NCBI GenBank assembly: GCA_001798595.1
Contig: MGSS01000081.1
Coordinates: 1 to 59,793, forward strand
Direction: 5' to 3'
DNA from: Deltaproteobacteria bacterium RIFCSPLOWO2_12_FULL_60_19
GTDB lineage: Bacteria; Desulfobacterota; Binatia; UBA9968
Length of the DNA: 59,793 nt
The notes below the pieces were generated by a model. It saw only the letters and a list, made by a program, of their open reading frames with translations, was not told where the DNA came from and did no database searches. Both the position numbers and the translations under genes were made by a program. This document shows, one piece after another, positions 1-59,793 of this stretch (positions are counted from its first letter, which is position 1; each line of letters opens with the position of its first letter).

Positions 1-25
1 TTTTCACAGATCGGAGGTTAGCAGC

Positions 26-937
26 ATGAAAATTCTTCGCTTCAACGACGACCGGATCGGCGTGCTCAAAAATGAAACTCACGTCGTGGACGTGAGCGAC
101 GCGGTTCCTTCGCGCAAGGCCAAAGGGCCGCAACGCGTCGTCGAAGACATCATCGAAAACTTCCGCCGGTACCGGCGCCGGTTCGAGCGCATCGTGGCCG
201 AGCAGGAGGGCGTGCCGCTTGCAAGCGTCAAGCTGCTCGTCCCGATTCCCCGGCCGAGCAAATGCATGGCGGCTTTCGTGAATTATGTCGATCGGCCGGA
301 CCGCAGCCCGGACACGCTGCCCAACGAGTATTTCTACAAAGCCCCGGAATTGGTCGGACCCGAAGGCACGGTGGAACTGCTGGATATCCCGCCCGTGGTC
401 GTCTACCAGCCGGAAGCGGAGCTCGCGTTCGTGATGGGCAAGCGGGCAAAGAACGTGACTGAGAAAAAAGCGATGGACTACGTCTTCGGCTACGTCCCGT
501 TCTTCGACATCTCCGCCAGAGGCCTCACCCGCCGCACGCAATTTATCCCCAAGGGCCAAGACGCCTTCGGCCCGTGCGGCCCGTGGATCACAACCAAGGA
601 CGAGATCCCCGATCCGCACAACATCGTGGTGAAATCCTGGGTCAACGGCCAGGCGCGGCAGAACTACAACACCAAGTTCATGGCGCACAAGATTCCCGAC
701 CAGATCGCATGGCTCACTAAATACGTCCAGCTACAGCCCGGCGACGTGATCGCGACCGGCACCTACCACGAGGGGCTCGGCCCGCTCAACGGCGGCGATG
801 TGTTGGAAATCGAAATCGAGAGGATGGGCAGGGCAAAATTCTTCGTCAAGGGCCTGGGGCCGCGCAAGGACGCCGAATGGATGCCGGGCAAGAACCAGCC
901 GACGCCACCGCCGGGCGGAGGGATGAGCAGGGTTTAG
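26..937 (+). CDS. Fumarylacetoacetate hydrolase (FAH) family protein
   Basis: A 303-residue FAH-fold enzyme, of the family that hydrolyses or decarboxylates acylpyruvates and 2-hydroxy-hepta-2,4-diene-1,7-dioate-type products of aromatic ring cleavage. The metal-site signature is visible: E130 and E132 in PEAELAFVMG, then D161 in PFFDIS. It is followed by the family segments GQDAFGPCGPW (178-187) and ATGTYHEGLG (243-252). The N-terminal domain seen in many FAH proteins is present, and the C-terminus is a proline/glycine-rich tail. A GGAGG ribosome site at 13-17 sets the ATG at 26. It faces the NMT1-type ABC operon tail to tail. The fold assignment is firm; the substrate is not known from sequence. 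Confidence 0.9.
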   Translation: MKILRFNDDRIGVLKNETHVVDVSDAVPSRKAKGPQRVVEDIIENFRRYRRRFERIVAEQEGVPLASVKLLVPIPRPSKCMAAFVNYVDRPDRSPDTLPNEYFYKAPELVGPEGTVELLDIPPVVVYQPEAELAFVMGKRAKNVTEKKAMDYVFGYVPFFDISARGLTRRTQFIPKGQDAFGPCGPWITTKDEIPDPHNIVVKSWVNGQARQNYNTKFMAHKIPDQIAWLTKYVQLQPGDVIATGTYHEGLGPLNGGDVLEIEIERMGRAKFFVKGLGPRKDAEWMPGKNQPTPPPGGGMSRV

Positions 938-944
938 GGCTAAA

Positions 945-1022
945 GTACTGAGTAACGAGGACTGAGGACTGAGCTAGGGAGGCGGGGAAACTCAGCACCC
1001 AGCACTCATCCCTCAGCACTCA
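945..1022. repeat. Word-type inverted repeat at a convergent gene junction
   Basis: The gap between the FAH gene and the facing permease is made of the word ACTGAG/GACTGAG repeated on the left (945-974). Its complement, CTCAGCAC/CACTCA, is repeated on the right (990-1022). The two arms can pair imperfectly around a purine-rich loop. The stop codon of the minus-strand permease lies inside the right arm. It probably acts as a bidirectional 3' end or terminator (inference). Confidence 0.6.
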
Positions 1023-1796
1023 TTTCTCCTCACTGGTCATTCCCCGATGCCAGGAGAGCAGCGTGTTAGTCGCCAGCAGGAAAATAATGTTCAGCAGATA
1101 TCCGAGCAGCGCCAGCGACAGCATGCCGGCGTACATCTGATCGACCTTGAAGCGGCGCTGCGAGTCGAGAATAAAATAACCGATCCCGTCGCTGCTCCCC
1201 ACCATCTCCGAGATCACCACCAGGATTAACGTGATCCCCAGCGAGATTCTCAAGCCCGTCGCGATCTGCGGCGAAGCGGCGGGCAGAATCACCTCCGTGA
1301 CGAGCCTGCCGCGCGAAACGCCGAAAGTGCGCGCCGTATAAATCAGAACCCGATCGACGTTTTTCACGCCGTCGAGCGTGTTGAGCAGGATCGGCCACGC
1401 GCACGAGAAAAAGATGACGAAGACCTTCATCCCGTCCCCCAGGCCGAAGAGCAGCATCGCCACCGGCACGACGACCGGCGGCGGGATCGGCCGCGCCATC
1501 TCGATCACGATCTCCAGCATGCGCCGAATCTTTTTGAACAGCCCGAGCGCGACCCCCAGCGGGATAAAGACGGCGGCGGCCAGGAGATAACCCGCCGCCG
1601 CCCGTTTCATGCTTGTTAAAATCTGCGCCGGGATATCCCCCGCGGCGACGAGCGTGAAAAACGATCTCAGGATCTTGCTCATCGGCGGGACAAAGAGTGG
1701 ATTGACGACTTCTGTCCGCGACGCGATCTCCCAGACGGCGACCACGCCCAATAGCACCGCCACGCCGTTCAGTTTCGATTCCGGGTTCCAGCTCAC
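1020..1796 (-). CDS. ABC transporter permease (SsuC/TauC type), second copy
   Basis: A 258-residue inner-membrane permease of the nitrate/sulfonate/taurine class with about six membrane segments. The cytoplasmic EAA loop that docks on the ATPase is seen around residues 150-180 (TARTFG...EVILPAASPQI). The start is a GTG that overlaps the stop of the upstream permease in a GTGA arrangement at 1793-1796, implying translational coupling. It is the last gene of a minus-strand operon, binding protein - ATPase - permease - permease, and would form a heterodimeric channel with its neighbour. The substrate cannot be read from the sequence. Confidence 0.9.
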   Translation of the reverse strand: MSWNPESKLNGVAVLLGVVAVWEIASRTEVVNPLFVPPMSKILRSFFTLVAAGDIPAQILTSMKRAAAGYLLAAAVFIPLGVALGLFKKIRRMLEIVIEMARPIPPPVVVPVAMLLFGLGDGMKVFVIFFSCAWPILLNTLDGVKNVDRVLIYTARTFGVSRGRLVTEVILPAASPQIATGLRISLGITLILVVISEMVGSSDGIGYFILDSQRRFKVDQMYAGMLSLALLGYLLNIIFLLATNTLLSWHRGMTSEEK

Positions 1797-2572
1797 AGCG
1801 CTTCCCTAGCCGTCATCCCGCGATGCCACTTCATCGCCGTCGCATCGAGCCATACAAACAGACGATTGAGCGCGTATCCCAGGAAGGAAACCAGCGCGAT
1901 CCCGGCGTACATGTTGCCCGTCCTGAGCGACCGCTCCTCGTCCAAAATGAAAAATCCCAGGCCGCTGGAGCCGACCACCATCTCACCCGTGGTCACGAGG
2001 ATCAACGCGATGGAGAGGCTGACTCTGAGCCCGGTCACGATGTAAGGCAGCGCCGCCGGGAGAGCGATGGCGCGCAAAATTCTCCAGCGGCCGAGGCCGA
2101 AGGTCCTGCCGGTGTCGAGCAGCATCCGATCGATGTTTCTCACGCCGTCGATGGTGTTGATGAGAATGGGCCACGCGCATGCATAGACCGTGACGGCGAC
2201 GATGGTCGCATTGCCGATGCCGAGCATGAGGATCGCAACCGGGATGATCGCGACGGAAGGCATCGGGCGGAGCAGCTCGATGACGATCTCGCACAAATTA
2301 TACGCGCGCCTGAAATAGCCGAGAACAATTCCCAAGGCAACGGCGATCATCGCCGCGAGAAGATAGCCGGCGAGAAAGCGCCCCAAGGTCACGATGAGAT
2401 GCGTGAAAAGCTCGCGCGAGAACGCCAACTGAAAAAGCGATTGCACGATGCGGCTGGCCGGCGGAAGATAAGCTCCCATGACCGGATTCAGGCGAGCCGA
2501 GACTTCCCACAAAAAGAGGAGGACGGCGAAAGTCGCAAGCCCCGGCGCGTTGATCCGCCTCGACAAACTCAC
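1793..2572 (-). CDS. ABC transporter permease (SsuC/TauC type), first copy
   Basis: A 259-residue permease paralogous to the next gene, with an N-terminal membrane segment and the EAA loop (TGRTFGLGRW then IALPAALPYIV). The open frame runs far upstream into the ATPase gene. The GTG at 2572 is preferred because it overlaps the ATPase stop (GTGA, 2569-2572), the same coupling as at the next junction, and because the protein then has the family's usual length. Together the two permeases would form the membrane channel of an importer for a small organic or organosulfur-type compound (family-level inference). Confidence 0.88.
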   Translation of the reverse strand: MSLSRRINAPGLATFAVLLFLWEVSARLNPVMGAYLPPASRIVQSLFQLAFSRELFTHLIVTLGRFLAGYLLAAMIAVALGIVLGYFRRAYNLCEIVIELLRPMPSVAIIPVAILMLGIGNATIVAVTVYACAWPILINTIDGVRNIDRMLLDTGRTFGLGRWRILRAIALPAALPYIVTGLRVSLSIALILVTTGEMVVGSSGLGFFILDEERSLRTGNMYAGIALVSFLGYALNRLFVWLDATAMKWHRGMTAREAL

Positions 2573-3345
2573 GACACCCCATCTCCTGAGATCTGCCGGT
2601 AGATTTCGTTTCTCAGCTCCATGAATCGCCCGTCCGCCCGCGTTGCGAGCTGATCTCTCGGACGGCTGAGAGGAACCACCACATCGCCGATCACACGAGA
2701 GGGCCGGCGGCCGAGGACCTGGATTCTGTCGGAGAGGTAGATCGCCTCTTCGATATCGTGCGTGACGAACAGAATGGTCGTGCACAGCTCCTTCCACAGT
2801 TTGAGCAAGCTGTCTTCCAGCTCGAGCCGCGTCATCGCGTCCACCGAGCCGAAAGGCTCGTCCATCAGGAGCACCTCCGGCTCATAGGCCAGCGCGCGGG
2901 CGATGGCGACCCGCTGCTGCATGCCTCCCGAAAGCTCCCAGGGATAGTGCCGCTCAAAGCCTTCCAGACCGACCAGACCGAGGAGATGTTTTGCTTTTTT
3001 CTCCGTATCCCGCGAGGAATTTCCCTTGGCCTCAAGGCCGAACAGCACGTTGCCGAGCACCGTGCGCCAGGCGAACAACGAACGGTTATACTCCTGGAAG
3101 ACCAGCACGAGATTTCGCGGCGGGCCGGCGACCTGCTCTCCCTTCACGACCACCCGGCCGCCGCTCGGCGCGAGCAGGCCCGCCATGCACATGAGCAGCG
3201 TCGTCTTGCCGCAGCCGGAAGGCCCGACGAGCGAGACGAATTCTCCCTGATCGACTTGAAACGAGATCTCTTGAATCGCCGGCGTCGATTCCCCGCCCGC
3301 CTGGCGATAACTCTTGGAAAGAGCTTCTACTTCGAGAATGGCCAT
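2569..3345 (-). CDS. ABC transporter ATPase (SsuB/TauB type)
   Basis: A 258-residue cytoplasmic nucleotide-binding subunit powering the importer. All motifs are intact: Walker A GPSGCGKTT (41-49), Q-loop Q84, signature LSGGMQQR (138-145), Walker B LLMDEP (159-164) and the switch histidine H196. There is no C-terminal regulatory domain. The gene is upstream of the two permeases and overlaps the first by 4 bp. About 60 bp with a GTGAGGC word repeat separates it from the binding-protein gene. Confidence 0.93.
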   Translation of the reverse strand: MAILEVEALSKSYRQAGGESTPAIQEISFQVDQGEFVSLVGPSGCGKTTLLMCMAGLLAPSGGRVVVKGEQVAGPPRNLVLVFQEYNRSLFAWRTVLGNVLFGLEAKGNSSRDTEKKAKHLLGLVGLEGFERHYPWELSGGMQQRVAIARALAYEPEVLLMDEPFGSVDAMTRLELEDSLLKLWKELCTTILFVTHDIEEAIYLSDRIQVLGRRPSRVIGDVVVPLSRPRDQLATRADGRFMELRNEIYRQISGDGVS

Positions 3346-3359
3346 AGAAAGGTGAAACC

Positions 3360-3398
3360 GTGAGGCGTGAGGCGTAAGGGGTGAGGCGCCTCACGCGC
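3360..3398. repeat. GTGAGGC word repeat with complementary tail
   Basis: The word GTGAGGCGT and its variants occur three times in a row and are followed directly by GCGCCTCACGCG, giving a short hairpin. It lies between the binding-protein gene and the ATPase gene inside the operon. It could lower readthrough or stabilise the upstream mRNA end, so that the binding protein is made in excess (inference). Confidence 0.5.
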
Positions 3399-3405
3399 AT
3401 GTTGG

Positions 3406-4368
3406 CTAACCCCTAGGCGCAAGATCGCTGATGATCTCTGACGCCCTGAAGGAGCGATCGATCAACTTGTATTTATGCGTCAGGTCGATGGTCACCTGGA
3501 GGTCTTTTTCGGAGACGCCCTTCTCATACAGCGGCAGGGCGACCTGCTTCGCCAGGTCGGCACTTAAGCCGGTCCATTTCGCAATGATATTTCTCGTGCC
3601 CTGGATATCGGCGTGAATGGCATCGACGCCCTGATTTAAGGATTGCACAAAGCTGCGCGCCATCTCTTTATTCTTTTGAATCCACTTTTCCGAAGCGAAC
3701 CAACTGGCGATGAGGAACTTCGGCGCCACTGCGCTCCAGGTGTGGGCCAGCACGCGCGTCACGCCTTTGCCGACGGACGAAGTCACAAAGGGCTCCTGCG
3801 CGCTGATCGCTTCCACCCTCCCGGAGACCAGCGCCGCCTCCATCTGGGGGAATGGGATCTCCACGAATTTGACCTTGGAGGAGGTCGCGCCACTCTTGTC
3901 GAGCCAAGCGAGCGCCATGAGGTGAACGATGTTGTTCAACGTGTTGACGGCGACGGTCATCCCTTCGAGGTCCCTGGCCTGCCTGATTGGAGAATCCTTG
4001 AGCACCTGGAGCGCGTGGGTATCGTTGCTTCCCTTGATGTTGATGGCGCCGCCGCAGACGATTTTAAAATCGAAACCGCCCACGTGAGCCTGATAGAGCG
4101 AGATCACGTTGCTCCAGCCGACCTGCAGGTCGCCCGAGGCTACGCCGGGCAGGATCGTCGCCCCTCCCGCCATCGGAACGAGTTCAAGGTCGAGGCCACG
4201 TTGCTTAAAGAACCCTTTCTCCATCGCCACATAAATGGGTGCGGTATCGACGATCTTCATGTAGCCGACTTTCCCTTTGGCCTGAGCCAGAGCGCTCTTG
4301 CCGAGAAGAGGCAGAGCCGCAACCCCCAGGGCAACCTCAACTACGAACTTGCGCCGCGTGATGGCCAT
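3406..4368 (-). CDS. NMT1/THI5-like ABC solute-binding protein with twin-arginine signal
   Basis: A 320-residue periplasmic binding protein, first gene of the 4.4-1.0 kb importer operon. The N-terminus MAITRRKF, followed by a hydrophobic stretch ending near ALAQA, has the twin-arginine (Tat) pattern, suggesting export in folded form. The ATG at 4368 is preferred over a TTG two codons upstream because a GGAGG sits about eight bases before it. The mature part has the NMT1 layout: GYMKIVDTAPIYVAMEKG near the start, AGGATILPGVASGDLQVG, and a central SAQEPFV segment. This family binds taurine, aliphatic sulfonates, pyrimidine precursors or aromatic acids; the ligand here is unknown. Confidence 0.88.
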   Translation of the reverse strand: MAITRRKFVVEVALGVAALPLLGKSALAQAKGKVGYMKIVDTAPIYVAMEKGFFKQRGLDLELVPMAGGATILPGVASGDLQVGWSNVISLYQAHVGGFDFKIVCGGAINIKGSNDTHALQVLKDSPIRQARDLEGMTVAVNTLNNIVHLMALAWLDKSGATSSKVKFVEIPFPQMEAALVSGRVEAISAQEPFVTSSVGKGVTRVLAHTWSAVAPKFLIASWFASEKWIQKNKEMARSFVQSLNQGVDAIHADIQGTRNIIAKWTGLSADLAKQVALPLYEKGVSEKDLQVTIDLTHKYKLIDRSFRASEIISDLAPRG

Positions 4369-4467
4369 ATCCAATCCTCCTTCGGCGATGACGCCGGACG
4401 GTATTTTGCCCCAACGCTAACGGCTTAAGCGGAGATCGTCAAGAGGAAAATTCTGTCGCCCGGGGCG

Positions 4468-4496
4468 TTGACATCCGTTGAGACCGGGCGATAAAA
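4468..4496 (+). promoter_or_regulatory. Sigma-70-like promoter for the MFS gene
   Basis: TTGACA at 4468-4473, a 17-bp spacer and GATAAA at 4491-4496 fit a housekeeping promoter (6/6 and 4/6 matches). It lies in the divergent gap between the ABC binding-protein gene and the MFS gene. The purine-rich AAAAGGAG at 4493-4500 overlaps the -10 and is too far from the ATG to be its ribosome site. Confidence 0.5.
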
Positions 4497-4523
4497 GGAG
4501 ACTAAGCGGAAAACGACACTGCG

Positions 4524-5774
4524 ATGAACGACACGCAAAAAGCCGAAGCCCTGCCGATCGGCGCGCAGGCTGAAACAGAGGCGGAAGCGGGCGAGACCGA
4601 AAAGCGGTTTGCCATCGGGCTTATCAGCTTCTGCCACTCTCTCAATCACCTTCAGTCGAGCTTCACCTCGGTCCTCTTCCCGGTGATGATGCGGGATCTC
4701 GGGTTCGGGTTTCTCCAGCTCGGCGTCCTTTCGGCCGTCTCCAGCCTGACCGGCAACGGGCTCCAGGTGATCTACGGCTTGTTGGCCGGCATGTTCAAGC
4801 GCACGACGATGCTCGGACTGGGCAATGTGGTGTTGGGCTTGTCCACCATCCTCCACTCGCTGGTTGGAAATTACCCCCAACTCATATTCATGCGGGTGAT
4901 CTCCTCCGTCGGCTCCAGCCCGCAGCACCCCACGGGATCGAGCCTGCTCTCGCGCTACTATCCGAAGGCGCGCGGTTGGGCGCTGACCTTCCACTACACC
5001 GCCGGCAACGCGGGATCCTTCGTCGCCCCGGCGCTCGCATCGTTTCTCCTCCTCTACATGGGCTGGCGCTGGGTCTTCGTTATCTTCGGCGTTCCTGGAA
5101 TGTTGTTCGGCCTCGCCCTTTTTTTCCTTCGCGATTGGGGCCCTCAAGGCGGACTGGAAAACAAGAAAACCAAAGCGCATGCCGGGTTGAGCGCCTACGT
5201 CAAATGCTTGAAAGACCGCAACCTCATGCTGACCTCTCTCATCTTGATGGTCGGCGCGGCGGGTCGCGGCACCGGCGTCAACGCCACCTACCTGGTGCCG
5301 TTTTTCATGGAGCAGTTCTCGGTCTCCGCGCCGACCGGAGGGTTACTGTTGACGGCGCTGCAAGGCGCGGCGCTGGTCGGGCCGCTGACGATCGGCTGGC
5401 TGTCCGATAGATATTGGAAGCGGTCATTCATCGTTCAGATCACGCTCGCGCTTTCCGCGATCATGACCGTTTGGCTCCCGCATCACACGGGTCTGGACGT
5501 CCTATTCTTCGTCAACCTGCTTCTCTACGGCGCCGTCGTCCACGCGCGCGGCTCGCTCACCCAGGCGATGATCGCCGACTTTGCCTCGGAAGAGCTGGCC
5601 GACGCCGCCTTCTCGATCTACTTCTTCGTCGGCTTCATCTCCGCGCCCATCTGGACGCTCCTCACCGGCTACATCATGGACCACTACGGCTTCGCCCCCG
5701 CCTTCTACGTCGCCGCCTGCTCGTACATCGCCGGAATGATTCTGTTGATGTTTGTCAAAGAAAAGAGAAAGTAG
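4524..5774 (+). CDS. MFS transporter, 12 membrane segments
   Basis: A 416-residue major facilitator with a 28-residue acidic cytoplasmic tail followed by about 12 predicted membrane helices and a central loop near residues 210-230. GWLSDRYWKRS after helix 8 resembles the conserved MFS loop (GxxxDRxGR). No substrate signature is recognised. It is divergent from the NMT1 ABC operon and shares its promoter region. It ends close to a repeat-rich gap. A plausible role is carboxylate or drug movement; sequence alone does not decide. Confidence 0.85.
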   Translation: MNDTQKAEALPIGAQAETEAEAGETEKRFAIGLISFCHSLNHLQSSFTSVLFPVMMRDLGFGFLQLGVLSAVSSLTGNGLQVIYGLLAGMFKRTTMLGLGNVVLGLSTILHSLVGNYPQLIFMRVISSVGSSPQHPTGSSLLSRYYPKARGWALTFHYTAGNAGSFVAPALASFLLLYMGWRWVFVIFGVPGMLFGLALFFLRDWGPQGGLENKKTKAHAGLSAYVKCLKDRNLMLTSLILMVGAAGRGTGVNATYLVPFFMEQFSVSAPTGGLLLTALQGAALVGPLTIGWLSDRYWKRSFIVQITLALSAIMTVWLPHHTGLDVLFFVNLLLYGAVVHARGSLTQAMIADFASEELADAAFSIYFFVGFISAPIWTLLTGYIMDHYGFAPAFYVAACSYIAGMILLMFVKEKRK

Positions 5775-5779
5775 CTACA

Positions 5780-5959
5780 GGCCGCTGAAAAAGGCCCATC
5801 CACCGTCAGCCCGCCTGGGAATCTCTCTCCGGGCCGACATGTCCTCGCTTCGCTCGGAATCTCAGATTGCACATTTCAGATCTCAAATCTGCCATTTGAG
5901 ATTTGCGATTTGAGATCCCGAAGGGCTCGCATCGGCCCTCCGAGAGACCCCCAGGCGGG
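5780..5959. repeat. MITE-like nested inverted repeat
   Basis: Directly after the MFS stop, GGCCGCTGAAAAAGGCC (5780-5796) matches the reverse complement of 42421-42437 almost exactly, so it is a dispersed element end. It is followed by a 28-bp inverted repeat, arms 5810-5837 and 5932-5959 (23 of 28 positions complementary). Between the arms are AT-rich words (TTTCAGATCTCAAATCTG, ATTTGAGATTTGCGATTTG) that pair with each other. There is no coding potential or transposase. Together with 5982-6070 this fills the gene-free 5775-6089 interval. Confidence 0.55.
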
Positions 5960-5981
5960 CGGTAGTGATGGTTGCGGTCGA

Positions 5982-6070
5982 GGGGGCGAGCCGCGAAGGG
6001 CGACGGCACTGACCGTGCAGGTTCGAAAAAAGCAGAAACCTGTTGCCGTCGCCCGGAGAGGCTCGTCCCC
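5982..6070 (-). repeat. Structured repeat / candidate RNA element, copy 1
   Basis: Three nested stems can form. The outer stem is 5982-5992 with 6060-6070 (11 pairs, one wobble), the middle is 5998-6008 with 6044-6054 (11 perfect pairs), and the inner is 6018-6023 with 6037-6042. The loops contain CACTGACCG and TCGAAAAAA. A second copy at 6923-7009 keeps these loop sequences while changing the stems in a compensated way. The element lies about 20 bp downstream of the SDR gene's stop codon on the minus strand, so it would sit in the 3' end of that transcript. It could be a palindromic repeat of REP type or a structured RNA; the strand is inferred from the flanking genes. Confidence 0.55.
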
Positions 6071-6089
6071 GAGAGCGCCGCGCGGCCTG

Positions 6090-6839
6090 CTAAATCCTGC
6101 CGGCCATCGCGCCGCCGTCCACTAAGAGATCGGCAGCGGTGATGAAGTCGGATTCGTCCCCGCACATAAACAGCACCGCCTGAGCCACATCCCTCGGCGT
6201 CCCTCTGCGCCCGGCGAGATTCTTGACGTAGCGGTTCTCCGGCACCACGTCCTCGCCCACGGGCGAGCCGATGCGGTTGGGCGTGACCGAATTGACGCGT
6301 ATCCCATGCGGAGCAAGCTGAATCGCGAGCGAGCGTGTCAGATTCAACACCCCGCCCTTGGCCGCCGTGTAGGCGGTGGCGTCGGGTCTGCCCGTATAGC
6401 CGGAGGTCGAAGCGATATTGATGATGCGCCCTTTGCGCTTTTGATCGACCATGACGCGGGCGACAAGTTTCGTGCAGAGAAAGACGCTCTTCAGCGTCAC
6501 GTTCATCACCTTGTCCCACTCCTGCTCGGTCAAGTCTAAAATATTCTTGCGGTCGGTCCAGGCGGCGTTGTTGACCAAAATATCGATGCCGCCGCCCCAC
6601 TTCTGCGTAACCGCGCCGACCATCTTTTCAACGTCCGCCGCCGAGGAGACGTCGCACACCAACGCCATTGCGCAGCCTGGGTGAGCGGCGTTGACTTCGG
6701 CCGCCACCTTCTCGCCCCTGCCTTTGTCCAAATCCACAATCGCGACGCGCGCCCCCTCCTCCGCAAATATTTTAACGATCTCCTCCCCGATATTGCGCCC
6801 CGCCCCGGTCACAACGGCAACTTTATTTTCCAACTTCAT
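6090..6839 (-). CDS. Short-chain dehydrogenase/reductase (SDR), classical type
   Basis: A 249-residue NAD(P)(H)-dependent oxidoreductase with every classical SDR landmark. These are cofactor loop TGAGRNIG (11-18), D61-type acidic turn VCDV (61-64), NNAA (90-93), the structural Asn in NVT (113), catalytic S144, Y157 and K161 (YTAAK), and the C-terminal DGG. The ATG at 6839 is chosen because AGGAG lies eight bases upstream; an earlier start would add an unconserved segment. Acidic D36 and D38 after strand 2 favour NAD(H). The gene stands alone between two copies of a structured repeat. The substrate is unknown. Confidence 0.9.
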   Translation of the reverse strand: MKLENKVAVVTGAGRNIGEEIVKIFAEEGARVAIVDLDKGRGEKVAAEVNAAHPGCAMALVCDVSSAADVEKMVGAVTQKWGGGIDILVNNAAWTDRKNILDLTEQEWDKVMNVTLKSVFLCTKLVARVMVDQKRKGRIINIASTSGYTGRPDATAYTAAKGGVLNLTRSLAIQLAPHGIRVNSVTPNRIGSPVGEDVVPENRYVKNLAGRRGTPRDVAQAVLFMCGDESDFITAADLLVDGGAMAGRI

Positions 6840-6922
6840 AAACGATCTCCTTATCCTACTGTTCCCCGGCACGAAAAATTTATTCTGTCAACACTATCAG
6901 CACCAGCGGTTCCAACGACCGA

Positions 6923-7009
6923 GGGACAAGCCTCGATGGACAAAGGCACTGACCGCGAGGGGTCGAAAAAATCAGCGCCCTATTGCCTTTGGCCTGAGAG
7001 GCTTGTTCC
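6923..7009 (-). repeat. Structured repeat / candidate RNA element, copy 2
   Basis: This has the same architecture as 5982-6070. The outer stem is 6923-6932 with 7000-7009, the middle is 6938-6948 with 6984-6994 (10 of 11 pairs), and there is a shorter inner stem 6958-6961 with 6978-6981. CACTGACCG and TCGAAAAAA are unchanged in the loops. In the stems, G-C pairs of copy 1 become A-U here on both sides. The element is about 57 bp downstream of the MFS stop at 7066 and about 85 bp upstream of the SDR start, both read on the minus strand. Confidence 0.55.
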
Positions 7010-7065
7010 GACGGGCGTTGTCGCATCGCTTTCATTCCTCGCAAGCCGTCATTCGCCGCTTTTCC

Positions 7066-8523
7066 TCAATGCCCCTTCCCTTCCGCCGCCCGTATCATCC
7101 CGCTCCCGCGCATGAGCGAAGTGAACAACGCGACGAGGGTGATCGCGCTCGCCGCGATGTAACTCGCGTTCATCGACGAAACAAACGCCGGAGCGTTTTC
7201 CGCGCTCGGCGCCGCGCCCGGCGTGCCGGAATAATACCCAAAGGCCAGCGCCAGCAAAAGCCCGCCGAACGAAACCCCCAGCATATGCCCCAGCTCAAAG
7301 CCCGTGTGCACCATGCCGTTGGCCTGTCCGCGATGCTCCTTCGGCGCCGAGCCGATAATCGCCGCCTGGTTGGCGGAGTTGAAAAAGGCGGTGCCGATGC
7401 CGGTGAGCGCGAGCATCGCCGTCGGCCAGAGCCAATGAGAATCCACTCGCAACATCGCACCGATCAACACCGCGGCGAGAGAGGCCAGCACGCCGATCGT
7501 CGTCGGCGCGCGCGGCCCCACCTTGTCCGCCATGTGGCCGCCGACGGCCGACAGACTAACCGTAAAAATCGGCGGCGCTAAAAAGATCAGGCCCATAAAG
7601 GACGCCGAGAGGTGAAGCACGCCCTGGAGATAGAACGGCAGCAGAAAGCCGACCAGCCCACGGGTGATCGAAAGCGTAAGCAGGCTGATCACGCTGTACG
7701 CGAACATCTTTATTCTGAACAGCGGCAAATGGACCATCGGGCTCGGCGCTCTGCCTTCATGCGTGAAAAACGCCCACAGCGCCGCGCCGAACGCCAGGAG
7801 CAACACATCCTTTCTCGTGATACCGATCAACTCGGCGGCTTTGTGGTCCAGCAGCAACGTCAGCAACGACGTGAGCGTGATCAGCAGGCCCGCGCCCGCG
7901 TAATCGACTGAAGCCCCACCGGCGGAAGCCGGGGAGGTTGATCGACTTTTGAGTCTCACGGCGCTCAGCGCAAGGCCCGCCAAGCCGAAGCAAAAGGTCA
8001 GGAAGAAAATGGCGCGCCAGTGCAAGTAGTCGATAATCAGGCCGCCAAGCGGAGGGCCGATAAAAAAACCGGAGTGAAACGCCATCGTCATGATTCCCTG
8101 CGCCTTGCCGGCCCGTCCTTCCGGGACGGCATCCATCGCAAGGGCGCGGCCGGCCGACTGCGTCATGGCGGAGCCCACGCCCTCGACAAAGCGGAACAGG
8201 ATGAGCTGCAGAATCGTCTGCGAAAAGCCGCAGAGCAGCGAGGCGAGCGTAAGGGTCACGAAGCCGAGGCCGTAAATTTTTTGCCTGCCGTAGATGTCTC
8301 CCAGCCGGCCGAAGACAATCGAAAAGCTGATCGCCGCAAGCTGAAAAGAGATGAGCGCCCAGGCGATTCCTCGGATATCCGTGCCCAACCCGGCCGCCAT
8401 GGTCGGAAGAGAAATCATAAAGATCCTCGTCGACAACCCGGCGACAAAACTTCCGAGCATGGCGTTGATCAGGAGCAGCCAGTCCGTGTGGTCGCCCGTC
8501 GGGGTGTGTGTTGAAGATGCCAT
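7066..8523 (-). CDS. MFS drug-resistance transporter (DHA2/EmrB type)
   Basis: A 485-residue proton-driven exporter with about 14 predicted membrane helices, the DHA2 length and layout. The cytoplasmic motif GRLGDIYGRQK occurs after the second helix, and the helix-5 antiporter-like motif appears as GPPLGGLIIDY (about 156-166). It starts at ATG 8523 after a 13-residue tail. It is divergent from the glycan block that begins at 8718. Efflux of a lipophilic compound is the family-level prediction. Confidence 0.85.
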   Translation of the reverse strand: MASSTHTPTGDHTDWLLLINAMLGSFVAGLSTRIFMISLPTMAAGLGTDIRGIAWALISFQLAAISFSIVFGRLGDIYGRQKIYGLGFVTLTLASLLCGFSQTILQLILFRFVEGVGSAMTQSAGRALAMDAVPEGRAGKAQGIMTMAFHSGFFIGPPLGGLIIDYLHWRAIFFLTFCFGLAGLALSAVRLKSRSTSPASAGGASVDYAGAGLLITLTSLLTLLLDHKAAELIGITRKDVLLLAFGAALWAFFTHEGRAPSPMVHLPLFRIKMFAYSVISLLTLSITRGLVGFLLPFYLQGVLHLSASFMGLIFLAPPIFTVSLSAVGGHMADKVGPRAPTTIGVLASLAAVLIGAMLRVDSHWLWPTAMLALTGIGTAFFNSANQAAIIGSAPKEHRGQANGMVHTGFELGHMLGVSFGGLLLALAFGYYSGTPGAAPSAENAPAFVSSMNASYIAASAITLVALFTSLMRGSGMIRAAEGKGH

Positions 8524-8717
8524 CGTTTATCGCGTTGCGCTTAGCTCTTTGCTCTTTCTAGTGGCTTCGCCATCCGAGTGCAACCGCGCCGGCCGATCCG
8601 CGCCGCCAAGATTTGTGCTTTGATGAAAATTCAGGTAGTAGTTTTGCTGATGCCGTGAGCGAGATTCCGTCTCGTCTTAAGTCTTCAAAATCTTCCGGAG
8701 AACCGCCGTCGATTGCG

Positions 8718-9827
8718 ATGAAGATTCCGCTGCTCGATCTCACCCGAAAGTACCGCGCGATTGAAGGCGAGCTACGCCCCCGCTGGGACGAGGCGCTTGC
8801 CTCGATGAAGCTTTTGGGCGGGCCGAACCTCGCCGCCTTCGAGCGGGAATTCGCCGCCTACTGCGGCGTGAAGCGCGCCGTCGGCGTCGCCTCGGGAACC
8901 GACGCGATCCAGCTCTCGCTGCGCGCCCTCGGCATCGCGCCCGGCGACGAGGTGATTCTCGCCGCCCACGCGCCGGCGCCGGTGATCGAGCCGATCTTTT
9001 CCGTCCGCGCCGTTCCCGTCCTGGTGGACAAGGCGAAGGGCGACTACGGCCCCGACCTGGCAGGCCTCAAAGCCGCGATCACCTCCCGCACCCGCGCGAT
9101 CGTCGCGGTCCACATGCTGGGTCTGCCCTGCGACATGGAGCCGATCCAGAAGATCGCCGCGGAAAAAAATATTTTGGTGGTCGAAGACGCATCGCAGGCG
9201 CAGGGCGCGATTTACAAAGGCAAGCGGGCGGCGGGACTCGGCGCGATGACGCCGATGAGCCTGGGGCCGGTCAAGAACCTCGCCTGCTACGGCGACGGCG
9301 GCGTGGTGCTCACCAACGACGACGGCCTGGCGGACAAAGTGACGCTCTTGCGCGTTCACGGGCAGGCGGAGAAGTACGACCACCGGATCTACGGCTGGAA
9401 CAGTCGCCTCGATGAGCTGCAAGCGGCCGCGCTGTGCGTCAAACTCCCCACGCTCGACCGGGACAACGCGAGGAGGCGGGAGATCGCGGGACGCTACAGC
9501 GAGGCGTTTCGCCGGCTGCCGGTCAAGACCCCGCCGATGTTTTCCGACCGCGCGAGCGTCTATCATCAATACGCGCTGGAAACGTCGGAGCGCGACGGGT
9601 TGAGAAAATTTTTGGAAGCCAGGGGAATCGGGACCGGGATCTACTACCCGCTCTGCCTGCACCATCACCGGGCCTGGCGGTCGCATGCTCTGCCGTCGTA
9701 CTCCCTGCCCGAGGCGGAAAGATACGCGCGTGAGAACGTCGCGCTGCCCGTTTTCGCGGAGCTCGCGGACGAAGAAGTGGATTATATTATTACCGCGGTC
9801 AACGACTACTTTTCGACAAGGCCTTGA
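8718..9827 (+). CDS. DegT/DnrJ/EryC1/StrS-family sugar aminotransferase
   Basis: A 369-residue PLP enzyme of the family that transaminates keto-sugars linked to nucleotides. Visible landmarks are SGTDA (59-63, phosphate binding), VEDASQAQGA with D157 facing the PLP ring nitrogen, and lysine K186 in GPVKNLACYGDGG, which forms the Schiff base. The ATG at 8718 gives the usual start (MKIPLLDLTRKYRAIEGEL). The frame is open 105 bases further upstream, but that part has no family resemblance. Its stop overlaps the TTG start of the next gene. It is the first gene of the 8.7-15.5 kb surface-glycan operon; some dehydratase-like relatives lack the lysine, but this one keeps it. Confidence 0.9.
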   Translation: MKIPLLDLTRKYRAIEGELRPRWDEALASMKLLGGPNLAAFEREFAAYCGVKRAVGVASGTDAIQLSLRALGIAPGDEVILAAHAPAPVIEPIFSVRAVPVLVDKAKGDYGPDLAGLKAAITSRTRAIVAVHMLGLPCDMEPIQKIAAEKNILVVEDASQAQGAIYKGKRAAGLGAMTPMSLGPVKNLACYGDGGVVLTNDDGLADKVTLLRVHGQAEKYDHRIYGWNSRLDELQAAALCVKLPTLDRDNARRREIAGRYSEAFRRLPVKTPPMFSDRASVYHQYALETSERDGLRKFLEARGIGTGIYYPLCLHHHRAWRSHALPSYSLPEAERYARENVALPVFAELADEEVDYIITAVNDYFSTRP

Positions 9828-10726
9828 CCGCTCCCGTGCAGCCCATTCACCTCTCCGTGGTCGCGCCCATGCACAATGAGGAAGGCAACGCGCGCCCGCT
9901 CTATGAAGCCATTCGCGACAGCATGGACCGGCTCGGCCGGCCGTACGAGATTATTTTCGTCAACGACACGAGCAGCGACGGAACGCTCAACGTCATGAAG
10001 GAGATCGCCAACCGCGACGGCCGCTTTCACTACGTCGATCTCGAGTCGAACGTGGGCGAGAATTGGGCGCTGCTCGCCGGGGTCTCCAAAGCGTCGGGAG
10101 AGATCATCGTGACCGTCGACGGCGACTACCAGAACGACCCGGCCTACATTCCCGCACTGTTGGAGCGGCTGGCCGAGGGCTACCGCGTCGTTTCGGGCTG
10201 GCGGCGCAACCGCGTCGGAAGCTACTGGGATCGCCGGCTGCCCTCGCAGGTGGCGAACGCGCTGATCCGCCTCGTCAGCGGCGTCGCCGTCCACGACTGC
10301 GGCTGCGGGCTCAAGGCCTACCGGCGCGAAGTGCTGGAAGGGAAATATGTGCCGAAGGGATTCATGAACCGATTCTCTCCGGTCGTGTTCGGCGTCCGGG
10401 CGGCTGAATTTTCCGAGGTCGAGATCCTCGACCGGGAACGAAAATCGGGCAGCTCGCACTACGGTCTCGGGCGCGTGTTTGAAGTGATCCGCGATTTGTG
10501 GACGATTCCGTTCGCCGTGCGCGGCGTGGAAGATTGGCTCCCGAGATTTCGCCGCCTCCAGTGGCTGCTGTCGGCGGCGGGCGTCGCGTTGGCGATCCTG
10601 GGCCACGGCTGGTGGGCCATCGCAACTTTCATTCTCGCCCTGGCGTCGCGGTCCAACGCGCGGAACCTCGCGCGCTTCGTCGAGGCCCGGACCAATCCGC
10701 CCTTTCGCGTGAAGGAATTTCGTTAG
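9824..10726 (+). CDS. Family 2 glycosyltransferase (ArnC/DPM1-like)
   Basis: A 300-residue transferase with a GT-A domain that loads a sugar from a nucleotide onto a polyprenyl phosphate. LSVVAPMHNEEGN (10-22) binds nucleotide, VNDTSSDGT is the first acidic loop, and VDGDYQNDP (about 105-113) is the metal-binding DxD equivalent. About two hydrophobic stretches near 245-275 anchor it in the membrane. It starts with TTG overlapping the upstream TGA (TTGA, 9824-9827), so it is coupled to the aminotransferase. With the two ArnT-like proteins downstream it makes a coherent lipid-linked sugar pathway. Confidence 0.88.
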   Translation: MTAPVQPIHLSVVAPMHNEEGNARPLYEAIRDSMDRLGRPYEIIFVNDTSSDGTLNVMKEIANRDGRFHYVDLESNVGENWALLAGVSKASGEIIVTVDGDYQNDPAYIPALLERLAEGYRVVSGWRRNRVGSYWDRRLPSQVANALIRLVSGVAVHDCGCGLKAYRREVLEGKYVPKGFMNRFSPVVFGVRAAEFSEVEILDRERKSGSSHYGLGRVFEVIRDLWTIPFAVRGVEDWLPRFRRLQWLLSAAGVALAILGHGWWAIATFILALASRSNARNLARFVEARTNPPFRVKEFR

Positions 10727-10769
10727 AATTTTAGATTGCCGAAAAGCACGCCAAGTAGAAACAAAATTG

Positions 10770-10925
10770 CAAATTCGAAGCTCGAAATCCGAAATTCGAA
10801 ACAATTTCAAATGGTCAAACAATCAGAAAGTTCAAAACAAGCAGGTTTCGGATTTTGTAATTGGGATTTAAGTCTTTGGCTTTGTTTCGGATTTCGATAT
10901 TCGGATTTCGGATTTTGGTTCGCTG
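10770..10925. repeat. Word-type inverted repeat (TCGAAATCCGAAATTCG family)
   Basis: The 267-bp gap between the glycosyltransferase and the Gfo/Idh gene is AT-rich against a GC-rich background. The left half repeats words such as AATTCGAA, CTCGAAATCCGAAATTCG and CAAAAC. The right half carries their complements (GTTTCGGATTTTG, TTTCGGATTTCGATATTCGG, GGATTTCGGATTTTGG). The halves can pair into a long imperfect hairpin inside the operon. Confidence 0.6.
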
Positions 10926-10993
10926 GCGTCGTGGCGCGAGCATTTTTGTTGAAGTCGCACCGTTAAACGTTTACAAAGTAAATATCCAAAACT

Positions 10994-12022
10994 ATGAAGA
11001 TATCCGTTGCATTAGTGGGCGCCGGTTACTGGGGCCAGAAGCTGCTGCCTAAATTCAACGGCGCGCCCGACTGCTCGGTGAAGACGGTCTGCGACTTGAG
11101 CGCGGCGCTCCGCGCCGGCGCTAAACAAAAATTTCCGGCCGTCGCGACGACGAGCTCCTATGACACCGTCTTGAAAGACCCCACCATCGACGCGGTGCTT
11201 CTGGTCACCCCGCCCGCAAGCCATTTTCCACTCGCTCACAAGGCCCTGGAGGCCGGGAAACATGTTTGGATCGAAAAGCCGCTCGCGCTGCAAGTCGATG
11301 AAGGTCGCCGTCTGGTCGGGCTTGCGGAGGCGAAAAAATCCGTGCTCTTCGTCGACCATACCTTTCTCTACGACCCGGCGATCCGCATGGCGCGGGAGCT
11401 GATCCGAAAAGGCGAACTGGGCGAGATTTATCACCTTTTCTTGCAGCGGTTGAATCTCGGCCGCATCAAGCGCGACTCCAACGTCTGGTGGAACTCGGCG
11501 CCGCACGATGTCTCGATCCTGCTGCATCTGCTTCCCGGCCGGCCCATCGCCATCCGGCTGCAAGGCTACCGCTACCTGCAGCGCGAGGTCGAAGACCTGA
11601 ACATGGCGACGATCGACATGTCGGACGGAAGTTCGGCGTTCATTCATCACAATTGGCTCTATCCGGAGAACACCGCGAAGCTCACCGTGATCGGCAGCAA
11701 AAAACTCCTGACCTACGAGGGGCGCTTCGACAAGCGCGCGTTGACGCTCTACGACTACGCGACGGACCGGCAAGCGACCGCCGACCCGACGGGCAATGAT
11801 TTAGCCAACACCATCCCGTCGAAGATCACAGCCGAGCGCAAGCTCGAAGGGATCGATCGGGAAGAGCCGCTGGCGGTAGCCGTAAGCGACTTTCTCGACA
11901 GCATCCGCCGGGGCCGCGCGCCGATCTCAGACGGCGGCTTTTCGCTCCGGGTTCTTGCCCTGCTCGAAGCCGGGGAAAAATCCCTGCGGGCCGGCGGAGA
12001 AAAAGTCGCCGTCGAACTCTGA
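10994..12022 (+). CDS. Gfo/Idh/MocA-family oxidoreductase
   Basis: A 342-residue NAD(P)-dependent sugar dehydrogenase. The N-terminal Rossmann fold starts with VALVGAGYWGQK (glycine motif 9-14) and carries the family EKPLAL motif (94-99), where K95 is the conserved active-site lysine. The C-terminal half is the alpha/beta substrate domain, with a histidine in the expected HDVS segment. In surface-glycan loci such enzymes oxidise the C3 hydroxyl of a nucleotide sugar before a DegT enzyme aminates it, which fits the upstream gene at 8718. That joint role is inference. Confidence 0.88.
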   Translation: MKISVALVGAGYWGQKLLPKFNGAPDCSVKTVCDLSAALRAGAKQKFPAVATTSSYDTVLKDPTIDAVLLVTPPASHFPLAHKALEAGKHVWIEKPLALQVDEGRRLVGLAEAKKSVLFVDHTFLYDPAIRMARELIRKGELGEIYHLFLQRLNLGRIKRDSNVWWNSAPHDVSILLHLLPGRPIAIRLQGYRYLQREVEDLNMATIDMSDGSSAFIHHNWLYPENTAKLTVIGSKKLLTYEGRFDKRALTLYDYATDRQATADPTGNDLANTIPSKITAERKLEGIDREEPLAVAVSDFLDSIRRGRAPISDGGFSLRVLALLEAGEKSLRAGGEKVAVEL

Positions 12023-12051
12023 CCGCCGCCCGCCCGGCCGAAGTGAGATCC

Positions 12052-13812
12052 ATGCCTGAAGCCGCATCTCCCTCCATCAACGCCGCCGCCGCGCCGAATA
12101 GTCCTGGCTGTCACGCCGCGGACATCGCGCTGCTCCTGGGCCTCTGCTTCGCGCTCTTTTTCTGGGGTCTTGGCAGCGTCCCTCTCTACAACAAAGGCGA
12201 GCCTCGCGAAGGGCTTGTGGTGTGGGACATCTGGAGCACCGGCAACTGGATCCTCCCGCTGCGCGGCGGTGTGGATATTCCCTCCAAGCCGCCGATGTTT
12301 CACTGGCTCGCGGCGCTCGCGGCGGTAGCGAGCGGGTTGTTGAATGAATTTACGCTGCGATTCCCGTCGGCCCTGCTCGGCACCGCCGGCGTTCTGCTGA
12401 TCTATCTCACCGGCGCCGTCCTTTGGGGACGCGTCGCGGGGCTGGTGTCGGCAATCGTCCTCGCCACCAGCTTCGAATGGTGGCGCGCAGCCACCACGGC
12501 GCGCGTCGACATGACGCTAACGTTTTTTATGCTCGCGTCGTTTCTCTGTTTTTACTATCTCTATCAATCCCGCCGGGGGCTGCTCAAATCCCTGCTGATG
12601 GCGACGCTGCTCGGCCTTGCCACGCTCGCCAAGGGACCGGTGGGCGCGATTCTACCGTGCATGGCGGGGTTGGCGTTCCTGGCCTGCAAGCGGGACTTTG
12701 CCTTTCTCAAAAAGATCCACTTGCCTATCGCCGTGCCGGTGGGCATCGCCGTGGCTGCGACCTGGTATGTTCTCGCCCTGTGGCAAGGGGGAGAAAAATT
12801 TTTCTCGCGGCAGATCGTGCATGAAATACTCATGACGCCGCTCGGCGGCGCCGGCCACAATCAGCCTTTTTATTATTATGTTCCCAAGCTCTTGGCCGGA
12901 CTGGCGCCGTGGAGCCTGTTTCTGCCGTCGCTCGCGATTTTCCTCTATCAACAGCGGCGGCGCCTCGACGAAGAGAAGCTGCTCTACCCGCTGATCTGGT
13001 TTGCGGCCGTCTTCGTTGCCGCTTCCCTCTCGATCGGCAAGCGGCCGGTTTACATTCTCCCCCTCTATCCCGCTGTGGCGCTGCTGCTCGGCGCTTGGTG
13101 GCAGAAGTTGAGCCAGGGAAGCGCTTCGCGGCCCGGCGTAGCGCAGGCGGCCGCCGGTTTGGCGGCCGTCGCTTTCCTGCTGCTCGCCGCGGCGCTTGCC
13201 GCGCAGCTTGCCGGCTGGAATTCGCTCGATTCGATCGGCGGCCGACTCGACCGCCGCAGCCGCGATCTGCTGCCGCTGTTCTCGCAAGTCCTCGATGTGA
13301 ACCGGCCTGCCGTCACTGCTCTGGCGACGCTCTCCGCCCTCCCGGCGCTCTTTACCCTGGTCGCGTTCCGTAGGGCCGCGTGGCGCGGCTGCTTTGTCGC
13401 GCTCGCGACGGTGATGGTAGGGTTTTACTTTCTGCTCCAGACGACGGTGCACCCCGCGCTCGCCGACAAGCTGGCGCCTAAATCCTATATGCTCCGCGCC
13501 AAAGAGAGAATCGGCGAACAGGCGCCGCTCGTGATTTACCGAGCGGGCGGATTTTCCAGCGGTCTTTACCGGCGGCTGCTCTTCAACGCGCCCGAAGTCG
13601 ACGCGGCCGCGGCGAAGCCTCCTTTCTTCCTGTTAACCCGGGAAGCGGAATGGCAACGGCTGCGTGAAATCGCCGGCGTGACCCTGGTTGAGCCGGGCGA
13701 TCCTATCGTTCCCGCAAAGCTACGCCTGGTGCTGATCGCCGTCGGCGAAGGCGCCCGGGTTGAGCTGAAAGATTCGAAGGACGAGGATTCTTCATCGGAT
13801 AGCGACGAGTGA
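12052..13812 (+). CDS. ArnT-like family 39 membrane glycosyltransferase, first copy
   Basis: About 586 residues and 11-13 predicted membrane helices; a polyprenyl-phosphate-sugar:acceptor transferase acting on the periplasmic face. The first periplasmic loop has the GT39/ArnT pattern: LYNKGEPREG, TGNWILPL and KPPMFHWL (roughly residues 45-90). The acidic residue in GEPRE corresponds to the catalytic acid of ArnT. The C-terminal soluble domain ends in an acidic serine-rich tail. An in-frame GTG nine bases upstream is an alternative start. The next gene, 3 bp after its stop, is a paralogue. The acceptor (lipid A, other glycan or protein) is unknown. Confidence 0.85.
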   Translation: MPEAASPSINAAAAPNSPGCHAADIALLLGLCFALFFWGLGSVPLYNKGEPREGLVVWDIWSTGNWILPLRGGVDIPSKPPMFHWLAALAAVASGLLNEFTLRFPSALLGTAGVLLIYLTGAVLWGRVAGLVSAIVLATSFEWWRAATTARVDMTLTFFMLASFLCFYYLYQSRRGLLKSLLMATLLGLATLAKGPVGAILPCMAGLAFLACKRDFAFLKKIHLPIAVPVGIAVAATWYVLALWQGGEKFFSRQIVHEILMTPLGGAGHNQPFYYYVPKLLAGLAPWSLFLPSLAIFLYQQRRRLDEEKLLYPLIWFAAVFVAASLSIGKRPVYILPLYPAVALLLGAWWQKLSQGSASRPGVAQAAAGLAAVAFLLLAAALAAQLAGWNSLDSIGGRLDRRSRDLLPLFSQVLDVNRPAVTALATLSALPALFTLVAFRRAAWRGCFVALATVMVGFYFLLQTTVHPALADKLAPKSYMLRAKERIGEQAPLVIYRAGGFSSGLYRRLLFNAPEVDAAAAKPPFFLLTREAEWQRLREIAGVTLVEPGDPIVPAKLRLVLIAVGEGARVELKDSKDEDSSSDSDE

Positions 13813-13815
13813 CCC

Positions 13816-15540
13816 ATGGAGAGAGCGGAAGTCGCCCAACCCGTCCCTCCCGCGCACGGCGCGAGCCGATCCTGCTGGATTGCGCCCCTGTTCTTTTTGT
13901 TCGCGCTCTTGCTGCTGCTCTACAACCTCGGCGGTCCGGCGCTGTTCGAGCCCGACGAGGGCCGGAACGCCGAAATCGCCCGCGAGATCCTGCTGCTGGG
14001 CGACTGGACGACGACGCATTACAACTTCACCCCTCGGCTGGAAAAACCGATGTTTTTCTACGCCGTGACGGCGTTGAGCTACCAACTTTTCGGCGTCTCG
14101 GAGTGGACGGCCCGCCTGCCTTCGGCGCTCTCGGGCTTCGCCGTGGTTGTCGCAATCTTCTTTTTTGTTCGCTCTGCGCTGGGGTTCTGGCCGGCTTTGT
14201 GGAGCGGTTTTGTCCTGGCGACTTGCATCGCGCACTATGCCTTCTCCCGCATCGTCAAACTTGACATGACTCTGAGCCTGTTCATCGTCCTCGCGCTCTG
14301 CGCGTTTTACCGTGCGAGCGTAGAGGAGAACAGGCGACGGAAACGGACAGCCTACTTGCTGATGTACGCCGCCGCGGGCGTGGGGACACTGGTCAAAGGG
14401 CCGATCGGCTTTGTGCTGCCGGGGATGATCGTCTTCTTGTATATAGTGCTGAGAAATCGCTGGTCGCTGCTGAAGGAGATGGAGCTGCCGTGGGGCATCC
14501 CGTTGTTCGTCGCGATCGTGGCGCCGTGGTATGCGTGGGCCGAGATGCGCAATCCCGGCTACCTGAGTTACTTTCTAGGGCAGGAGAATTTCACGCGCTT
14601 TCTCACGCCTCACTTTCGGCGCGATAAAGGGTGGTACTTCTTTTCGGCGGTGGCGCTGGTCGGCTTTCTTCCCTGGAGCTTTCTCCTTCCCGCGATGGTC
14701 AAAGGGATCAGACGGTATCGGCTTGACGACCTCTCGCTCTATCTGATCCTGTGGGCCGTCGTGCCGGTGATCTTTTACAGTTTTTCAAGCTCGAAGCTCG
14801 CCGAATACATCCTCCCCGTCTTTCCGGCGCTGGCGATCCTTGCAGGGAAAACCATCGCGGAGCTGCTCGAAGACTCATCCAAACGCGGTCTCTGGCACTT
14901 GTCGCTCCCGTGGACGGCGCAAAACCTGCTGGTCGTCTATTTCGCCGTCGGAGCGATCCGGCCCGGTATCTTGCCGCGCCCCATGCGCGAGGCGGTCTTG
15001 CAGTCACCGGGAACGGTTTCGGCGCTTATCGGCGTCGTTCTTGTGTTGTTGCTTGTTTCGGCGTTTGCCGTCCGGTTCGTACGCGCGCGACAACCGGGAA
15101 AATTTCTCGCAGTTACGGCGTTGTTGTTTTTTTTCTCTTTCGCGTTTATCAACCGCTTCATCGAGCCGCTCTCCGAAACCCGTTCTTACAGAGAGCTGGC
15201 CGAAAAGGCGGCGCCGCTGATCCAGGCCGGAGACCAGCTTGTCGTCTACGACACTTTTCTGGCCAGTCTTCCGTTCTATCTCCGCGCGCGCGCGCCGATC
15301 TGGTATGTATGGTCGGGTGACAAGAGCAACGTGATGGGCAGCGTCTACGTCGCTGAAGAGCAGCCGCCGCCGGCGGCCGGCTATGGAAAAGTGCTTTTCA
15401 CCTTCGACGAGTTTTTTAAAGAATGGAAGGGATCGGACCGCCGGCTCCTCGTCTTCATCAAACAAAAAAACTTAAAACAGCTCGGGCCTGTCACGGTACT
15501 GGAACAGGTCGACGAGATCGCCGTCGCGGTCAACAAGTAA
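13816..15540 (+). CDS. ArnT-like family 39 membrane glycosyltransferase, second copy
   Basis: 574 residues with about 12 membrane helices. The catalytic loop is clearer than in the first copy: LFEPDEGRNAEIAREIL (40-56), GDWTTTHYN, then RLEKPMFFYAVTAL. The acid in PDEGR matches the conserved ArnT/PMT aspartate/glutamate. It begins 3 bp after the preceding stop, so the pair is almost certainly co-transcribed. Two diverged tandem copies suggest two sugars, two acceptors or sequential addition (inference). Confidence 0.86.
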   Translation: MERAEVAQPVPPAHGASRSCWIAPLFFLFALLLLLYNLGGPALFEPDEGRNAEIAREILLLGDWTTTHYNFTPRLEKPMFFYAVTALSYQLFGVSEWTARLPSALSGFAVVVAIFFFVRSALGFWPALWSGFVLATCIAHYAFSRIVKLDMTLSLFIVLALCAFYRASVEENRRRKRTAYLLMYAAAGVGTLVKGPIGFVLPGMIVFLYIVLRNRWSLLKEMELPWGIPLFVAIVAPWYAWAEMRNPGYLSYFLGQENFTRFLTPHFRRDKGWYFFSAVALVGFLPWSFLLPAMVKGIRRYRLDDLSLYLILWAVVPVIFYSFSSSKLAEYILPVFPALAILAGKTIAELLEDSSKRGLWHLSLPWTAQNLLVVYFAVGAIRPGILPRPMREAVLQSPGTVSALIGVVLVLLLVSAFAVRFVRARQPGKFLAVTALLFFFSFAFINRFIEPLSETRSYRELAEKAAPLIQAGDQLVVYDTFLASLPFYLRARAPIWYVWSGDKSNVMGSVYVAEEQPPPAAGYGKVLFTFDEFFKEWKGSDRRLLVFIKQKNLKQLGPVTVLEQVDEIAVAVNK

Positions 15541-15564
15541 CGGGGTTCGTATTTCGGTCAAGCA

Positions 15565-15646
15565 GGGGGACAGGCTCCGCCACAAAGCTTTGGTGGATCA
15601 GCCTCAGGTTGAAGCTTTTTATAATACCAAAAAGCAGCCAGTCCCC
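15565..15646. repeat. REP-like palindromic element between convergent genes
   Basis: The ends GGGGGACAGGCT (15565-15576) and AGCCAGTCCCC (15636-15646) are complementary in reverse. Inside, CCACAAAGCTTTGGTGG is nearly self-complementary. The internal 23-mer 15592-15614 matches the reverse complement of 43821-43843 at 20 of 23 positions, and 16784-16806 more weakly. This is the look of a small dispersed repeat of the REP/MITE kind. It separates the second ArnT-like gene from the facing UPF0104 gene. Confidence 0.55.
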
Positions 15647-15661
15647 TTCGCGCATCGCGTA

Positions 15662-16627
15662 TCACGCCGGGCGCTGCGTTGAGCCTCTGCACAAAATAAA
15701 AACCACTCCGCCGATAAGGCCGCTGACGATCAACATCGCCAGCCACAGCGTGCCGCAGGCCACTGCTTGCTCCGCGCCGACGCCGAGCCTGCCGAGAAAA
15801 AACAGGTAGGCCCCCTCGCGCAGGCCGATCCCGCTGAAGCTCACCGGCAGCATGCTGAGAATATCCACCATGGGGAAGAAGACCAGCGCGTAGGCCCACG
15901 GGATATCGAAGCCGAGGGCGCGGCCGGCGAGGAGCTGGATCCAGAGCTGGATCAAATGAAAGACCAACGACAGCCCGATGCTCTGCAACAGGACTCCCTG
16001 GCGGCTCCGGTAGGTTTGAGCCACACCGCGCAGCTTTTGCACCAAAGGCAGGTCTATTTTCGCGGCGACGCGGTCGCCGAGCGGAAACAACGCCCATCCC
16101 AGGATTGCAGCGGCCGCGAGGGCGAAGGTCGCAAAGCGCAGCGATTGGGGAATGAGCGAGGCATACTGCGGGAACAGCAGCAGTCCGGCGGCGCCGGCCC
16201 AGACGAGAACGATCAAGCCTATGGCGCGATCGGCGAGAATCGAAATCAGGGCCAATCCGGCGCTTTCCGCGCGGCTGCGGGGCGACTCTTCCGTCCTGTT
16301 GCGCGACAGATAAAAAACCCGGCCTGCGTCACCGCCGAGGGTGCTCGGCGCGAATAGATTGAAGAACATGCCGATGTAGTAAAACAGCACGAAGTCTTTG
16401 AGCGGGTTGGCGAAGCCAAGCGGCCGGGCCAGCAGCGCCCAGCGCGCCGCGGTGATGAGCTTGCCTGCGAGATAGGCGGCCAGCGCGAGGAGGAAATAGT
16501 CCAGCCGTGCCGAACGGAGCGTGACGAGAAACCGGCTCAGGTCAAGGTCGGAAAGAAAATAGGCCATCAGGCCCAGGCCCACCAGCGCCTTGATGAGCAG
16601 GCCGGCGACGACGGTCGATTTTTTCAT
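15662..16627 (-). CDS. UPF0104 / LPG-synthase-TM family membrane protein (AglD/YbhN-like)
   Basis: 321 residues, about eight membrane helices. It has the family signatures APSTLGGDAGRVFYL (around 93-107) and LPVSFSGIGLREGAY (around 258-272). It lacks the soluble C-terminal synthetase domain of MprF, so it is not a complete lysyl-phosphatidylglycerol synthase. Relatives sit beside glycosyltransferases and are thought to move or modify polyprenyl-linked sugars. Here it faces the glycan operon tail to tail, supporting a role in the same surface pathway (inference). Confidence 0.82.
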   Translation of the reverse strand: MKKSTVVAGLLIKALVGLGLMAYFLSDLDLSRFLVTLRSARLDYFLLALAAYLAGKLITAARWALLARPLGFANPLKDFVLFYYIGMFFNLFAPSTLGGDAGRVFYLSRNRTEESPRSRAESAGLALISILADRAIGLIVLVWAGAAGLLLFPQYASLIPQSLRFATFALAAAAILGWALFPLGDRVAAKIDLPLVQKLRGVAQTYRSRQGVLLQSIGLSLVFHLIQLWIQLLAGRALGFDIPWAYALVFFPMVDILSMLPVSFSGIGLREGAYLFFLGRLGVGAEQAVACGTLWLAMLIVSGLIGGVVFILCRGSTQRPA

Positions 16628-16671
16628 TCCAACGGCTTCTATATGCTGACCACGAGGTTGTCAATCAACAT

Positions 16672-16823
16672 CCGATTTTCGATTTTAGATTTTGGATTTT
16701 CGATTGTCGGAGCGGGAATCCGAGAATCGGAGCTAACACATTCCATCTTTGTATCTGTTCCCTAATCGAAAATCTAAAATCGGCTCAGCCCAAGGCTGAT
16801 CAGTCCTTCGGCTGAAATCTAAA
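16672..16823. repeat. Word-type inverted repeat (GATTTTAGATTTTCG family)
   Basis: The left side is CCGATTTTCGATTTTAG and variants to about 16710. The right side is AATCGAAAATCTAAAATCGG (16764-16783), so a stable stem can form across about 50 bp that includes GAATCCGAGAATCGGAG. It is followed at 16784-16806 by a diverged copy of the 15592/43821 repeat and another complement word (GAAATCTAAAAT). It lies between the divergent UPF0104 and gloA genes. Confidence 0.6.
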
Positions 16824-16846
16824 ATGACGCGGCTCCGCCGGCGCTC

Positions 16847-16874
16847 TTGCCCGCCCGCAGGGAACGGCTATAAT
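16847..16874 (+). promoter_or_regulatory. Sigma-70-like promoter of gloA
   Basis: TTGCCC (16847-16852), a 16-bp spacer and a perfect TATAAT at 16869-16874. The predicted transcript start is near 16881, just before the AAGGAGG ribosome site at 16895-16901. Confidence 0.6.
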
Positions 16875-16905
16875 TCCCGGTGAAGGGATGCGACAAGGAG
16901 GCGTT

Positions 16906-17289
16906 ATGAAAATTCTTCACACCATGATTCGCGTAAACGATCTCGACGAGTCGGTGCGATTCTACTGCGACCTGCTCGGCATGAAGCTGCTCAGGAAAAA
17001 AGATTATCCGTCGGGGCGCTTCACGCTGGCCTTCGTCGGCTACGGGACGGAATCGGAGAACGCGGTGATCGAGCTAACCCACAACTGGGACACGCGCGAA
17101 TACGAGCTGGGAAACGCTTTCGGCCACGTCGCCGTCGGAGTTGAAGATATCTATAAAACCTGTGAGGCGCTGCGCGCCAAAGGGGCCAAGATCGTGCGCG
17201 AGCCCGGCCCGATGAAGCACGGCGGCTCGGAAATCGCCTTTATCGAAGATCCGAACGGCTACAAGATCGAGCTGATAAAGCTCAAGTAG
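16906..17289 (+). CDS. gloA: Lactoylglutathione lyase (glyoxalase I)
   Basis: 127 residues, the size of the compact nickel-type bacterial enzyme. It isomerises the methylglyoxal-glutathione hemithioacetal to S-lactoylglutathione in the cytosol. The four metal ligands fall at exactly the positions of E. coli GloA: H5, E56, H74 and E122. The ATG at 16906 is chosen over one 18 bases upstream because it follows AAGGAGG and gives that canonical numbering. It is preceded by its own promoter and followed by a hairpin of short words, so it is probably monocistronic. Its presence implies a glutathione-like thiol. Confidence 0.95.
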   Translation: MKILHTMIRVNDLDESVRFYCDLLGMKLLRKKDYPSGRFTLAFVGYGTESENAVIELTHNWDTREYELGNAFGHVAVGVEDIYKTCEALRAKGAKIVREPGPMKHGGSEIAFIEDPNGYKIELIKLK

Positions 17290-17320
17290 CCGGCGGCCGG
17301 CGAGGATCGAACCTTGCTCA

Positions 17321-17426
17321 ATGCAAAATGCAAAGTGAAAACTGAAAAATGCAAAGTTCGTGGAGTCCGAACTTAGCCCCTCTGACATTTTGATTTTTAC
17401 ATTTTGCAATTTTCATTTTGCATTGC
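17321..17426. repeat. Word-type inverted repeat (AATGCAAAATGC family), copy 1
   Basis: The left arm repeats AATGCAAAATGCAAAG, AACTGAAAAATGCAAAG up to about 17360. The right arm holds CATTTTGATTTTTACATTTTG, CAATTTTCATTTTGCATT. The arms are complementary over most of their length and enclose a GC-containing loop. The same words and design recur at 23697-23782. It may serve as a terminator for gloA. Confidence 0.6.
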
Positions 17427-17438
17427 GTCGAGCATCAG

Positions 17439-17467
17439 TTGCATCCGTGTAATTTTTCCTCTAGGAT
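17439..17467 (+). promoter_or_regulatory. Possible promoter of the ferredoxin-fusion gene
   Basis: TTGCAT (17439-17444), a 17-bp spacer, TAGGAT (17462-17467). The same -10 form at the same spacing precedes the Tim44-like gene (47662-47690). Confidence 0.4.
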
Positions 17468-17469
17468 GA

Positions 17470-18336
<867 letters not shown>

Positions 18337-18345
18337 TCTCCATCG

Positions 18346-18822
18346 ATGCTAAGCTCCTGGCTTCACGTGACGGCCCTGGCCGTCTACCTCGGCGCGGTCG
18401 TCGGCCTGCCGGTGATTTTGCTCCCGTGCGTTTCCGCGATGAAGACTCACGCAGGCCGCGCCGAGCTGCTCGCGCGCGGCCTTAAGCTTTACAATCCCCT
18501 GCAAACCGGCGCGCTCGGAGTGCTGCTGCTCTCCGGCGCATTCCAGATCACGCAACTCAAGGCGGTCTACCGCGGCGCGTTCGCGCAGCAGCTCGGCGCG
18601 ACGCTCGCCTGGAAGCTCGCTCTGGCATTCGTCCTTATTCTGTTCAGCACCTACCAAACGATGGGAGTCGGGTTGCGCTTTGTCCGGCGGCAGGAAGCCG
18701 GCGACAGCTTCACGCCACAGGAGCTGGAGCGGATCACGAAGCGTCTGACAGTTTCGACCTATCTACTGCTCGCTCTCTCGGCCGTCACGGTATGGGTGGG
18801 GTTGCGGTTGCGAGGCGTGTAG
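18346..18822 (+). CDS. Small four-helix membrane protein (CopD/DUF4149-like)
   Basis: 158 residues with about four membrane helices (6-28, 52-70, 84-104 and 134-155) and a charged cytoplasmic loop (109-131). The overall look, with LHVTALAVYLGAVVGLP at the start, resembles CopD/DUF4149-type integral membrane proteins, but the heme or copper histidines of CopD are not obvious. It starts 9 bp after the ferredoxin-fusion stop and is likely co-transcribed. No function is assigned. Confidence 0.7.
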   Translation: MLSSWLHVTALAVYLGAVVGLPVILLPCVSAMKTHAGRAELLARGLKLYNPLQTGALGVLLLSGAFQITQLKAVYRGAFAQQLGATLAWKLALAFVLILFSTYQTMGVGLRFVRRQEAGDSFTPQELERITKRLTVSTYLLLALSAVTVWVGLRLRGV

Positions 18823-18832
18823 GAATGACGGA

Positions 18833-18887
18833 AGACCGGAGACGGACGACCGGTCCCCGGTCGTCGGTCTGAGATCCCTCAGGGATC
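18833..18887. repeat. Pair of hairpins upstream of the synthase fusion
   Basis: ACGACCGG (18846-18853) pairs with CCGGTCGT (18857-18864), extended by AGACCG (18833-18838) with CGGTCT (18865-18870). Next to it GATCCC/GGGATC (18873-18878 and 18882-18887) forms a second stem with a 3-base loop. The next gene starts at 18900, so these could end the upstream transcript or cap the next leader. Confidence 0.55.
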
Positions 18888-18899
18888 CGTGAGCCGACT

Positions 18900-21800
18900 A
18901 TGATCCCTTTACTATTTATCTGCTTTTTTCTTTCAGGCGCGGCCGCGTTGGTTTACGAAGTCGTCTGGATGCGGATGCTGACGCAGATCTTCGGCAGCTC
19001 AGCCTACGCCGTCGCGACCGTACTGGCCGCGTTTATGGCCGGCCTCGCGCTGGGAAGCTACGTCTTCGGCCGGCTGGCGGCCCGCCGCATGAACCTGCTG
19101 CATCTCTACGGCCTGCTCGAAGTCGGCATCGGCATCTACGGCCTGCTGGCGCCGCTGTTGTTCGGCTCCACGCTGGAAATTTATACGCGGTTATTCTGGC
19201 TTTACGATCGCGAGCCTGCGCTTTTCACCCTACTGCTCTTCGCGCTGTCGTTTGTCCTGCTCGTATTGCCGACTTTTCTCATGGGCGCGACGTTGCCCTT
19301 ATTGAGCCAGTATTGCGTTCGCAGCTTCAGCCACCTCGGCCAGCGGATCGGCGACCTCTACGGGACCAACACGCTAGGCGCGGTCTTCGGCTGCTCCATC
19401 GCCGGCTACTATCTGATCCCTCAACTGGGAATGAGCGGCGCCGTTTACACGGCGGCGACGGCGAACCTGCTGATCGGCGCCGTCATGATTTTCTGCGGCT
19501 TCCCGCGCCGGGAATCGGACGATACGGCCGCAGTCACGGCCGCGCCCGCCGGGGAGGGGGAGGGTTCGCGCTCCCGCGCCGGCATCGAATGGCTGCTGCT
19601 CCTGTCCATCGCCGTCTCGGGCGCGGCGGCGATGGTCTACGAGAATGCCTGGACTCACGCTCTCGCGCTGGTGATCGGCGGCTCGGTCTACTCCTTCACC
19701 ACCATGCTGCTGACCTTTCTGGTCGGCCTGGCCGCCGGCGGCTATCTCTACGCTCGGTTGTGGGGCAAGCGAGAGGTTCGGGCGAGCGTGTTCGGCATCC
19801 TCGAGCTGGGAGTCGGTTGCGCCGCGCTCGCCACCATCCCGCTGTTTGAAAAACTGCCGTTGATTTTCCTGCGCCTCCACCAGGGCTTCGGCGACACCTT
19901 TCATCTGTTTCTCGCCACTCAGGTAACAGTGGCCTTTCTGGTGATGTTCCTGCCGGCGCTGCTCCTCGGCATGACGTTTCCGCTGGTCGTCTGTCTGTTC
20001 ACGCAGAATCTCTACCGGGTAGGCAGCGGCGTCGGCACCACGTACGCCGCCAACACCGTCGGGGCCATTGTCGGGGCGTTCGCAGGGGGCTTTATCCTGT
20101 TGCCGAGGGTCGGCATGCAGAAGGCCATCGTGATCGGCGCGCTACTGAATCTGGCGGTCGGCTGGGCGCTGCTCATCGCCGACCCGCGGCCGGGGAGAAT
20201 CCGCCGCCTGGCGCTGGGAGGCGTCGTGGCGGTGGCGCTGGCGTTTCTCGCGTTTCGTTTTCCGTTCTGGGACCGGGCGATTCTCACCAGCGGCGTCACC
20301 GTCTACGCGGGCCGCTATCATGAAATCCCGACGGATTCGCTGCGGCTGGAGGAGATGCACCGCGACGAAATTCTCTACTATCGCGAAGGGTTGACCGCGA
20401 CTGTCAGCGTGCATCAAAGCGGCAAAGACTATCGCTACCTTAAAACCAACGGCAAAGTGGACGGCTCCTACGGCGACGCGCTGACGATGCTGATGACCGG
20501 CTATCTGCCGATGCTGCTCCATCCGGAGGCGAAGCAGGTGGCGGTGATCGGGCTCGGCACGGGCATGACGATCCGGGCCGTCGGCGCCTTCCCTGTGGAC
20601 AAGATCGAGATGCTCGAGATCGAGCCGGCGATGGTCGAAGCCGCGCGTTTTTTCGGCGAGAAGAACGGCAAGATTCTCGACGATCCGCGCGTCCGCGTGA
20701 TCCCCATCGACGGCCGCAACTATATCATGGCCGTGCCGCGCCTCTACGACCTGATCATCTCGGAGCCCTCAAATCCTTGGATTGCGGGCATCGCCAGCCT
20801 GTTCACCAAAGAATTCTACGCGGTCGCCAAAAACAAGCTCAAGCCCGACGGCGTTTTCGCCCAATGGATTCACAACTATTCCATGTCGCCGGACGACTTC
20901 CGCATGGTGCTCCGAACCTTCGGCGAGTCGTTCCCGCACATCTCGGTGTGGAACATGCAGGAGAGCGATTTCCTGCTGGTCGGGAGCTCGCGGGAGCTGC
21001 AATTCGATTTTCCCCGGTCCCGGCGGATCTTTTCGACCAGCGCCGCTCTGCGGGAGGATCTGCGGGATCTCGGCCTCACCGATATCGATGCGGTGCTCGG
21101 TTTTTACCGGATGGGAAAAAAAGAGCTGCTGGCGATGGCCGATCGCGCCGAGATCAACACCGACGACAACGCGCGGCTGGAGTTCTCCGCGCCGCGCAGC
21201 CTGGGCAAATCGACTTCGGAGCTGAATCGGAAAATCATGGAGCCGTTCCTGGCGCCCCCTCCGTGGGAGGGAGACGCCCTATGGGCCCAGCCGCCAAGAC
21301 GCCATTTCCTTCACGCTCAAGCGCTCTACGCGAGCAACTGGCCGGACCGCGCGCTGGAGCAGATCGACGCGGCTCTGCGCCTGCAACCCGGCGACGCGGA
21401 TGCCCATCTGCTGCGCGCGAAAATTCTCGTCGCGCAGGAAAACACCAAGGAGGCCGCGATCGTCGCGCAGAAGGTCCTGGAGCTGGCGCCCGACAAGATC
21501 AAACAGGTTCTGGCGCTGGCCGAAGAGTTCTCCACCTCGGAAGGGAAGATCATCTACGAACGGGCCGCGGCGCTGAGCCGCGGGGAGATCCTCCCCTACC
21601 TGGGCCTGGCCAACATTGCGCTCTACCGCAAGCAGCTCGACGTGGCTGAAAAGTGGCTGCGCGAGGCCGAGAAGATGCAGCCCAAGCACGCCGCAGTCCT
21701 GTTCGCGCTGGGAAAGCTCGCGGCGGCCAGAGGAAACTATCCCCAGGCCGTCGCCTTCCTGGAAGAAGCGGGGACCAAAGAAGATGTGAAAGAAGACTCC

Positions 21801-22049
21801 GCCGGATTTTACGCCGAACTCGGCAAGGCTTACTCGGAGCTCAAGCAGTGGGAAAAGGCGGTTCAGGCGTTCCAGCAGGCGCTCCGCACCCGCCGCCGCA
21901 GCGCCCCGTGGCGCGTGCTTCAGGCCCAGGCCCTCGCCCAACTCGGCAGGACAGCGGAGGCCGAGCTGAAGTACCGCGAAGCGCTGGCGGTCGATTCGGG
22001 CAACACGGAGGCCTGGTTCGGCCTAAAGGCGCTGGGCAAGCGCTACTGA
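18900..22049 (+). CDS. Fused MFS-like membrane / spermidine-synthase-like / TPR protein
   Basis: 1049 residues in three regions. Residues 1 to about 460 are two sets of membrane helices of the fused MFS/spermidine-synthase family. Residues 480-770 are an aminopropyltransferase/methyltransferase-type Rossmann domain with GLGTG (551-555), EIEPAMVEAA and ISEPSNPW (620-627). Residues 800-1049 are tandem TPR helices such as DADAHLLRAKILVAQENTKE. In true spermidine synthases the post-strand-4 motif has a catalytic aspartate; here it reads SEPSNP, typical of the fused family, whose reaction is unknown. The 5' end lacks a clear ribosome site. It may modify or move a compound across the membrane, with the TPRs binding partners (inference). 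Confidence 0.85.
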   Translation: MIPLLFICFFLSGAAALVYEVVWMRMLTQIFGSSAYAVATVLAAFMAGLALGSYVFGRLAARRMNLLHLYGLLEVGIGIYGLLAPLLFGSTLEIYTRLFWLYDREPALFTLLLFALSFVLLVLPTFLMGATLPLLSQYCVRSFSHLGQRIGDLYGTNTLGAVFGCSIAGYYLIPQLGMSGAVYTAATANLLIGAVMIFCGFPRRESDDTAAVTAAPAGEGEGSRSRAGIEWLLLLSIAVSGAAAMVYENAWTHALALVIGGSVYSFTTMLLTFLVGLAAGGYLYARLWGKREVRASVFGILELGVGCAALATIPLFEKLPLIFLRLHQGFGDTFHLFLATQVTVAFLVMFLPALLLGMTFPLVVCLFTQNLYRVGSGVGTTYAANTVGAIVGAFAGGFILLPRVGMQKAIVIGALLNLAVGWALLIADPRPGRIRRLALGGVVAVALAFLAFRFPFWDRAILTSGVTVYAGRYHEIPTDSLRLEEMHRDEILYYREGLTATVSVHQSGKDYRYLKTNGKVDGSYGDALTMLMTGYLPMLLHPEAKQVAVIGLGTGMTIRAVGAFPVDKIEMLEIEPAMVEAARFFGEKNGKILDDPRVRVIPIDGRNYIMAVPRLYDLIISEPSNPWIAGIASLFTKEFYAVAKNKLKPDGVFAQWIHNYSMSPDDFRMVLRTFGESFPHISVWNMQESDFLLVGSSRELQFDFPRSRRIFSTSAALREDLRDLGLTDIDAVLGFYRMGKKELLAMADRAEINTDDNARLEFSAPRSLGKSTSELNRKIMEPFLAPPPWEGDALWAQPPRRHFLHAQALYASNWPDRALEQIDAALRLQPGDADAHLLRAKILVAQENTKEAAIVAQKVLELAPDKIKQVLALAEEFSTSEGKIIYERAAALSRGEILPYLGLANIALYRKQLDVAEKWLREAEKMQPKHAAVLFALGKLAAARGNYPQAVAFLEEAGTKEDVKEDSAGFYAELGKAYSELKQWEKAVQAFQQALRTRRRSAPWRVLQAQALAQLGRTAEAELKYREALAVDSGNTEAWFGLKALGKRY

Positions 22050-22091
22050 GCCCTGATCCGTCGATAAGGGGCGCTTGCTGCGTTGTCGCTT

Positions 22092-22139
22092 CGGGCTCGC
22101 ATCCTCACGTACTGCCGATGTACGTTCCGGTGCGAACCC
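22092..22139. repeat. Dispersed palindrome (partial MITE-like module)
   Basis: ACGTAC (22107-22112) and GTACGT (22120-22125) form a perfect stem. The flanks GGGCTCGCATCC and GGTGCGAACCC extend it with wobble pairs. It forms the left part of the gene-free 22050-22346 interval; the right part is the 37-bp inverted repeat copy and a promoter. Confidence 0.5.
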
Positions 22140-22148
22140 TCGCTCCGT

Positions 22149-22185
22149 CCCCGTAGAGGCCAGTGGCCCACGGGGCTTTACTGGC
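22149..22185 (+). repeat. 37-bp inverted repeat, copy A
   Basis: These 37 bases recur without a mismatch in reverse complement at 22838-22874, inside the rluA coding region. The element is itself palindromic: GCCAGT at 22160-22165 pairs with ACTGGC at 22180-22185, and CCCCGT with ACGGGG. The pair encloses the small zinc-ribbon gene with its promoter and the last 140 bases or so of rluA. Confidence 0.8.
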
Positions 22186-22263
22186 TTGCACCTGCCGCCT
22201 TCTTGACGGCCAGGGTTTCCAAGGTGTTACGAGCCAACGGATTATGGACTGGGCGCGCTTCTA

Positions 22264-22292
22264 TTGACAATTGCGCGCCGCTTCACTATGAA
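22264..22292 (+). promoter_or_regulatory. Sigma-70-like promoter of the small zinc-ribbon gene
   Basis: A perfect TTGACA (22264-22269), a 17-bp spacer and TATGAA (22287-22292). Transcription would begin near 22299, right at a perfect 9-bp hairpin (22300-22329). Confidence 0.6.
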
Positions 22293-22299
22293 TTCACAG

Positions 22300-22329
22300 A
22301 ACGCCGGCTCGAAGTCATTCGCCGGCGTT
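22300..22329 (+). promoter_or_regulatory. Hairpin at the predicted 5' end of the zinc-ribbon mRNA
   Basis: AACGCCGGC (22300-22308) and GCCGGCGTT (22321-22329) are perfectly complementary with a 12-base loop, followed by TTG. It could stabilise the mRNA or act as an attenuator; the T-run is too short for a strong terminator. The coding start lies 18 bases beyond and has no Shine-Dalgarno sequence. Confidence 0.45.
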
Positions 22330-22346
22330 TTGAATTGAACCGCACC

Positions 22347-22706
22347 ATGCCGAGGACCAAGAAGAAATCAGCTCCCGCCAGGGCGCGGAGCCACAACTCG
22401 CTGGACGAGCACAATCACGATGAATCCGACGAGCAAGGGCTTCCCAGCGACGAAGCCGGCAGACTCAAGATCAAGAAAAACTACGGAGAACTGCTGGGCA
22501 TACGCGTCGAGAAGCTCAAAGGTCGCGTGCTCAATCGGGAAAAGATCAACAAGAGCATCGACGGGATCTACTTCGTCTGCTTCGGCTGCAAGAAGATCTG
22601 CCACAACCTCGATGATGGATGGATCGAAAACCCCCAGGACCAGATGAACTACTGCGGCGCGTGCGGCAAGGCCAAGGGAATCAAAAGCGCGGCCGGTCAG
22701 AACTGA
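22347..22706 (+). CDS. Small hypothetical protein with a C-terminal four-cysteine zinc ribbon
   Basis: 119 residues. Residues 1-40 are highly charged and probably disordered (Lys/Arg-rich, then Asp/Glu-rich). Residues 41-70 look folded. Residues 78-105 carry C-x2-C-x3-C (CFGCKKIC) and a later C-x2-C (CGAC), consistent with one zinc site. The ATG at 22347 is chosen because the frame upstream runs through the promoter and a repeat element. The stop overlaps the facing rluA gene by 10 bp. No named family is recognised; nucleic-acid or protein binding is possible. Confidence 0.65.
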   Translation: MPRTKKKSAPARARSHNSLDEHNHDESDEQGLPSDEAGRLKIKKNYGELLGIRVEKLKGRVLNREKINKSIDGIYFVCFGCKKICHNLDDGWIENPQDQMNYCGACGKAKGIKSAAGQN

Positions 22707-23695
22707 AGTCCCAACCGTTCCGTCACTTCATTTAAATCCTCCGGCAACGGACTCTCTACGACAATCTCGCGGCCGTCTCTGGGATGGCGAAAGTCGAGAA
22801 AAAACGCGTGTAGAAACTGCCGCCTCAATCCCAACGGGCCAGTAAAGCCCCGTGGGCCACTGGCCTCTACGGGGTTGGGCTCCCGTCCGTAGAGCGGATC
22901 TCCGACGATGGGATGACCGGCGGCTTGGAGATGAACTCTGATCTGATGCGTCACGCCCGTTCCGATCTCGACTTCAAGCAGGCTGAACTCTTCCGCATGG
23001 CCGGCGAGGCGGAAGCGCGTCAGGGCTGGCCAAATCTTGGCTTTTGCGGCGCGCCCTCGCGGCGCGGATGCGACGCGCATCTTTCTCCGATCGCCGGGAT
23101 CGTGCGCGAGCGGCAGGTCGAGCACGCCCTGCTTCGGAGCCCTCCCCCAAACCAACGCCCAGTATTTTTTTTTGACCAGCCCCCGGCGAAACTGCGACCG
23201 GAGATCGTCGAATGCGGCCCGATCCCTGGCCGCCAGCACCAGGCCCGAAGTGCCCTGATCCAAACGGTTGGCCAGGCCGGGCTGCCACCGGCTGCGGCCC
23301 ACGCCGTGGAGCGCCGGGTAGCGGGCGGATAGAAAATTCGCCAAACTGTTTGTCTCGCGCCCGGAAAAACCGTGCGTCGCTATCTCGGCCGGCTTGTCCA
23401 AGACCAGAACAGATTCATCCTCGTAGCGGACAATGACATTCAGATCTCCCCCCGGCAACGGCGTCGCAGCCAGCCATTCCGGGGCGCCGTCGAACTCGAC
23501 TGCATCTCCCGCCTGCAGGCGGTCGCCTTTTTTTCCGCGACGGCGATTGACGCGAAACGCCCCTTCGCCGATCGCTTTCTGCGCCTGGCGCAAAGACAGG
23601 TGCGGCAAGCAGCGCCGGACGAAAGAATCCAGCCGCATCCCCTGCTGGTCGCCCTGCACGACCCAGGAGCTAATTTGGGGAGAAGATGCCTTCAT
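22697..23695 (-). CDS. RluA-family 23S rRNA/tRNA pseudouridine synthase
   Basis: 332 residues. An N-terminal S4 RNA-binding domain (about 20-67, RLDSFVRRCLPHLSLRQAQ) precedes the catalytic domain. The active-site motif NRLDQGTSG (143-151) carries the nucleophile D146; most relatives have HRLD, so N143 is a small deviation. Later come THQIRVHL (249-256), GDPLYG (265-270) and RRQFLHA (291-297). Between the last two is a roughly 14-residue insertion (PVEASGPRGFTGP) encoded by copy B of a 37-bp palindromic repeat, in a loop that varies among relatives. The enzyme should isomerise specific uridines; which site is not clear. Confidence 0.9.
   Translation of the reverse strand: MKASSPQISSWVVQGDQQGMRLDSFVRRCLPHLSLRQAQKAIGEGAFRVNRRRGKKGDRLQAGDAVEFDGAPEWLAATPLPGGDLNVIVRYEDESVLVLDKPAEIATHGFSGRETNSLANFLSARYPALHGVGRSRWQPGLANRLDQGTSGLVLAARDRAAFDDLRSQFRRGLVKKKYWALVWGRAPKQGVLDLPLAHDPGDRRKMRVASAPRGRAAKAKIWPALTRFRLAGHAEEFSLLEVEIGTGVTHQIRVHLQAAGHPIVGDPLYGREPNPVEASGPRGFTGPLGLRRQFLHAFFLDFRHPRDGREIVVESPLPEDLNEVTERLGLQF
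22838..22874 (-). repeat. 37-bp inverted repeat, copy B, inside rluA
   Basis: This is the perfect reverse complement of 22149-22185. It is read in frame as part of the pseudouridine synthase, so the element was tolerated as a loop insertion. Confidence 0.8.
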
Positions 23696-23696
23696 T

Positions 23697-23782
23697 GCAA
23701 AATGAAAATTGCAAATTGAAAAATGTAAAGTTCCGGGCGGAAATTTTTAATTTTGCACCTTGCATTTTTCATTTTGCATTCC
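23697..23782. repeat. Word-type inverted repeat (AATGCAAAATGC family), copy 2
   Basis: The left arm is TTGCAAAATGAAAATTGC, AAATTGAAAAATGTAAAG. The right arm is AATTTTTAATTTTGCACC, TTGCATTTTTCATTTTGCATT. A CCGGGCGG loop joins them. It has the same words and order as 17321-17426. It is followed by a pyrimidine word array, CTTCTGTCTTCTGCCTTCTG (23795-23814), leading into manC. It lies between divergent rluA and manC. Confidence 0.6.
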
Positions 23783-23853
23783 ACCTCCTGGCTTCTGTCT
23801 TCTGCCTTCTGCCTTTCCCGATAATGTGATATCTACCCGACCAGGGTGAAGAA

Positions 23854-24963
23854 ATGAAGGAGCATGCATACGCCGTGGTGATGGCCGGCGGGAAGGGAAC
23901 GCGCTTCTGGCCGCTCAGCCGCCCCCGTCATCCCAAGCAGTTGCTCCGTCTCTTCGGCGAAAAGAGTCTGCTGCGCGAGACGGTCGACCGCCTCTTGCCG
24001 GAATTCGGACCGAGCCGCACGGTGATCGTCTGCGTCAAGGAACACGCCCGCGCGGTCATGAAAGAGCTGCCCTTTCTCCCGAAGGCCAATTTTCTCGTTG
24101 AGCCCCAGGGAAAAAATACTGCGCCCTGCATCGGCCTTGCCGCCGCGGAGCTGATGACGAGAGATCCGCGCGCCGTCATGGTCGTTGTCCCAGCCGACCA
24201 TTGGGTTTCCGATCCGCGCCGCCTTTCCCGGACGCTGAGGGCGGCCGCGCGATTGGCGCAACGACAAGACGCCTTGATCACATTGGGGATTCGACCTGCC
24301 TACCCGGAGACGGGTTACGGTTACATCTTGAAGGAAAAAAGAGCGACGGCGGCAAGCGCGATGGCCGCATACCGCGTCGCGGGCTTCGTGGAAAAACCCG
24401 GGCTGCAAAAAGCCCGGCGACTGATGCGGCGTGGAGCGCTCTGGAACAGCGGGATCTTCATCTGGCGGGCTTCGACCATTCTGGAATCGCTCGGGCGCTA
24501 TGCCCCGCACATTGCGAACGGACTCGATCGGATACGCGGCGCCGCGCAAGGAAAAAGCCTGAGCCATAAATCTCTGCGGAAAACTGTTCGGCGGGAGTAC
24601 CGCAGGATGCCCAACATCTCTATCGACTACGCCGTGATGGAAAAGGCCGCGTCGAAGGGACGGGTCCTGGCACTGCAAGCCGATTTTGACTGGAGCGACG
24701 TCGGGAACTGGGCGGCCGTCCATCGAATGATGCCGAAGCGCGAAAACGGGAACGCCGGCGTCGGCCGCTGGCTCGCCGTGAAATCGAGCGACTGCCTCAT
24801 CCATTCGCGCAGCCGGTTGATCGTGACGCTGGGGCTCAAAAACATTGCGGTGGTAGAGACGCCGGATGCCGTGCTGGTCGCCGACATGAAGCGCGCGCAG
24901 GAAGTGAGAGGGCTGGTCGAGGAGCTGAACCGCAAAGGCTACCGGCGATACACGGTCAGATAA
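23854..24963 (+). CDS. manC: Mannose-1-phosphate guanylyltransferase
   Basis: 369 residues. Makes GDP-mannose from mannose 1-phosphate and GTP in the cytosol, feeding glycan synthesis. The nucleotide loop GGKGTRFWPLSR (12-23), PKQLL, VVPADHW, the glycine-rich GYGYI, FVEKP and NSGIFIW are all present. It stops after the transferase domain, so it is the short type without the phosphomannose isomerase domain of about 110 residues found in long ManC/AlgA proteins. The last 8 bp overlap the facing VIT1-type gene. Confidence 0.9.
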   Translation: MKEHAYAVVMAGGKGTRFWPLSRPRHPKQLLRLFGEKSLLRETVDRLLPEFGPSRTVIVCVKEHARAVMKELPFLPKANFLVEPQGKNTAPCIGLAAAELMTRDPRAVMVVVPADHWVSDPRRLSRTLRAAARLAQRQDALITLGIRPAYPETGYGYILKEKRATAASAMAAYRVAGFVEKPGLQKARRLMRRGALWNSGIFIWRASTILESLGRYAPHIANGLDRIRGAAQGKSLSHKSLRKTVRREYRRMPNISIDYAVMEKAASKGRVLALQADFDWSDVGNWAAVHRMMPKRENGNAGVGRWLAVKSSDCLIHSRSRLIVTLGLKNIAVVETPDAVLVADMKRAQEVRGLVEELNRKGYRRYTVR

Positions 24964-25672
24964 ATTTCTCCGCCAGCCAGCCGAGCCCATAGCCGATCAG
25001 GCAGGCGACAACTCCCAGAATCGTCATTTCAAGTCCGGAGCGAATCGGTTTGGTCTTCGTCAGCCGCGTCTTGGCCACGCCGGCGCCGAACAGAAACAGC
25101 ACCGACAATAAAATCGCGATCCCGACGGCGTTGTGCGGATCGTCGATGAAGAAATAAGGCATGATCGGAGGCACGGCGCCGACGACGAAGGAGAGGCCCA
25201 TCGTCACCCCGACGCGGAGCGGGTCGTCGAGATGCTCGTCGAACAGGCCCAGCTCCTCGCGCTTCATGAAGCGCAGCAGGAGATCTTTATCCGACGTGAC
25301 CCGGTTGACGATCATCTCCTGCTCCGGGCGGGTAAACCCCATGTCGCCGTAGATCTCCCGAATCTCCTGGGCCTCTTTCTCCGGCGTTTTCTCTATTTCC
25401 CACTTTTCCTGCTCGATCTCCGAGTGGAAAAACTCTCTTTGCGACTTGGTCGCCAGATAGGCGCCCAGCGCCATCGAGATCGCGCCGGCGACCACCTCCG
25501 CTATCCCGGCCAACAGAATGTAGCGGCTCTGCGCGATGGAGCTGGTCACCCCCGCAAGAAAGCCGATCGTCGTCACCAGGCCGTCGTTCATGCCGAAGAT
25601 GATCTCCCGGATCGCCCTCCCCTTCGGCGTGTGCCAGTCTTCGTGATGGTGTCGCGGAGTTTGCTCTGCCAT
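24956..25672 (-). CDS. VIT1/CCC1-family transporter
   Basis: 238 residues, a membrane protein predicted to move ferrous iron or manganese. The first helix carries the family signature REIIFGMNDGLVTTIGFLAGV (22-42). The second helix has GAISMALGAYLA. A charged cytoplasmic domain of about 75 residues (QREFFHSEIEQEKWEIEKTP onward) lies between helices 2 and 3, where plant VIT1 binds metal with Glu/Met residues. Three more helices follow. It converges on manC with an 8-bp overlap. Confidence 0.88.
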   Translation of the reverse strand: MAEQTPRHHHEDWHTPKGRAIREIIFGMNDGLVTTIGFLAGVTSSIAQSRYILLAGIAEVVAGAISMALGAYLATKSQREFFHSEIEQEKWEIEKTPEKEAQEIREIYGDMGFTRPEQEMIVNRVTSDKDLLLRFMKREELGLFDEHLDDPLRVGVTMGLSFVVGAVPPIMPYFFIDDPHNAVGIAILLSVLFLFGAGVAKTRLTKTKPIRSGLEMTILGVVACLIGYGLGWLAEKFI

Positions 25673-25793
25673 GATTCGCCAGAGTTATCACCGCGCTCTC
25701 AAAAAACCAACCAGGGCACGGTAACAAACGATCGGTAGCGGCGCAGGACGCCCGCACTTCGACGTGCTCAGTGCGAACGGTGTAAAAGAGCGC

Positions 25794-25819
25794 CGTTCGT
25801 GGGAGCCGAACCACGAACG
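25794..25819. repeat. Hairpin in the divergent trmI/VIT1 gap
   Basis: CGTTCGTGG (25794-25802) and CCACGAACG (25811-25819) form nine perfect pairs with an 8-base loop. Just upstream, CACTTCGACGTGCTCAGTGCG (from 25755) has the style of small dispersed repeats seen in many uncultured bacterial genomes. Downstream at 35404-35424 a similar CGTTCG...CGAACG hairpin occurs. Confidence 0.5.
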
Positions 25820-25895
25820 ACAGGCACGCTTACGTTGACTTCCCGCACGCGCTCCCTTATCTTGCCTCAGCCCTCTCGAAAGGAATCGCAATCAG

Positions 25896-26693
25896 ATGAC
25901 TCGAACCGGCCCGCTCCGCGAAGGCGACGCGATCATCCTCTCCGACCGCAAGCAGAGAGAATATCTCAAGCTACTGGAAGCCGGAAAACCCATCTCCGCC
26001 CGCGGCGGCAAGATCGCCGCGGAGGATATCCTCGGTAAAGAAGAAGGCTTTTTCGTGCGCTCGTCGCTGGGCGATCTCTTCCTGGTCTTTCGTCCCACGC
26101 TCACGCAGCTCGTGCCCAACCTGCCGCGCCAGGCGCAGGTCATCTATCCCAAAGACATCGGCCAGATCCTCGTGTGGGCCGACATTTTTCCCGGCGCGCG
26201 CGTGGTCGAGGCGGGCGTCGGCGCGGGGGCGCTGACGATCGCCCTGCTCCGCGCCCTGGGATCGATGGGCCATCTCATCTCCTACGAGCTGCGCGACGAC
26301 TTCGCCCACATGGCGCGGGAAAACGTCGCCCGCTTCCTCGGCCCCGCGGGGCACTGGACGCTCAAGCTCGGCGACGTCGCCCAGTCCCTTGAAGAGAGCG
26401 ACTTGGATCGAATCATTCTCGACCTGCCCGAGCCCTGGCAGGTGACCGAACGCGCCTGGAATGCGCTCCGCCCCGGCGGAATCGTGCTCAGCTACGTTCC
26501 AACCATCGTGCAGGTAAAGACCTCGGTGGAGTCTCTGAGAGACCACGGCGGCTTCGCCTGCATCGAAACTATGGAAACCTTGCAGCGATTCTGGCACGTG
26601 AAGGGTTTGAGCGTCCGCCCCGAGCACCGCATGGTCGCCCATACGGGTTTTATCACCGTCGCAAGACGGCTGGCGGAAAGAGCTAGAGGATAG
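25896..26693 (+). CDS. trmI: tRNA (adenine-N1-)-methyltransferase, m1A58 type
   Basis: 265 residues. Uses S-adenosylmethionine to methylate N1 of A58 in the tRNA T-loop. An N-terminal beta domain (1-90) precedes a Rossmann domain with VVEAGVGAGALT (103-114) and the family motif LDLPEPW (175-181), whose D176 is the conserved catalytic-site aspartate. The size fits the tetrameric bacterial/archaeal enzyme. The last 19 codons, AHTGFITVARRLAERARG included, recur in altered form at 27270-27327 beyond the next gene, marking a rearrangement. Confidence 0.92.
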   Translation: MTRTGPLREGDAIILSDRKQREYLKLLEAGKPISARGGKIAAEDILGKEEGFFVRSSLGDLFLVFRPTLTQLVPNLPRQAQVIYPKDIGQILVWADIFPGARVVEAGVGAGALTIALLRALGSMGHLISYELRDDFAHMARENVARFLGPAGHWTLKLGDVAQSLEESDLDRIILDLPEPWQVTERAWNALRPGGIVLSYVPTIVQVKTSVESLRDHGGFACIETMETLQRFWHVKGLSVRPEHRMVAHTGFITVARRLAERARG

Positions 26694-26758
26694 AGGACGC
26701 CTTCAGCTTTCGGCGGGAGCAAACGGCGCCTGATAACGAGAACCAGGGAGGTATCAAG

Positions 26759-27250
26759 ATGAAGGGGAAAAGGACGGTTTCGATCTCACTGATCCTATGG
26801 GCGCTTGTGAGTTTTTCTTGCGCCAAGTCTAAGCCAGCGTCGGAGGACGACGGAAAAGCCCTTATGAGCGCGGTGGCGCAGTTTTATGCCGCGTTGAACA
26901 GCATGTTTACGGGCGACCTGGAGCTGATGAAGGAGGTCTGGTCGCACGCAGACGATGTCACCTACATGGGCCCCGGGGGAGGATTCCAGGTCGGTTGGAA
27001 GCAGGTGCTGGAAAATTGGGAGGCGCAGGCCGCCTTGAAGCTCGGAGGCAAGGTGGAAGCTGTCGATATGCGCGTTACGGTAGGCCATGATATCGCCGTC
27101 ACGCACAATTACGAGAAGGGAGTGAATACCAATGCAAAAGGAGAGCGCCAGGAGCTGTCCATCCGAGCCACCAACGTATTCCGCAAAGAAAACGGAAAGT
27201 GGAAAATGATCGGACACCACACGGATCTACTCCCCTATCTGGAGAAATGA
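26759..27250 (+). CDS. NTF2/SnoaL-like (DUF4440-type) exported protein
   Basis: 163 residues. The N-terminus is a signal peptide (MKGKRTVSISLILWALVSFS) with C21 directly after it, compatible with a lipoprotein, although the lipobox is not ideal. Residues 33-160 have the cone-shaped NTF2-like pattern: a first helix ending in YAALNSM, DDVTYMGPGGGFQVGWKQV, the strand pair DMRVTVGHDIAVTHNYEKG, and a final NVFRKENGKWKMIGHHTD. GGGAGG precedes the ATG. The gene sits between the true trmI end and a second copy of that end. The ligand or enzymatic role is unknown. Confidence 0.75.
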   Translation: MKGKRTVSISLILWALVSFSCAKSKPASEDDGKALMSAVAQFYAALNSMFTGDLELMKEVWSHADDVTYMGPGGGFQVGWKQVLENWEAQAALKLGGKVEAVDMRVTVGHDIAVTHNYEKGVNTNAKGERQELSIRATNVFRKENGKWKMIGHHTDLLPYLEK

Positions 27251-27269
27251 CGATTGCCGTCGAACAGCC

Positions 27270-27327
27270 TGATCGCACACACGGGTTTTATCACCGTGGC
27301 AAGAGGGCTGGCGGAGAAAACCGGAGG
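27270..27327 (+). pseudogene. Displaced copy of the trmI 3' end
   Basis: 58 bp match 26632-26689 at 48 positions. In the trmI frame it reads LIAHTGFITVARGLAEKTGG and then runs on to a TAG at 27340-27342. Most differences are silent or conservative (for example CAT/CAC, GTC/GTG), so it looks like the end of a diverged trmI allele rather than a decaying copy. The start of that allele is absent. Confidence 0.7.
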
Positions 27328-27356
27328 CCAGCGGGTATTATAGCTGAGGCGACGCG

Positions 27357-28268
27357 ATGCTCCGGAAAAAGTCGCGCAAGAAGCTGAACGCAGTCGGACC
27401 GGCTAAGCTCCAACGGGACTCCCGTCACCCACTTCAGCTGCGATGGCCCGCAAAATTCCTAAAGCTCTTAGGCCGGATGCCGGATACCGCACTGGCGAAA
27501 AAGATGGGCGTGAGCCTGGACGCGGTCCGAGACGAGAGGCGGCGGCAGAAAATCGAGCCTTCTTTGCCTCATCGTCCGCCGGTTCAGTGGACCGCCGGAA
27601 TGATTCGACTTTTAGGCGGGAATGTCGATGCAAGGGTCGCGGAGAAACTCGGCTTGCCGGAGTACTTGGTCATGCACAAGCGGCAACGGCTGGGTATCCC
27701 GTCGCATGGCGACGTCCCCGAGCGACGCCAGCCGCGCGCCTTTAACTGGACAAAAAGAAAGATAGCTTTGTTGGGCACCGATTCCGATCGCAAGATTGCC
27801 GAGCGCTTGGGAACAATCGGAGGAGTGGTTGTGCGCCGGCGCACGCGGTTGGGCATCCCGAGCTTTTATCGCTATCGCCGTATTTCATGGACAAAAGAGA
27901 TGGTATCACTGCTTGGCAAGACCACCGACTGGGAGATTGCGAAGAAATACGGGATGAAGCGAGAGAGCGTGGCACGGGAACGGCGAAAGCGCGGCATCCC
28001 GCCTTGCATCGACGCGCGGCCGGTCATATCCACTCCTGCGCTGAGGCCGATTCTGTCGCTGCCAATGCGAGTGATCGCACGTCGTTTTCTCATCTCGAGA
28101 TTTCAATGGCGGGCACCGCCGGCTCACCGAGAATGCATCAGCATAGAAGCCCTTCTGCCTTTCTATGAGCCTTTCTATGAGCCGCTTGTAACCGACACCT
28201 CAAAACGCTACGCTACGCCGCCAAAGGACCCCTCGCATTCAGGCGACGAACGTCACGCTTACGTTTAA
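27357..28268 (+). CDS. Four-repeat SANT/Myb-like helix-turn-helix protein
   Basis: 303 residues, strongly basic. Four tandem units of about 45-50 residues begin at R29, Q77, N130 and S178. Each reads W-(T/P)-x3-(I/F)-x-LLG-x3-D-x2-(I/L)A-x2-(L/M/Y)G-x5-V-x3-R-x2-(L/R)GIP, for example WTKRKIALLGTDSDRKIAERLG. The first unit is the most diverged at its end (KIEP for GIP). The pattern is that of a three-helix HTH whose last helix carries arginines, so it should bind DNA along several turns. Residues after about 225 do not continue the pattern, and the last 25 or so are encoded by a displaced copy of the downstream ABC gene's leader. The natural C-terminus may therefore be altered. No ribosome site is obvious. 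Confidence 0.65.
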   Translation: MLRKKSRKKLNAVGPAKLQRDSRHPLQLRWPAKFLKLLGRMPDTALAKKMGVSLDAVRDERRRQKIEPSLPHRPPVQWTAGMIRLLGGNVDARVAEKLGLPEYLVMHKRQRLGIPSHGDVPERRQPRAFNWTKRKIALLGTDSDRKIAERLGTIGGVVVRRRTRLGIPSFYRYRRISWTKEMVSLLGKTTDWEIAKKYGMKRESVARERRKRGIPPCIDARPVISTPALRPILSLPMRVIARRFLISRFQWRAPPAHRECISIEALLPFYEPFYEPLVTDTSKRYATPPKDPSHSGDERHAYV

Positions 28269-28278
28269 ATCGAAAAAC
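28183..28278 (+). pseudogene. Displaced copy of the promoter and 5' end of the ABC ATPase gene
   Basis: This segment aligns with 28741-28836, with ATTCAGGCGACGAACGTCA identical (28238-28256 and 28797-28815). Read in the ATPase frame it encodes IQATNVTLTFKSKNRQ against IQATNVSLTFRPKNRE in the real gene. The start ATG has become AGG and the -10 TATACT has become TACGCT. The match stops where the ribosome site of the Phd gene begins. It looks like the head of a diverged allele. Confidence 0.7.
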
Positions 28279-28299
28279 CGCCAAGGAGGGTGAAAAGTC

Positions 28300-28641
28300 A
28301 TGAAATCGGTTGCACTGTCAGAGGTGAAAGACGACTTGTCGAGATACCTGCGTCTAGCAGCAGAAGAAGATGTGATCATTACCCGACACGGTAAGGCCGC
28401 TGGCATCTTGATCGGCTTTGCGTCTGAGGACGATTGGTTTGACTACCGGCTGGAGCACGACCCAAGGTTTACCCGTCGTATCGAGGCTGCGCGCGCAAGC
28501 CTGCGCGCTGGACATGGAATTCGGTTCGAGGATCTGGAAGAGCTTGAGCATAAGGCGTCTAGCCAACGTGCCGCAACGGCCGCCGGCTACGGCCGCGCCC
28601 GGTCGAAGCGCGTCGGCTCAGTTGGCCGTGGGCGTCGTTGA
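28300..28641 (+). CDS. Phd/YefM-family antitoxin, orphan
   Basis: 113 residues. The N-terminal domain MKSVALSEVKDDLSRYLRLA...VIITRHGKAAGILIG is the Phd/YefM DNA-binding fold that represses its own operon and neutralises a toxin. A middle helical part (45-90) would contact the toxin. The last 25 residues are Ala/Arg/Gly-rich. AAGGAGG lies upstream at proper spacing. No toxin gene follows; the next 140 bp have no open frame with PIN, RelE or Doc character. The gene is therefore an orphan, or its partner was lost in the rearrangement seen here. Confidence 0.8.
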   Translation: MKSVALSEVKDDLSRYLRLAAEEDVIITRHGKAAGILIGFASEDDWFDYRLEHDPRFTRRIEAARASLRAGHGIRFEDLEELEHKASSQRAATAAGYGRARSKRVGSVGRGRR

Positions 28642-28743
28642 GCGTGAATGAACCATGGCGATGAAGAACCCACCCCATAAGCCCGCTGGCGCGCGGCTGT
28701 AAAGGTTGGCGTGTTTCCCCGCCTCGCTGTTTCCCCGCTTCGC

Positions 28744-28773
28744 TTGTAACTCAAACCCCAAAAACGCTATACT
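28744..28773 (+). promoter_or_regulatory. Promoter of the second ABC importer, possibly leaderless
   Basis: TTGTAA (28744-28749), an 18-bp spacer and TATACT (28768-28773, 5 of 6). The ATPase ATG is at 28784, only about ten bases after the -10, and no Shine-Dalgarno precedes it. The transcript may thus begin at or just before the start codon. Confidence 0.55.
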
Positions 28774-28783
28774 CCGCCCCCAA

Positions 28784-29575
28784 ATGGCCCCCTGTATTCA
28801 GGCGACGAACGTCAGCCTTACTTTCAGGCCCAAAAACCGCGAGCCGGTCACCGCGCTCAGGGAATTTTCCATCGAAGTCGCCACGGGAGAATTCGTCAGC
28901 ATCGTGGGGCCGTCGGGCTGCGGCAAGAGCACTTTTTTGAACATTCTTCTCGGATTGCTCAAGCCCGATGCCGGAGAGACGCGGCTGAACGGAACGCAGA
29001 TCGCCGGCCCCGGCCAGGAGCGGGCGATGGTGTTCCAGGAGTTCGGGCTGCTGCCGTGGAGGACGGTGCTCGCGAACGTCGAGCTGGGCCTGGAGCTAAA
29101 AGGCGTGGCCGTCGCAGCGAGACGGAGCCGGGCGATGGAGCTGATCCAGATGACGGGCCTGGCGGGCTTCGAAACCCACTACCCGCACGAGCTTTCCGGC
29201 GGGATGAAACAGCGCGTCGGCCTGGCGCGGGCGCTGGCGACCGATCCGCAGGTATTGCTGATGGACGAGCCGTTCGCCGCGCTCGACGCTCAGACGCGAG
29301 ACCTGATGCAGGCGGAACTCCTGCAGGTATGGGACCGAACCAAGAAGACGGTGATCTTCGTGACGCACAGCATCGAGGAGGCCGCCTATCTGTCCGACAG
29401 AGTCCTCGTCACGAGCGCGAGGCCCGGGAGGATCAAGCAGATCATCAAAGTCCAGCTCCCCCGGCCAAGAGATTACGAGATGAGGTTGTCGGCCAAGTTC
29501 AACGAGATCAAAGCAGAGATATGGAACGCTCTGAAAGAAGAGCTATTGGGAAGGGGCGCCGGTAATGGCACTTAA
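28784..29575 (+). CDS. ABC transporter ATPase (SsuB/TauB/NrtD type)
   Basis: 263 residues. Walker A GPSGCGKST (42-50), Q-loop VFQEFG with Q85, LSGGMKQR (137-144), Walker B LLMDEP (158-163) and the switch histidine in VTHS are intact. The frame is open 78 bases upstream, but the ATG at 28784 is the first position resembling the family start and lies just after a good promoter. It overlaps the next permease by 11 bp. First gene of a plus-strand importer whose binding protein is encoded on the opposite strand at 31425. Confidence 0.92.
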   Translation: MAPCIQATNVSLTFRPKNREPVTALREFSIEVATGEFVSIVGPSGCGKSTFLNILLGLLKPDAGETRLNGTQIAGPGQERAMVFQEFGLLPWRTVLANVELGLELKGVAVAARRSRAMELIQMTGLAGFETHYPHELSGGMKQRVGLARALATDPQVLLMDEPFAALDAQTRDLMQAELLQVWDRTKKTVIFVTHSIEEAAYLSDRVLVTSARPGRIKQIIKVQLPRPRDYEMRLSAKFNEIKAEIWNALKEELLGRGAGNGT

Positions 29576-30353
29576 GGAAACAATCTCCGAATATCGGCGG
29601 CCGCTTTTGGGCGTGGCCTCCGTCGTCGGGCTGACGCTCGTGTGGGAGATCGCCTACACCTATTTTATTCCCCTCGATCCCTTTTTCTTCACCAAACCCT
29701 CGCTCATCGGCGTAGCCGTCAAGGATCAGACCCTCTCGGGAGAACTGTGGAAGGACCTGGCGATCAGCAGCAAGGCCTTTCTCTGGGGCTTCAGCCTCGC
29801 AGTGATCGTCGGCATTCCCATCGGTGTCTTTATGGGCTGGCGGCGTAGGGCTGAGTATGTCCTCGATCCCTTTCTCACCGCGCTCTACGCGAGCCCGCTG
29901 GTTGCGCTGGCTCCCCTCTTCATCATTATTTTCGGCGTCGGCCTCACGGGCAAAGTGGCTTTGATCTTTCTCCTGGCTGTATTTCCGTTCATCTTCAACG
30001 TCTTCGCCGGCGTCAAGTGCACCGACCGTCTCCTCGTCAACGTGGTGCGGGCCTTCGGCGGAAAAGAAAAGGATATCTATTTCAAGGTCATACTTCCGAG
30101 CATCCTGCCTTACATCGTAGCGGGCGCGAGGATCGCCATCGGCCGGGGAATCGTCGGCATCCTGGTTGCGGAATTCTACGGCGCCTCGGAGGGCATCGGC
30201 TTTGCGATCTCCCGCTTCGGCGACACCTACAGGCTGCCGGAAATGTTCGCCGCCATTCTGCTGCTAATGATCATGGCCGTGATTTTCACCGAAGGCTTGA
30301 GAAAGTTGGAAACCATTCTGGCGCCCTGGAAGATCGGACAGGAGGCGAGATGA
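29565..30353 (+). CDS. ABC transporter permease (SsuC/TauC type)
   Basis: 262 residues, about six membrane helices, EAA loop around 150-180 (VVRAFGGKEKDIYFKVILPS). A variant ribosome site (AAGGGGCG) lies inside the ATPase 3' end. The start overlaps the ATPase by 11 bp and the stop overlaps the following permease (ATGA, 30350-30353), so all three are coupled. It pairs with the next gene to form the channel. Confidence 0.9.
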   Translation: MALKETISEYRRPLLGVASVVGLTLVWEIAYTYFIPLDPFFFTKPSLIGVAVKDQTLSGELWKDLAISSKAFLWGFSLAVIVGIPIGVFMGWRRRAEYVLDPFLTALYASPLVALAPLFIIIFGVGLTGKVALIFLLAVFPFIFNVFAGVKCTDRLLVNVVRAFGGKEKDIYFKVILPSILPYIVAGARIAIGRGIVGILVAEFYGASEGIGFAISRFGDTYRLPEMFAAILLLMIMAVIFTEGLRKLETILAPWKIGQEAR

Positions 30354-31234
30354 GCCCCGATCCTAACCTCATTACGAGACATACCGGGCAATCCAGAATT
30401 GAACGAAATTCTCGAGCACTGGTTAGGATCGGGGTGAGCGCGCTCGCGAGGTTCTATAGAGAAAGAGAGCAGCCGATTCTGGGGGCGGGCTTCATCCTTT
30501 TGCTCATTCTAGCCTGGCAGTCCCTGCCCGCCATCGTCAGCCTCCCCCGAGGGATATCGCTCTTCTTCACCACGCCCGTCGAGGTGGTCAAAGCCTTCTA
30601 CAGGTTGGTCGAGGCAAATGAGATCCAGAGCCACGTTTATGTCAGCGCCCTGGAATTCATCGTCGGGCTCGGGCTGGCCATCGCGGTCGGCTTTCCGCTG
30701 GGTCTCGTCATGGGCAGGTCGAAGGTTATCGATGCCATGCTCGATCCTTTCATCACTGCGTTTAACGCCACGCCGAGGCTGGTTTTTCTGCCCTTGCTTA
30801 TGCTCTGGCTGGGCATCGGGATATGGTCGAAGATCACGATCGTCTTTGTCGGCGCGGTCTTCCCGCTTCTCATCAATACGTATGAAGGGGTGAAGAACGT
30901 CGATCGCGTTCTGGTCAACGTGGTGAGATCGTTCGGGGCCAACGAGTGGCAGACGATGAAGATCGTGGTCCTGCCGAATTCTGTCCCATACATCGTCGCT
31001 GGTTTGCGCTTGGCTATAGGCAGGGCTCTGCTCGGCGTGGTGGTCGGCGAATTTTTCGGCGCCAGCAAAGGGCTCGGCTTCATGATCGCCACCGCCGCGA
31101 CCAACTATAAAGTCGACGTCGTTTTCGTGGGAGTGACCATCTTTATGGGCCTCTCGCTGATTCTCACTCACCTGGTCAAGATGGTGGAATCCAGGCTCAG
31201 CCGCTGGCGTCTGGAGGAAGCGAAGACGTTCTAA
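30350..31234 (+). CDS. ABC transporter permease (SsuC/TauC type), second subunit
   Basis: 294 residues. It has a longer N-terminal cytoplasmic tail of about 40 residues, then six helices with the EAA loop VVRSFGANEWQTMKIVVLPNS. The frame is open far upstream, but the ATG at 30350 overlaps the previous stop and follows GGAGGCGAG, so it is the clear start. The stop codon is followed at once by a 9-bp tandem repeat. Confidence 0.9.
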   Translation: MSPDPNLITRHTGQSRIERNSRALVRIGVSALARFYREREQPILGAGFILLLILAWQSLPAIVSLPRGISLFFTTPVEVVKAFYRLVEANEIQSHVYVSALEFIVGLGLAIAVGFPLGLVMGRSKVIDAMLDPFITAFNATPRLVFLPLLMLWLGIGIWSKITIVFVGAVFPLLINTYEGVKNVDRVLVNVVRSFGANEWQTMKIVVLPNSVPYIVAGLRLAIGRALLGVVVGEFFGASKGLGFMIATAATNYKVDVVFVGVTIFMGLSLILTHLVKMVESRLSRWRLEEAKTF

Positions 31235-31372
31235 TGGGTTTGTTGGGTTCGTTGCGTTCGTTGGGTTCGTTGCGTTCGTTGGGTTCGTTGCGTTCGTTGG
31301 GTTCGTTGGGTTCGTTGGGTTCGTTGCGTTCGTTGGGTTCGTTGCGTTCGTTGGGTTCGTTGCGTTCATTGC
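31235..31372. repeat. 9-bp tandem repeat, TTGGGTTCG/TTGCGTTCG alternating
   Basis: About 15 units of nine bases. The fourth position alternates G and C with few exceptions, giving an 18-bp higher-order unit. It begins at the base after the permease stop. The following 31373-31424 holds different but complementary words (AACTCAA, CAACCCAA), so the array can fold back on that arm. No open frame that reads through it resembles a protein. It separates convergent genes of the same transporter. Confidence 0.85.
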
Positions 31373-31424
31373 GATCTGAGTAACTCAAGCAACCCAAAGA
31401 ACTCAATTAACTCAAGAAACTCAG

Positions 31425-32435
31425 TCATTTCTTCGGTGTTCTCCCCATTTCCTTCAGCGTCTCGTTTAAGAGGTCGCGGGCTACGAACTGCTCTATGTCC
31501 GGCAAGGGCTTGCCGGCGGGCCACCCCAGCTCGGGCGTCGTTCTCGACTCGAAGAGCTCCTTGAGCAGGTCGTGCGGGATCTCCGGTCCAAAGGCATTCT
31601 GCACCTGCTTGTAGATTCCCTCGAGCAGTGCCGCGTCTTTGATCTCGAAATATTTCTGAATAACGTCCATCGTCCCCTTCTTGTTGGCCTTTACGTAATC
31701 GTTTGCCTTGACCATCCCGCGGATGAATCTCTTGACCACATCGCGCTTTTCTTTGACGAAGTCCTTGTGCGTGAGAAACGTCCCTCCCAATCTCGGGATG
31801 TAGTCTCCGGTCTTGATGAGAATCTTCATGCCCTCTTTCTCGGCCCTGGCGGCGTGGGGGAACGAGAGTATCGCGCCCTGGATCGATTTGTTGATCAGCG
31901 CGGCCACCCGGTCGGTCTCGGCATTGAACGTGATGACCTTATAGTCCTTGCCGGGCTCCATCTTGAAGAATTTGCCGAGCACGACGACAGCCTCGGTATA
32001 CGCCGCCTGGCCGGGCCTCTCGAGCCCGATGGTTTTTCCTTTGAGATCTTCCACCCGCTTGATGTCAGGAGTCGTGGTGATCGTCCACTGAGAAACGAGC
32101 GATTCCCCGACGAGGAAAGCGAGCGGCGCCCCTTTGAGCATCGCCTCAGAGCCGCCTCCCGGTATCGGCACGAACTCGACCTCCTTGGCGATGGCGGCCC
32201 TGACCAGGACGCCCGCCTGCGCGGCGATGAATTCTGCGTCGAGCCCTTCCGCCTTGAGCAGCCCCTTGTCCACCGCGATATAGGAGGGAATATGAAAGCC
32301 GCTTCCCCCTAGCGTCCTTCCCACTTTGACCTTGATGCCTTGGGCCTCGGCGACCTGAACCCAAGTTACGCTCGATGCGAGGGCCAGTCCTGCGAGCGTC
32401 ATGGCGCACAAATATCTCACCGTAGACATACGCAT
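31425..32435 (-). CDS. NMT1/THI5-like ABC solute-binding protein
   Basis: 336 residues. A Sec signal peptide spans about residues 1-31 and ends VAEAQG. The mature part shows the NMT1 order: GGSGFHIPSYIAVDKGLLKAEGL, an AAIAKEVEFVPIPGGG loop, VEDLKGKTIGLERPG and a late FIRGMVKANDYV helix. AAGGAG precedes the ATG at 32435. Although encoded on the opposite strand, it faces the ATPase-permease-permease operon and is the natural binding protein for it (inference). Confidence 0.87.
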   Translation of the reverse strand: MRMSTVRYLCAMTLAGLALASSVTWVQVAEAQGIKVKVGRTLGGSGFHIPSYIAVDKGLLKAEGLDAEFIAAQAGVLVRAAIAKEVEFVPIPGGGSEAMLKGAPLAFLVGESLVSQWTITTTPDIKRVEDLKGKTIGLERPGQAAYTEAVVVLGKFFKMEPGKDYKVITFNAETDRVAALINKSIQGAILSFPHAARAEKEGMKILIKTGDYIPRLGGTFLTHKDFVKEKRDVVKRFIRGMVKANDYVKANKKGTMDVIQKYFEIKDAALLEGIYKQVQNAFGPEIPHDLLKELFESRTTPELGWPAGKPLPDIEQFVARDLLNETLKEMGRTPKK

Positions 32436-32511
32436 GGCGGTACTCCTTTCCTTGCTAAAAGCGCGTAGAAGTTAACCTTTAGGGATGCGAAACGCAAGCG
32501 AAATAGTTCGA

Positions 32512-32540
32512 TTGACAGCGGCGTGTCCATCGCCTAAGGT
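32512..32540 (+). promoter_or_regulatory. Possible promoter of the epimerase gene
   Basis: A perfect TTGACA (32512-32517), a 17-bp spacer and TAAGGT (32535-32540). The ribosome site GGGAGGT at 32561-32567 follows, and the ATG is at 32574. Confidence 0.45.
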
Positions 32541-32573
32541 GTCACCGAAGATTGGCCACAGGGAGGTAGTTTT

Positions 32574-33512
32574 ATGAATATTTTAGTGACCGGCGCAGGG
32601 CTGATCGGCTGCCACCTGGCGAAACGGCTGGCGGACGGCGGAGATCGCGTCGCGCTGTACGACCTATCCCCCAACAGAGACTACATCGACAAGATCGTCG
32701 GGAAAGACCGCGCGGAGATCGTCGCCGCCGACGTGCGCGACTTGCCTGCCTTGCTGAATGCTCTCAAGCAATCCCAGGCCGATACCGTCGTGCACACCGC
32801 CGGATTGATCGGCAAAAGAGTGGCGGAGAATTCCTACACCGGCGCTACGAACAATATTCTGGCCACGATCCACGTGCTCGAAGCGGCGCGGCTGCTCGGT
32901 TTACGACGCGTGGTTTTCGTCAGCACGTTTGGAGTCTACGATCGGGAGAAGATCAAGCCGGGGCCTGTCACGGAGGACGCGCCCATCGGCGGCCACAATC
33001 TCTACACGACGACGAAGGTTTGCTCCGAACATCTACTTCACGCCTACACCTACCAGTACAACCTGGACAGCGTCATCGTCCGCCCCGCCGGAGTCTTCGG
33101 CCGCGGCCATTACGTGGGCGGCTCGACGGTGGGCAAGGTGGTGCGCGACTTCGCGCTGACCGTGATCAAAGGCGCGCCGTTCACGATCGACGCGAAGCTC
33201 TATTTTTCCAACGAGTATGTCTATGCGAAGGACGTTGCGCTGGCGCTCGAGCTGGCCTGCAAAGCGCAGAGCTTAAAGCAGCGAATCTACAACGCCGGCA
33301 GCGGCGTCGTCACCCGCGCCGCCGACCTCGCCCGGGTCGCGCGCGAGTTGAACCCCAAAGTCGAAGTGAAACTCGTCGGCGCCGGCGACGACGATGAAGA
33401 CCAACCGCTCGACCTCAGCCACTCCAAAGCCGAGCTGGGCTACGTGCCGCAGTATCCGCTCAAAGCGGCGCTAAGGGATTACATGGAGGAGTTGTGGAAC
33501 GAGACGAGGTAG
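32574..33512 (+). CDS. NAD-dependent epimerase/dehydratase (extended SDR)
   Basis: 312 residues. The extended-SDR cofactor loop GAGLIGCH (7-14), DVRDL, the catalytic region VSTFGVYD and YTTTK (Y and K of the active site) are present, followed by the substrate domain with RPAGVFGRGHYVGG. It could act on a nucleotide sugar, or like related proteins on a non-sugar hydroxy acid. It is convergent with the UbiD gene, with one base between the two stop codons. Confidence 0.85.
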   Translation: MNILVTGAGLIGCHLAKRLADGGDRVALYDLSPNRDYIDKIVGKDRAEIVAADVRDLPALLNALKQSQADTVVHTAGLIGKRVAENSYTGATNNILATIHVLEAARLLGLRRVVFVSTFGVYDREKIKPGPVTEDAPIGGHNLYTTTKVCSEHLLHAYTYQYNLDSVIVRPAGVFGRGHYVGGSTVGKVVRDFALTVIKGAPFTIDAKLYFSNEYVYAKDVALALELACKAQSLKQRIYNAGSGVVTRAADLARVARELNPKVEVKLVGAGDDDEDQPLDLSHSKAELGYVPQYPLKAALRDYMEELWNETR

Positions 33513-33513
33513 C

Positions 33514-35127
33514 CTATTTCGCTTTTATTCTCAGTTTCGCCAGCTTCTCGCCCGTTTCATAGTGGCGCCCCTGGACCGCCAGGCGCGCCTCTTCGTCCAG
33601 CTCCTCGTCCCACTGCCCAAGCGAGTAGCCGTACCACGGCATCTCCGGAGTGAGCTTCGGCAGCCCCAGCTCTTCCCAGATCTCGCGCGCGTGCTCCATG
33701 TACTCGCGCTTGGGCAGCGCCACCGGAGGAAACGGCTCCTTCTGAATCGCGTTGCACAGCATGGCGGACTCGTCCGCGGGCAGATGGTAAGAAACGACAT
33801 CCGTCCCGTGCACCTCGTCTTTGTAGCGAAACGGTGGAGCGTGGCCTTTTTCCATGCCGGGCACGATGTGGACGTCGCGGTGCGGCTTCATGCGGTAGCA
33901 CATCGCCCAGAACACCGCCGCCTCGTTGGACGGGTCGATATCTTCGTCCACCGCGACCACGATCTTGCCGACGCCGGGGTGGAAGGAGCAGGCCGCGTGC
34001 AGCGCGCGCCAGACCTCCGCCTCATTGGGCCGCCGCATCTGGATGATGACGAGCTTATAGGTATTGGTCAGCGGCTCGTGCATCTCGACGCGCAGCACGC
34101 TCGTGATGCGGCACTCGTCGCGCAGGTGCAGCAGCATCAGCCGGTCGTAGCCGATCTTGCGAATCATCGATGACTCGCTCGGCGTCACCTGGCTCAGCCA
34201 CGAGACGTAGATCGCGTCCTTGCGGTGTGTCACCGCGCTCACGTCCATGAACGGATTGTACTGGCGCGGATGCATGTAGCCGTGCGACTCGCCGAACGGC
34301 CCTTCGGGCTCGACCCACTCCGTGTTTAAGTAGCCTTCGATCACGATCTCCGACTCCGCGGGAACGTATAAATCCACGGTCTTGCATTTGACCACGCGAA
34401 TCGGCTCGCCGGCCAACCCGCCCGCGATCGCGACTTCATCCACGCCATAGGCGACTTTTTGCACCGAGGTGTAGGAGACGACGGGCGGCGCGCCGATGAC
34501 CAATGCGGCGGGCAGCGGCTGGCCTTTCGCCTGCGCCTTCTTCCAATGGAGATAGATGTCCTGCCCAAGGCCCGACGGGAAGACGCCGATGCGCGTGCGC
34601 GCCTTGAGCTGCCCGCGATAGTTGCCGAGGTTTGGAATGCCGGTTTCAGGATCTTTGGTGATCCAGTGGGAACAGGTGGTGTAGGGCGCGTTGTCGAAGC
34701 CGGGCGTGGAGACGGGCACCGGAAATTCGTCGAGTCCGAACCCCTCGCGCTGAAGCTCGTCGCCGATGTGGATCTCTTCGTGGCACGGCGCGTCTTTGAC
34801 CACGACCGGCGCGATCGGCTGCGACAGCGCCCGCTTCCACTTCTCGTCCATCTCCTCGACGGTGCTGCACCCCATTCCCGTAAAATAGATGGCGCGGTTG
34901 CCGGCGAGCGCGCCGACGACGACCGGAAACTTGTAGCGCCGGCCTTTGGCGTCCGTCACGTTCTCGAACAGCCACGCCTTGCGCTCCGGCTCGGGAATCC
35001 CGCCGCGATATTGCCAGCGCACGAGCGGGTGCAGCTCGGTGTCCTTGTTGATCACGCGCTGGATGCGCCGCAGCAAGCCCTGCGCCTCGAGCTTTTTAAG
35101 ATGTTCGCGCACATCGGAATAACCCAT
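33514..35127 (-). CDS. UbiD-family prenylated-FMN decarboxylase
   Basis: 537 residues. The family decarboxylates or carboxylates aromatic and alpha,beta-unsaturated acids with prenylated FMN and needs a UbiX partner, which is not in this window. Recognisable are the N-terminal domain (MGYSDVREHLKKLEAQGLL), the cofactor/metal region PNLGNYRGQLKA, the EPEGPFGESHGY motif with the conserved Glu, and the C-terminal KIVVAVDEDIDPSN segment. This type is closer to the phenol/aromatic UbiD branch than to UbiD of ubiquinone synthesis (impression). Neighbours offer no pathway beyond the epimerase. Confidence 0.88.
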   Translation of the reverse strand: MGYSDVREHLKKLEAQGLLRRIQRVINKDTELHPLVRWQYRGGIPEPERKAWLFENVTDAKGRRYKFPVVVGALAGNRAIYFTGMGCSTVEEMDEKWKRALSQPIAPVVVKDAPCHEEIHIGDELQREGFGLDEFPVPVSTPGFDNAPYTTCSHWITKDPETGIPNLGNYRGQLKARTRIGVFPSGLGQDIYLHWKKAQAKGQPLPAALVIGAPPVVSYTSVQKVAYGVDEVAIAGGLAGEPIRVVKCKTVDLYVPAESEIVIEGYLNTEWVEPEGPFGESHGYMHPRQYNPFMDVSAVTHRKDAIYVSWLSQVTPSESSMIRKIGYDRLMLLHLRDECRITSVLRVEMHEPLTNTYKLVIIQMRRPNEAEVWRALHAACSFHPGVGKIVVAVDEDIDPSNEAAVFWAMCYRMKPHRDVHIVPGMEKGHAPPFRYKDEVHGTDVVSYHLPADESAMLCNAIQKEPFPPVALPKREYMEHAREIWEELGLPKLTPEMPWYGYSLGQWDEELDEEARLAVQGRHYETGEKLAKLRIKAK

Positions 35128-35453
35128 GATTCTTCTCCCCTGCTAAAGTTTTTCGAACACTGACTTTCCCATCGAGGGCTCGGACATCGCCCCGCTGCGC
35201 CACGTTTCCGTCTCTGCTTGAGGACTTCAGAACATTTGTCGGAGGGACCGGCTCGGCCTCGATAGGGAATGCCGTAAGAAATAACCGAGAAACCGCCGTG
35301 AGTCAAACCGAGCGCGCGATCTCGGGAGGGCCAAGGCCGGAGATGAATGCCCTGCGCCACGCGTTCACCGCAAGCCTGCCGGACCATCCCAGGCACTCGG
35401 GATCGTTCGTCCCGTGAACGAACGAGTCGCCGATAAAACAGAGACCTAAGTCA
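35128..35453. other. Gene-free interval of 326 bp
   Basis: No convincing coding region, promoter or RNA gene was seen. It contains a small hairpin CGTTCG...CGAACG (35404-35424) and GC-rich unique sequence. Both flanking genes (UbiD and GNAT) run on the minus strand, so this is the upstream region of ubiD and should hold its promoter, which I could not place. Confidence 0.5.
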
Positions 35454-36023
35454 TCACTCTTCATGCGCAGTCTCCGGCGCGTTGCGGTATCGAAGGGACC
35501 TAGGCCAATCTTCCGCCAGTATCGCCCACCGTTCGTGATCCCGCCAGCACCCGGCCACCTTCAAGTACCGCGGCGAAAAACCCTCGTGGCGAAAGCCCAA
35601 GCTGCCAACCAGCTTTCGCGAAGCGATGTTGCCCGGTTGGATGTTGGCTTCCAACCGATGCAGCCGCAGCCTCTTGAATGCGTGAGCGACGACCTGTGCC
35701 AAGCCCCCCCGCATCAAGCCGCGTCCGGCGTAAGGCGCGAACGCATAGTAGCCGAGGTAGCCGCTCTGAAAGTTGCCGCGCACGATTTCACTCAGGTTCA
35801 CCACGCCGACCAGATCGTCGTGCTCTCGCGACCAAACAAAGAAAGCGGCATGACTCGTGGTTCGTTGTCTTGCTAGATACGCCCGAAACGCCTTCGCCGT
35901 GGCCGGCGGACTGACCCAGGGCCGGTGCAGCTTCCGGCTGCGGCGCACCGCCGCGAGAAACGTCGCCTCATCCCGACGACTCGGCGCGCGAATCGTCACG
36001 GATTTATTCAGCTCTTTGAGCAT
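35454..36023 (-). CDS. GNAT N-acetyltransferase, RimJ/RimL type
   Basis: 189 residues. It shows the acetyl-CoA pyrophosphate loop YAGRGLMRGGLAQV and the RimJ-like tail LEANIQPGNIASRKLVGSLGFRHEGFSPRYLKVAG. Relatives acetylate the N-terminal amino group of ribosomal proteins or small amines. The ATG is 13 bases after the stop of the upstream GNAT gene, so the two form an operon although they are only distantly alike. Confidence 0.88.
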   Translation of the reverse strand: MLKELNKSVTIRAPSRRDEATFLAAVRRSRKLHRPWVSPPATAKAFRAYLARQRTTSHAAFFVWSREHDDLVGVVNLSEIVRGNFQSGYLGYYAFAPYAGRGLMRGGLAQVVAHAFKRLRLHRLEANIQPGNIASRKLVGSLGFRHEGFSPRYLKVAGCWRDHERWAILAEDWPRSLRYRNAPETAHEE

Positions 36024-36035
36024 GCTCCCAACGCT

Positions 36036-36569
36036 CTACTTCACGACGGCGTAGCAGTAGCAATCCCTTGGCTCGTCGCTCCGGTTTGGGTGCATGGTCC
36101 AGCGGCGCAGGATTCCCTCGCGCTTCATTCCAACCTTTTCCATTACACGCGCGGAGGCCGGGTTCTCCACGTCGCAGACGGCCCAAATGCGATATACCTC
36201 CCGCTCGCTGATCGACCAGTTCACCACCGCTTGAACCGCCTCGGTCATGTAGCCCTTGCCCCAAAACCGTTTAGCCAAGACATACCCCAACTCCACTTTG
36301 TGGCCATCGACCCGCACTCCGACCGCTCCCAACAGTTGATTGTCCTCCTTCCTTAAGACTACCCAGCCGAACGCTGCGCCTTCCCTCCACGCCGTGGCAG
36401 AGGCGCGCAAGTGCTCGCGCGTGTCTTCCAGCTTCCCCGTGGGCTTCCAGGTGAGATACATCGTGACTTCAAGGTCCTGAGCGTACTCGGCAAAGATCGC
36501 CTCTGCGTCTTCGATCACCGGACGGCGCAATCGCAGGCGGTCCGTTTCAAAAATTTCCGGTGGTCTCAC
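36036..36569 (-). CDS. GNAT N-acetyltransferase, RimJ/RimL type
   Basis: 177 residues. The substrate half begins ETDRLRLRRPVIEDAEAIF. The acetyl-CoA loop is AKRFWGKGYMTEAVQAVVNW (118-137), followed by VCDVENPASARVMEKVGMKREG, as in RimJ/RimL-like enzymes of antibiotic or ribosomal-protein acetylation. First of two adjacent acetyltransferase genes on the minus strand. About 215 bp without a gene separate it from comEC. Confidence 0.88.
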   Translation of the reverse strand: MRPPEIFETDRLRLRRPVIEDAEAIFAEYAQDLEVTMYLTWKPTGKLEDTREHLRASATAWREGAAFGWVVLRKEDNQLLGAVGVRVDGHKVELGYVLAKRFWGKGYMTEAVQAVVNWSISEREVYRIWAVCDVENPASARVMEKVGMKREGILRRWTMHPNRSDEPRDCYCYAVVK

Positions 36570-36784
36570 TGGCCTCTCCGTACAGTGGTAAGCAAGCTTC
36601 GATCGCGACTACGATGAATTTAAGGATGACCGGCACATCGCGCTCCGTCGCCGCCGCAATCCGAAAATCGCTTGCTTCACTCACGGTCTTTTCCTCCGAG
36701 CAGTGCCCATCCAAGCACAGCGCCGGCATAGGGTCAACTAGATTTCTCACATTGGAAGCCGTGAAGGCTATTGCGAGTGACGAG

Positions 36785-39271
36785 TCAACGAATAAACGAT
36801 TTAGAAAGCGTCCCGGTTGTCCCGCTCCGGTAGGTTCGATAGCGGATTGTTCGCCCGTCTGTCTCGATCGTGATCGCGCCGTCGCGATCGGTGCGGAGAA
36901 TTTCGGCGCCGGCGGCCGTGTAGTTGACCAGGACTTCGTCGCGCGGCAGGCCGAAAGAATTCCGCTGGCCCACGGAGAAAATCGCCAGCCTGGGCCTGAC
37001 CGCTGAGACGAACTCCTCCGCGCTCGCAGTCGCGCTGCCGTGGCGCGGAACTTTGACGACGGCGCTCGAAAGATCGGCGCCGGTGCGGAGCAACGCCGCC
37101 TCGTCCTTCGCGTCGATATCGCTTGCGAAGAGCAGATCAACCTCGCCGAAGCTCAGGCGCAGGACAGCGGAGAGATCGCCCGTCTTATCGTCCACCGGAT
37201 AGAGAACGCAAATCTTTACCTGCTCGATCACGCGACACGGGTCGCGGCTGCTGAGATACAGTTTCTTGATCCCGGCCCGATCGACCGCTTCTTCCAATCC
37301 TTCATAACGGGCCGTGCGTCCCTTTCCCGGCCCCGACCAGAACTCCTCCGGCGCAAACTGCTCGACGATGCTTTTCATTCCGCCGTAGTGGTCCACCCGC
37401 GGATGGCTGACCAGCAGATAATCCACCCTGAGAATCTTCCGCAAGCGGAGAAACGGCGCGACGATAAAATCCCCGGTGTCGAACTCCGGGCTCGCCGACC
37501 CGCCGGCATCGATCAAAAGCACCTTCGACCCCGGAAACTCCACCACCGCGGCATCGCCGTGCCCCACGCTTAAGTGAGTTACTCTAAGCTCCTTGCGATG
37601 CCATCGTTCCTGCCACCAATAGGCGATGTCCGCGACGAGCAACAGAGAGACCGCCCCAACCGCGACGACGACGTGCGCTCTGCGGCGAAACAGCAGGATC
37701 GAGAGGATCGCAAGATAGAGCAATCCTATTTCCAGAACGTTCGGGATCGGCACCGCCACGTTCGCCATCGGCAAGTGCGATAGGAAGCGCACCACCTGAT
37801 TCAGCACCGACAGCAGCGGCTCGGCGAGCCAGACCAGCGGCGTTGCAAGGGCGGGAGCGACCAACGCGAAACCACCGATCGTTAGCCCCAGAGGCACGAT
37901 GATAAAACCGACGAACGGAACCACCAATGGATTCGAGACAAACCCAGCCCAGGAGAGGTGGCCGAAGTGATGCGCGATCAACGGTCCGGTTCCGATCGTG
38001 GCCAGAACCGGGACCGCCAGATAGAACGCCGCCCGGCGGAGCCTCGGCCGGAGCCAGCTCCGCTCTTGCGGCAACTCCTCGCGAGGCGAAGGCGGCCACC
38101 ACTCCAGCATCTTGCGCGATCCCCAGACGATGAAGAGCACCGCGAGAAACGAGAGCTGAAACGAAATATCCATGACCACGCCGGGCCAGGCGAGAGCGAT
38201 CAGCAGCGCGGCGAACGCGAGACTGGCGAAGACCTCCTCCTCGCGGTCGAGCAGCACCGCCAGCTCGTAAACCCCGATCATGATCGCCGAGCGGAGCGTG
38301 GGAATCGCCGCGCCCGCCAGCGCGGTGTAGAAAAGGACGGCGATAAACGAGCAGAAGGTGGAGATTTTCAACAGGTTGCAGCGCAGCAGCAGCGTGACGC
38401 TGAGCGAGCCGAGAAAGCGCACGAGGAAGAACACCACCAGCCCCAACATTCCGACGTGCAGGCCGGAGATGGACAAGACGTGATTCACGCCCGCGGCGGT
38501 GAATGCCCCGCGCGCTTCCTGCGATAGGCTGGCCATGTCGCCCACCACCAGGGCCCTCATCAGCGCCCCGTTCTCGCCGGTCATGCGGGTTTCAATATAG
38601 CGGCGAATCTCCCGGCGAAGATGCTCCACCGATTGCCACAGCCCTCTTCGCGCTCTGCCTAATAGTTCCACCCCCTGGTCGCTCACGAGAAATCCGGTCG
38701 CGTAGATCTCCCGCCGCGCCAGGTAAGCGGCGTAGTCGAAGCCGCCCGGATTGCCCGCGTCGCGCGGGATTTGCGGTCTTATCCAAAAACGCACCCGGTC
38801 CCCGTAGCGCCACTCTTTGGTCGTGTTGCGAACCGTGAGCAAGAGATCGCCGGCGACTTCCCGCGCGCCGGTCGGCTGCCAGATGCGCAGCGACCGCACG
38901 ATCCAACGGCTGCGCTGCGGCAGCTTTTCCGGCTCCGCGCGCAGCTCGCCTTCGAGGTAGATCTGCTCTCCCTCCCGCATCACCGAGCGCAGATGGTAAG
39001 GCGGAAATTGTGGGCTGAGGATTTGTGCGTGCCGCCAATAACCCGACGCCAAAGCCGAAGCGGCAAGCAGGTAAAGAATCGTCCAGGCGATTCCGCCGCG
39101 CCGGAAAAAGATCGGCAGTGGTAGGAGGAGCAGCAGAAAAGAGAGCGGAGGAAGCACCGGGCCGACCACCACGGCCTGGCCGAGAAGGATAGCCAGCGTT
39201 GTGACGATAAGCCAGGTGGAGGGGTAGCGGGAGAGCAGGCCTTGAGATCGTGAAGCGGCGTTGGCGCTCAT
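36785..39271 (-). CDS. comEC: ComEC/Rec2-type DNA-uptake channel protein
   Basis: 828 residues with three recognised parts. An N-terminal DUF4131/OB-like region with two helices covers about 1-210. The competence domain with its many helices (about 230-515) contains the NHVLSISGLHVGMLG motif. A C-terminal metallo-beta-lactamase-like domain (about 565-810) has LSVGHGDAAVVEFPG and SHPRVDHYGG, the metal-binding histidines of the fold. In competent bacteria it moves single-stranded DNA across the inner membrane. Seven bases separate its start from the uvrC stop, so it probably shares a transcript with uvrC. No other competence genes are visible here. Confidence 0.92.
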   Translation of the reverse strand: MSANAASRSQGLLSRYPSTWLIVTTLAILLGQAVVVGPVLPPLSFLLLLLPLPIFFRRGGIAWTILYLLAASALASGYWRHAQILSPQFPPYHLRSVMREGEQIYLEGELRAEPEKLPQRSRWIVRSLRIWQPTGAREVAGDLLLTVRNTTKEWRYGDRVRFWIRPQIPRDAGNPGGFDYAAYLARREIYATGFLVSDQGVELLGRARRGLWQSVEHLRREIRRYIETRMTGENGALMRALVVGDMASLSQEARGAFTAAGVNHVLSISGLHVGMLGLVVFFLVRFLGSLSVTLLLRCNLLKISTFCSFIAVLFYTALAGAAIPTLRSAIMIGVYELAVLLDREEEVFASLAFAALLIALAWPGVVMDISFQLSFLAVLFIVWGSRKMLEWWPPSPREELPQERSWLRPRLRRAAFYLAVPVLATIGTGPLIAHHFGHLSWAGFVSNPLVVPFVGFIIVPLGLTIGGFALVAPALATPLVWLAEPLLSVLNQVVRFLSHLPMANVAVPIPNVLEIGLLYLAILSILLFRRRAHVVVAVGAVSLLLVADIAYWWQERWHRKELRVTHLSVGHGDAAVVEFPGSKVLLIDAGGSASPEFDTGDFIVAPFLRLRKILRVDYLLVSHPRVDHYGGMKSIVEQFAPEEFWSGPGKGRTARYEGLEEAVDRAGIKKLYLSSRDPCRVIEQVKICVLYPVDDKTGDLSAVLRLSFGEVDLLFASDIDAKDEAALLRTGADLSSAVVKVPRHGSATASAEEFVSAVRPRLAIFSVGQRNSFGLPRDEVLVNYTAAGAEILRTDRDGAITIETDGRTIRYRTYRSGTTGTLSKSFIR

Positions 39272-39278
39272 ACGGCTC

Positions 39279-41129
39279 TCAGCTTGAAGCGGATTTCACA
39301 GATTGAAGAATCTCCTGGGCGACCTTCTCGTTGATCGACGGAACCTTGAGCAGCTCTTCCAGCGACGCCTGTTCGATACGCTTGACGCTGCCGAAGGCGC
39401 GGAGCAGCGCCCGCTTGCGCGCGCCGCCGACGCCGGGAATCTTCTCCAGCGCCGAATAGAGGGTCTGCTTGGCCCTGAGCTTTTGGTGGTACGTGATCGC
39501 AAAACGATGCGCTTCGTCGCGCACCCGCTGGAGCAGGAAGAGAGCATTCGAGTTGCGCTTTAGAATGACGGGGTTACTCCGGCCCGGCAGGAACACGCGC
39601 TCCTCGACGCGCTCGATCTCCGCGCTCCGCGCCGCGCGCTGCACGCGCATCTTCGCCAGCCCGAGAACATCGATGTCGTCGCGGATGTTCAATTCGCCGA
39701 GCGCCGACAGCGCCATGCCGAGCTGCCCCTTGCCCCCGTCCACGACCACCAGGTCGGGCAGGTCGCCTTCCTCGACGCCCCGGCTGAAGCGCCGCTTGAG
39801 CACCTCATACATCATCGCGAAATCGTTCCCGCCGGGATCCGCGCTCACCGTGCGGATGCGATAGTGGCGGTAGCGGTTCTTGTCCGGCTCGCCGTTAAAG
39901 AACGTCACCATCGAGCCGACGGCGTGCGCGCCCTGAATATTGGAGATATCGTAGCACTCGATCCGCTGGGGAAAGTGCTTGAGCCGCAGCCGCTCTTGCA
40001 GCTCGACGAGCATCTTCTCTCTCGCCTTGTCCTGATCGTGGCGCTCGAAAAAACTCTGACGCGCGTTTTGCGCCGCCATCTCGACCAGCTGCCGCTTGTC
40101 GCCCCTCTGCGGGCAGACGACCGAGACGTTTCTCCCCTTGCGCTCGCTCAACACCTCTTCTCGAATGGCGCGGTCTTCCACTTCCACCGGCAGCAGCACC
40201 TCCTCCGGCACGAACCGGTCTCCTTGATAGAACTGCGTCAGCAGCGACTCGATGACCTCTTCGTCGGAAAATTCTAAATCCTCGAACGAGTAGGCCTGAT
40301 TGCCGGTAAGTTTTCCCTGGCGGACAAAAAGAATCTGGACTTCGATGAAGCCGCCTTCGCGATAGAGGCCGAAGATGTCCTGGTCCGCGCCCCAGTGCGA
40401 GACCATGCGCTGCTTCTCGACCGTCTTTTCGATCGCCTGGAGCTGGTCGCGGATCTCCGCCGCCGCCTCGAAATCCAACGCCTCCGCCCGCTCTTCCATC
40501 CTGCGCCTAAGCTCCTCCGCCAGCTCCTGACGCTTGCCCTCGATAAACAGGATCGCCTGCCGCAGGTTCTCCTGGTACTCCTTGGGATCGACCGGCAGGA
40601 CGCAGGGGGCGAGACAGCGCTTGATTTGATATTGGAGACAGGGCCGGGCGCGGTTTTTGAAATTGTATTCGGTGCAGTTTCTGAGCAGAAAGTGCTTCTC
40701 GATGATGTCGAGTGTCTCGCGCACGGCGACGGCGGAAGAATAGGGCCCGAAGTAGCGGCCGCCGTCCTTGACGATTTTCCGCGTGACGACGATCCTCGGC
40801 CAGGGATGCTTCACGTTGATTTTGATGCTGAGGTAGCTCTTGTCGTCTTTGAGGCGGATGTTATAGCGCGGCTTGTACTGCTTGATGAGGTTGTTTTCGA
40901 GAATCAGCGCCTCTTTTTCGTTGGCCGTGACCAGCGTCTCTACGTCCTCGACCCGCCGCATCAAAAACGCGACCTGCGAGCGCCCGTCGCCGCTGCGAAA
41001 ATAGGCGCGCACCCGCACCCTCAAATCCTTCGCCTTGCCAACGTAGATCACCTTGCCGCCCTTGTCGCGCATGAGATACACGCCGGGCCGGGAAGGCAAA
41101 GTGTCGAGTTTTTCTTCGAGGACTGCCAT
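39279..41129 (-). CDS. uvrC: Excinuclease ABC subunit C
   Basis: 616 residues, standard length. Makes the two incisions in nucleotide excision repair. An N-terminal GIY-YIG nuclease domain (PGVYLMRDKGGKVIYVGKAK, about 16-35), a UVR domain near 205-240 that docks on UvrB, an RNase H-like nuclease domain with ECYDISNIQG, and C-terminal HhH motifs (KIPGVGGARKRALLRAFGS) are all present. It is transcribed ahead of comEC. uvrB lies 7.5 kb away on the same strand. Confidence 0.96.
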   Translation of the reverse strand: MAVLEEKLDTLPSRPGVYLMRDKGGKVIYVGKAKDLRVRVRAYFRSGDGRSQVAFLMRRVEDVETLVTANEKEALILENNLIKQYKPRYNIRLKDDKSYLSIKINVKHPWPRIVVTRKIVKDGGRYFGPYSSAVAVRETLDIIEKHFLLRNCTEYNFKNRARPCLQYQIKRCLAPCVLPVDPKEYQENLRQAILFIEGKRQELAEELRRRMEERAEALDFEAAAEIRDQLQAIEKTVEKQRMVSHWGADQDIFGLYREGGFIEVQILFVRQGKLTGNQAYSFEDLEFSDEEVIESLLTQFYQGDRFVPEEVLLPVEVEDRAIREEVLSERKGRNVSVVCPQRGDKRQLVEMAAQNARQSFFERHDQDKAREKMLVELQERLRLKHFPQRIECYDISNIQGAHAVGSMVTFFNGEPDKNRYRHYRIRTVSADPGGNDFAMMYEVLKRRFSRGVEEGDLPDLVVVDGGKGQLGMALSALGELNIRDDIDVLGLAKMRVQRAARSAEIERVEERVFLPGRSNPVILKRNSNALFLLQRVRDEAHRFAITYHQKLRAKQTLYSALEKIPGVGGARKRALLRAFGSVKRIEQASLEELLKVPSINEKVAQEILQSVKSASS

Positions 41130-41246
41130 AGGAGAAGCTGTCAGCTAAGCGAATTATAGCATAGAGCAGAGTTCTGCGGCTCATCAACCTGCTAACAACG
41201 CTTGGGCTGACTGTTGCGAGCGTCCGTGCTGCAAGCTGACATCGCC

Positions 41247-41276
41247 TTGACCTTCTTAACAGCATGGTGCTAGCCT
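41247..41276 (+). promoter_or_regulatory. Possible promoter of an orphan binding-protein gene
   Basis: TTGACC (41247-41252), an 18-bp spacer and TAGCCT (41271-41276). The paralogous gene at 43915 has a matching arrangement with TTGACG at 43862-43867 and TAGTCCT starting at 43885, which supports a conserved upstream region. Confidence 0.35.
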
Positions 41277-41301
41277 GCGCAGCAGTAAACGGAGGTGCTC
41301 C

Positions 41302-42285
41302 ATGCGAGTTTCAGCCGGAATCCTTGCCGTCCTTGCGCTACTGGCTTCCGCGGCATCTGTCTCCGCCGAGGAGCGGATGCGGCTTGCCTGGGCGGGTGTC
41401 AGTCCCACCAACAGCCCGATCTGGACGATTCAGGACAGGAAGCTGCTGCAGAAGCAGGGCGTCAACCCTGAGATCATCGCCATCAGCGCCAGTCCCACGG
41501 TCCTCCAGGCGCTGTTGGCCGGCGAGATCGACGCGGCAAGCATCTCCGTGACCACGCTGACCAGCTCCCGCCTCGCGGGCGCGGACACGGTGATGATCCT
41601 CGGCGTCGTGCCGACGTTCGTGGACCATATCGTCTCGGTGGCGGGCATCACCCGGGTGGAACAGCTCAAAGGAAAGGTTGGCGGCGTCAACCGCCTCGGC
41701 AGCACCTCCGACCTGGGGCTACGCCTCGCGCTGAGGAAGCTGGGCATCGAGCCGGATAAAGACGCGAAGATCCTCCCCGTGGGAGGGAACCCCGAGCGCT
41801 TCGCGGCGCTGTCGAAAGGGCTGGTGCAATTCACCATCATGCCCGAGCCTTTTGTACGCCAGGCGGAGAATCTCGGCTTCAGAAACCTCTTTAACATCGG
41901 CTCGCTGAACATCCCCTTCTGGTGGAACGGCATCCTGACGAGGGAGGCCATCGCGAAAACGAAGCGGCCTCTGTTGATGAAGCTCGTGCGGGCGATGGTC
42001 GAGGCGATCCATATTTTGAAGACCGACAAGGAATATGCCAAAGCGATGTTCGCCAAGAATCTCGGAATCACGGACCCGGAAGGGCTCGAGCGAGCGTACC
42101 GTGACTACAGCTCGGTCTTCCCAGAAACGCCCTACCCCGTCCCGGAGGGAGTAAAAACGATGCTCGACGACATGGCGCCGCGCAATCCGAAGGCTGCGGC
42201 GGCGGACCCGAAAGTCTTCGTCGATCTGACCTTCGTCAAAGAGCTGGAAGACTCCGGCTTCATCAGGCAGCTTTATAAGAGATAG
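41302..42285 (+). CDS. NMT1-like solute-binding protein without permease, paralogue A
   Basis: 327 residues. A Sec signal peptide (1-22, ending VSAEE) is followed by IRxAWAG-type start (MRLAWAGVSPTNSPIWTIQD). GGAGG precedes the ATG. It is closely similar over its whole length to the protein at 43915, sharing for example VNRLGSTSDLGLRLALRKLG and MPEPFVR. The long family motif ASPTVLQALLAGEID indicates NMT1/TauA. No ABC permease or ATPase is adjacent. It may serve one of the two complete importers in the window or a distant one. Confidence 0.87.
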   Translation: MRVSAGILAVLALLASAASVSAEERMRLAWAGVSPTNSPIWTIQDRKLLQKQGVNPEIIAISASPTVLQALLAGEIDAASISVTTLTSSRLAGADTVMILGVVPTFVDHIVSVAGITRVEQLKGKVGGVNRLGSTSDLGLRLALRKLGIEPDKDAKILPVGGNPERFAALSKGLVQFTIMPEPFVRQAENLGFRNLFNIGSLNIPFWWNGILTREAIAKTKRPLLMKLVRAMVEAIHILKTDKEYAKAMFAKNLGITDPEGLERAYRDYSSVFPETPYPVPEGVKTMLDDMAPRNPKAAAADPKVFVDLTFVKELEDSGFIRQLYKR

Positions 42286-42302
42286 GCGTGAGACGCCAGA
42301 CA

Positions 42303-42437
42303 CCGTGTTCGTGTCACTTCGAGGCCGCCCTCCCAAGTTTCGCGCCCGTGTTCGTGTTTCTTAGGTTCGAGCAAGAGTCGCGAGCACGGCATTTGTCCGA
42401 GCACGAGCACGGTTCGATTGGGCCTTTTTCAACGGCC
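42303..42437. repeat. Word-type inverted repeat plus dispersed element end
   Basis: CCGTGTTCGTGT occurs at 42303 and, shortened to CCGTGTTCGTGTTTC, at 42346. GAGCACGAGCACGG (42399-42412) is the imperfect complement. Adjacent, GGCCTTTTTCAACGGCC (42421-42437) is the complement of the element end at 5780-5796 except for one base. Confidence 0.5.
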
Positions 42438-42440
42438 TGC

Positions 42441-42659
42441 TTATTGCCCGCTGCGTTTAAGGAACAATAGCACGCCGACGGCGATCGCGCCGACGCCCGC
42501 CCACTGCGGGATATTGACAGTTTCCTGCTGCTTGACCGCAAATTCCAGCGGCCCCAGCCTGGTCTGGTGGGTCTCCTTGGTGTAGCTGAACTTCCCGTAA
42601 ACCAATCCGAGGGTACCCGCGACGATCAGGGCTAACGCGACGATTTTAATTGCGCTCAT
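42441..42659 (-). CDS. Small membrane protein, DUF3185-like
   Basis: 72 residues: a first helix (5-23, IVALALIVAGTLGLVYG), a periplasmic or cytoplasmic middle carrying YTKETHQTRLGPLEF, and a second helix (52-68) with a short basic tail. The layout and the phrase around THQTRLGPLEFAV fit the DUF3185 family of two-helix proteins of unknown function. It lies between two binding-protein genes of which neither needs it in an obvious way. Confidence 0.72.
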   Translation of the reverse strand: MSAIKIVALALIVAGTLGLVYGKFSYTKETHQTRLGPLEFAVKQQETVNIPQWAGVGAIAVGVLLFLKRSGQ

Positions 42660-42681
42660 ATCTCTCCGCCTCCCTGAGATT

Positions 42682-43737
42682 CTACGGCCCCTTCACCACC
42701 CACTGGCGCCAGAGCTTTTCGTAATGCCCGATCTTGTCCATGTACTTGACCGGATCGACTAGGACGAACTCGAATCCTTCCCGAAGACTGGGAGGATCGG
42801 GAGTCAGCTCCGGGTGGGTGGGAATCCGGCCGGCCTCGCGAATCAGTCTCTGACCGCCGTCCTTACCGAAAAGAAAATCTACGAAGAGCATCGCAGCGTG
42901 CGGGTGAGGCGCGTTCCTGGAAAGCGCGGCGGCGTTTCCCTTTCCCACGACTGGCTGCAGATTGGTCGAATCGACCGGCGCTCCTTTGCGCTGCTCGCGC
43001 GGAAAGTGGTGGCTGTACGCGTTGGGCGATAACGGGTCTTCCCCGGCCAGGATCAGTTGGGCCATCAGGGTGTGGCCGCTCCTGATATTCGCCGCTTGCG
43101 TCCCGAGCTTTTGGAAGAAGGACTTGCCTTTCTCCTCCCCCCAAAGCTCCATCAAGGTCAGGAACCACTCGGTCTGCTCCCGTTCGAGCGACATCTTTCC
43201 CTTCCACTTGGGATCAAGAAGCTCCTCGTAACGCCGGGGCGCTTCCGCCGCCTTGACCAGCCGGGTGTTGTAGCCCAGGACGATCATGGTGACGCGGCTT
43301 GCCACCCAAAATCCCTGCGGTTGGAGGAATCGCTTATCGAATTTTTCCGTCACCGGCGTGTGAAACGGCTGGAGCGTGCTCTTGCGGCGAAGAAATTCCA
43401 TCTGCGGCTCGTCGATATCGACGATGTCGGCGACGGTTCTTCCGGCCTGATATTCCGCCATGTAGCGCTGCAATGCCCGCTCGGTCGTCAACCGGACCAG
43501 TTTGGGTTTGATGGTGGGATAGCGCTTCTCGAACATGTCAACCACTCGGGTCGAGTCGCCCGCCGACATCGAGGTGTACCACACCACCTCTCCCTCGCTT
43601 TTGGCTCCCTGTTCAAGTTTGGCTTGCCGGTCCGCGCCGCGGTAACGAGCAATATCCGCAACGCCCGCCGCCAGTGCTGTGTTGAGCGCCAACGCCAAAC
43701 CACAGACGAGAACGCAGCCCACTCCGAACAGCTTCAT
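42682..43737 (-). CDS. Iron-type (AfuA/FbpA-like) extracellular solute-binding protein
   Basis: 351 residues. The ATG at 43737 is preferred because GGAGAG precedes it and the signal peptide (1-24, ending ALAAG) then starts properly; the frame upstream adds a non-signal segment. KSEGEVVWYTSMSAGDSTRVVDMFEKRYP near the start is typical of the Fe3+/thiamine/spermidine binding-protein superfamily, distinct from the NMT1 proteins around it. No permease is adjacent. Iron-binding tyrosine pairs are not obvious, so the ligand may be organic. Confidence 0.82.
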   Translation of the reverse strand: MKLFGVGCVLVCGLALALNTALAAGVADIARYRGADRQAKLEQGAKSEGEVVWYTSMSAGDSTRVVDMFEKRYPTIKPKLVRLTTERALQRYMAEYQAGRTVADIVDIDEPQMEFLRRKSTLQPFHTPVTEKFDKRFLQPQGFWVASRVTMIVLGYNTRLVKAAEAPRRYEELLDPKWKGKMSLEREQTEWFLTLMELWGEEKGKSFFQKLGTQAANIRSGHTLMAQLILAGEDPLSPNAYSHHFPREQRKGAPVDSTNLQPVVGKGNAAALSRNAPHPHAAMLFVDFLFGKDGGQRLIREAGRIPTHPELTPDPPSLREGFEFVLVDPVKYMDKIGHYEKLWRQWVVKGP

Positions 43738-43820
43738 GCTTTTTCTCTCCAAAAACCCGCGCTTGTATGAACGGCCGATACTACAAGCGGTCATCAAGCC
43801 ATGTCAAGTTAGGTGCCTTC

Positions 43821-43843
43821 TTCAGCCGGAGGCTGATCCGCCT
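43821..43843 (+). repeat. Short dispersed repeat (CTTCAGCCGGAGGCTGATCC type)
   Basis: 23 bp matching the reverse complement of 15592-15614 at 20 positions and 16784-16806 more loosely. It contains a small palindrome CAGCCGGAGGCTG and lies between divergent binding-protein genes. Confidence 0.55.
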
Positions 43844-43914
43844 CCGGCGGAGCCTTCTGCCTTGACGAAGCAACAAGCGCGGTGTAGTCCTGCTACTGAC
43901 AGGAGGGCTACCTC

Positions 43915-44913
43915 ATGGGAAAAACCTATGCAACCTTGTTAATTGCGATTTTCGTGAGCGCGGGCCTGCTTATCTCCGCGCACCCGGCCCTGGCGCAAGA
44001 GCGCATCCGCATCGCCTGGGCGGGAGAAAGCCCGGCCAACAGCCCGATCTGGGTGGTGCAGGAAAAAGGCTTGCTGAAGAAGCAGGGCTTGACGCCTGAA
44101 GTCATCCGCATCTCCGCCAGCCCGATAGCGCTGCAGGCGATGTTGGCAGGTGAGGTGGACGTGATCGTTACTTCAGTCACTACGCTGGTAAGCTCCCGGT
44201 TAGCCGGCGCGGATATCGTGATGGTGCTCGGCATGGTTCCCACTTTCGTCGATCACATTATCTCCCTGCCGACGATCACCGGCGTGGAGCAGCTCAAGGG
44301 AAAGATGGGCGGCGTGAATCGTCTGGGCAGCACGTCGGACCTGGGACTCAGGCTCGCCTTGCGAAAGCTCGGCGTCGATCCGGAGAAGGACGTCAAAATC
44401 ATCACGGCGGGAGGAAATCCGGAGCGCTTCGCGGCGCTCTCCAAAAGTATCGTTCAGTTCACGATCATGCCCGAGCCGTTCGTGCGCGAGGCGGAGAAGC
44501 TGGGGTTTAAAGACCTGCTCGACATCGGCTCGTTGAAGATTCCGTTTTGGTGGAACGCGGTGCTGACGCGCGAAGCCATTATCAAAGCCAAGCGTCCGCT
44601 TTTCACTAGATTCGCGCGCGGCATGATGGAGGCGGTCCACTTCATCAAGACGGACAAGGAAGGCGCCAAGGCGATCTTCAGTAAGAATCTGAGAATCACC
44701 GACCCCGAGAGCCTGGAACGGGCGTGGAGGGCCTACAACACGGTGTTTCCCGAAAATCTCATGCCCACCCCGGACGGTGTGAAGACGATGCTCGACGATC
44801 TCGCGCCGCGCAATCCGAAAGCCGCCGCCGCCGACGCCAAGGCATTTGTCGACATGAGCCTGGCGCAGGAGATCGAGGCATCCGGATTTCTCAAGCAGCT
44901 TTATAAGAAGTAG
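43915..44913 (+). CDS. NMT1-like solute-binding protein without permease, paralogue B
   Basis: 332 residues, signal peptide 1-26 ending ALAQE, AGGAGG before the ATG. The mature sequence (RIAWAGESPANSPIWVVQE) is a near copy of the protein at 41302; the two align without large gaps, and I judge roughly two thirds of residues identical by eye. Duplication followed by divergence is likely. Two other binding-protein or membrane genes lie between them on the other strand. Ligand unknown. Confidence 0.87.
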   Translation: MGKTYATLLIAIFVSAGLLISAHPALAQERIRIAWAGESPANSPIWVVQEKGLLKKQGLTPEVIRISASPIALQAMLAGEVDVIVTSVTTLVSSRLAGADIVMVLGMVPTFVDHIISLPTITGVEQLKGKMGGVNRLGSTSDLGLRLALRKLGVDPEKDVKIITAGGNPERFAALSKSIVQFTIMPEPFVREAEKLGFKDLLDIGSLKIPFWWNAVLTREAIIKAKRPLFTRFARGMMEAVHFIKTDKEGAKAIFSKNLRITDPESLERAWRAYNTVFPENLMPTPDGVKTMLDDLAPRNPKAAAADAKAFVDMSLAQEIEASGFLKQLYKK

Positions 44914-44960
44914 GGAGAACGAAAGAGTTTTGAGTTCTAGGTTTTCAGATTTGAGTTGGT

Positions 44961-44994
44961 AAATCGAAAATCTAAAATCCAAAATCGAAAATCG
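44961..44994. repeat. AT-rich word array (AAATCGAAAATC family)
   Basis: AAATCGAAAATCTAAAATCC followed by AAAATCGAAAATCG, directly before the ribosome site GGGAGGGG of the SDR gene. It matches the words at 16672-16823 and 53803-53880. No complementary arm is seen within this short copy, only weak AGATTTGAG upstream. Confidence 0.5.
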
Positions 44995-45009
44995 GGAGGG
45001 GCAGGATTG

Positions 45010-45831
45010 ATGGCGGGTACGAATGGAGATGAACATCCCGGACTGCGGCCGGGACTTGGAAGATTGAAGGGACGGGTGGCGATCGTTACCGGCGCCAACA
45101 GCGGCATCGGCCGTGCCACGGCGCGTGTGTTCGCGCGCGAAGGAGCGAAGGTCGTCTGCTGCGATATTCAGGAAACCGTCACCCCCCGAGTGGACAAACT
45201 CATCGAACTGGACGGCGGAGAGGCCCTCTTCGCCCGCGTGGACGTGACGGTTCAGGCGGACTGCGACCGGATGGTAGCCACCGCGCTGGAGAAGTTCGGC
45301 GACCTCCACATTCTTTTCAATAACGCCGGCGGCGGCATCCGCAAGATGATCCACGAGTTTACCGACGACGAGTGGAACTTCATCGTCAACTTGAACCTGA
45401 ACGGCATTTTTCGCGGCGTGCGCGCCGCGATCCCGCACTTTCTCAAGATGAAGCGCGGCAACATCGTCAGCACCGCCTCGACCTTCGGACTCCTGGCGAG
45501 CGAGAAATATCCGGCCTATTGCGCGACCAAAGCCGCCATCGTGAACCTGACGCGCCAGATGGCTCTCGACTACGGACCGAGCGGCATCCGCGTCAACTGC
45601 GTCTGCCCCGGCAGCGTCGAGACGCCGCGCTTCCGTGGATTCCCGCCGCGCCCCAACCCGGGATTTACCGACGCCGAGCGCGCCCGCATGGCAAGCAGCA
45701 ACAAGGCGCTGCTCAGAATCGCGCAGCCGGAAGAGATCGCCTACGGCGTCCTCTTTCTCGTCTCCGACGAATCCTCCTTCGTCACTGGCCACGCCCTGGT
45801 CATCGACGGCGGCCAGACGATCGACGCGTAG
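45010..45831 (+). CDS. Short-chain dehydrogenase/reductase (SDR), classical type
   Basis: 273 residues. The cofactor loop TGANSGIG (27-34), DV (78-79), NNAG (104-107), catalytic S157, Y170 and K174 (YCATK), the PGSVETP loop and the final DGG are all canonical. The ATG at 45010 follows GGGAGGGG; an earlier in-frame start would fall inside an AT-rich repeat. The N-terminal 20 residues before the fold are longer than usual. It is only distantly related to the SDR at 6090. Substrate unknown; FabG-like ketone reduction is typical. Confidence 0.9.
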   Translation: MAGTNGDEHPGLRPGLGRLKGRVAIVTGANSGIGRATARVFAREGAKVVCCDIQETVTPRVDKLIELDGGEALFARVDVTVQADCDRMVATALEKFGDLHILFNNAGGGIRKMIHEFTDDEWNFIVNLNLNGIFRGVRAAIPHFLKMKRGNIVSTASTFGLLASEKYPAYCATKAAIVNLTRQMALDYGPSGIRVNCVCPGSVETPRFRGFPPRPNPGFTDAERARMASSNKALLRIAQPEEIAYGVLFLVSDESSFVTGHALVIDGGQTIDA

Positions 45832-45898
45832 CCGGGTTGCCGCATGGTAGAGTGCGGTGAGAATCTGGGATCGTGCACGAGGAAGGTTCGCTTTCGCA

Positions 45899-47509
45899 TC
45901 AACGCGGGATATGCAATGGCAGGATCTTTCCCCGCGGGCTGGCATGGGGGACCGCCCGTCGCACTCTGAGCGTTCCCGCCGCTTGCCAAATCTTCGTCTG
46001 GAACTGATTGCTCCGCGAGCCCCGGCCCAACTCCTCCTGAACCCGCGCAAGCAACCTCTGCTCCTCCACGTCTCCCACCTGCGGATGGACGACCAAGGTC
46101 AGCCGCGTCTGACCGTTCGGATCTTCCTCTTCCACGAGCTGGTAGTCCCCCGGTCCTCCGCCGAACTCTGAAGGCAGCGCATTTTCCAGCAGTTCGAACA
46201 GATCGCCGTAGAAATAGTTCATCCCCTCACTGGTGAATTTCTCGAAGCTCCTGATGTGGTGAACGTGGAGGGTCAGGCCCAATTTCTCCAACGCGCAGCC
46301 GCACTCTCTTCTCTCCAACGTCGCATAGTCTCCGTTTTCCACATTGAGAAGAACCCGCGAAGCGGACGGGTGGAGCGTAGTGCAGAGAAGCGGATGAATA
46401 GCGGGGCCGTTAGCGCTAAGAGGCTTCGGGTGGGGGATAAGCGCCAGCCTGTGTTCATTGACGTGAATCTCGTCCGTGTGAAGCGGGTTGGCGCAACCGA
46501 GGCCGACATTTCCTCCGCCGGTAAAGGAATAACGAGGGATCGTGCTTGCCCCGACGCGCTCGATAATCTCGTGCTTTGATTCTGTGAATGGCTCCCCGCT
46601 TACGACGAATTTCGTTCCTTTGAGAGCCGTTCCCATCTCCCAGGCCCCGCGCGCGATCTTGGCTGCATTGCTGGCTGTGGTTCTTATGCAGCAAGGCTTC
46701 CCTTCCGCCTGCTTCTGCAGGACCCAACGGACAATCGGCCGCATGTCCGTGCCGTCCACGAACTCCGGCCTTGGAAACCCCGGGCCAAAACACCTTCCCA
46801 ACAGCACCATCATATACGTGACGAGCAAATAGTAGCCGTGCTCCAGCCGGTTGTGGATGGGGTTCTTGCGGGCAAACCAACGGTCGGTCGCGATTCCAAT
46901 CTGTGCGTTGTGCAGCAGATTGTTCACGCCGCCGCTTGCGGGGAGGATAGGGTCGTATACGGCATGAGCATGGGACAACAGGTTATGGGCGTGGTAAAGC
47001 ACGCATACCGGGAAGGTCCCCGTGGCAAGCTCATCGACTGTGCGGTGAGAGCTGGTCGGATGACTGCTTGTGCCGCTGCTCCGAACGACGAATCCGACAG
47101 GCGATCCGGTCGCGCCAAAGTCCCCCGGGGAAACCGAGAAAGAACGACCGCCCCGCACGATCGCTTTTCTCCCCCGAAACTCATCCGAGGTGACGTACAC
47201 TCCTTCTTCGGCCAACCGGCTTAAAGTCGCCTCGAGCCCGTGCCGACGGACCTGCGCCTGGAGATCGCTGAAATCGCATCCGGCGATTTCCAGCAGCTTT
47301 CTATAAGGGCTGTTCGCGCGCTCATAGACGCGGGCTCTTGCCAGTTCCAAAAAATTCTCATGTCGGCGATCCAGCGCCCGCCTGATCGCATCTTCAGCCT
47401 GCTGCACGGTCACCCGCTCGCCGAGCAAAGCCGGCAAGGCCATGCCGAGCGAGACGACTTCTTGAAGCCGTGACTTTATTTCCCGGTACCGTCTCTTTAC
47501 GGTTTGCAT
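45899..47509 (-). CDS. PaaK/LuxE-like adenylate-forming enzyme, unusual
   Basis: 536 residues. It resembles the phenylacetate-CoA ligase/acyl-protein synthetase branch of the ANL superfamily. The phosphate-binding loop is VRSSGTSSHPTSSHRT (about 165-180), and KFVVSGEPFTESKHEIIERVGA corresponds to the central adenylation segment. SFTGGGNVGLGCA replaces the usual Y-G-x-T-E. A C-terminal subdomain follows (RQTRLTLVVHP-like segment near 470). No carrier protein, reductase or thioesterase is next to it. Activation of a carboxylic acid with ATP is the family-level function; the acid and the acceptor are unknown. Confidence 0.7.
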   Translation of the reverse strand: MQTVKRRYREIKSRLQEVVSLGMALPALLGERVTVQQAEDAIRRALDRRHENFLELARARVYERANSPYRKLLEIAGCDFSDLQAQVRRHGLEATLSRLAEEGVYVTSDEFRGRKAIVRGGRSFSVSPGDFGATGSPVGFVVRSSGTSSHPTSSHRTVDELATGTFPVCVLYHAHNLLSHAHAVYDPILPASGGVNNLLHNAQIGIATDRWFARKNPIHNRLEHGYYLLVTYMMVLLGRCFGPGFPRPEFVDGTDMRPIVRWVLQKQAEGKPCCIRTTASNAAKIARGAWEMGTALKGTKFVVSGEPFTESKHEIIERVGASTIPRYSFTGGGNVGLGCANPLHTDEIHVNEHRLALIPHPKPLSANGPAIHPLLCTTLHPSASRVLLNVENGDYATLERRECGCALEKLGLTLHVHHIRSFEKFTSEGMNYFYGDLFELLENALPSEFGGGPGDYQLVEEEDPNGQTRLTLVVHPQVGDVEEQRLLARVQEELGRGSRSNQFQTKIWQAAGTLRVRRAVPHASPRGKILPLHIPR

Positions 47510-47661
47510 GCTTGTATCGCTGGTTGTGTTTACCGACCTCGGTGCCCTACATCAGGCCGGCGCATGATGGCGACAGCTATATAGCATTTTCCCACCCGCG
47601 CCGGGTAGCTTTTTTAGGCCTTTGACATCGTATCCCTTCACGCCACACGTGCATGCCCGGA

Positions 47662-47690
47662 TTGCTTCCTTGGCCGCTCTCGATTAGGAT
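47662..47690 (+). promoter_or_regulatory. Possible promoter of the Tim44-like gene
   Basis: TTGCTT (47662-47667), a 17-bp spacer and TAGGAT (47685-47690). The ribosome site AAGGAG follows at 47706-47712 and the ATG at 47718. Confidence 0.4.
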
Positions 47691-47717
47691 CGACTGGACT
47701 GTATTCAAGGAGAAATC

Positions 47718-48677
47718 ATGAATCAACCCAAACGTAAAATGATCGTCGCGGCTGTGGCGGTTTTCGCCCTGGCCGGGCTGTCTCAAATCGGCCTGGAGAG
47801 CTACGCTGAGGCCCGGGCCGGCGGCGGCGCTTCGGGCGGCGCCCGCGGCTCCAGGAGTTACCAGGCGCCGGCCAGGCCGTCCCAGCCCGGCCCGTCCCAA
47901 GTTCGTAGAGAAGCAACTCCTCTGCCGCAACAGCCCGGCGCGCTCGCGCCGCAATCCGGCGGTTTTATGCGCGGCCTTGCCGGCGGGATCATGGGAGGAT
48001 TTCTCGGCTCCATGCTGTTCTCCGGCATGGCGCACGCCGGAGGGGGCGGCGGGTTGGGCGGCAGCGGCTTCGGCCTATTTGAGATTCTGCTGATCGCCGG
48101 CGCGGGTTATTTCCTCTATCGCAAGTTTCGCGCGCCCGCTCCCGCAGGCGCGACCGGCTACGGCGCGATGCGATATCAAAATACCGGCGATTATGTCATG
48201 GGCAACGCCTCCGTCAGAGAAGACGTTCGGCCCGCCGAGCTCGATTTTGGAACCATTCAAATGATGGACCGCAGTTTCAACCCAACCCGGTTTCTCAAAA
48301 CGGGCCAGGATCTCTTTTTCAAAATACAGGGCGCATGGAATCGACAGGACACGGCGGCGCTCGGCTCGCTCTGCGGGGCGGAATTGATGCAAACCTGGCA
48401 GCGCGAATTGACCAATCTCCACGCGCGCGGGCGGAAAAACCGCCTGGACAATATCGCGCTCAGCTCCAGCGAGATCACCGAAGCCTGGACCGAGGCGGGA
48501 CAGGACTATATTACGGTTCGCCTCCAGGCCAATCTGTTGGACTATACCGTGGACGAAACGACCAGCGCGGTGGTCGAGGGCAGCAACTCCGAGCCGGTTG
48601 AGTTTGAGGAGTTCTGGACTTTCAGCCGCCCCGTCGGTCCCAACTCCTGGAAGTTATCGGCGGTACAGCAGGCGTGA
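47718..48677 (+). CDS. Tim44-like domain membrane protein
   Basis: 319 residues. A signal-like N-terminal helix (8-30) precedes a Gly/Ala/Pro/Ser-rich linker (34-85). A glycine-zipper segment (MRGLAGGIMGGFLGSMLFSG) and a hydrophobic helix with FEILLIAGAGYFLYRKFR follow. The C-terminal half (about 175-318) is the Tim44 fold, FKIQGAWNRQDTAALGSLCG to EFWTFSRPVGPNSWKLSAVQQ. Bacterial Tim44-like proteins of this shape are common and are suspected to act at the inner membrane; their partner is unknown. It converges on uvrB with 3 bp between the stops. Confidence 0.88.
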   Translation: MNQPKRKMIVAAVAVFALAGLSQIGLESYAEARAGGGASGGARGSRSYQAPARPSQPGPSQVRREATPLPQQPGALAPQSGGFMRGLAGGIMGGFLGSMLFSGMAHAGGGGGLGGSGFGLFEILLIAGAGYFLYRKFRAPAPAGATGYGAMRYQNTGDYVMGNASVREDVRPAELDFGTIQMMDRSFNPTRFLKTGQDLFFKIQGAWNRQDTAALGSLCGAELMQTWQRELTNLHARGRKNRLDNIALSSSEITEAWTEAGQDYITVRLQANLLDYTVDETTSAVVEGSNSEPVEFEEFWTFSRPVGPNSWKLSAVQQA

Positions 48678-48680
48678 GTC

Positions 48681-50726
48681 TCATCCCTCATCCCCTACTC
48701 CGCGCGCCAGCAGCGGATTTTTGAGCCCCAGCTCGCGCTCTTCGATTTCGCGGATGCGGTCACGCAGCCCGGCGGCGCGCTCGAATTCGAGATTGCCGGC
48801 AGCCTGCTTCATCTCTTTTTTAAGGCGCTCGATCAGCCGCGTCGTCTCTCTCGGGTCGTAACTCTCTTCCTTCTCCTGCACCAACGGCACCGTCACGTAA
48901 TCGGCCTCGTACGCTTCCACCAGCGACGCGCCGAGGGAGCGGATGACGGTCTGCGGCGTAATGCCGTGCTTTTTATTGTAGGCCGACTGCAGGCGGCGCC
49001 GCCGGTTGGTCTCGTCGATCGCCCGCTTCATCGAGTCGGTCATCGAGTCGCCGTAGAGGATGACGGCGCCGTGGACGTTGCGCGCGGCGCGGCCGATGGT
49101 CTGGATCAACGAGCGCTCCGAGCGCAGGAATCCTTCTTTGTCCGCGTCGAGAATTCCCACCAGCGAGACCTCCGGCAAATCCAGCCCTTCGCGCAAGAGG
49201 TTGATCCCGACCAGCACGTCGAACGTCCCCTTGCGCAACTCGCGGAGGATCTCCACCCGCTCCAGCGTCTCGATATCCGAGTGGAGATAGCGCACTCTGA
49301 CGTTGAGATCCTGATAGTAGTCCGTCAGGTCTTCCGCCATGCGCTTGGTCAGCGTCGTCACCAGCACGCGCTCGTTGCTCTCGGCTCGCTTGCGGATCTC
49401 TTCGAGCAGGTCGTCCACCTGCGTCCGCGCCGGCCGCACCGTGACTTCCGGATCGATCAGCCCGGTTGGACGGATCAGCTGCTCGACGACGACGCCTTCG
49501 CTCTTGGCGATTTCATATTGCGCCGGCGTCGCCGAAACGTACACCGCCTGATTCACGATCGCCTCGAACTCCTCGAAGTTGAGCGGGCGGTTGTCCAGCG
49601 CCGAGGGCAGGCGGAAGCCGTATTCCACCAGCGTCTGCTTGCGCGAGCGGTCGCCGCGGTACATGCCGCCGATCTGCGGCACCGTCACGTGGCTCTCGTC
49701 GATGAACAGGAGGAAATCGTCGGGAAAGTAGTTGAGCAGCGTCGGCGGCGCTTCGCCGGGCTTCCGCCCCGTGAGATGGCGCGAATAATTCTCGATGCCG
49801 GGACAAAAGCCCATCTCACGCAATAGCTCCAGGTCGTAGAGCGTGCGTTGTTCGAGCCGCTGCGCTTCCAAGAGTTTGGCCTCAGAGCGCAGCTCCGCCA
49901 GCCGCTCCGCCAGCTCCACGCGAATCCCCTCGACCGCCAGCCTCATCCGATCCCTGGTCGTCACGTAGTGGCTCGCGGGATAAATCGCGGCCTTGGCGAC
50001 CCGTCGCTGGGCCTGGCCGCGGATCGGATCGATCTCCACAAGCCCTTCGATCGTGTCGCCAAAAAATTCGATGCGCACCGCCGAGCTGTCCTCGTAAGCC
50101 GGAAAGACCTCCACGACGTCGCCGCGCACGCGAAAAGTCCCGCGGTGAAAATCGTAATCGCTTCTCTGGTAGTGGATATCGACGAGCCTTCTCAGCACGC
50201 GGTCCCGCTCGATCTCCATCCCCTTTTCCAGATAGACCATCATGTCGAAGTAGGCTTCGGGGGAGCCCAGGCCGTAGATGCAAGAGACGCTGGCGACGAT
50301 GATCGCGTCGCGCCGCTCCAGCAGCGCCTTGGTCGCGGAGTGTCTCAGCTTGTCGATCTCGTCGTTGATCGAGGCGTCCTTTTCGATGTAGGTGTCGGTC
50401 GACGGCACGTAGGCTTCCGGCTGGTAGTAGTCGTAGTAGCTGACGAAGTAGCGCACCGCGTTCTCGGGAAACAGCTCTTTGAATTCGTTGTAGAGCTGCG
50501 CGGCGAGAGTCTTGTTCGGCGCCATCACCAGCGCCGGCCTGTTCACGCGCGCGATCACGTTGGCCATGGTGAAGGTCTTGCCGGAGCCGGTGACCCCGAG
50601 TAGCACCTGGTGTTTTCGTCCTTGCTCGATCGCCTGCGCCAGCTTGTCGATCGCCTGCGGCTGGTCGCCCTGCGGCTTGAAATCCGACAGCAAATGAAAC
50701 CGCCCTTCTCCCCGCTCCGGCGCCAT
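48681..50726 (-). CDS. uvrB: Excinuclease ABC subunit B
   Basis: 681 residues from the ATG at 50726; a start 36 bases upstream is open but adds an unrelated peptide. DNA-damage verification helicase of excision repair. Walker A GVTGSGKT (44-51), the beta-hairpin [10 protein letters not shown] (97-106) that inserts between strands, the DEAD-like [11 protein letters not shown], helicase motifs [21 protein letters not shown] and QTIGRAARN, and a C-terminal UVR domain (EERLKKEM-type, near 630-665) are all seen. Confidence 0.96.
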
Positions 50727-50818
50727 AGTGAGGAAAATACCAGGGCGGGCGCAGAGCGGCAAGCTTGCAACCGCGGAGCGGAAGGACTAAGTTGCAATTA
50801 TTCCCGTGATGAGGCGCT

Positions 50819-51820
50819 ATGCGTAACCTACAAAGCTCGAAACTGGTCGCCGCGTTCTTCGCCGCGCTGTTGTGCGCCTCTTCCGCCGGCGCGGAACCCA
50901 AAAAACTCAGGCTCGGCTACGTCGGCTGGGAGGTGGGGGCTGCCATCGCCTACGTCGGGCTCGACGGCGGCATCTTCAAGCAGTACGACATCGACGTGGA
51001 GGAGGTCTTCATCCGCGATCTCTTCGGCGGCGGCGTTCAGTCTTTGATCGGCGTCGATTTTCTGGTCGGCTTCGGCAACCCGCTGGGCTTGATCCAGCCC
51101 ATTATTTCCGGTTCTGATATCGTTTCCCTGCTCGCGCACGTGAGCGCGGAGCCGTATGCGATGGGGGTTTCATCCAACATCAAGAGCGTCCGAGACCTCA
51201 AAGGCAAGCGCATCGGCGTCTCGCAAGTGGGCGGTCGCTCCGATCTGGTCGCCCGCGTGATGCTGCGCCGCGCGGGCCTCGATCCGGTCAAGGACGTGCA
51301 GTTCGTGTCGGCGGGGTTCGGCCCCAACCGGGTCGCGGCGCTGGCGAAGGATTTGATCCAGGGAGCGCCGTTGAATTTCCAGTTCGCCGCCGAGGCGAAA
51401 AAATTCGGCGTCAAGATTCTCGACCCGAAAGAGGTTCCCATCATCACCGCGCTGCTGATGACGACCCGCTCGATGATCAAGAAGGACGAGGAGACGGTGC
51501 GGCGCTTCGTGAAGGGCTACGTGGCGGCGATCCACTACTTTCTGACGCGGCGAAAGGAAAGCATTGCGATCATCAAGAAGTATTTGAGCAGCTCCGAGGG
51601 GAGCGCCATCGAGACTATGTACGAGACCTTCGCCGCCCAGTTGAAACCGCTGCCGCTTCCCGACAAGGAAGCCACGCAGGCGATGATCGACGCGATCGCG
51701 ACGGTGGACGTAAAATCGAAGACGATCAACCCGTCGGACCTGTTCGACTCGCGCTTTCTGGAAGAACTGAAGGCCAGCGGCTTCGTCGAAAAGCTCTACG
51801 TCGAAAAGATCAGTCTATAA
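50819..51820 (+). CDS. NMT1-like solute-binding protein without permease
   Basis: 333 residues. The signal peptide (1-22, ending SAGAE) is followed by KLRLGYVGWEVGAAIAYVGLDGGIF, and the NMT1 landmarks SVRDLKGKRIGVSQVGGRSDL and KGYVAAIHYF. It is clearly of the NMT1/TauA class but more distant from the pair at 41302/43915. It is upstream-adjacent to nothing transport-related: uvrB is divergent and a DCC-family protein follows. TTGCAA (50765-50770) with TAAGTT 17 bp later may be its promoter. Confidence 0.86.
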   Translation: MRNLQSSKLVAAFFAALLCASSAGAEPKKLRLGYVGWEVGAAIAYVGLDGGIFKQYDIDVEEVFIRDLFGGGVQSLIGVDFLVGFGNPLGLIQPIISGSDIVSLLAHVSAEPYAMGVSSNIKSVRDLKGKRIGVSQVGGRSDLVARVMLRRAGLDPVKDVQFVSAGFGPNRVAALAKDLIQGAPLNFQFAAEAKKFGVKILDPKEVPIITALLMTTRSMIKKDEETVRRFVKGYVAAIHYFLTRRKESIAIIKKYLSSSEGSAIETMYETFAAQLKPLPLPDKEATQAMIDAIATVDVKSKTINPSDLFDSRFLEELKASGFVEKLYVEKISL

Positions 51821-52034
51821 ACACCGCAGCAACACCTGTCTTTGTCCGCCTTCTGCGTCGCTCGATGCTCGTCGTCATACTCCCCTTTTGAATTCGCCGC
51901 CCACCATTCGATCCGCGCCTCGGCGAGTTGTGTTAAGATAGGCCTTGACAGAGTTTTTGGAAATGAGGAATATTGCATCCGCTTCCGCGTCAAATGGATT
52001 ATAGAACTGTCCGCGATAATCCGCCGGGTTTTCT

Positions 52035-52523
52035 ATGAATGGACCGTGCATGGACACCGGCCAAGCTTGCGCGCCGAACGTGGGTCCGAACGACCGGGTG
52101 GTGCTGTTTGACGGCGTTTGCCGCTTGTGCGGCGCGTGGGCGAAATTTCTGATTCGATTCGATCGGCGGCGTGTCTTCAAGCTCGCGACGATGCAGTCCG
52201 ATCAGGGAAAGAGGATACTTGAGTGGCATGGCTTGCCGACCGACAGCGGCGAGAGCATGATCCTGATCGAAGGCAGTCACATGTACGCAAAGTCAAGCGC
52301 GTTCATTCGCGTCATGGCACGGTTCCCTTTGCCGTGGAAACTCGCCAGTGTTGTGTGGCTCATTCCGCGCGTGATTCGCGATTGGCTCTATGACCGCGTG
52401 GCGCTTAACCGATATGCGATCTTCGGCAAGCATCAATCCTGCGTGCTGCCCACGCCCGATCATGAGCGCCGGTTCCTGGTTGCCGATGAGCCGGATCGAA
52501 GGAGGTCGAATGCGCATCTCTAA
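52035..52523 (+). CDS. DCC-family thiol-disulfide oxidoreductase-like protein (DUF393/YuxK)
   Basis: 162 residues with the family-defining start VVLFDGVCRLCGAWAKFLIRFD, whose DGVC-x2-C carries the two cysteines. Later come MQSDQGKRILEWHG, the serine in YAKSSAFIRVM, and RDWLYDRVALNRYAIFGKHQSC. Length is typical. The DCC family has a thioredoxin-like fold of unclear reaction; membrane relatives act with vitamin-K-dependent partners. An in-frame ATG 15 bases downstream is an alternative start; neither has a clear ribosome site. Confidence 0.85.
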   Translation: MNGPCMDTGQACAPNVGPNDRVVLFDGVCRLCGAWAKFLIRFDRRRVFKLATMQSDQGKRILEWHGLPTDSGESMILIEGSHMYAKSSAFIRVMARFPLPWKLASVVWLIPRVIRDWLYDRVALNRYAIFGKHQSCVLPTPDHERRFLVADEPDRRRSNAHL

Positions 52524-52641
52524 ACCATTTTGCCGCGCTTGTTTGAATTGGCGGGAGGTGACGCGGAAACGTTCGTTTTACGGTGCAAGCGTCAGGGTCG
52601 GCCGACTCTGACGCGACAAACGGTCCGAAAGGAGGCCAGGT

Positions 52642-53526
52642 ATGAAGAATTCATTAGCCATGCTCGCCGTGACTGCCATTCTGGTTGGAGGAGGGCCGGC
52701 GTTTGTGAGAGAGGTCCATGCCGGTCCCCTGGTGCAAGTCGTGGAGCTCAGCGGGTACCGCCCTCGCTTTGACCTTTCCCCGGATCCGCTTTTCATACGG
52801 TACATGCTGATCGACCCCAGCAACGCGGTGCCCGCCGACGGCTTCGAGCCGCTCGATCCCATAGCGGTCCTGATGCTGTTTATCGGCGGCAACGGGAAGT
52901 TAAATTTAGCGTTGTTGCAGCAAAATACCGGCTCGACCAACTTCGTTGCGCGGACCCGCTATCACTTTGCGGCGGAACGGTACGTCGTGGCCCTGGTGGA
53001 TGCCGCTTCGGACTTTCTCGACCTCGGTGAAGGCTTAACGGGACATCGCCAGCCCCACCAGTTGCACGGCGATAAGTACCTGCTGGATCTAGAAGCGGTG
53101 ATGAGTGATCTCCGCACCCGCTACCGTGCTCTCCCTTTATGGGCAGTTGGAACAAGCCGCGGAACGATCGGCGCTGCGGTGGCCGCGGCCTACGCCGCCG
53201 CGCCGCCGGACGGGATCGTGCTCACTTCCTCGCTCACCGGACCGAGCGGTGCGGGAGACTTGCAGACCGTTGACATAGAATCGATAAATGTTCCGGCTCT
53301 CATTGCGGCTCATCAGGGCGACGCATGTCCGGCAACGAATCCGGGAGACGCCACGGCTCTCAAAAATCGCTTTACGTCCTCTCCGCTAGCCGAGCTGGTG
53401 ACCTTCACCGGCGGCAGCGCCCCCTTATCGGGCCCCTGCGATCCCCTTTCCCCCCACGGCTTCTTCGGCATTGAGCAGAAGGTCATCGGGGCGGTCACGA
53501 AGTGGATCAAAAAGGCCGAAAAGTGA
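52642..53526 (+). CDS. Secreted alpha/beta-hydrolase-like protein
   Basis: 294 residues. A signal peptide (1-27, ending VHAG) is followed by a domain with VLMLFIGGNGKL, a central nucleophile elbow WAVGTSRGTIGA (G-x-S-x-G with the serine near residue 173), an SSLTGPSG strand end and a late histidine in SPHGFFG. These spacing cues fit an alpha/beta hydrolase with the Ser-His pair. No lipase or esterase subfamily is recognised. AAAGGAGGCC precedes the ATG. The small gene at 53540 converges on it. Confidence 0.7.
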   Translation: MKNSLAMLAVTAILVGGGPAFVREVHAGPLVQVVELSGYRPRFDLSPDPLFIRYMLIDPSNAVPADGFEPLDPIAVLMLFIGGNGKLNLALLQQNTGSTNFVARTRYHFAAERYVVALVDAASDFLDLGEGLTGHRQPHQLHGDKYLLDLEAVMSDLRTRYRALPLWAVGTSRGTIGAAVAAAYAAAPPDGIVLTSSLTGPSGAGDLQTVDIESINVPALIAAHQGDACPATNPGDATALKNRFTSSPLAELVTFTGGSAPLSGPCDPLSPHGFFGIEQKVIGAVTKWIKKAEK

Positions 53527-53539
53527 AATATGGTTCGCC

Positions 53540-53797
53540 TCAACGCAAGCCTCTGACGATCGCCTCCAGTCGCGCCGTCACCAAACGGCCGGGATGGCGG
53601 AGGATAATGCTGGCGGCGGAGGGCGAGATCGGCCTGCCGAAGAGGCTGTAGCGCTCGCCGTTCTCCCCCTGGTTGTTGGCCCACTCGGCGAACTCTTCCG
53701 GGGTGGGCGGATGGCCGATGTCGCGGGCGCAGCGGCGGACGATGAAGCCGAGCATCATCCGGTTGCGGTCGCTTATGCTTCTCGTCGTGTCGGCCAT
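53540..53797 (-). CDS. Small hypothetical helical protein
   Basis: 85 residues from ATG 53797; the open frame upstream is an AT-rich word repeat and is excluded. A basic N-terminus with RNRMMLGFIVRRCARDIGHPPT is followed by EEFAEWANNQGENGERYSLFG and a helix-rich C-terminus. No family is recognised. The composition, with many arginines and a PTPEEF turn, is reminiscent of small nucleic-acid-binding proteins but proves nothing. Confidence 0.55.
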   Translation of the reverse strand: MADTTRSISDRNRMMLGFIVRRCARDIGHPPTPEEFAEWANNQGENGERYSLFGRPISPSAASIILRHPGRLVTARLEAIVRGLR

Positions 53798-53802
53798 GCA
53801 AT

Positions 53803-53880
53803 TTTCGATTGCCGATTTTAGATTTCCGATTGGGGATCCGACTCCCTTAATCTTAAATCTAAAATCCAAAATCTAAAATT
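53803..53880. repeat. Word-type inverted repeat (GATTTTAGATTTTCG family)
   Basis: The left arm is TTTTCGATTGCCGATTTTAG, ATTTCCGATT. The right arm is AATCTTAAATCTAAAATCC, AAAATCTAAAATT. The loop is GGGGATCCGACTCCC, itself able to pair. It stands between the bicupin stop (53883) and the small gene at 53540, all on the minus strand, so it could end the ABC/bicupin transcript. Confidence 0.6.
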
Positions 53881-53882
53881 CA

Positions 53883-54818
53883 TTAGTCGTCCATGTGGGT
53901 CGTAGCCTTCATGTGCTTATCCACCGTCACATAACCGCGCCACTGCTCCACCATCCAATAGCGGACGCCGAACTCGAATCTCAGCTCCTTCATGTCGACG
54001 TCGTTGGGGTTGAAATGCTGGTGGTGCATCATCCCCGGCGGCACGTGCACCGCGTCGCCCTGCACCCAATCGTATCTCTTGCCGCCGATTTCCGAGTAGC
54101 CGCCGCCTTCCAGCGCGTAGAGATAGGCTTCCGGATGGGCGTGGCTGTGGCTCTTCGTGTGCGCCAGATCGACGAAGATCGAGCTGATCGCCACCGCCGT
54201 CGCCTTAAAACCGTTCTGCTTGCCGCTGCGCCCCATGAGAAAATAGGTCGCGCCGTGCTTGCTCTCGTCTGACTTCTCGAATTGCTCCTGATGCATCGCG
54301 ATGCGCCGCCCATCGAGCGGCCAGCACTGCGATTCTTCACGCGGCGCTTTTGCGAGCGCCGCGGCGTCGTTCTGTCCCGCGTCTTCGATCTGCCGCATCG
54401 GACCCATGCGGATGAAGGATTCGAGCGGCCAGGCGAGGCCGGAGATGTAGGCGACCGGCTCCTTCCCGGTGTTGAAGAGCTGATGCGTGGAACGGTGCGG
54501 CACATGGAAGATCGTGCCGGGATGAAAATCGTAGCGGTTGTCGTCGAGCATCATGAAGCCTTCGCCGCGCTCGACGTAGATCGCCTCTTCGCCGTGAACA
54601 TGTTTGCCCGTGTGCCAGCCGGCCGGAATCTCCGCCCTCATCAACAGGCTGCCGCCCGTGGGAAATCCGGTCTCAGGGGCGATCATGAGGGCAGCCTTGG
54701 CGTCCTGCCTGGTGCGAACCCAAGTCAGGTCGTTCCCTCGCGCGACGCGCGCCGCTTCATTCACCGTTTTGTCGTTTTGTTCCGATTGATCCAACCACTT
54801 CTGATAAAAATCCTGCAT
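53883..54818 (-). CDS. Bicupin protein, dioxygenase-like
   Basis: 311 residues with two cupin barrels. The first (about 55-125) has GKHVHGEEAIYV, with H73, H75 and E79 as likely metal ligands, and HVPHRSTHQ with H112. The second (about 210-280) has SHSHAHPEAYLY and HVPPGMMHHQHF. Both metal sites look intact, unlike gentisate 1,2-dioxygenase-like bicupins that keep one. It lies downstream of the AMDase-like gene and the ABC importer on the same strand. Oxidation or sensing of an aromatic or organic acid is inferred from context only. Confidence 0.75.
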   Translation of the reverse strand: MQDFYQKWLDQSEQNDKTVNEAARVARGNDLTWVRTRQDAKAALMIAPETGFPTGGSLLMRAEIPAGWHTGKHVHGEEAIYVERGEGFMMLDDNRYDFHPGTIFHVPHRSTHQLFNTGKEPVAYISGLAWPLESFIRMGPMRQIEDAGQNDAAALAKAPREESQCWPLDGRRIAMHQEQFEKSDESKHGATYFLMGRSGKQNGFKATAVAISSIFVDLAHTKSHSHAHPEAYLYALEGGGYSEIGGKRYDWVQGDAVHVPPGMMHHQHFNPNDVDMKELRFEFGVRYWMVEQWRGYVTVDKHMKATTHMDD

Positions 54819-54964
54819 CTAACCTCCAGTTCGTTCGTCTCGATTCGCTTCGAGAAAAACTATCCGATGGTCCAAGGCATGTCAATGAGAGAAACGGTTT
54901 TCTTAGGATAGATTTTTGAAGCGTTGGCGGGGATCAGGCAGGCACCGACCTCGCCGGCACGAAG

Positions 54965-55681
54965 CTACAGCATCCGCAGCAATTTCCCATAGCCATTGAT
55001 CTTCTCCCGCATTCCGATCGCTTTGAAGGCGACGTAGAGCTGCGAGGTGATGTTCGCGATCACCGGCAGGCCGAGATCGGTCTCGATATCTTCGATCACA
55101 TCGACGACTGGAAAGTTGGCGCAGGGGATGAAAATCCCGTCCGCATGACCCGCCTCCCCAACTGCCCGCTTTGCCGCGCGATAGATGTCGCCGGTCGAAG
55201 CCACGCTGGTCTCCGTGAAATTTCCGCCGAGACTGACGACCGACGCGGCCTCGAAGCTCCATGCCTTGAGATACTGCACCAGCTTCTCGTTAAGATCCGG
55301 CGGATAGGGATTGACGATTGCCAGGCGGGAAACGCCAAGATCTCTGAAGGCGTCCATCGCCGCCACGATGCTGGTGGTGCAGGGAACTCCGGTGATCTTT
55401 TCGAGTTTACCGATGAGGCTCGTCTCGAAGCCTTTGCCCTGAGACAGCACAAGCGGCGCGCCGCCGTGGATGATAAAGTCGCAGAAGCGCCGGCCCAGCT
55501 CGCGCGCGCAGGCTTCCAGTTGCCCGAGCGCCTCCTTGTAAGCTTCATCCTTCCAACCGCCCACCATGCAGGCCACGCCGACCAACCCCACACCCTTGGG
55601 TACGATGCGGTAGAAATCGTAGGCGTTGAGCTCGATGACCGACGGCGAGATGTACCCGATTCTGGCGCGATAACCGAACAT
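54965..55681 (-). CDS. Arylmalonate decarboxylase/maleate isomerase-like protein, single cysteine
   Basis: 238 residues of the Asp/Glu racemase superfamily. Racemases and maleate isomerase use two cysteines. Here the first site reads IHGGAPLVLSQ with G74/A75 where a Cys would be, while the second is kept as C187 in FIPCANFP. Arylmalonate decarboxylase likewise has Gly at 74 and its only catalytic cysteine at 188, so a decarboxylase-like mechanism is plausible. The ATG at 55681 is preceded by AAGGAG. It starts 11 bases after the stop of the ABC permease fusion and belongs to the same operon. Confidence 0.75.
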   Translation of the reverse strand: MFGYRARIGYISPSVIELNAYDFYRIVPKGVGLVGVACMVGGWKDEAYKEALGQLEACARELGRRFCDFIIHGGAPLVLSQGKGFETSLIGKLEKITGVPCTTSIVAAMDAFRDLGVSRLAIVNPYPPDLNEKLVQYLKAWSFEAASVVSLGGNFTETSVASTGDIYRAAKRAVGEAGHADGIFIPCANFPVVDVIEDIETDLGLPVIANITSQLYVAFKAIGMREKINGYGKLLRML

Positions 55682-55691
55682 GGCTTTCTCC

Positions 55692-57287
55692 TTACGCTCC
55701 GCCTTTCGCCCCCTGGGCTGAGCCCGGGTCGAAGCCCTTCTTCCGTAAAAACTCATCTACCACATCTTTCGCCGCCCGTCGCGCGCCGTCGACCTCGAAG
55801 TTCAATTGCCTCATCTCTTCCACCGAAATCAGGCCGCCGAGGGCTTGCAACGCCGCGCGAAGCTCCGGACGGCGCTTGAGCGTCTCCTGACGCACGACCG
55901 GCACGGCGTCGTACGGCGGAAAATAGCGGCGGTCATCTTCCAACTGAAACAGATCGTGGCGCGCGATTAATCCGTCTGTCGAATTCCCCGCGATGAGATC
56001 GACCTGCCCGTCGACCAGCGCGCGGTACGTCAGCGATAGATCCATCTCGCGCAGCTCTGAAAACTTAAGACCGTAGCTCCGCGCGAACCCCTCGTAGCCG
56101 TCCGGCCGCGACATAAAGTCCTGGCCGAAGCCGGCGCGCCACTTGGGCGCATAGCGGGCGGCGTCGGCGATGGTCTTGAGTTTCAGCCGGCGGGCATCGG
56201 CGCCGCGAACCAAAATGGCAAACGTATTGTTGAAGCCCACCGGCTCGCTCCATTCGAGGCCGAAGCGCGCGGCGTACTCGTCTTTCACGCGACGATAAAC
56301 TTCTTTGGGATCGGACAACGGCGGCAGTTTGAGGATCGCGGTCAGCGCCGTGCCCGTGTACTCGACGTAGAGATCGATCTCGCCCGCCAGCAGCGCCTCG
56401 TGCGCCAGGCTGCCGCCGAGATCGAAGCGGCGTTGAACTTCCAGCCCGGTCTTGTTTTCAATCGCCTGCGCGACGAGCTCTCCCAGGATGATCTGCTCGG
56501 TGAAGTCCTTCGAGCCGACCGCGATCCGGTCTCCCGTCTTCGCCGGAGAAATCGCCAGCGCCAGCCAAACGGCGAGCGCCAAGACGATCGCGCCGAGCGT
56601 GATCCACGTTCGCCAACTTCGCAGCCAACCGCCGACTCCCCTGCCAAACACGCGCTCCACCCAGCCGAGGAGAAAGTCCGCCGCCAGCGCCATGACCGCC
56701 GCCGGGACGGCGCCGGCTAATATCAGCGTATTGTCGTTCATTCGGAGACCGCGAAAGATGTATCGTCCGAGGCCGCCCGCGTCGATCGCCGCGGCGATGG
56801 TCGCGGTGCCGACGGAAATAACCGTCGCGACGCGGACTCCGGCGATGATGACGCCGAGCGCGAGCGGGATCTCCACCTGAAAGAGCAGCTGGCGGCCGGT
56901 CATCCCCATTCCCTTTCCGGCTTCGCGGATCGCCGGATCGACTCCGCTGATCCCGGTGAACGTATTGCGCACGATCGGCAGCAGCGCATAGAGCACCAGC
57001 GCCACGACTGCCGTGCGCGCGCCGATGCCGCCGACGAGACGGATCTGAAAGAGATAGATATTGAGCGGAATGAGAAAACCGAACAGCGCGAGGCTCGGCA
57101 CGGTCTGCATGACGTTGGCGAAACCCAGAATCGGCTTGCTCGCCGACGGCCAGCGCGTCAGCAAGATGCCGAGCGGCACGCCGATCAGGATGGCGATGCC
57201 GGTGGAAACGCCGACGAGAAAAAGATGTTCGAGCGTGAGCGTCAGAACTTCGGCCCGATGGTGCAGCAGAAATTCCCAGAGATTCAT
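55692..57287 (-). CDS. Osmoprotectant-type ABC permease fused to OpuAC-like binding domain
   Basis: 531 residues. Residues 1 to about 225 are an OpuCB/ProW-type permease with about five helices and an EAA loop (REAGKGMGMTGRQLLFQVEIPLA). A further helix (232-248) tethers the C-terminal half. From about 254 on it is an OpuAC-like periplasmic binding domain (IAVGSKDFTEQIILGELVAQ to VDEFLRKKG). The fusion keeps the binding protein at the channel, as in OpuA of lactic acid bacteria, here as in the glycine-betaine/choline family. Its ATG overlaps the ATPase stop (57284-57287). Substrate may not be betaine, given the decarboxylase-like and bicupin genes downstream. Confidence 0.87.
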   Translation of the reverse strand: MNLWEFLLHHRAEVLTLTLEHLFLVGVSTGIAILIGVPLGILLTRWPSASKPILGFANVMQTVPSLALFGFLIPLNIYLFQIRLVGGIGARTAVVALVLYALLPIVRNTFTGISGVDPAIREAGKGMGMTGRQLLFQVEIPLALGVIIAGVRVATVISVGTATIAAAIDAGGLGRYIFRGLRMNDNTLILAGAVPAAVMALAADFLLGWVERVFGRGVGGWLRSWRTWITLGAIVLALAVWLALAISPAKTGDRIAVGSKDFTEQIILGELVAQAIENKTGLEVQRRFDLGGSLAHEALLAGEIDLYVEYTGTALTAILKLPPLSDPKEVYRRVKDEYAARFGLEWSEPVGFNNTFAILVRGADARRLKLKTIADAARYAPKWRAGFGQDFMSRPDGYEGFARSYGLKFSELREMDLSLTYRALVDGQVDLIAGNSTDGLIARHDLFQLEDDRRYFPPYDAVPVVRQETLKRRPELRAALQALGGLISVEEMRQLNFEVDGARRAAKDVVDEFLRKKGFDPGSAQGAKGGA

Positions 57288-58054
57288 GCCGCGCCCGCCG
57301 ATGAATCGGGATTGGCCAGACAGGCGACGAAGGCCTGGACCTCAGGCTCTCGCGACGCGAGAAAGTCGGCCGGCTTGCCGAGCAGCACCACCTTCCCGTC
57401 CTTGAGCAGGGCGATGCGCGAGGCTAAAAGAAACGCCTCGCCCACGTCGTGGGTGACGAAGACCATCGTCTTGCAGAGCCGCTTTTGCAGCGAGCGGAAC
57501 TCCGCCTGGATCTCTCGCCGCGTGATCGGATCGAGCGCGCCGAAAGGCTCGTCGAGCAACAGGATCGGCGGGTCCGCCGCCAGCGCGCGCGCGACGCCGA
57601 CCCTCTGGCGCTGGCCGCCGGAAAGCTCGCGCGGATAGCGCGCCGCGAAGCGCTCCGGATCGAGTCCGACCATTTCGAGCAGCTCCAGCGCGCGCGCGCG
57701 GATCTTCTCCCCTTCCCAACCTTCGAGACGCGGCACGACGCCGACGTTGTCCTCGACCGTGAAGTGAGGAAATAGGCCGATCTCCTGGATGACATAGCCG
57801 ATGCGCCTTCTCAGCCGGATCGGGTCCCAGTCGGTCGTCCGCTTTCCCTCGATGACGACCTCGCCGCCCGTCGGATCGAGCAGGCGGTTGATGAGCTTCA
57901 GCGTCGTCGTCTTGCCGCAGCCGCTCCGGCCCAGGAGGACGAGCGTCTCCCCGGCGCCCACTTGCAGGTCGAGCGCGTGGAGCAGCGTCCTGCCGTTCGG
58001 CAGGCGGAAGCTCACGCCGCGAAAGTCGATGGCTTGGCGATCCGCTTCCGCCAT
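57284..58054 (-). CDS. ABC ATPase, OpuCA/ProV-type without CBS domains
   Basis: 256 residues. Walker A GRSGCGKTT (42-50 from this start), IQEIGLFPH with the Q-loop glutamine, LSGGQRQR and LLLDEPFGALD are complete. ProV and OpuCA usually carry two C-terminal CBS domains that sense ionic strength; this protein ends right after the nucleotide domain, so that osmotic switch is missing. The ATG at 58054 is chosen over a TTG one codon upstream. First gene of a minus-strand operon with the fused permease/binding protein, an AMDase-like enzyme and a bicupin. Confidence 0.9.
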   Translation of the reverse strand: MAEADRQAIDFRGVSFRLPNGRTLLHALDLQVGAGETLVLLGRSGCGKTTTLKLINRLLDPTGGEVVIEGKRTTDWDPIRLRRRIGYVIQEIGLFPHFTVEDNVGVVPRLEGWEGEKIRARALELLEMVGLDPERFAARYPRELSGGQRQRVGVARALAADPPILLLDEPFGALDPITRREIQAEFRSLQKRLCKTMVFVTHDVGEAFLLASRIALLKDGKVVLLGKPADFLASREPEVQAFVACLANPDSSAGAA

Positions 58055-58122
58055 CAACTCGATTTCCCGCCGCGGCTGCTACTAGACATCACGCGCATTT
58101 TTCCTTTATAGTCGCAGGGATA

Positions 58123-59157
58123 ATGAAAAAGCAAAGCCGGCCTTCTATCTTTTCATCCGCCCAAAGAGATCTCTGGCGCGCGGTGGATTCTTCCATCTGG
58201 ACATTCGACGCGGATCGCCTCAGGCGGGATCCGGCTCTCCCGGTTTTGCAGACGCTGCTAGACCAGCCGCGCTGGTTGGAAGCGCACCACCTGTACGATG
58301 AAACGGGCTCGAAGCTGTTCGAGACGATCTGCGAGTTGCCCGAATATTATCTCACCCGGACCGAGAGCGCCATCCTGGCCCAGAAGGCCGAGGAAATCAT
58401 TCGCATCGCCCAGGTGGATTGCATCGTGGAACTCGGCGCCGGCACGTCGCAGAAAACGTTATACCTTCTAAAGGAGCAAACCAGGCAGCGACGGGGCGGA
58501 ACGTTTGCCCCGATCGACGTGAGTCTGTCCAGCTTGAAAGTCGCCAGAGACGCCGTGAAAAAACAGTTTCCCCGGTTAACCTTTCACGGCCTGCACGGAA
58601 AATATCAAGACGGAATCGCCGCCATCGACAAGGACCTGCCGACCTTATTTGTCTTTTTGGGAAGCACGGTCGGCAACTTCAACCACTCGGAGCTCATCGG
58701 TTTTTTCCAACACCTCTCCGACTCCATGGGCCCGCGCGATTTCTTCCTGCTCGGCGTCGACCGCGTCAAAAAACGCGAGCTTCTGGAAAAAGCCTATAAC
58801 GACGCCCAGGGAGTCACCGCGAAATTTATTCTCAACGTCTTTGCCAACGTCAACCGGCTGATGGGCGCCAACTTCGACTCGCGGAAGATGCGTTACCACT
58901 CCTGGTACAATCCCGAATGGCAGCAGATCGAAATGTACGCCGTCTCCACCGCCGCACAGGAGATTCGCTTCCCGTCCCACGCCGCATCATTCTCATGGCC
59001 GAAGGACGACCGCATCCTCGTCGAGATCAGCCGCAAGTTCGACCCCGCGCGCCTCCAGCAGCAGCTTCAATGGTTCGGCCTCAAGCCCGTGGCGCACTTC
59101 ACCGACCCCAAGGAATGGTTCTCCCTGCTGCTGTTTCACAAGTCTTCTTCTTCCTAA
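58123..59157 (+). CDS. egtD: L-histidine N-alpha-methyltransferase (EgtD type)
   Basis: 344 residues, close to the family length. Makes N-alpha-trimethylhistidine (hercynine) from histidine and three SAM. YDETGSKLFE (58-67) and ELPEYYLTRTE (71-81) form the EgtD-specific substrate region. VELGAGTSQKT (102-112) binds SAM and VFLGSTVGNF (177-186) is the family hallmark. EgtB, which would add sulfur, is not in the window. It is divergent from the ABC operon with about 68 bp between. Confidence 0.9.
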   Translation: MKKQSRPSIFSSAQRDLWRAVDSSIWTFDADRLRRDPALPVLQTLLDQPRWLEAHHLYDETGSKLFETICELPEYYLTRTESAILAQKAEEIIRIAQVDCIVELGAGTSQKTLYLLKEQTRQRRGGTFAPIDVSLSSLKVARDAVKKQFPRLTFHGLHGKYQDGIAAIDKDLPTLFVFLGSTVGNFNHSELIGFFQHLSDSMGPRDFFLLGVDRVKKRELLEKAYNDAQGVTAKFILNVFANVNRLMGANFDSRKMRYHSWYNPEWQQIEMYAVSTAAQEIRFPSHAASFSWPKDDRILVEISRKFDPARLQQQLQWFGLKPVAHFTDPKEWFSLLLFHKSSSS

Positions 59158-59176
59158 ATCGGATTGAATTATGCCG

Positions 59177-59192
59177 GTCGGCCTTTGCCGAC
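59177..59192 (+). terminator. Short hairpin after egtD
   Basis: GTCGGC (59177-59182) and GCCGAC (59187-59192) pair perfectly around a 4-base loop, 20 bp after the egtD stop. There is no T-run, so it is a weak candidate. Confidence 0.35.
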
Positions 59193-59279
59193 AACAATCG
59201 GTGCCATCCAGGATTGACAGGCTCCGTGAATGGCAGGACAATCGCCGCAGCCATTGGAAATATCGAGACCGGAGGATAT

Positions 59280-59693
59280 GTGAAGTCAAGGGTTGCGCCA
59301 GGCCCTCTTATCCGAGTCATCGCTCTCGGAGGAATTGGAGCTATCTATTGGGTCGGATATGCCCTTTCGCTATTCGACTATTCCGACGTAGTCGTCATGG
59401 CGACCGGGTGGGGCGTTCCAATCTACATTGCCTTTTGGGCGCAGAACGATTCTCAATCATCGGGCTACTGGCCGGCCTTTCATTATGCTTGGTACCTCAT
59501 AGGATTTTGGCCGATCGCGCTCCCGCACTACCTCATCCGTACGCGCGGGACTCGCGGAATCCCGATATTGGCGCTGTTTGTGCTCCTCCTCACGAGTTGG
59601 TTCTGGGGTTATTGGCTCGGAATCCTGGTCGGCTGGTCGCTCGGGTGGTATTCAAGCGAAGCGATTCGCGGACTATGGAACGCCGCACCCTAA
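59280..59693 (+). CDS. Small integral membrane protein of unknown function
   Basis: 137 residues from a GTG at 59280, preceded closely by GGAGGA; a GTG at 59226 in the same frame is an alternative start that adds 18 residues. About four hydrophobic helices (9-30, 36-50, 63-84 and 95-125) with a WAQNDSQSSGYWP loop. Tryptophan- and tyrosine-rich. No family is recognised. It follows egtD by 122 bp on the same strand and stops 100 bp before the window edge, where no further gene is seen. Confidence 0.6.
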   Translation: MKSRVAPGPLIRVIALGGIGAIYWVGYALSLFDYSDVVVMATGWGVPIYIAFWAQNDSQSSGYWPAFHYAWYLIGFWPIALPHYLIRTRGTRGIPILALFVLLLTSWFWGYWLGILVGWSLGWYSSEAIRGLWNAAP

Positions 59694-59793
59694 TAATCTC
59701 GGATCCGACAAGGCATGCACTGCAGCCGGGATCGGCGCTTCGAGGGCTAGGCTCAGACTTGCACAAGCGAATAAAGACCAATGGCGGGTGCCG

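Follow-up and report, generated by a model that had tools for sequence, protein, structure and literature searches.

The stretch of DNA analysed here (59,793 nt, referred to as the window) contains a gene for an SDR family oxidoreductase (6090–6839, − strand; PF13561, 1.2e-61) that lies between two copies of a long hairpin, which we call H1. The two copies are where the earlier note had placed them and align well with each other. The core of copy a (5975–6077, + strand) was defined by a covariance model (113.5 bits), by folding and by a count of stem pairs; copy b (6916–7017, + strand; 90.7 bits) is among the more diverged of the 24 copies in the genome. Each copy is downstream of a minus-strand gene, as had been claimed: copy a is separated by 12 nt from the SDR gene, whose stop codon (CTA on the + strand, that is TAG on the − strand; 6090–6092) sits immediately beyond the 3′ boundary of the core, and copy b is 48 nt from the 3′ end of a gene for an MFS transporter (7066–8523, − strand; PF07690, 6.5e-56). 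We regard both genes as bystanders. On the other side of copy a, a second MFS transporter gene (4524–5774, + strand) ends with a TAG stop 5 nt before a short palindrome, GGCCGCTGAAAAAGGCC (5780–5796, + strand; identified by eye). Beside this palindrome lies a partner hairpin, H2 (5800–5965, − strand), which is joined head-to-head (5′-to-5′) to copy a. H2 was recognized by BLAST matches as a second dispersed repeat family and folds at −93.2 kcal/mol (z = −7.52).

Copy a is built from an outer helix that contains a tandem G-A step (CGAG/CGAG), an internal loop (GCGAA/GGAGA), a middle helix (GGGCGACGGCA/TTGCCGTCGCCC) and conserved apical parts (CACTGACCG and TTCGAAAAAAGCAG); loops and mismatches were named by eye. 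The segments GGCACTGACCG and TCGAAAAAA, together with the CGA and GAGA bases of the internal loop, are unchanged between the two copies, and the double-sided base changes reported in both stems, middle and outer, were confirmed. The + strand of both copies folds far better than dinucleotide shuffles (z = −6.97 for copy a and −4.83 for copy b), and folding of the − strand is weaker (z = −3.81 and −3.97, respectively). The better-folding strand is thus the complement of what the minus-strand SDR and MFS genes would transcribe.

To place these copies in context, we searched their own genome (G000, 4.2 Mb) with BLAST, which returned 23 matches. Of these, 22 were taken as true copies, aligned and used to build the covariance model; the match that was left out (C8:27599, 27 nt) falls, by eye, within a cytochrome c-like coding region. 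The model search that the earlier note had proposed finds 24 strong H1 copies in this genome (88–118 bits), including two additions that are absent from the 22-row alignment (C31:47853 and C42:1334). Two weaker members, C37:59650 and C68:2520, stand outside this count, the C68 locus being a distant doublet. The two copies do flank the SDR gene; however, the flanking is not special by itself, as it involves only 2 of the 24 copies. Same-strand close pairs are over-represented in the genome (4 gaps of less than 3 kb versus 0.41 expected, P ~ 0.0008, with the 3-kb threshold set after the positions had been seen). The genes between the four close pairs encode an SDR protein, an EamA protein, a TPP enzyme, two UbiD proteins and a haem-oxygenase-like protein. 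We rejected a composite element that carries the SDR gene, because the copies point the same way and the close pairs enclose ordinary genes. At one locus (G000:C31:43619–47954), three same-strand H1 copies alternate with two UbiD-family decarboxylase genes and the haem-oxygenase-like gene.

Of 57 related genomes, 13 carry diverged relatives of H1. Among the matches listed, these are 12 of 24 genomes of the same family and one genome (G025) that belongs to a different family within the order. The nine members of family f3, likewise of this order, and the 23 class members from outside the order are all without a match to the covariance model under the stricter filters of this search, which may miss weak members; the 57 relatives include no further genome of genus g1. 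A broader model, built from 48 aligned members, raises the counts in several genera, up to 65 in G006 with both strands included, and gives one weak match each in G008 and G009, again among the matches listed. Match totals include reverse-strand matches to the same hairpins, and per-genome totals are therefore upper bounds. The statement that the element belongs to no named RNA family stands: there is no match in Rfam for the window at gathering scores or for seven loci at E values of up to 0.1, and a known RNA family was accordingly rejected. A keyword search of titles and abstract openings in the open-access literature returned no description of this hairpin family.

Across the 22 copies, 97.9% of stem cells hold standard pairs compared with 91.3% in shuffles, and double-sided changes occur at 12 of the 24 pairs; no shuffle attains either value. 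In the middle helix every cell is intact (0 broken of 220). Among the 48 more diverse members, 95.7% of cells are paired versus 78.4% in shuffles and double-sided changes occur at 23 of 24 pairs, in an alignment that was fitted to the structure and is biased towards it. G-U cells greatly outnumber A-C cells (27:2 in the 22 copies and 73:3 in the 48 members), and this excess over A-C mismatches indicates that it is the + strand that is selected to fold. The + strand is also the stabler strand in all 24 copies, under RNA and DNA parameters alike. The earlier proposal of a selected single-strand structure is therefore borne out by covariation and by the G-U excess, and we consider it strongly supported that one strand (+) is under selection to fold; RNA and single-stranded DNA fit the data equally.

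Between families the stems vary freely, and the motif CACYGANCG, an AGGTT region, a GCACNG..CYATYG region and the G-A mismatches recur in many (by eye). The earlier note had held that homologues with retained palindromy and lost loops would speak for a mobile repeat. This occurs at one locus, G000:C37:59650–59805, where an AT-rich cassette replaces the H1-type loop within a preserved palindrome, whereas the other homologues that were printed keep the loop sequence at least in part (by eye). TAGCCCGGATTATTC and its inverse form the borders of some copies, in which the 5′ side also has a stretch close to ACGAGGAAA. As an additional covarying helix these outer arms find no support: pairing within a copy (−10.1 kcal/mol) is no better than pairing between copies (−10.8 kcal/mol).

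We then considered the genes around the copies, using gene calls from a simple home-made codon score rather than from a standard gene finder. Between unidirectional genes, 12 copies are in sense and 4 in antisense orientation; a further 7 lie between convergent genes and 1 between divergent genes. The upstream gene is on the same strand and ends towards the element in 19 of the 24 copies, with a stop codon 35–54 nt before the core in 11. These 11 stop codons abutting the 5′ side are 6 TAG, 5 TAA and no TGA, and all seven that abut the 3′ side, 3–14 nt from the core, are TAG, the distance bins having been picked after the data were seen; reference genes end in 28 TGA, 19 TAG and 12 TAA. The SDR gene, with its TAG at the 3′ edge of copy a, follows the same pattern. 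Where it can be read, the foot of the element is TAG or TAA after C, T or G, with no invariant tag (by eye). Across the 48 flanks, the preference for gene 3′ ends is not significant (30 of 48, P = 0.11).

These contexts bear on whether H1 is a functional RNA, namely a 3′-untranslated or intercistronic domain that follows a stop codon, protects the upstream mRNA or tunes downstream translation, and has spread by duplication. The selected + strand, the same-strand genes that end towards most copies, 11 of them with stops 35–54 nt before the core, and the excess of sense over antisense copies would all suit such a role. The sense excess is weak, however (P = 0.077, not significant), and three of the antisense copies (C50, 109.6 bits; C8, 106.7 bits; C102, 104.8 bits) score like sense copies, the fourth being copy b. 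The single-stranded DNA reading gives the same strand signal, since the + strand is also preferred with DNA parameters. The neighbours, which include ATP synthase delta (atpH) and alpha (atpA), L27 (rpmA)/obgE, SDR, MFS and many other genes, are unrelated and have no obvious common pathway. A gene-specific regulator was rejected on these grounds, and an RNA function tied to a particular gene is not supported. We consider a functional RNA quite unlikely as the explanation of the family. Long hairpins at gene ends and pairs of copies in one orientation would suit an intrinsic terminator or an attC-like recombination site. Yet the 3′ flanks show no T-run after the hairpin (by eye), one copy is inside the atp operon and the copy between rpmA and obgE lies beyond a separate T-tailed hairpin; no attC core sites, as judged by eye against their consensus, were noticed, and the copies are dispersed instead of arrayed. 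Both readings are highly improbable.

Comparison of the same spacers in relatives shows that occupancy is specific to lineages. The atpH–atpA spacer is 173 nt long here, with H1 starting at the atpH stop codon, and is 9–27 nt long in 8 of the 19 relatives read (of 22 atpA loci, 17 spacers including our own were read, as were those of G004, G006 and G009; G011 and G002 were left out). The remaining relatives have longer spacers or other inserts, an H2-type hairpin in G004 among them (by eye). With the broad model, a hairpin is found at the atpA locus in G000 alone among the 22 loci. For rpmA–obgE, L27 was identified at 14 of the 23 loci and the distance was measured at 12, being 71–88 nt in 8 of these; G000 has an antisense H1 in this position, G002 has another hairpin of the superfamily (41 bits with the broad model), and G004 and G012 have an AT-rich repeat of 188–189 nt. 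Such a pattern, with the element in one lineage and not in others, is consistent with insertion, although loss elsewhere could also produce it, the comparison of filled and empty sites being between relatives and not within one species. That neither site is common to other genera also argues against a functional RNA.

The partner hairpin is itself part of a large family, with 72 BLAST matches in G000, many of which are incomplete and some of which hit a single place on both strands. Many H2 copies are closely alike, and H2 looks like the younger family. Its loops are exchangeable: either a GTGGGACGAGG-type loop or an AT-rich cassette of the GATCTCAAATC type is present. Of 16 H2 loci that were read, 12 have the common kind of loop, 3 have the AT-rich cassette (the window, C65 and C93) and 1 is broken. 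In the window the cassette occupies positions 5840–5927 (− strand; limits set by eye), and the cassette that replaces the H1-type loop at C37:59650 is of the same kind. A sequence resembling GGCCGCTGAAAAAGGCC adjoins most of the 16 H2 copies (by eye). Junctions like that between H2 and H1 in the window are also seen at C102 and C37:77560 (by eye). Head-to-head doublets, with 2–7 nt between the partners, occur at six loci of this genome (C142, C57, C14, C75, C3 and C68) and at five loci of genus g5 (L115–L118 and L121). At two of the g5 loci (L121:228–340 and L117:1890–2007), tandem 3′ halves of hairpins lie beside complete doublets (by eye), as if newer doublets had displaced the centre of older ones.

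A miniature inverted-repeat element (MITE) of a DDE transposon would explain the edges of some copies. On this reading, the arms TAGCCCGGATTATTC/GAATAATCCGGGCTA would be terminal inverted repeats, TAG or CTAG would be the target duplication and the core would be a palindromic interior; like MITEs, the elements are short, have no coding capacity, show inverted outer arms in some copies and have TAG/CTAG edges. At atpH–atpA, TAG is found on both sides (TATTAG–element–CTAGGGAGG), whereas the empty sites of G013 and G003 read TAAGGAG; in the same spacer of G027 a different palindrome is bordered by exact copies of ACTAG at this stop codon; and CTAA is found on both sides at C75 and C100. Elsewhere the picture is mixed, and at least 3 target letters agree in only about four of some ten copies with readable ends (by eye). 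The interior is strictly and the arms poorly conserved, which is the reverse of what is expected of MITEs, and neither a strand-specific fold with wobble pairs nor head-to-head doublets are expected of a DDE element. No transposase lies between the members of the four close H1 pairs. We therefore regard a MITE as unlikely.

The closest parallels are with REPs and their composites, the BIMEs. Passages in PMC3733652 describe REPs as often supplying TAG stops to flanking genes, sitting at the 3′ ends of genes and forming HH heterodimers. H1 and H2 are likewise dispersed intergenic palindromes in many copies (24 of H1, plus H2 and the doublets), with head-to-head heterodimers, mosaics, positions at gene 3′ ends and termini at TAG stops. 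As far as described in part of PMC8266576, the REP transposase TnpA-REP is strand-specific and, in E. coli, requires a mismatch bulge and a GTAG motif; H1 similarly has conserved mismatches in its stem. The modules also alternate in orientation and have been recombined, in the H2–H1 composite and in the doublets, as in BIMEs. In contrast to REPs, the H1 core is about 103 nt long instead of 20–40 nt (3–5 times the size of a REP), has a conserved apical loop and ends in a TAG/TAA foot in place of an invariant GTAG or CGTC (by eye). BIMEs bind gyrase, IHF or Pol I, and REPINs are paired REPs that are moved by a RAYT in trans. As in REPINs, two head-to-head hairpins are the apparent unit at the five g5 loci and the six doublets of this genome; unlike in REPINs, the partners are different hairpins and not inverted copies of one, and H1 also occurs without such a partner.

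RAYT genes of gammaproteobacteria have inverted REPs on both sides, according to part of PMC2817692, and the earlier note had named a link to a REP-associated transposase as a sign of a mobile repeat. Y1 (IS200/RAYT-type) transposases are encoded in 23 of 24 genomes, with three in G000. None of 30 Y1 loci (L081–L110), which are a subset of the Y1 matches, has the hairpin within up to 1.5 kb on each side, some of these flanks being cut by contig ends, and no hairpin is near the three Y1 genes of G000, of which the one on C64 is close to a contig end. Thus, the transposase link was looked for at Y1 loci and was not found, and a Y1 gene closely flanked by hairpins was set aside as the signature of a mobiliser at the loci tested. 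In 11 longer Y1 loci, hairpins occur in 3, about 1.7–3.5 kb from the gene. One of the long loci, L133 (G004:C25:26500–33500), is the sole Y1 locus with doublets on both sides; they lie about 2.4 kb and 1.7 kb away and enclose another large gene. Among the matches listed, G013 has 19 Y1 matches versus 4 R2 matches. One Y1 transposase of G000 (L131:1799–2773, on C144) has a C-terminal region that is weakly similar, below the Pfam cut-off, to a DnaA helix-turn-helix domain.

The elements work like BIMEs, yet they depart as tested from REPs in three defining features: size, an invariant tag and a cognate RAYT flanked by two inverted copies. The earlier note had preferred a functional RNA and had given a REP-type repeat as the main alternative. 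The selected fold has held up, but a REP-type repeat fits the distribution better than a functional RNA does, because the neighbours are unrelated, the atpH–atpA copy is lineage-specific, doublets and mosaics are present and the elements end at stop codons. Our favoured reading, which we consider somewhat probable, is that H1 is a mosaic hairpin repeat, mobile and non-autonomous, and works as REPs and BIMEs do. One strand forms a long hairpin with interruptions, in which the G-A mismatches of the two helices and the apical loop are conserved. We infer movement of the element by an enzyme that would act in trans, recognise this fold and copy or move the element into new intergenic sites, often at a TAG or TAA stop. 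The folded strand may be single-stranded DNA handled by a RAYT- or HUH-like enzyme, and effects on neighbouring genes, such as 3′ protection of mRNA or the supply of stop codons, would probably be secondary.

Several observations weigh against a REP-like repeat. No tested Y1 locus is closely flanked, the cores are several-fold larger than REPs, the foot is not an invariant GTAG, the arms pair no better in cis than in trans and the preference for 3′ ends is not significant; moreover, a middle helix without a broken cell in diverged copies is more than expected of a decaying insert. A core of conserved mismatches and loop on freely changing stems, kept in nine genera, might instead be the recognition site of an enzyme other than a RAYT, or a bifunctional element of RNA and single-stranded DNA, and would then represent a mobility system parallel to REP/RAYT; this is a tentative and rather doubtful possibility.

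As a REP/BIME-like repeat, H1 brings such elements into a lineage that is uncultured; its units are far larger than the REPs described and its fold is strictly kept, and this combination makes the recognised parts of the fold easier to see. As no cognate transposase was found at the Y1 loci examined, what moves the hairpins becomes a directly testable question. The atpH–atpA spacer is a possible hot spot, in which relatives carry differing inserts, several of them palindromic and often beginning at the atpH stop (L187–L207). Differently filled in several relatives, this spacer seems to preserve a natural record of insertions that recurred at a single stop codon.

Follow-up and report, generated by a model that had tools for sequence, protein, structure and literature searches.

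A predicted tandem helix-turn-helix array in a Binatia genome, with relatives on plasmids and in phages

The stretch of DNA analyzed here, 59,793 nucleotides from Deltaproteobacteria bacterium RIFCSPLOWO2_12_FULL_60_19 (hereafter the window), encodes at positions 27357-28268 of the forward strand a protein of 303 amino acids, with an ATG start, that carries predicted tandem GcrA/homeodomain-like helix-turn-helix (HTH) units, four intact and one broken. The explanation that we favor, and consider probable, is that it is a free-standing multi-HTH array, probably drawn from a mobile element, that would bind a long composite DNA site. As judged from its sequences, the family to which this protein belongs is widespread yet uncurated, and is found on plasmids, in phages, and in fusions with phage homing nucleases.

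The original prediction had described a tandem repeat protein at this position, and the repeat lies far beyond chance, since the best ungapped pair among the four units scores 79 under BLOSUM62, whereas 500 shuffled versions of the protein reached at most 43. When aligned without gaps from their tryptophans, any two of the four units are identical at 11-17 of 37 positions. The predicted unit length of 48 residues is approximate: the units begin at W30, W78, W131, and W178, with tryptophan-to-tryptophan spacings of 48, 53, and 47, and are themselves about 45 residues long, separated by short linkers of variable length. The predicted unit pattern describes the array, although unit 1 departs from it by its W-P and K-I-E-P. 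Together, the unit HMM and the AF2 model delimit unit 1 to residues 25-68 (27429-27560, as for all units on the forward strand), with a predicted recognition helix at residues 54-63; unit 2 to residues 73-117 (27573-27707; helix 102-112); unit 3 to residues 126-171 (27732-27869; helix 155-165); and unit 4 to residues 173-217 (27873-28007; helix 202-212). While the count of four holds for full units, a degenerate fifth at residues 221-247 (28017-28097), detected by alignment and the unit HMM and deprived of its recognition helix, had been overlooked. If the array family is defined by at least three consecutive units per open reading frame recognized by the unit profile, the window protein belongs to it by virtue of its four full units and partial fifth; its scores are partly circular, as the profile was trained partly on its own units, whereas those of the plasmid and phage proteins described below are independent. 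The protein is strongly basic, with a calculated pI of 11.5 for residues 1-228, and a search of its own genome revealed no second copy of the unit.

The three-helix HTH fold proposed for the units is supported by structure prediction. From three aligned sequences, AF2 places three helices in each of the five units of an orthologue (mean pLDDT 67.6, pTM 0.24). It does the same for units 1-4 of the window protein, at a mean pLDDT of 63.7. This moderate confidence supports the fold of each unit and not the mutual arrangement of the units. The proposed SANT/Myb-like affinity fared less well, in that the nearest solved fold in VIA-align, obtained with the orthologue's counterpart of window unit 2, is the DNA-binding domain of GcrA (Z 6.1 over 43 residues, rmsd 2.4), followed by DNA-bound homeodomains, DUX4, Reb1, Myb, and others at Z 5.0-5.5. 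All of these Z values are middling, and GcrA, homeodomain, Myb-type, and other HTH folds tie within approximately 1 Z, so that a Myb-type fold lies close behind. Comparison by hhalign of the unit profile with the GcrA sequence, for which the fragment used was identical to the PDB chain, gave an E-value of 0.0011 but a probability of 21%. The GcrA domain from Caulobacter (PDB 5yiu/5yiv) is likewise a three-helix module, about 45 residues long, and its W-T...IA..LG...R-LG-L layout is similar. Unlike the array protein, however, GcrA possesses a single unit ahead of an unrelated C-terminal part, and its helix-1 -LW- motif stands where the array unit has an LG-x3-D signature.

Searches of the curated databases returned little that is specific. 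Foldseek matched the whole array to nothing significant in the PDB, and PDB sequence searches with the protein and the unit profile as queries produced chance-level rows only. Neither the window protein nor its orthologues matched the Pfam GcrA family (PF07750) at E ≤ 1, nor did any of them contain a GIY-YIG, HNH, or LAGLIDADG catalytic domain. Pfam yielded only generic HTH families, some of them above cut-off; HTH_23, with a curated cut-off of 24.6, scores 31.2 in one orthologue (that of genome G007, below) and 20 in the window protein. The assignment of the unit to the homeodomain-like HTH class follows from this match above cut-off together with the predicted three-helix unit and its recognition helix 3. 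NCBIfam gave no match, leaving the unit without a model in either Pfam or NCBIfam. As plasmid arrays are moreover annotated as hypothetical proteins only, defining the family would annotate many megaplasmid genes. The literature on tandem HTH or homeodomain-like arrays, GcrA-like tandem domains, and pQBR103 HTH proteins, searched with most subscription journals outside its scope, held no description of the array family.

Whole-genome searches located the array gene in 3 of the 25 genomes of the taxonomic family, the window genome included. The two orthologues, from other genera, share 66-70% and about 44% identity with the window protein and contain five full units each; they are encoded in genome G002 (L017, contig JAHFAP010000063, 278 residues) and genome G007 (L018, contig JACQUW010000235, 260 residues from the chosen start codon), both Deltaproteobacteria MAGs whose isolate names indicate a groundwater origin. 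Among the pattern-based scans, only that of the genome contigs with the alignment recovered both proteins; with the protein alone, the same contigs yielded no relatives, and neither did the viral contigs with the alignment. In both orthologues the fifth unit is intact, although the alignment shows it to be without the W-T start, and the protein terminates shortly thereafter. The unit HMM scores this unit at 48-51 bits in the orthologues, as opposed to 7.5 in the window, because helix 3 is missing there, at a place where the DNA sequences diverge through small indels. It had been proposed that the natural C-terminus was replaced by a copied leader of the neighboring ABC-transporter gene. The copy is real (28183-28281, forward strand; 78% identical to the original at 28741-28840), yet it encodes only the run-on at approximately residues 276-303 (28182-28265, forward strand), and the break in helix 3 of the fifth unit occurs some 85 bases upstream of it. 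The broken unit may be an assembly error.

For residues 1-228, comparison with the nearest orthologue, that of G002, gives a dN/dS of about 0.2 (dN 0.21, dS 0.99), with third codon positions accounting for 101 of the 185 changes; the array gene was therefore under purifying selection. Over the fifth-unit region the ratio is about 0.4 (dN 0.375, dS 0.93), and the sequences are thus compatible with a possible relaxation of selection there. The neighborhoods of the orthologues are mutually unrelated and gene order is not conserved, which, together with the presence of the gene in so few genomes of the family, shows that it is dispensable. Upstream of the three orthologous genes, no shared motif or operator stood out above the level of shuffles.

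Across the phylum, the array profile matches 5 of 395 genomes, the window genome among them; the others comprise two congeneric genomes whose proteins have 3 units, one single-unit protein, and one LAGLIDADG-like protein. Most unit-profile matches at E-values of 1e-5 to 1e-3 in the phylum cover the HTH core alone, in proteins mostly of about 1000 residues, and were not counted as arrays. The unit is also found on mobile elements: tblastn matched 72 plasmid and 26 phage records, with E-values down to 3e-19, several of them labeled GIY-YIG or homing endonuclease. Applied to plasmid and phage proteins absent from its training, the unit HMM counts 7 units in a protein of pQBR103, 4 each in P. syringae pPma4326F and P. 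psychrotolerans, and 3 each in the IncP plasmid pAOVO02 and the uncultured phage LR745208. A second reading of the units adds 6-unit proteins on both pQBR103 and pPma4326F and a 9-unit protein on the latter, and each of these Pseudomonas megaplasmids holds about 20 units in total. The unit count in homologues, which the original prediction had put forward as a check, is therefore five in both orthologues and three to nine in plasmid and phage arrays. A modular DNA reader, as had been proposed, is still the best available reading of the protein; its four-unit array, however, is not unusual. The 7-unit protein of pQBR103 (L106:3848-4984) and the 9-unit protein of pPma4326F (L112, about 225-1770, reverse strand) are apparent counterparts, and their differing counts suggest that units may be gained by duplication or lost.

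In addition to these free-standing arrays, the unit occurs beside nuclease domains. A Vibrio phage GIY-YIG protein contains three clear units and two weak ones, gene 55 of Mycobacterium phage Applejack, annotated as an HNH endonuclease, has one unit at its start, and in genome G340, from the phylum of the window, a LAGLIDADG-like protein (L012:853-1659) whose LAGLIDADG match is below the Pfam cut-off ends in one C-terminal unit. A library of predicted viral structures contains 36 matches to the array fold at E ≤ 0.001, including some under the names endonuclease or D5. Units embedded in nuclease homologues had been expected to change the DNA-reader interpretation; the association with GIY-YIG, HNH, and LAGLIDADG proteins goes part of the way to that expectation, but is read here in its support. 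That the unit accompanies three different nuclease folds speaks most strongly for regarding it as, most likely, a DNA-targeting module. In phage homing nucleases, loosely tethered DNA-binding modules contact targets of up to about 30 bp (PMC3943268), and in phages the array unit lies beside GIY-YIG and HNH domains, where it would most likely supply target recognition. The window protein, unlike such nucleases, is without a catalytic domain, and its Pfam search matched no NUMOD family. Phage T5 D5, a DNA-binding protein needed for replication and late transcription according to its record, was considered as a direct member of the array family through PHROG 323, since a match at 4e-12 links the window protein to that profile, over profile positions 96-229 of 319 only. 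Direct membership is not supported by the unit HMM, which detects no significant units in D5; the LG-x3-D signature is missing, and with D5 as the query, no plasmid matches were obtained.

Variation at the predicted recognition helix, another feature of the original prediction, was examined by a permutation test on surface positions assigned by eye to helix 3 or to helices 1 and 2. Among the orthologues, helix-3 surface identity is 47% for orthologous units but 10% for different units of one protein; the figures for helices 1 and 2 are 34% and 20% (p 0.014). For the 6-unit pair from pQBR103 and pPma4326F, the corresponding values are 100% and 7% for helix 3 and 87% and 12% for helices 1 and 2 (p 0.028). 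The pattern is found in two of the three array pairs tested, the 4-unit pair showing no helix-3 signal (p 0.85); the 7- versus 9-unit comparison was left out because dropping short units put it out of register. Over a set of 46 non-redundant units, variability is highest in the columns of the first two exposed helix-3 positions, with some helix-1/2 positions nearly equal to them. Helix-3 surfaces that are specific to a unit yet kept in orthologues are suggestive, and only suggestive, of sequence reading.

Taken as a DNA-binding array, the protein would place its units side by side on one long DNA site, the third helix of each entering the major groove to read its own few base pairs, so that together they would recognize a composite site of perhaps 20-30 bp. 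Among working analogues, the best studied is Cbp1, whose three HTH domains align along one CRISPR repeat (PMC10883916), and the array would be a further variant of such tandem HTH binders. In Cbp1 and Cbp2, from Sulfolobales and relatives, duplication-derived HTH domains on short linkers bind the CRISPR repeat in series (PMC10883916); unlike the array family, these proteins are archaeal, have two to three units, and are dedicated to CRISPR repeats, and no sequence link between the two groups was detected. The Cbp2-type structure 2lvs ranks eighth in the Foldseek list for the array, which is not significant. Because free-standing arrays have no catalytic domain, their likeliest activity would be not cutting but the occupancy of a specific site, whether for repression, as a roadblock, or in DNA architecture, and regulation or such occupancy is the role that we would favor for the window protein. 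Should each unit of an array read its own part of a composite site, arrays would constitute natural DNA readers of three to nine units, with many variants from which to learn an HTH recognition code, and one targeting module would be common to phage homing nucleases and plasmid regulators. A bolder proposition, to which we give only tentative and limited credence, is that arrays are widespread modular sequence-specific readers on bacterial mobile elements, with units gained, lost, and diversified at helix 3 and with unit order encoding the DNA target. In that case they would be, in spirit, the bacterial counterpart of TALE or zinc-finger arrays.

Several observations would also fit a nucleoid-associated protein with no sequence specificity, whose highly basic chain of HTH units coats or bundles DNA whatever its sequence. 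The pI of 11.5-11.9 in the three orthologues, the probably flexible arrangement of units in the AF2 models, and the upstream regions devoid of a common motif are all in keeping with this. Yet such a binder would have no need of helix-3 surfaces that differ between units and are kept in orthologues, as in two of the three array sets; furthermore, the unit is also found in homing nucleases, and the arrays of plasmids have a lower pI, of about 10. We thus regard a non-specific role as unlikely. Slightly less credible still is a decayed homing endonuclease, of which only the DNA-targeting half would be left after loss of the catalytic domain, now without function. The three nuclease folds that accompany the unit, the patchy occurrence of the gene in the family, and the state of the window copy, whose fifth unit is being lost and whose reading frame extends into a copied leader, could all be cited for it. 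A dN/dS of about 0.2 between genera argues instead for function until recently, while the nuclease-free orthologues indicate that free-standing arrays are an established form, and plasmids keep several arrays each.

A gene from a toxin-antitoxin family lies near the array in all three orthologous loci, which raises the possibility that the array is the DNA-binding partner of nearby toxin genes, or a regulator that binds their operator. These neighbors are a Phd/YefM-like gene in the window (28300-28641, 32 bases downstream of the array), a MazF/PemK-like gene in G002 (L004:66-404), and, in G007, a gene with a PIN domain immediately upstream on the strand of the array gene (L005:2208-2630). However, the family is a different one every time, gene order is not conserved, another gene intervenes in G002, and toxin-antitoxin genes are generally common near mobile inserts, all of which makes such a locus highly improbable. 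PADLOC reported a weak match to the 'mad1' HTH alone, and a defense-system reading was not adopted. A free-standing array that would bind a composite site is retained as the preferred explanation.

Under this explanation, the gene would probably have originated on a mobile element and then entered the spacer between the TrmI and ABC-transporter genes in the lineage of the window. In the window, the array gene lies between the inner copies of two duplications: the ABC-leader copy described above, and, just upstream, a copy of the 3' end of the TrmI gene (27264-27334, forward strand; 79% identical to the original at 26626-26696). Each copy is nearest to the original of its own genome when compared with all other genomes of the family. 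The two duplications bracket a SnoaL-like and a Phd-like gene, a pattern as if each insertion into the spacer had doubled 70-100 bp. An economical order of events would be that the array arrived before the SnoaL-like and Phd-like genes, which then inserted on either side of it and each left a duplicated flank. In relatives, the gap between TrmI and the ABC-transporter gene is often 55-110 bp, while others hold unrelated genes there, and these differing contents show the spacer to be prone to insertion. By eye, the genes in the spacers of relatives (L119-L124) include glyoxalase-like, deacetylase-like, and substrate-binding-protein-like ones.
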